From assembly GCA_001017865.1 (NCBI GenBank), contig LATQ01000001.1, positions 1,628,790-1,642,265 of the forward strand: a stretch of DNA of 13,476 bases, given 5' to 3'. Of this stretch, positions 1-13,476 are shown piece by piece. The position numbers and the translations under genes were made by a program. Position 1 is the first letter of the stretch. Each line of letters begins with the position of its first letter. The notes under the pieces were generated by a model, which did not search any database, had not been told where the DNA came from, and worked only from the letters and a program-made list of their open reading frames with translations. This DNA is from Rhodococcus sp. IITR03 (GTDB lineage: Bacteria > Actinomycetota > Actinomycetes > Mycobacteriales > Mycobacteriaceae).

Positions 1-1
1 G

Positions 2-622
2 CGGCTGTCGAGATCGCGACCCCGGAACCGGCTCGCGGCGCACCTCGACCCGAACCTCGTCCCGATCGACCACTCGGACATCGACCGTTCGGACGCCTCG
101 CCCCGCGCTCGTGCGAAGCCGGCGCCTCCGCAGGAGAGGCGACGATCGCGTCCGCCGGTGAACGACGCGCGGACAGGGAAACCGACCCGTCCCGCGCGTG
201 AACGGACACGATCCGAGCAGACACGGCCCGAGCAGGCACCGCCGGAACCCACATCGCTCCTCGAGAGATTGAAGGATGCGCTGCGGGCCGGTGTCCGCAC
301 CGCGCTGGCCGGACTCCGGGGACTCGGGGCGAGACTGATCCGGAAGATCCGCGGATGGGTGGACTCGCTCCTCGGCGAGGTCACCAGCGGCGGCGTGGGA
401 CTGCAGGCGGTCCTCGCCGGCATCCGGGCGGCGCTGGAGGGTCGCAACCCGGCCCTCGCCGCGCTGGGCGGGCTGATCTCCGGACTCAGCACCAAGGCGA
501 AGATCGGCCTGGCCGTCGTGATCGCGCTGGTGCTGCTGCTCGGACCCGTCCTGCTCGTGATCCTGCTGCTGGCCGTCCTCGTCGCAGCGGTGATCAGCGC
601 CGTCCGGTCCGCGGGGGACTGA
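2..622 (+). CDS. Unrecognised protein with C-terminal hydrophobic segment (5' end outside window)
   Basis: No family recognised. The frame is open from base 2, and its first 50 codons end almost entirely in G or C, so coding probably begins upstream of the window. An internal GTG at 158 would give 154 residues, but it has no ribosome binding site at a usable distance (the nearest purine run, 131-139, is about 18 bases away). The visible product has a basic, Pro/Arg/Glu-rich, probably disordered part. An amphipathic Ala/Arg/Leu-rich stretch follows (LLERLKDALRAGVRTALAGL). The last 40 residues hold roughly 33 hydrophobic residues broken by one Gly-Pro, which could be one long membrane helix or a hairpin, ending in VRSAGD. 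This suggests a membrane-anchored protein with a soluble, charged N-terminal side. It lies 77 bases before the clpP pair with a palindrome between, so it is probably not in that operon. A competing frame (bases 1-201) has much poorer third-position GC. Confidence 0.55.
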   Translation, partial: RLSRSRPRNRLAAHLDPNLVPIDHSDIDRSDASPRARAKPAPPQERRRSRPPVNDARTGKPTRPARERTRSEQTRPEQAPPEPTSLLERLKDALRAGVRTALAGLRGLGARLIRKIRGWVDSLLGEVTSGGVGLQAVLAGIRAALEGRNPALAALGGLISGLSTKAKIGLAVVIALVLLLGPVLLVILLLAVLVAAVISAVRSAGD

Positions 623-636
623 CCTGCCGGAACGAC

Positions 637-665
637 CGGTCCGTCTGCCGTGAGCAGACGGACCG
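637..665. promoter_or_regulatory. Perfect 12-bp inverted repeat upstream of clpP pair; candidate PopR operator
   Basis: CGGTCCGTCTGC (637-648) is mirrored exactly by GCAGACGGACCG (654-665) around CGTGA. Its core, TCTGCCGTGAGCAGA, differs at one position from the palindrome TCTGCC-N3-GGCAGA that I recall for PopR activation of the Streptomyces lividans clpP3-clpP4 operon. It ends 34 bases before the first clpP start, and a PopR-like gene lies just beyond the clpP genes. Alternative: a terminator for the upstream gene, which stops 14 bases earlier, but there is no T run. Confidence 0.65.
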
Positions 666-699
666 CCGATTCGCGCCCGCCGGGGGTCAGGCTGGCTGC

Positions 700-1307
700 A
701 TGACGACCACCGAACCACTCTCGTACCGGGACCAACTGGCCGACAGACTCTTCCGTCAGCGCATCCTGCGACTGACCGGAGAGGTGGACGACGAGATGGC
801 CGAGCGCGTCTGCTCGGAACTCGTCCTGCTCGCCTCCGCCGACGACCGGCGCGACATCGTCCTGCACATCAACTCACCCGGCGGATCCGTCTTCGCCGGC
901 CTCGCCATCTACGACACGATGCAACTCGTTCCCAACGACATCGTCACCGTGGCAGCGGGATTCGCCGCCAGTATGGGTCAGGTCCTGCTCGCGGCGGGCA
1001 CCAAGGCAAACGCGCGAGTCTTGCCCACAGCCGGATCATGATGCACCAACCCTCGGCCGGATTCTCGGGGACGGCCGTCGACATCGCGATCCAGGCCGAG
1101 AATCTCGAATACATGAAACTGCAGTCACAGCAGATCCTCTCGGACGCCACCGGACATTCACTCGAGGAGATCGAACGCGACAGCGACCGCGACCGGTGGT
1201 TCACCGCCGAAGAGGCACGCGAGTACGGCATCATCGACACCGTCGTCGGGTCGCTCGCCGAACTGGCGCCGTTCGCCACCGGACGGCAGATGGGACTGGG
1301 ACGGTGA
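700..1307 (+). CDS. clpP: ATP-dependent Clp protease proteolytic subunit (first of pair; one frameshift)
   Basis: Serine peptidase of family S14, forming the barrel of the cytosolic Clp protease with an unfoldase such as ClpX or ClpC. The sequence reads in one frame to about base 1005 and then continues one frame back. Restoring one G in the GG at 1005-1006 gives an unbroken 202-residue protein, normal for ClpP. The repaired catalytic triad is Ser91 (GFAASMGQ), His116 (MMHQPSAG) and Asp165 (DSDRDRWF), with the same 25- and 49-residue spacings as E. coli ClpP; INSPGGS is also present. The ATG at 700 is the only plausible start in frame, though its ribosome binding site is weak (GGGGG near 682). 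The stop overlaps the next clpP start in GTGA, implying translational coupling. No clpX or clpC adjoins it, so this is probably an accessory (clpP3-type) copy. Confidence 0.9.
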
Positions 1308-1897
1308 GCACCTACACGATCCCCAACGTCATCGAACGCACACCGGCGGGGGAGCGGTCGTTCGACGTCTTCAGCCGGTTGCTCAACGAACGCATCGTCT
1401 TCCTCGGCACCGAGATCGACGACGGGGTCGCCAACGTCGTGATGGCGCAAATGCTGCATCTCGAGGCCGAATCCCCCGACCGGGAGATCGGCCTGTACAT
1501 CAACTCTCCCGGCGGATCGTCCACCGCGATGCTCGCGATCTACGACACCATGCAGTTCCTGCGCCCGAAGGTCGCGACCTATTGCATGGGACAGGCCGCT
1601 TCGGCGGCCGCCGTGCTGCTCGCGGCCGGAGCGCCCGGTCGTCGGCACGTACTCGCACATTCGCGGGTACTGCTGCATCAGCCGTCGGCGCAGGGGCAGG
1701 GCACCATCTCCGATCTGGCCCTGCAGGCAGCGGAGGTGATGAGGGTGCGGGCCCAGACCGAGGAGATCCTGGCCGCGCACACCGGACGCGACATCGAACA
1801 ACTGCGCCGCGACACCGACCGCGACCGGATCCTCTCACCGACGGAGGCGGTGGCCTACGGTCTCGCCGATCACGTCGTCGTCGACCGGGACGGATGA
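1304..1897 (+). CDS. clpP: ATP-dependent Clp protease proteolytic subunit (second of pair)
   Basis: Intact 197-residue ClpP paralogue. The triad is Ser100 ([12 protein letters not shown]), His125 ([11 protein letters not shown]) and Asp174 (DTDRDRILS), with the same spacing as its neighbour; [12 protein letters not shown] lines the substrate cleft. The frame stays open upstream, but the GTG at 1304 is chosen because it overlaps the preceding stop in GTGA and places [12 protein letters not shown] at the N-terminus, typical of the ClpP start. Actinobacterial ClpP proteins usually work as mixed barrels of two different heptamers, so the pair is likely a hetero-oligomer (inference from the family). 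The residues after the catalytic Ser are AAA instead of the commoner MGA/MGS, so the pocket may differ from a housekeeping ClpP. Only 28 bases separate its stop from the end of the convergent regulator gene, and no clear terminator lies between them. Confidence 0.93.
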
Positions 1898-1925
1898 CCC
1901 GTCACACCGTCACGTGGTCATACCG

Positions 1926-2335
1926 TCATGCCGCGCACAACTCGACGCCGGCGTGACCCGTGGTCCGGAGTGTGCGGTGCGCGGTCATCCGGCGGATCCC
2001 GCGCGCGAGCAGTTGCTCCATCGGAAGCTCCAGCGCATCGCACACGGACCGCAGCATCTCGGACGAGGCCTCCTTGCGCCCACGCTCGACCTCCGACAGG
2101 TACTGCTTCGACATCCCGACCGTTCGGGCGACGTCCTCGAGGCTGCGGTCCTGATCGCGACGCTCGTCGCGCAGGATCTCCCGTAGATCTGGCGGAGCAG
2201 CCGGGGCTCGGTGCTGTCGGCTCCCCGCTCAGGGGTCCGCGCAACTCGTGCCGCCCTAACGGCGGTCGCACGTGCCGACTCCGCGGCGCTGACGAAATCG
2301 ATCACGCGACCCTGCTCCGGCTCCATGCCGACCAT
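1926..2335 (-). CDS. popR: PopR/ClgR-type HTH (XRE family) regulator of clp genes; one frameshift
   Basis: Probable DNA-binding activator of clpP genes. The C-terminal half carries a Cro/C1-type helix-turn-helix with the strongly ClgR/PopR-like motif SKQYLSEVERGRKEASSEML, then CDALELPMEQLL. The N-terminal part lies in another frame. Restoring one base in the GGGG at 2203-2206 (CCCC on the coding strand) joins them into a 136-residue protein with the HTH at about 51-110. Without the repair the C-terminal frame has no usable start that would include the first helices. ATG at 2335 and ATG at 2326 (MEPEQG) are both possible starts. The protein ends ELCAA; PopR and ClgR in Streptomyces are removed by ClpP through C-terminal Ala residues, so this tail is a likely Clp degron. 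It converges on the clpP pair and is divergent from the purine operon. Confidence 0.8.
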
Positions 2336-2400
2336 TGTGCCGTCGATCCGACGGCATCGGACCGGGTTCCGCCGAGGACGAACACCGCTCCGGCCGATGT

Positions 2401-2428
2401 GTAACGGGCCCGTAACCGCAGTTAACCG
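2401..2428. repeat. Three helically phased TAAC repeats in the divergent intergenic region
   Basis: TAAC occurs at 2402, 2413 and 2423, spaced 11 and 10 bases, one DNA turn each. The last two share TAACCG, and ACGGGCCCGT (2404-2413) is a perfect palindrome. Same-face spacing is typical of regulator sites, but the words are short and chance is possible. The region separates the regulator gene (leftward) from the purine operon (rightward). Confidence 0.3.
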
Positions 2429-2441
2429 AACACATGACCTG

Positions 2442-2460
2442 GCGCCGATAACGTCGGCGC
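2442..2460. promoter_or_regulatory. 7-bp inverted repeat between the regulator gene and the purine operon
   Basis: GCGCCGA (2442-2448) and TCGGCGC (2454-2460) flank TAACG. It sits 42 bases before the purine operon start codon and 107 bases before the regulator gene. GATAAC within it could be a -10-like element. It could be an operator or a 5' leader hairpin; the sequence alone does not decide. Confidence 0.35.
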
Positions 2461-2468
2461 ACCACGAC

Positions 2469-2488
2469 GTATACAGCCGTGGATACAG
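2469..2488 (-). promoter_or_regulatory. Candidate purine-catabolism operator, copy 1 (CTGTATCC-N6-GTATAC)
   Basis: On the plus strand it reads GTATAC-AGCCGT-GGATACAG; its complement is CTGTATCC-N6-GTATAC, the same pattern as at 6164-6183 upstream of the permease. The half-sites are near-inverted copies of TGTATAC, a shape used by GntR-type and similar dimeric regulators (inference). It ends 13 bases before the start codon, just before AGGAG, so a bound protein would block transcription or be released by ligand to induce. No regulator of this kind is encoded in the window. Confidence 0.6.
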
Positions 2489-2501
2489 GACAGGAGTTCG
2501 G

Positions 2502-3774
2502 GTGCCGACAGGATTGCACAGGCTTGCGGCTGCGCTCGACGCGCAGCTCGCGGACACCGACGCGGCATACGCCGCGACCTATCCCGGGACCGACGGTGCC
2601 CGCCAACCGGTGCACACCGTCTACGTCCCGGCCGACCGCTACGACGCCGGGATCGCAGCACGGTGGGGAGCCGACGCACTCGACGTCCTCGACACCCACA
2701 TCGACGGTCCCGCGGACCTCGCCGCGGTCACCGGCATCGAACCCGAACTGGCCGACGCCGTCCTCCCGCTCGTGGAGGTCAAACTGCGCACCGAACCGAT
2801 CGAGGATCTGCGCATCGACTTCGAGGACGGTTTCACCCGCCCCGGCATTCCCGAGCACGAACGCGACGCCGACGAGGACGCCCACGTCGCCGTGCCGCCG
2901 TCGCGCTCGCGACCGATCCCACCGCGACACCTTCGTCGGCATCCGGTTCAAGTCCTTCGAGGCCGCCACTCGGCGCCGCGGACTCCGCACGCTCGACGCC
3001 TTCGTCGGAGAACTCACCGGAAGGTGCGCTCTCCCGGACGGATTCGTCGTCACACTGCCCAAGGTCACCGCACCCGAACAGGTCGCCGCCATGGTGACGG
3101 TCTGCGAACATCTCGAGTCGACCTACCCGCTCGTCGCACCCCTGCGGTTCGAGATCCAGATCGAGACGCCGCAGGCGATCTGCGGACCCGACGGCACCGC
3201 GGCCGTCGCCACGATGATCCGAGAGGCCCGGGGGCGCTGTTCGGGGCTGCACTACGGCACCTACGACTACTCGGCCGCGTGCGACATCGCCGCGGAGTAC
3301 CAGGCGATGGACCACCCCGTCGCCGACCACGCCAAGGCCACGATGCAGGTCGCGGCAGCGGGCACGGGGGTGCGGTTGTCCGATGGGTCCACCAATCGCC
3401 TTCCCGTCGGCACCCGCGACGAGATCCGCGCGGCATGGGGACTGCACGCCCGCCTGATCGACCGGTCGCTGCGCCGCGGCTTCTACCAGGGGTGGGACCT
3501 GCACCCGGCGCAGCTGCCCACCCGCTACGCCGCGACCTTCGCGTTCTACCGCCGGTCGCTGTCCACCGCCGCGGGACGCATCGCGGCCTACATCGACCCG
3601 GCCCTGTCGTCGGGATATCTCGACGAACCCGCCACCGCCCGTGCTCTCGCCGCCTTCCTCCTGCGAGGAGCGAGTTGCGGAGCCCTCACCGAGAAGGAAG
3701 TATGCGATCGCACCGGCACGAATCTCGACCACCTGGCCCGACTTGCGGGTCGACCGACGGTGGTGACGCGATGA
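2502..3774 (+). CDS. DUF6986-type aldolase, CitE/malate-synthase-like, in purine operon (two frameshifts)
   Basis: Looks like a TIM-barrel lyase/aldolase of the HpcH/CitE/malate synthase kind. Recognisable elements are LRIDFEDGF, VGIRFKSFE, VVTLPKVTAPEQV, FEIQIETPQAI (probable metal-binding Glu region) and GLHYGTYDYSAACDI. The reading frame changes twice. Restoring one C near 2888 and one C in CCC at 2918-2920 gives DEDAHVRRAAVALATDPHRD and a continuous protein of 424 residues. The GTG start at 2502 is fixed by AGGAG at 2492-2496. It is first in the operon, and its stop overlaps the allantoinase ATG (ATGA). Proteins of this family commonly sit beside allantoinase and allantoicase in actinobacteria, but I know of no assigned reaction. 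Because that pathway yields glyoxylate, a C2-condensing or C2-releasing role is plausible inference only. Confidence 0.75.
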
Positions 3775-5120
3775 CCACCGTGATCCGCGCGCAACGCGCC
3801 GTGGTGGGGGACGAGGAACGCAGCTGCGCCGTCCATGTGCGCGACGGCCGCATCGTCGCGATCGACGAGTACCGGTGCCGCTCCGGCCGGTGCGCGGGAG
3901 ATCGTCCTCGCCGACGACGAGGTGCTGCTCCCCGGCCTGGTGGATACGCACGTCCACGTCAACGAACCCGGCCGCACCGAATGGGAGGGTTTCGCGACGG
4001 CCACGCGTGCCGCCGCGGCCGGGGGAGTGACGACGATCGTCGACATGCCCCTCAACTCCATCCCGTCCACCGTCGACGTAGCGGCCCTCGAGGTGAAGCA
4101 GAAGGTCGCGGCCGAGCAGGTCACCGTCGACGTCGGATTCTGGGGTGGTGCGATCCCCGGCAACCTCGCCGATCTCGAACCGCTCTGGGACGCAGGGGTG
4201 TACGGCTTCAAGTGCTTCCTCGCGTATTCGGGTCTCGACGAGTACCCACCGCTGGACCGCGAGCAGATGATCGAGGCGATGCGCGTGATCGCCGGCTTCG
4301 GCGGTCTGCTCATCGTGCATGCGGAGGACGGACCGACCCTCGACGCGCAGGACCCGCCCGCCGGACCGCGCTACGACGACTTCCTGTACTCGCGACCACC
4401 GGTCGCCGAGTCCCGCGCTGTCGCCCAGGTCATCGACGGCGCGCGGCAGACCGGATGCCGCGTTCACATCCTGCACATGTCGGATGCGGGAAGCCTTCCG
4501 CTCGTGGCCGCGGCGAAGGCCGAGGGTCTGCCCGTCACCGCGGAGACCTGCCCGCACTATCTGTCGCTGTTCAGTGAGGAGATTCTCGACGGCTCCACAC
4601 ATTTCAAGTGCTGCCCGCCGATTCGCGAGGCCCGTAACCGGGAAGCGTTGTGGCGCGGCCTGGCCGACGGCACGCTCGACTGCATCGTCTCCGATCACTC
4701 ACCGTGCCTGCCGGAGCTGAAGAAGTTCGTCACCGGCGACTTCGGCGAGGCGTGGGGCGGTATCTCATCGCTGCAACTCGGACTGCCCATCGTGTGGTCG
4801 GAGGCCCGCAAGCGCGGGCACACACTCGTCGACGTGGTGCGCTGGATGGCCGGTCGCACCGCAGACTCGTGGGGCTGGCCGACCGCGGTGCCATCGCCGT
4901 GGGCAACAGTGCCGACCTGTGCGTCTTCGCACCCGACGACGCGTTCGTGGTCTTCCCGGAGCGGCTGCACCACCGCAACGCCGTGACGCCCTACGCCGAA
5001 CGCGCGCTCGCCGGGGTCGTGCGGCAGACCTGGCTCGCCGGTGAACCGCTCACGGTCACCCTCGGCGCCACCGACCCCGCACCGCGTGGTGCGCTGCTCT
5101 CCCGAAAGGAAAACCGTTGA
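3771..5120 (+). CDS. allB: Allantoinase (two frameshifts)
   Basis: Cytosolic metal-dependent amidohydrolase that opens the allantoin ring to allantoate (EC 3.5.2.5). Metal-site motifs of cyclic amidohydrolases are present in order: [17 protein letters not shown] (about residue 58), [10 protein letters not shown] with the probable carboxylated Lys (about 147), LLIVHAED (about 183), HILHMSDAG (about 235) and IVSDHSPC (about 308). The N-terminus is in one frame to about 3873, the core in the next, and the last 80 residues in the first again. Removing one C at 3872-3873 (or adding two bases there) and restoring one C near 4866 gives 449 residues, a normal length. The second repair yields [20 protein letters not shown], the usual C-terminal strand of this superfamily. 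Start and stop overlap the neighbouring genes, so the three genes form one transcript. Dihydropyrimidinase or hydantoinase is the main alternative, but the allantoicase partner makes allantoinase much more likely. Confidence 0.92.
5104..5110 (+). promoter_or_regulatory. Ribosome binding site fixing the TTG start of allantoicase
   Basis: GAAAGGA lies 6 bases before TTG at 5117, and that TTG overlaps the allantoinase stop in TTGA. No ATG or GTG lies nearby in this frame, so the TTG start is well supported. Confidence 0.7.
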
Positions 5121-6085
5121 CCGAAGCAGATTTCCTGCAACTGCCCGATCTCGTCGCGCGATCGCTGGGCGGGGCCGTCGTCTATGCGAACGACGAGTTC
5201 TTCGCGAGTCGCGAGAACCTGATCTCGCCGGGCGCACCCGATTTCGATCCGTCCGAGTTCGGGCACAAGGGAAAGGTCTACGACGGGTGGGAGACCCGGC
5301 GTCGCCGCGAACCAGGGCACGACTTCGCGGTGGTCCGGCTCGGCGTGCCCGGTGTCGTCGAGGGCGTGGTGATCGACACCGCCTGGTTCACGGGCAACTA
5401 CCCGCCCTACGCGTCCGTCGACGGGGTGAACCTCGACGGCTACCCGACCGATCAGGAGTTGCTGGACGCGCCGTGGGAACCGGTCCTCGAGCGCGTGGCC
5501 CTGAAGGGCGATACCGCGAACGCCTTCGCGGTGGACGACGACCGGCGCTGGACGCATCTGCGCCTGAACATCTTTCCCGACGGCGGTGTGGCCCGATTCC
5601 GCGTGCACGGACATGCCCGCCCGGACCCGGCCTTCCTCACGGGCACGATCGATCTCGCGGCCCTCGAGAACGGTGGCGACGTCGTCGCGTGCTCGAACCG
5701 TTTCTATTCGTCGCCGCGCAACATCATCGGCCTCGGTCGCTCGCGGCACATGGGGGAGGGCTGGGAGAACGCCCGCCGCCGCGACGACGGCAACGACTAC
5801 GTGGTGATCCGCCTCGCCGGGCAGGGCTGCGTCGACCACGTGGAGATCGACACCTCCTATTTCGTCGGCAACGCACCGGGAGCGGTACGCCTGAGCGGAA
5901 TTCCGAGCGAGGACGCGATGTCCGACGAATCGTCCTGGGTCGAACTCGTGCCGCGGACCGCACTGCTGCCGGACTGCCGGCATCGTTTCCGCGTCGATTC
6001 GCCGACGCCGGTGGAGTTCGTGCGGCTCGACGTCTATCCCGACGGCGGCATCGCCCGCCTGCGCGTGAACGGACGGCTGACCTAG
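5117..6085 (+). CDS. alc: Allantoicase
   Basis: Hydrolyses allantoate to (S)-ureidoglycolate and urea (EC 3.5.3.4) in the cytosol. The intact 322-residue protein shows the family's two tandem beta-barrel repeats. The first has YDGWETRRRREPGHDFAVVR, EGVVIDTAWFTGNYPP and NIFPDGGVARFRVHG. The second has GWENARRRDDGNDYVVIR, DHVEIDTSYFVGN and DVYPDGGIARLRVNG. Each repeat therefore has the same W-E-x-x-R-R-R, I-D-T and P-D-G-G series. The TTG start is supported by a ribosome binding site and by overlap with allantoinase. It is the last gene of the first purine operon; a weak hairpin follows. This is one of three genes in the window free of frame breaks. Confidence 0.95.
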   Translation: MTEADFLQLPDLVARSLGGAVVYANDEFFASRENLISPGAPDFDPSEFGHKGKVYDGWETRRRREPGHDFAVVRLGVPGVVEGVVIDTAWFTGNYPPYASVDGVNLDGYPTDQELLDAPWEPVLERVALKGDTANAFAVDDDRRWTHLRLNIFPDGGVARFRVHGHARPDPAFLTGTIDLAALENGGDVVACSNRFYSSPRNIIGLGRSRHMGEGWENARRRDDGNDYVVIRLAGQGCVDHVEIDTSYFVGNAPGAVRLSGIPSEDAMSDESSWVELVPRTALLPDCRHRFRVDSPTPVEFVRLDVYPDGGIARLRVNGRLT

Positions 6086-6091
6086 TTCTGA

Positions 6092-6122
6092 TGCGGGTGC
6101 GGTGAGCGGTTTCTTACCCGCA
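6092..6122 (+). terminator. Weak hairpin after allantoicase
   Basis: TGCGGGT (6092-6098) pairs with ACCCGCA (6116-6122) around a 17-base loop that contains TTTCTT. There is no T run after the stem and the loop is long, so termination is uncertain. The position, 6 bases after the allantoicase stop, suits a terminator or attenuator. Confidence 0.25.
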
Positions 6123-6163
6123 CGAAACACGATGACTCGAGCCCGAAAACTTCGGCCCCCAAG

Positions 6164-6185
6164 CTGTATCCGGCACCGTATACAG
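6164..6185 (+). promoter_or_regulatory. Candidate purine-catabolism operator, copy 2 (CTGTATCC-N6-GTATAC)
   Basis: Near-perfect palindrome: CTGTATCCGG and CCGTATACAG around CA, with one mismatched pair in the 10-bp arms. It shares all fourteen fixed bases of CTGTATCC-N6-GTATAC with the site at 2469-2488, in the opposite orientation. It ends 27 bases before the permease ATG. Just upstream, CCGAA-AAC-TTCGG (6143-6155) forms another small inverted repeat. Confidence 0.65.
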
Positions 6186-6212
6186 CACTGCATCCGAAAT
6201 GGGAGCGATCAC

Positions 6213-7603
6213 ATGACCTCACCGCACCCCGTCGACGCGCGACTGCCGTTCCTCCGGCAGCTCGCGTTCGGCCTCCAGCATGTCCTCATCATGTACACCG
6301 GATGCATCACCGTCCCGTTGGTCTTCGGCGCGGCCGTCGGACTCGACCGCGACACCATCGCGATGCTCATCAGCGCCGACCTGCTGATCGCCGGCCTGAT
6401 CACCATCGTCCAGAGCCTCGGTGTCGGCAAACTCGTCGGCGTCCGCCTGCCCATCGTCTGCGGTGCGACCTTCGCCGGCCTGACGCCGATGATCCTCATC
6501 GCGAAGGAATACGGCCTGCAGGCCGTCTACGGCTCCATGCTGATCGGCGGCATCGTCGGTCTCGCCCTGGCCTGGCCGTTCGCCAGGATCATCCGGTTCT
6601 TCCCGCCGCTCGTCACCGGTGCCGTCCTCACCGTCGTCGGTATCTCGCTCATCGGCGTGCAGGTGCTGATCGTCGGCACCGACCCGTCGTCTCCCACCTT
6701 CGCCTCGCCCACCAACATCGCCCTGGCCGTGCTGGTGATCGTCGTCGCCGTCGGCTTCCTGTGCCTCGGTCGCGGCATCTGGGCGCAGCTCGGGGTGTTG
6801 ATCGCCCTCGCGGTCGGCACGGTCGTCGCGGTCCCGCTCGGCTTGATCGACCTCGGTGGCGTGGCCGGTTCGTCGTGGGTGGGTCTGCCCGCCCCCTTCC
6901 ACTTCGGCGCACCCGAATTCCCGATCACCGCGGTCGTCGCCATGAGCATCGTCATGGCCGTGGTCTTCGCCGAATCCACCGCGAGCATGCTCGCCGTCGC
7001 CGAGATCACCGGCAAGCGCGTCAGCAAGGGTGACATCGCCCGCGGACTCGCCGGCGACGGAGCGTCCGCTGTGCTCGCCGGTGTCTTCAACGCCTTCGTC
7101 GACACCGTCTTCACCCAGAACGTCGGTGCGGTCGCCACCACCGCGTGTACAGCCGCTACGTCACCGCCACGTCGGGTGTGATCCTCGTGGTCCTCGGCGC
7201 GCTGCCGAAGGTGAGCTCGGTGGTCGCGGCGCTGCCGAAGCCGGTCGTCGGCGGTGTCGGCCTGATCCTGTTCGCCACCGTCGCCCTCGTGGGCATCAAC
7301 ACACTGCGTTCGGTGGACCTGTCCGACCGCATCAACTCCACGATCGCCGCCGTCGCGGTGGGTGTGGGTCTGCTGCCGGAACTCGCCGAGGGCATGTTCG
7401 AGCGCTTCCCGTCCGCCGCGCAGATCCTGCTCGGCAGCGGCATCACGCTCGCCGCAATCGCGGCGTTCTCGTTGAACCTGCTGTTCAACCACACTCGTCT
7501 CGGGACACTGGCTCGCGCGTCCCGGTCCGGCACGCCGGCCCCCGTCACCTCGGCCGGTACCACCTCTCCCCACGGAGTTGCCCATGAACCAGTCGCCGTC
7601 TGA
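6213..7603 (+). CDS. NCS2-family uracil/xanthine (urate) permease; one frameshift
   Basis: Cytoplasmic-membrane, proton-coupled nucleobase importer. Hydrophobic helices run from residue 15 to near the C-terminus. Family marks are GLQHVLIMYTGCITVPLVFG in helix 1, VRLPIVCGATFAGLTPM in helix 3, VFAESTASMLAVAEITGK in helix 8 with its substrate-site Glu, and FTQNVGAVATT before the helix-10 region. The frame breaks after that motif. Restoring one C in CC at 7141-7142 gives VATTRVYSRYVTATSG and continuous helices 11-14, 463 residues in all, as expected for NCS2. The ATG at 6213 follows GGGAG by 7 bases; an in-frame GTG at 6102 would add an unrelated basic stretch and read through the operator, so it was rejected. 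It is first in its operon, and its last 20 bases overlap the dioxygenase gene. Xanthine or urate is favoured over uracil from context. Confidence 0.9.
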
Positions 7604-8667
7604 CGCCTTCGTCGTTCCCGCCGTCGACATCGGCCCGTACGTCCGGGCCGGCGGTGACATCGGCCCGTACGTCCGGGCCGGCGAGGATGCCGAACGCGCC
7701 CGTGTCGCCCGTGAGATCGACGAAGCCTGCAGCCGTGTGGGATTCGTCCAGATCCTCGGGCACGGCATACCCGATCCGGTGGTCGACGGCCTCACCGGCG
7801 CCTCGACGACTTCTTCGGTCTGCCGATGGACGACAAGCAGCAGTACCGGGTGGTCGGCGCGAACCGCGGATACAGCCCGCCCAAGAGCGAGTCGCTGAGC
7901 CTGAGCCTCGGCGTCGAATCCGCCAGCCGCATGAACGATTTCTTCGAGGCATACAACGTCGGCGTGGAGGCCCGGTCGTTCCCCCACCTGGACCTGTCGG
8001 AGGACGACTACGGACTCAACGTCTGGCCCGACGTCCCCGGTTTCGAGGACCGCGTGCAGACCTATTTCATCGAGGCCTCGCGGGTCGCGCGGACCCTCAC
8101 CCGGATCTTCGCCGACGCGCTCGGGCAGGCTCCCGACTACTTCGAACAGCTCACCGACCACTCGATCGACGTGTTGCGCATGAACAACTACGCGCTGCCC
8201 GAGGGCACCGTCGACCTCGACGGCGACCTCACCGGCATGGGTGAGCACACCGACTTCGGGATCGTCACCGTGCTGTGGGCCGACCGGGTCGCAGGGCTGC
8301 AAGTGCTCGGGTCCGACGGAATCTGGCACGACGTCGAACCGCTGCCTGGGGCTCTGCTCGTCAATCTCGGTGATCTCACCGCCCGCATCACCGACGACCG
8401 GTGGATGTCGACGCTGCACCGCGTCAAGCCACCGATCGTCGACGGTCGTATCCGACGCCGTCGTTCGGTGGCGTTCTTCCACGACGCAACGTCGACGCGG
8501 TGGTCTCCACCCTGCCCGAATATGCGGGCCCGGAGCCCTACGAACCCATCCTGATCCGCGATCACATCAAGGCCAAGCTCGCCGGGTCGCGGCACGGCAA
8601 GGCCAACACCGCTGCTGTGCGCGAAGCCGCCCGTGTGCTGGCGGCGACGGGGGAGAACCGCGCGTGA
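7584..8667 (+). CDS. Isopenicillin N synthase-like Fe(II)/2-oxoglutarate dioxygenase (two frameshifts)
   Basis: Likely oxidises a small molecule using Fe(II), O2 and 2-oxoglutarate. After repair (one C near 7799, one G near 8486) it is 361 residues. N-terminal marks are REIDEACSRVGFVQILGHGI and LDDFFGLPMDDKQQY, the usual IPNS-family N-domain. The double-stranded beta-helix carries LRMNNYALPEG, iron ligands His222 and Asp224 (GEHTDFGIVTV), distal His279 (LHRVKPP), and the R-x-S co-substrate motif in RRRSVAFFHDGN. ATG at 7584 follows GGAG by 6 bases and lies within the end of the permease gene, so the two are co-expressed. The alpha/beta hydrolase start overlaps its stop (GTGA). The substrate is unknown; the permease suggests a purine or pyrimidine. 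Thymine 7-hydroxylase of fungi belongs to the same broad family, so a nucleobase oxidation is a reasonable guess. A 10-residue tandem duplication is present near the N-terminus. Confidence 0.85.
7626..7682 (+). repeat. Tandem 30-bp in-frame duplication in the dioxygenase gene
   Basis: Bases 7626-7652 are repeated exactly at 7656-7682 (27 identical bases, period 30). They encode DIGPYVRAGG followed by DIGPYVRAGE. Identical codons imply a very recent duplication or an assembly artefact; the extra segment lies at the start of the fold, away from the active-site residues. Confidence 0.9.
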
Positions 8668-9400
8668 GTCATGTCGTGCTCGTGCACGGCGCGTGGGCCG
8701 GAAGCTGGGTGTGGGACACGCTGCTCGAACCGTTCCGCCGGTCCGGGCACGTCCCACACCCGCTCGCGCTTCCCGGTGTCGGATCATGGGGCGCCGACGA
8801 CGTGACGCTCGACGACGTCGCCGCGGTCGTGGCCGACCACGTTGCCGGACTGGATGGCCCTGTGATCCTCGTCGGTCATTCCGGTGGTGGCATCGTCGTC
8901 ACGCAGGTCGCGGAGATGCTGCCGGAACGTGTCGCCGGGGTCGCCTACATGGCGGGGATGATGCTCCCGTCCGGGGTCGACTTCGGGATGCTCTGTGACG
9001 GAATCGGTCTCGAAGCGCCGGTGGGTATCTCGCGGTGGCTCGAACCCACCGACGACGGTCGCGGCACGATCGTGCCCCCGGAGGCCGGCGCCGCGGTGTT
9101 CTTCCACGAGACGGATGCGGCCGACGCGATCGGTGCCGCACGCCGACTCGTGCCGCAACTCGAAACCGCCCGGCTCATGGCACCCAGCTGGACGCCGGAA
9201 CGGTTCGGGCGCTGCCGCGCCTGTACATCGAAGCGACACTGGACCGTTCGGTTCCCCTCGTCACCCAGCGGGCGATGCAACGCCTCACCCCGGGTGCGCA
9301 AGTCGTGTCGCTCGAGTCCGACCATGCACCACAGCTGTCCGCCCGCGACGACCTCGCGGCGGCACTGGTGGAGTGGTGCACCGAGCGCGTCCGGACATAG
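8664..9400 (+). CDS. Alpha/beta-fold hydrolase (one frameshift)
   Basis: Serine hydrolase of the esterase/hydroxynitrile-lyase-like branch. It starts VSHVVLVHGAWAGSWVWD, with the oxyanion-hole HGAW. The nucleophile elbow GHSGGG places Ser73, the acid is probably Asp194 (EATLDRSVPL), and the base is His221 (ESDHAPQLS), giving the expected S-D-H order. The frame breaks near 9188. Restoring one C gives APSLDAGTVRALPRLYIEAT and a 245-residue protein, normal for the group. The GTG start overlaps the dioxygenase stop in GTGA, so the two proteins are made together and may act in sequence, the hydrolase cleaving an ester, lactone or amide formed upstream (inference). The exact substrate is not recognisable. 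It is the last gene of the operon and ends just before the strong terminator-like hairpin. Confidence 0.85.
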
Positions 9401-9416
9401 GCCGGATCTACGGAAC

Positions 9417-9470
9417 GAGACCGACGTTGTGTGCGATTTCCAGCCGGAAATCGCACACAACACCGGTCTC
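9417..9470. terminator. Long bidirectional terminator-like hairpin between convergent operons
   Basis: A perfect 16-bp stem (9426-9441 with 9446-9461) closes an AGCC loop. It is extended, after a 2-base internal mismatch, by 7 more pairs: GAGACCG (9417-9423) with CGGTCTC (9464-9470). The symmetry and the position, 16 bases after the rightward hydrolase stop and 12 bases before the end of the leftward molybdenum-hydroxylase gene, fit a shared terminator. There is no long T run on either strand, which is common in high-GC actinobacteria. Confidence 0.85.
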
Positions 9471-9482
9471 GGCGGATCGGTC

Positions 9483-12180
9483 TCACTGCATGAGGCGCCA
9501 GATACGGTCGCGGGAGAGCGGCAGCTCGTGCGGCCGCACCCCGATGGCGTTGCGCACGGCGTTCGCCAGCGCCGGGGCCACCGGATTGAACGGGGCCTCG
9601 CTCATCGACTTCGCGCCCATGGGGCCGAGTTCGTCGTAGGTGTCGGCGAAGTAGACCTCGGTGCGGGGGACGTCCGCGAACTGCGGAATGTGGTAGTTGC
9701 GCAACACATCCGTCGTCACGCGACCCGCGTCGTCGGTGATGATCTCCTCGTACATCGACGCACCGAGCGCCTGCGCAGCGCCGCCTTCGATCTGCCGCGG
9801 CACTGCTCGGGGTTGAGGACGGTGCCGGCATCGGCGGCCTGGACCGAGCGGAGGATCCGCACCTCGCCGGTACGGGTGTCGACGGCGACGCGGAATGCCT
9901 GCACGTTGAACGACAGCGACCGCGGCAGACCGCCGTGCCGGCCCTCGGCGCGCAACCGGCCACCCGCGACCTGCAGCAGCTCACTGGGAGGGACGAGACG
10001 ATCGCCGCACCGCACGCCGTCGGCCTGCAGTTCGGCCTGCTCCGGGTCGAGGCCGGTCAGCTCCGCAGCGGCCTTGGTCATGCTGCGTCGCAGTTCGTGG
10101 GAGGCTGCCAGCAGGGCCTTCGACGCGACGACCGTGCCCGACGAACCGAACGCGCCGGTGTCGTGAGTGGTGACGTCGGTGTCGGACTGGTGGACGACGA
10201 TCCGGTCGGGGGTGGTGCCGAGAGCGGTGGCCGCGATCTGGGTGTGGACGGTGGTGGTGCCGTTGCCGAACTCCGCCGTGCCCACCCGAGCGAGATACCG
10301 GCCGTCGGGCAGAAGTTCGATCGACGCCTCGGAGATGTGCCCGTTGGGCGGGTTGGTCGCGATCATCGCGAGCGCCATGCCCTCGCCGATCCGCCAGTGA
10401 TCACCGGTCGGCGCGGGCCGGCCGCCGGTGCGTGTCATCGCCCGTTCGGCAAGATCGAGGCACTGGTCGAGTCCGTAGCTGCCGTATGTCAGGTCGGCGC
10501 CCTCGGGATGCGCGGCAACCAGCGGGTCTCCCGGCACGATGATGTTGCGGCGCCGGAACTCGTACGGATCGATGCCGAGTTTTCCGGCGAGTTCGTCCAT
10601 GGCCGACTCCACGGCGAAGATCACCTGGCCGAGGCCGTAACCGCGGAAGGCACCCGACGGCCGGTTGTTCGTGTACACGGATTCGGCGTCGACGCGCTTG
10701 TTCGGGCACCGGTACACCGCGATCGACTCTGTGCAGCCGTGGAACATCACCCCGGGGCTGTGGTTGCCGTAGCGCCCGCATCGGCGAGCACGTCGATCGC
10801 GAGGGCGGTGAGGACACCGTCGGCGTCGGCAGCGAGGGTGACGTCGACCCGCATGGGATGCCGGCACGGAGCGACGGTGAGCTGATCGGAGCGGGTGAAC
10901 TCCCACTGCACCGGGCGCCCCGTCTTCAGGACCGCCGCCGCGACGACATCCTCGACCAGCATCTCCTGCTTGGCACCGAAACCGCCGCCCACCCGGGCCG
11001 TGTGCACGCGCACCCGATCCCGGTCGAGTCCGAAGATGTGGCACAACTCGTCGCGCACCAGGAAAGGCACCTGTGTGGAACTGCGGATGACGAGCCGACC
11101 GGTCTCGTCGAGATGCCCGATGGCTCCGTGTGTTTCGAGGTGGGTGTGCTGGACGCGGTGAGTCTGCCAGCGTCCCTGCACCACCGCCGCAGCGGAGGCG
11201 ACCGCCGCGTCGACGTCCCCGCTGCTGCCGTGGATCGCGGCGACGACGTTGCGTCCGGGATCGGCGATGCGCGCGTCGGCGGACTTGTCGGCGTGCAGGA
11301 GGGGAGCCCCGGGTTGCCGGGCCTCGTCGGGATCGAGGACGAAGGGCAGTTCCTCGTACTCGACGTGGATCGACGCGAGCGCCTGGTGCGCGATCGCCGG
11401 GCTCTCAGCGACCACCGCGGCGACCCGCTGTCCCCGGAAGCGCACGACCCGGTCGAACAGGTAGGTGTCGTCGGGATCGTCGTTGCGGTTCTCGTGACGT
11501 GCGGTCGAATAGGCGGTGGTGGCCGGGGCGTCACGGTGGTACAGCACCGCGTGGACACCGGGGAGTGCCTCGGCGGCCGAGACGTCGACGGAGAGGATGC
11601 GCGCATGGGTGTGCGGGCTGCCGAGGACGGCGATGTGCAGCAGGCCCTCGACGGTGGTGTCGAGGGTGTACGGCTCGGTGCCGCTGACGACACGCGTCGC
11701 GGCCGGCGCGCGCTGCGAGCGACCGCACGAGGGGCCTTCGACCTGTTCGACGTTGGTGCGCGACCGCAGGGCGTCCTCGATCGAACGGTAGCCGGTGCAC
11801 CGGCACAGGTTGCCCTTCAAACGTTTCGGCAGGTCGTCGAGATCCTCGTCGGTGAAGGTGGACGCGGTGACGATCATGCCTGCGGTGCAGAAGCCGCATT
11901 GGAAACCGGCGGCGTCGGCGAATCGCTGTTGGACGGGATGCAGGTCGTCGGGGGTGCCCAGTCCGGCGACCGTGGTGACCTCGCGGCCCTCGACCCGCAC
12001 GGCCGGGACCACGCACGAGTGGACGGGTTCGCCGTCGAGCAGGACCGAGCACGCGCCGCAATCGCCGGCGTCGCAGCCCTTCTTGACCTCGAAGTGTTCG
12101 GTCTCGCGCAGCAGGGTGCGCAGGCACTGGCCGGGCCGGGGGTCGACGTCGCGTTCGCGGCCGTTGACGGTGAGTTTCAC
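9483..12180 (-). CDS. Xanthine dehydrogenase-type oxidoreductase, fused [2Fe-2S] and molybdopterin subunit (two frameshifts)
   Basis: Molybdenum hydroxylase that oxidises a purine such as hypoxanthine or xanthine, passing electrons through iron-sulfur clusters to the FAD partner. The repaired protein is 899 residues. Residues 1-160 hold both [2Fe-2S] domains with all eight Cys: 36, 41, 44, 56 (GCDAGDCGACSVLL) and 95, 98, 126, 128 (CGFCTAGMIV, NLCRCTGY). The rest is the molybdopterin domain, with VGGGFGAKQEML, NNRPSGAFRGYGLGQ, EFGNGTTTVHTQ and the C-terminal KSMSEAPFNPVAPAL containing the likely catalytic Glu. Frame breaks near 10772 and 9794-9799 are each repaired by one base, giving DAGAYGNHSPGVMF and EQCRGQIEGGAAQALG. 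The GTG start at 12180 overlaps the FAD-subunit stop. The FeS-Mo fusion with a separate FAD chain resembles E. coli XdhD with YgfM rather than the three-chain XdhABC. The substrate could be another azaheterocycle or aldehyde. Confidence 0.88.
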
Positions 12181-13027
12181 GGCTGGACCTCCGTATTCGA
12201 CAGCGCAGCATTCGACAGCTCGGTGCGGATCTCTTCGGCGAGAATCGCGGTGACGGCACGTCGCCAGTCGGCGGCGCCATGCGCATCGGTGTAGTAGCTC
12301 GTTGCCGGGACGAGACGGGCCAGTGCGTCGGACAACGCCTGTGCCGACGGGATCTCCGTGAACCGCAGGAGACAGGGACGCACCGTCGACGCGGTGATCG
12401 ACAGCGTGACACTGCCGTCGTCGTCGCGGCGCCCGATCACGACCGCTCCCGAGCGCCCCAGCGGCGACAGGGCGATCTTGCGGAAGGCCGTGCGGGAATT
12501 CAGAGCATGCAACGGGATCCGGATGCTCCGCAGGAGCTCTCCAGGTGCGAGGGCGTTGGAGGCGACTCCGAGAACGAAATCGGCCACCGGGATCCGCCGT
12601 TCGCCGCCGTCGATCGTCCAGATCACCGCGTCCGCGTCGAGCGCGGTCGCCAGCGAGATCATGGCGCCGGCGGGGAAGGACAGGCAGATGTTGCCACCGA
12701 CCGTGGCGCGCTTCCAGATCTTCCACGACGCCAGCAACGCCTCGGCGCACTGCCGGAACAGCGGTGCCGCACACCATTCCGGTTCGTCCGAGAGTGCAGC
12801 CAGGCGTTCGACCGTGCAGGTCGCGGCGATCTCCAGGCGTCGGGATGCCGGGTCACCGCGGGCCAGTCGAGGCCGGACAGATCCACGAGTCGGTGCAGGT
12901 GCGGTTGCGGTTCGGAGAACAGCCAGGTGCCGCCGCCGAGCGGGGCCGCGCCGTCCTCGAAGGTCAGATCGGCGCGGTCGCGGGCGATGTCGTAGGCGGT
13001 GATGTTGTGCAGATCCATCGCCTTCAC
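12177..13027 (-). CDS. Xanthine dehydrogenase-type FAD-binding subunit (one frameshift)
   Basis: Flavoprotein chain of the molybdenum hydroxylase encoded next; it takes electrons from the iron-sulfur clusters and reduces NAD+ or another acceptor. After restoring one base near 12836 it has 283 residues, typical of CoxM/XdhB-type subunits. PLGGGTWLF (about 29-37) corresponds to the FAD pyrophosphate-binding loop, and ATVGGNICLSFPAGAMISLA (about 107-126) to the second FAD motif. FRKIALSPLGRSGAVVIG lies in the C-terminal substructure. The repaired join reads TRHPDALEIAATCTVERLA. GTG at 13027 overlaps the preceding stop in GTGA, matching the style of the operon; ATG at 13018, three codons later, is an alternative start. 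The stop overlaps the start of the FeS-Mo subunit, so equal expression of the two chains is expected. Confidence 0.87.
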
Positions 13028-13476
13028 CCCGCCTTGGCGACCAGCGCGGCGTGTTCCGCCGCGACCTGCCGTGCCACGACGTCCTCGTCGACGGTGCGGA
13101 CCTCGTCACGGACGACCACCTCGCGACCGTTGATCAACAGCAGTTCGAGAGGCGGGGTGCTGCCGAGGACGAGGCCGCGACCGGATCGGCGATGCCGGAG
13201 TGGGCGAGGCCGTCGATCCGCCACAGCGCCAGATCGGCGAGCTTGCCGGCCTCGATCGATCCGATCTCGTTCTCGCGCCCGAGGACCCGGGCACCGCCGA
13301 TGGTGGCGAGTTCGAGACTCTGCCGCACCGTCATGGCGCGGGGGCCGCTGCGGGCACGGGCGAACAGGGCGGCGTGGTGGGCCTCTTCGAGCATGCAGCA
13401 CGACTTTCGCGTTCGCGGCACCGTCGACACCGAGGCCGAGCGGCACGCCCGCGGCGTAGAGGTCGGCGGCGCGGGC
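13024..13476 (-). CDS. 8-oxoguanine deaminase-like amidohydrolase, C-terminal part (5' end outside window; two frameshifts)
   Basis: C-terminal third of a metal-dependent deaminase of the SsnA/TrzN/8-oxoguanine deaminase group. Visible elements are GVPLGLGVDGAAN with the metal-ligand Asp, CMLEEAHHAALFARARSG, AMTVRQSLELATIGGARVLG, IGSIEAGKLADLALWRIDG and AHSGIADPVA, then ALVLGSTPPLELLLINGREV. The first frame change (net +1, about 13398-13413) follows GAAN. The second, near 13173, is repaired by one base to give PVAALVLG. 8-Oxoguanine deaminase forms urate from 8-oxoguanine, which would feed this purine pathway directly. The order deaminase, FAD subunit, FeS-Mo subunit matches ssnA-ygfM-xdhD of E. 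coli, so an SsnA-type enzyme or guanine deaminase is the main alternative. Its stop overlaps the FAD-subunit start. Confidence 0.75.
   Translation of the reverse strand, partial: ARAADLYAAGVPLGLGVDGAANAKVVLHARRGPPRRPVRPCPQRPPRHDGAAESRTRHHRRCPGPRARERDRIDRGRQARRSGAVADRRPRPLRHRRSGRGLVLGSTPPLELLLINGREVVVRDEVRTVDEDVVARQVAAEHAALVAKAG

Follow-up and report, generated by a model that had tools for sequence, protein, structure and literature searches.

The window, that is, the whole stretch of 13,476 nucleotides of Rhodococcus sp. IITR03 DNA that was analysed, carries two purine operons. The first contains a DUF6986 gene, an allantoinase-like gene and an allantoicase gene; the second begins with a purine permease. 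Each is preceded by a short array of hexamer boxes (site 1 and site 2). The start codons of both first genes were picked from alignments of orthologous promoters. Genes were classified on their copies in the nearest genome, G001, which holds 93% of sampled 31-mers and is 99.4% identical over the window. Genome-wide scans were also run on G001, as a stand-in for the window's own genome.

2401..2416, plus strand: GlnR-like box GTAAC-N6-GTAAC upstream of site 1, fitting the consensus Gn2AC-n6-GnAAC as given in PMC3662644
2449..2454, plus strand: possible -10 element TAACGT, suggested by alignment
2469..2474, no strand: site 1 box 1, GTATAC, read directly and aligned with orthologues
2481..2486, no strand: site 1 box 2, GGATAC, 12 bp past box 1, read directly
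2502..3774, plus strand: DUF6986 gene with a malyl-CoA lyase-like fold, first after site 1 (PF22484 on the G001 copy, fold search)
3771..5120, plus strand: allantoinase-like amidohydrolase with a disrupted reading frame in this assembly (PF01979 on the G001 copy)
5117..6085, plus strand: allantoicase (PF03561, E 6e-92 on the G001 copy)
6113..6129, plus strand: GlnR-like box CTTAC-N6-GAAACA upstream of site 2, its first base differing from the consensus G
6146..6151, plus strand: possible -10 element AAAACT, suggested by alignment
6166..6171, no strand: site 2 box 1, GTATCC, read directly and aligned
6178..6183, no strand: site 2 box 2, GTATAC, read directly
6190..6195, no strand: site 2 box 3, GCATCC, overlooked in the first-pass annotation, read directly and aligned
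6213..7603, plus strand: xanthine/uracil-type permease, first after site 2, with a disrupted reading frame in this assembly (PF00860, E 5e-81 on the G001 copy)
7584..8667, plus strand: 2-oxoglutarate/Fe(II)-type dioxygenase of the permease operon, with a disrupted reading frame in this assembly (PF14226/PF03171 on the G001 copy)
8664..9400, plus strand: alpha/beta hydrolase of the permease operon, with a disrupted reading frame in this assembly (PF12697 on the G001 copy)

The DUF6986 frame is broken in this assembly as well, with deletions relative to G001. A sequence search of DUF6986 against the PDB gave no match, but a fold search did. The amidohydrolase at 3771..5120 is called allantoinase-like from its operon context.

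The first-pass annotation had described a 20-bp motif, CTGTATCC-N6-GTATAC, in front of both operons and, as far as noticed, nowhere else in the window. It occurs at 2469-2488 (minus strand) and 6164-6183 (plus strand), and these are indeed the only exact matches in the window. Allowing up to three mismatches yields three matches, the third being the opposite strand of site 2. Shuffled windows contain 0.13 such matches on average and reach three in 1 of 200 cases. The repeating unit is the self-complementary hexamer GTATAC, with the variants GTATCC, GGATAC and GCATCC, at a 12-bp period. The reported opposite orientation is correct as to the strands, but it has little meaning, since the hexamer is self-complementary. 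Site 1 reads GTATAC(2469)-N6-GGATAC(2481), two boxes spanning 2469-2486. Site 2 reads GTATCC(6166)-N6-GTATAC(6178)-N6-GCATCC(6190), three boxes spanning 6166-6195. The last box is separated from the start codon by 15 bp at site 1 (GTG at 2502) and by 17 bp at site 2 (ATG at 6213). Both sites are similarly placed, each lying a short way upstream of its operon's first gene. The 20-bp motif is a real observation that was under-described.

Other forms of the motif were tried. A single 22-bp palindrome, CTGTATMC-N6-GKATACAG, was rejected, as it fits fully at site 2 only; with up to three mismatches it has 18 matches per strand in G001 against 6 for the reversed control. The reading GTATACAG-N5-GATACAG was dropped (24 matches against 25 in the control, and no usable extra place). 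An 18-bp form, GKATACAG-N2-CTGTATMC, revealed a site at urtA. After this form had uncovered urtA, the 12-bp period accounted for all sites. The exact two-box pattern used below is GTATAC-N6-GKATMC, with the reversed pattern as control.

There are exactly three exact two-box matches in the G001 genome: the two window sites and the promoter of urtABCDE, which encodes a urea ABC transporter. Hence the genome-wide scan proposed in the first-pass annotation did not refute the motif. Across the genus comparison set of 18 genomes we find 39 exact matches. All except one precede urtA (21, in 18/18 genomes), the purine permease (9) or the DUF6986-allantoinase-allantoicase operon (8), adding up to 38. 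The reversed pattern matches once. Relaxing one box to GNNTMC mostly gains noise: in seven genomes it matches 28 times and the reversed control 19 times, and of those 28 matches only 19 fall at the three targets. The two sites do belong to one conserved regulon, as had been supposed, but its limits were drawn too narrowly, and the urea transporter and urea carboxylase side was missed. Judged by sequence, the urea transporter operon, followed by urea carboxylase, is the strongest and most conserved target.

Sites before urate oxidase or the deaminase operon had also been named as possible support, and these were not found. In the G001 purine cluster (L017), neither the urate oxidase operon nor pucR nor the gene for 8-oxoguanine deaminase is preceded by an array. 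The PucR-family regulator of that cluster (L017:14303-15967) has PucR and HTH_30 domains, and its gene lies between those for 8-oxoguanine deaminase and uricase, some 8 kb away from site 2. It is very unlikely to bind both sites: no GTATAC array lies near pucR, uricase or deaminase in L017, the array stands at urtA in 18/18 genomes (2.7 Mb away from the purine cluster in the case of G001), and in other genera it goes along with gntR, a gene of the urea uptake operon. Even less credible is binding of site 1 by the small XRE-type regulator adjoining it. This gene (HTH_3) is divergent from DUF6986 and starts about 130 bp from site 1, but it adjoins two ClpP genes, and three loci that keep the site (L022, L023, L024) do not show it on their gene maps. 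Site 2 and urtA are far from it.

In G001, gntR is the sixth gene of the urtABCDE operon (L138:15048-15734), outside the window. It was found in 18/18 genus genomes, 3.5 kb downstream of urtA on the same contig and strand in 18/18. The protein combines an N-terminal GntR winged HTH (PF00392, E 1.8e-20) with an all-helical C-terminal FCD/FadR domain (PF07729, E 1.5e-18). Residues D131, H135, H179 and H201 are conserved in 20/20 aligned proteins, and we take such residues to bind metal in FCD proteins. Among the NCBIfam models none reaches its cut-off with this regulator. The earlier guess of a GntR-type regulator would fit this gene. The FadR subfamily has the operator consensus NyGTM-N0-1-KACNy as given in PMC4494728, and the GTA-TAC core at both window sites and at urtA fits its GTM-N0-1-KAC part.

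Regions from other genera (n=13) were chosen by the presence of gntR, not by the motif, and 13/13 carry an array before urtA, in the form G.ATAC-N6-GTATAC in 12 and as an N7 variant in one. Allophanate hydrolase or urea carboxylase genes lie near gntR in 4/4 other-genus loci scanned (L290, L292, L293, L294). A weight matrix trained on 11 of the 13 arrays places the window's six best scores, 16.4 to 10.3, all at the two sites; next come 7.1, overlapping site 1, and 4.4 elsewhere. The same matrix gives 13.7 at an intragenic near-match in G001 (L139, picked for the near-match) against 16.0-16.4 in the window, and in L138 it scores 12.5 both at the urea carboxylase site and at a position inside a gene. 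Outside the genus, 27 among 87 exact matches listed lie within 8 kb of a gntR homologue, where about 0.2 are expected. The other 60 have no gntR homologue within 8 kb; one of these is a urtA site on a different contig (L289), and most are without explanation. In G090, urtA and gntR are on separate contigs, and exact two-box sites are found both at the former and 1.8 kb upstream of the latter. The nine g22 and g24 genomes that were inspected have GAATAC as their first urtA box and so escape the exact pattern.

Comparison of genomes shows the array together with its targets, how it is conserved and how it goes with gntR. With a probability of roughly 0.8, both window sites would be operators of the GntR/FCD protein of the urt operon. 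The TetR-type nitrogen regulator AmtR, for which PMC4222082 describes a link with urea carboxylase genes in several actinobacteria, R. jostii among them, has only a very slim chance of being the binder. The AmtR motifs given in PMC8864220, CTAT-N6-ATAG and TATCTGTCa-n2-cGACAGATAT, are unlike the array, and CTAT-N6-ATAG and CTGTC-N4-GACAG have zero matches in four promoter stretches.

Within the genus the two-box array is kept at the DUF6986 operon in 12 of the 15 genomes compared, nine by the pattern and three (G006, G010, G011) with one more base changed in box 2, and at the permease operon in 11 of 14. The permease boxes remain when permease and DUF6986 are on separate contigs (G003, G013) or about 23 kb apart (G004, G007, G014). 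The expectation that orthologous operons carry the motif is thus borne out in most of the genus but not everywhere. One clade of the 18 genomes (G005, G015, G018) has gntR and the urtA array, and its purine operons are without boxes. The array is also absent from 71/71 further allantoicase loci (L028-L098; 56-67% identical, taken as outside the genus; 1.32 Mb, plus strand scanned).

In R. phenolicus and Rhodococcus sp. HM1 an IclR gene lies directly upstream of DUF6986, and E. coli AllR is an IclR regulator of allantoin use according to PMC8222616. The AllR system likewise has allantoin genes as its targets, and in the R. phenolicus clade the IclR gene is a neighbour of a box-less allantoin operon. 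It is nevertheless highly improbable that an AllR-like regulator works the operons through the motif. The genomes with the IclR gene are exactly those without boxes at both purine operons, as one clade and one event. An IclR homologue within 1.5 kb of DUF6986 occurs only in these three of 15 loci; G001 and the other box-bearing loci have none adjoining the operon. The protein family differs from GntR, and the AllR motif given in PMC8222616 does not resemble GTATAC.

At each of the three main targets the boxes, judged by eye, come after the possible -10 element and before the ribosome-binding site. GntR dimers would sit on GTATAC-type boxes 12 bp apart, just downstream of the promoter, and would most likely repress by blocking initiation or early elongation. 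This position and the habit of the family make repression by GntR the probable mode of action. That GntR is an activator, or that the sites act in some other way, is unlikely, as a protein bound there would normally block. GntR would be released by a small carboxylate of the pathway. Allophanate is our first guess, though a doubtful one, followed by allantoate or ureidoglycolate. Further upstream, GlnR would activate under nitrogen limitation. The strict box Gn2AC-n6-GnAAC occurs in 9/15 DUF6986 promoters (within 260 bp), 0/14 permease promoters and 3/18 urtA promoters (any placement); read by eye, nTTAC-N6-GAAACA is present in 14/14 aligned permease promoters, and some other promoters have near matches. 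The regulon would comprise urtABCDE-gntR, urea carboxylase-allophanate hydrolase, DUF6986-allantoinase-allantoicase and the purine permease operon. One GntR protein would tie purine and allantoin breakdown to the use of the urea it yields.

Known systems share parts of this arrangement. One is NanR, whose pathway is sialic acid. This FadR-subfamily regulator likewise has repeated short boxes, direct repeats of TGGTATAW as given in PMC4494728, but box sequence and pathway differ. The FadR-subfamily systems of PMC4494728 share the GntR HTH, the FCD domain and, in GTATAC, a GT-AT-AC core with 2-nt spacing; here, in contrast, boxes form two- or three-box arrays at a 12-bp period and the targets are urea and purine/allantoin genes. 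According to PMC3662644, GlnR of M. smegmatis binds at purine/uracil permease genes and upstream of MSMEG2982; the latter is listed as a putative periplasmic binding protein, and MSMEG2978-2982 are named as the genes for urea uptake. GlnR-like boxes are likewise found upstream of both sites here, but the GTATAC array is distinct from the GlnR-like box and downstream of it. The yeast DAL/DUR allantoin/urea regulon is described as allophanate-induced (PMC4589623, PMC9772842). There, allantoin breakdown, glyoxylate recycling (DAL7, whose counterpart here is possibly DUF6986), urea amidolyase and urea transport all answer to a single specific signal, under general nitrogen control. The yeast proteins Dal81/Dal82 are, however, unrelated to bacterial GntR. 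Among the papers listed by our searches of the open literature, none names the regulator or the motif in its title or the start of its abstract; subscription papers were mostly outside this search.

Taken further, and tentatively, a GntR/FCD repressor sensing allophanate or a neighbouring ureido-carboxylate may, in this lineage of Rhodococcus, be the pathway-specific switch for the entire route by which allantoin and imported purines yield ammonia, an independently evolved bacterial counterpart of yeast DAL/DUR. The allantoin and purine-permease operons may have joined an older urea regulon (urt, urea carboxylase, allophanate hydrolase), with an IclR regulator in that place in one sister clade. 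We put this full account somewhat below even odds.

An unnamed GntR regulator is thereby provided with a motif, a set of targets and a pathway in which it is likely to act. Two operons with a common word become a testable regulon linking urea use to a urea-producing pathway. The 18 related genomes offer a clean case of regulon change: most lineages have GntR boxes at both purine operons, and one clade lacks the boxes and has a neighbouring IclR gene. The motif should also aid the annotation of urt, urea carboxylase and allantoin genes in Rhodococcus and related genera.

Two rows of GTATAC-type hexamers, each with a 12-bp period, precede the two purine operons of the window. The bases can be read directly:

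Site 1, 2469-2486: GTATAC-N6-GGATAC
Site 2, 6166-6195: GTATCC-N6-GTATAC-N6-GCATCC

The first-pass annotation had placed a 20-bp word here, in two orientations and nowhere else in the window. The motif is indeed present at both places, without a further exact match in the window. Its shared sequence stands; the word in two orientations has to be replaced by hexamers recurring every 12 bp. The first codon of the downstream gene lies 15-17 bp past the end of each row.

Pfam matches in the intact copies of G001, the nearest genome, identify the genes. Site 1 is followed by DUF6986, an allantoinase-like amidohydrolase and allantoicase. Among the best 80 of 170 relatives of the window's own allantoicase, R. 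gordoniae (97%) is the best named one, which marks the window as Rhodococcus. Site 2 is followed by a xanthine/uracil permease, a 2OG-Fe dioxygenase and an alpha/beta hydrolase. Against G001 (99.4% identity over 13.4 kb), 20 bases are missing from the window, spread over 18 places and mostly one at a time, and 5 are surplus; several frames look broken as a result. This is probably an assembly-quality problem, and the operator regions are free of all such places.

The surroundings have features of their own. The 2OG-Fe(II) dioxygenase and alpha/beta hydrolase genes (window 7584-9400) also accompany the permease in loci L020, L025, L026 and L027; an NCBIfam scan gave no family match for the dioxygenase. 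By eye, an in-frame 30-bp direct duplication (DIGPYVRAGG/E) lies near the dioxygenase start (~7626-7685); it is also found in G001, and L020 and L027 have one copy only. Where the two convergent operons meet (~9425-9470), a long inverted repeat, seen by eye, is probably a terminator. Upstream of site 1, two tandem ClpP protease genes adjoin a small XRE-type regulator gene (~700-2336), a set missing from the corresponding place in L022-L026.

To scan a whole genome, as the first-pass annotation had proposed, we used G001 as a stand-in. The exact pattern GTATAC-N6-GKATMC occurs at three places: site 1, site 2 and the promoter of urtA, where it precedes the matched part of the gene by 132 bp and the likely ATG by 56 bp. 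With at most one mismatch, 15 places account for the 19 matches listed, four of them being hit on both strands; the reversed control pattern gives 4 matches.

The third place opens a urea transporter locus (L138). Here urtA, B, C, D and E, each above its NCBIfam cut-off, are followed by a GntR/FCD regulator gene (gntR), a gene for a carboxymuconolactone-decarboxylase-like protein (15751-16317) and urea carboxylase, which falls below its cut-off because the locus end cuts the gene. The decarboxylase-like gene has relatives close to a gntR elsewhere too: L295 in this genus, and L294, L299 and L305 in others. After urea carboxylase comes a gene with amidase and allophanate hydrolase C-terminal domains (L308:2060-3814). 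Some "urea carboxylases" act on other substrates; that this one would use urea therefore rests on urtABCDE and the allophanate hydrolase. A fourth array lies at the urea carboxylase start in G001, with GTATAC boxes 24 bp apart and a degenerate middle box. Fifteen of 18 genomes of the genus, all except G005, G015 and G018, carry a GTATAC box 0.6-0.7 kb downstream of gntR. In four of the 15 the next gene is a second gntR copy instead of urea carboxylase (G002:C151, G003:C11, G008:C19, G013:C1; 46-48% identical to the G001 protein).

Across these 18 genomes (about 99 Mb) the exact pattern has 39 matches; the reversed pattern has 1, and base composition alone predicts about 10. We mapped all 39: 21 lie before urtA (18/18 genomes), 9 before the permease and 8 before DUF6986, and the last, in a 75%-complete genome, has no assigned target. 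Aligned promoters have the array at urtA in 18/18 genomes. DUF6986 is found in 15 genomes and keeps the array in 12 (9 by pattern, and another three in which the second box differs by one base); the permease is found in 14 and keeps it in 11 by pattern search. The permease also retains its boxes in genomes where DUF6986 is on another contig (G003, G013) or about 23 kb away (G004, G007, G014). The motif seen in the first-pass annotation holds up: it is conserved and exceeds chance. A similar two-box pattern had 0 matches in 71 further allantoicase loci (1.32 Mb), taken as outside the genus.

The genomes without an array at either purine operon, G005, G015 and G018, form one clade in the UrtA+GntR tree (support 100), which is silent on whether boxes were gained or lost. 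Among the 15 DUF6986 loci, only theirs have an IclR gene within 1.5 kb, directly upstream of DUF6986 (L025, L026). This suggests an exchange of regulators, and does not prove it, because the missing array and the IclR gene amount to a single evolutionary event.

Which protein binds the arrays? The best candidate is the GntR protein itself. Its gene is present in 18/18 genus genomes, always 3.5 kb downstream of urtA. Among 251 family genomes, 93 have a gntR homologue (E<=1e-50) and 78 an exact pattern match. The matches listed include 87 out-of-genus places, 64 of them in genomes with a gntR homologue. Within 8 kb of the homologue lie 27 (26 upstream, 1 downstream), where chance gives about 0.2. 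Of the other 60, one is a urtA promoter (L289) and most are without explanation.

For a less circular test, we hand-chose 12 other-genus regions from the listed gntR homologues, without an exact match beside gntR, and added an earlier region of the same kind (L294). All 13 have urtA upstream of gntR and an array before urtA, which reads G.ATAC-N6-GTATAC in 12 and has N7 spacing in one. Trained on 11 of the 13, and on nothing from the window or its genus, a weight matrix places its six best window scores at sites 1 and 2 (16.4, 16.0, 15.0, 11.7, 11.5, 10.3). The next are 7.1, overlapping site 1, and 4.4 at an unrelated place. Peaks in four other G001 stretches reach 13.7, 11.1, 8.4 and 8.2, the highest being an intragenic near-match for which its stretch had been selected. 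In L138 the scores are 27.6 at urtA and 12.5 at urea carboxylase. An intragenic place matches the latter value, which means that the fourth site could not be claimed from the matrix by itself.

G090 has urtA and gntR on different contigs, with two-box sites at the former and 1.8 kb before the latter. In its relative G056, an allophanate hydrolase gene close to gntR has boxes on either side. In G068 the array sits in the intergenic region that gntR and a divergent allophanate hydrolase gene share (L292). By eye, the G068 homologue adjoins genes resembling glnD, glnK and amtB (L292:3731-10330).

Several FadR-subfamily GntR operators have a 2-nt gap between GT and AC, according to PMC4494728, and GTA-TAC fits the form given there. 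The 12-bp period suggests side-by-side dimers. Read by eye, all three promoter alignments place the boxes after a possible -10 and ahead of the ribosome-binding site; a GlnR-like box stands farther upstream. A strict GlnR consensus is found at DUF6986 in 9/15, the permease in 0/14 and urtA in 3/18. In M. smegmatis, PMC3662644 reports GlnR binding upstream of MSMEG2982, which belongs to the urea uptake genes. Because of this binding, the box placement and the GlnR-like boxes, we propose two layers of control: GlnR would generally activate the regulon, and GntR would specifically repress it at GTATAC arrays.

Four FCD-domain residues of GntR are invariant in 20/20 sequences; in FCD proteins these residues form a metal site. 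FCD effectors are often carboxylates. Since urea carboxylase or allophanate hydrolase genes recur beside gntR homologues, allophanate is the first candidate effector. Allophanate jointly induces the allantoin and urea genes of yeast, according to PMC4589623 and PMC9772842. The predicted model of DUF6986 (mean pLDDT 90) best matches malyl-CoA lyases and citrate-lyase-like proteins (rank 1: TM 0.53 by query length); at rank 37, malate synthase A superposes poorly (rmsd 20). Given these fold matches, DUF6986 may handle glyoxylate, like yeast DAL7.

In the G001 purine cluster (L017), a PucR-family regulator gene (14303-15967) has 8-oxoguanine deaminase on one side and the uricase/HIUase/OHCU decarboxylase genes on the other. 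A GTATAC array was not found in this stretch, from 8-oxoguanine deaminase to uricase, which suggests that something else controls the upper half of the purine pathway.

Our targets were all found with a single pattern, and degenerate sites may be missing from the list. Specificity is lost fast on relaxing the pattern: 28 matches, 19 at the three targets, against 19 for the reversed control. Among the papers listed in a search of mostly open-access literature, none deals with this urt-linked GntR regulator.

The regulon for ring opening and nucleobase uptake proposed in the first-pass annotation was right in kind and too narrow in scope. The sites should be tied to a purine-urea regulon of the urt-encoded GntR protein, with binding and direction of control predicted from sequence. 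For a GntR/FCD regulon, its operator array would be unusual and its set of targets specific to the lineage.
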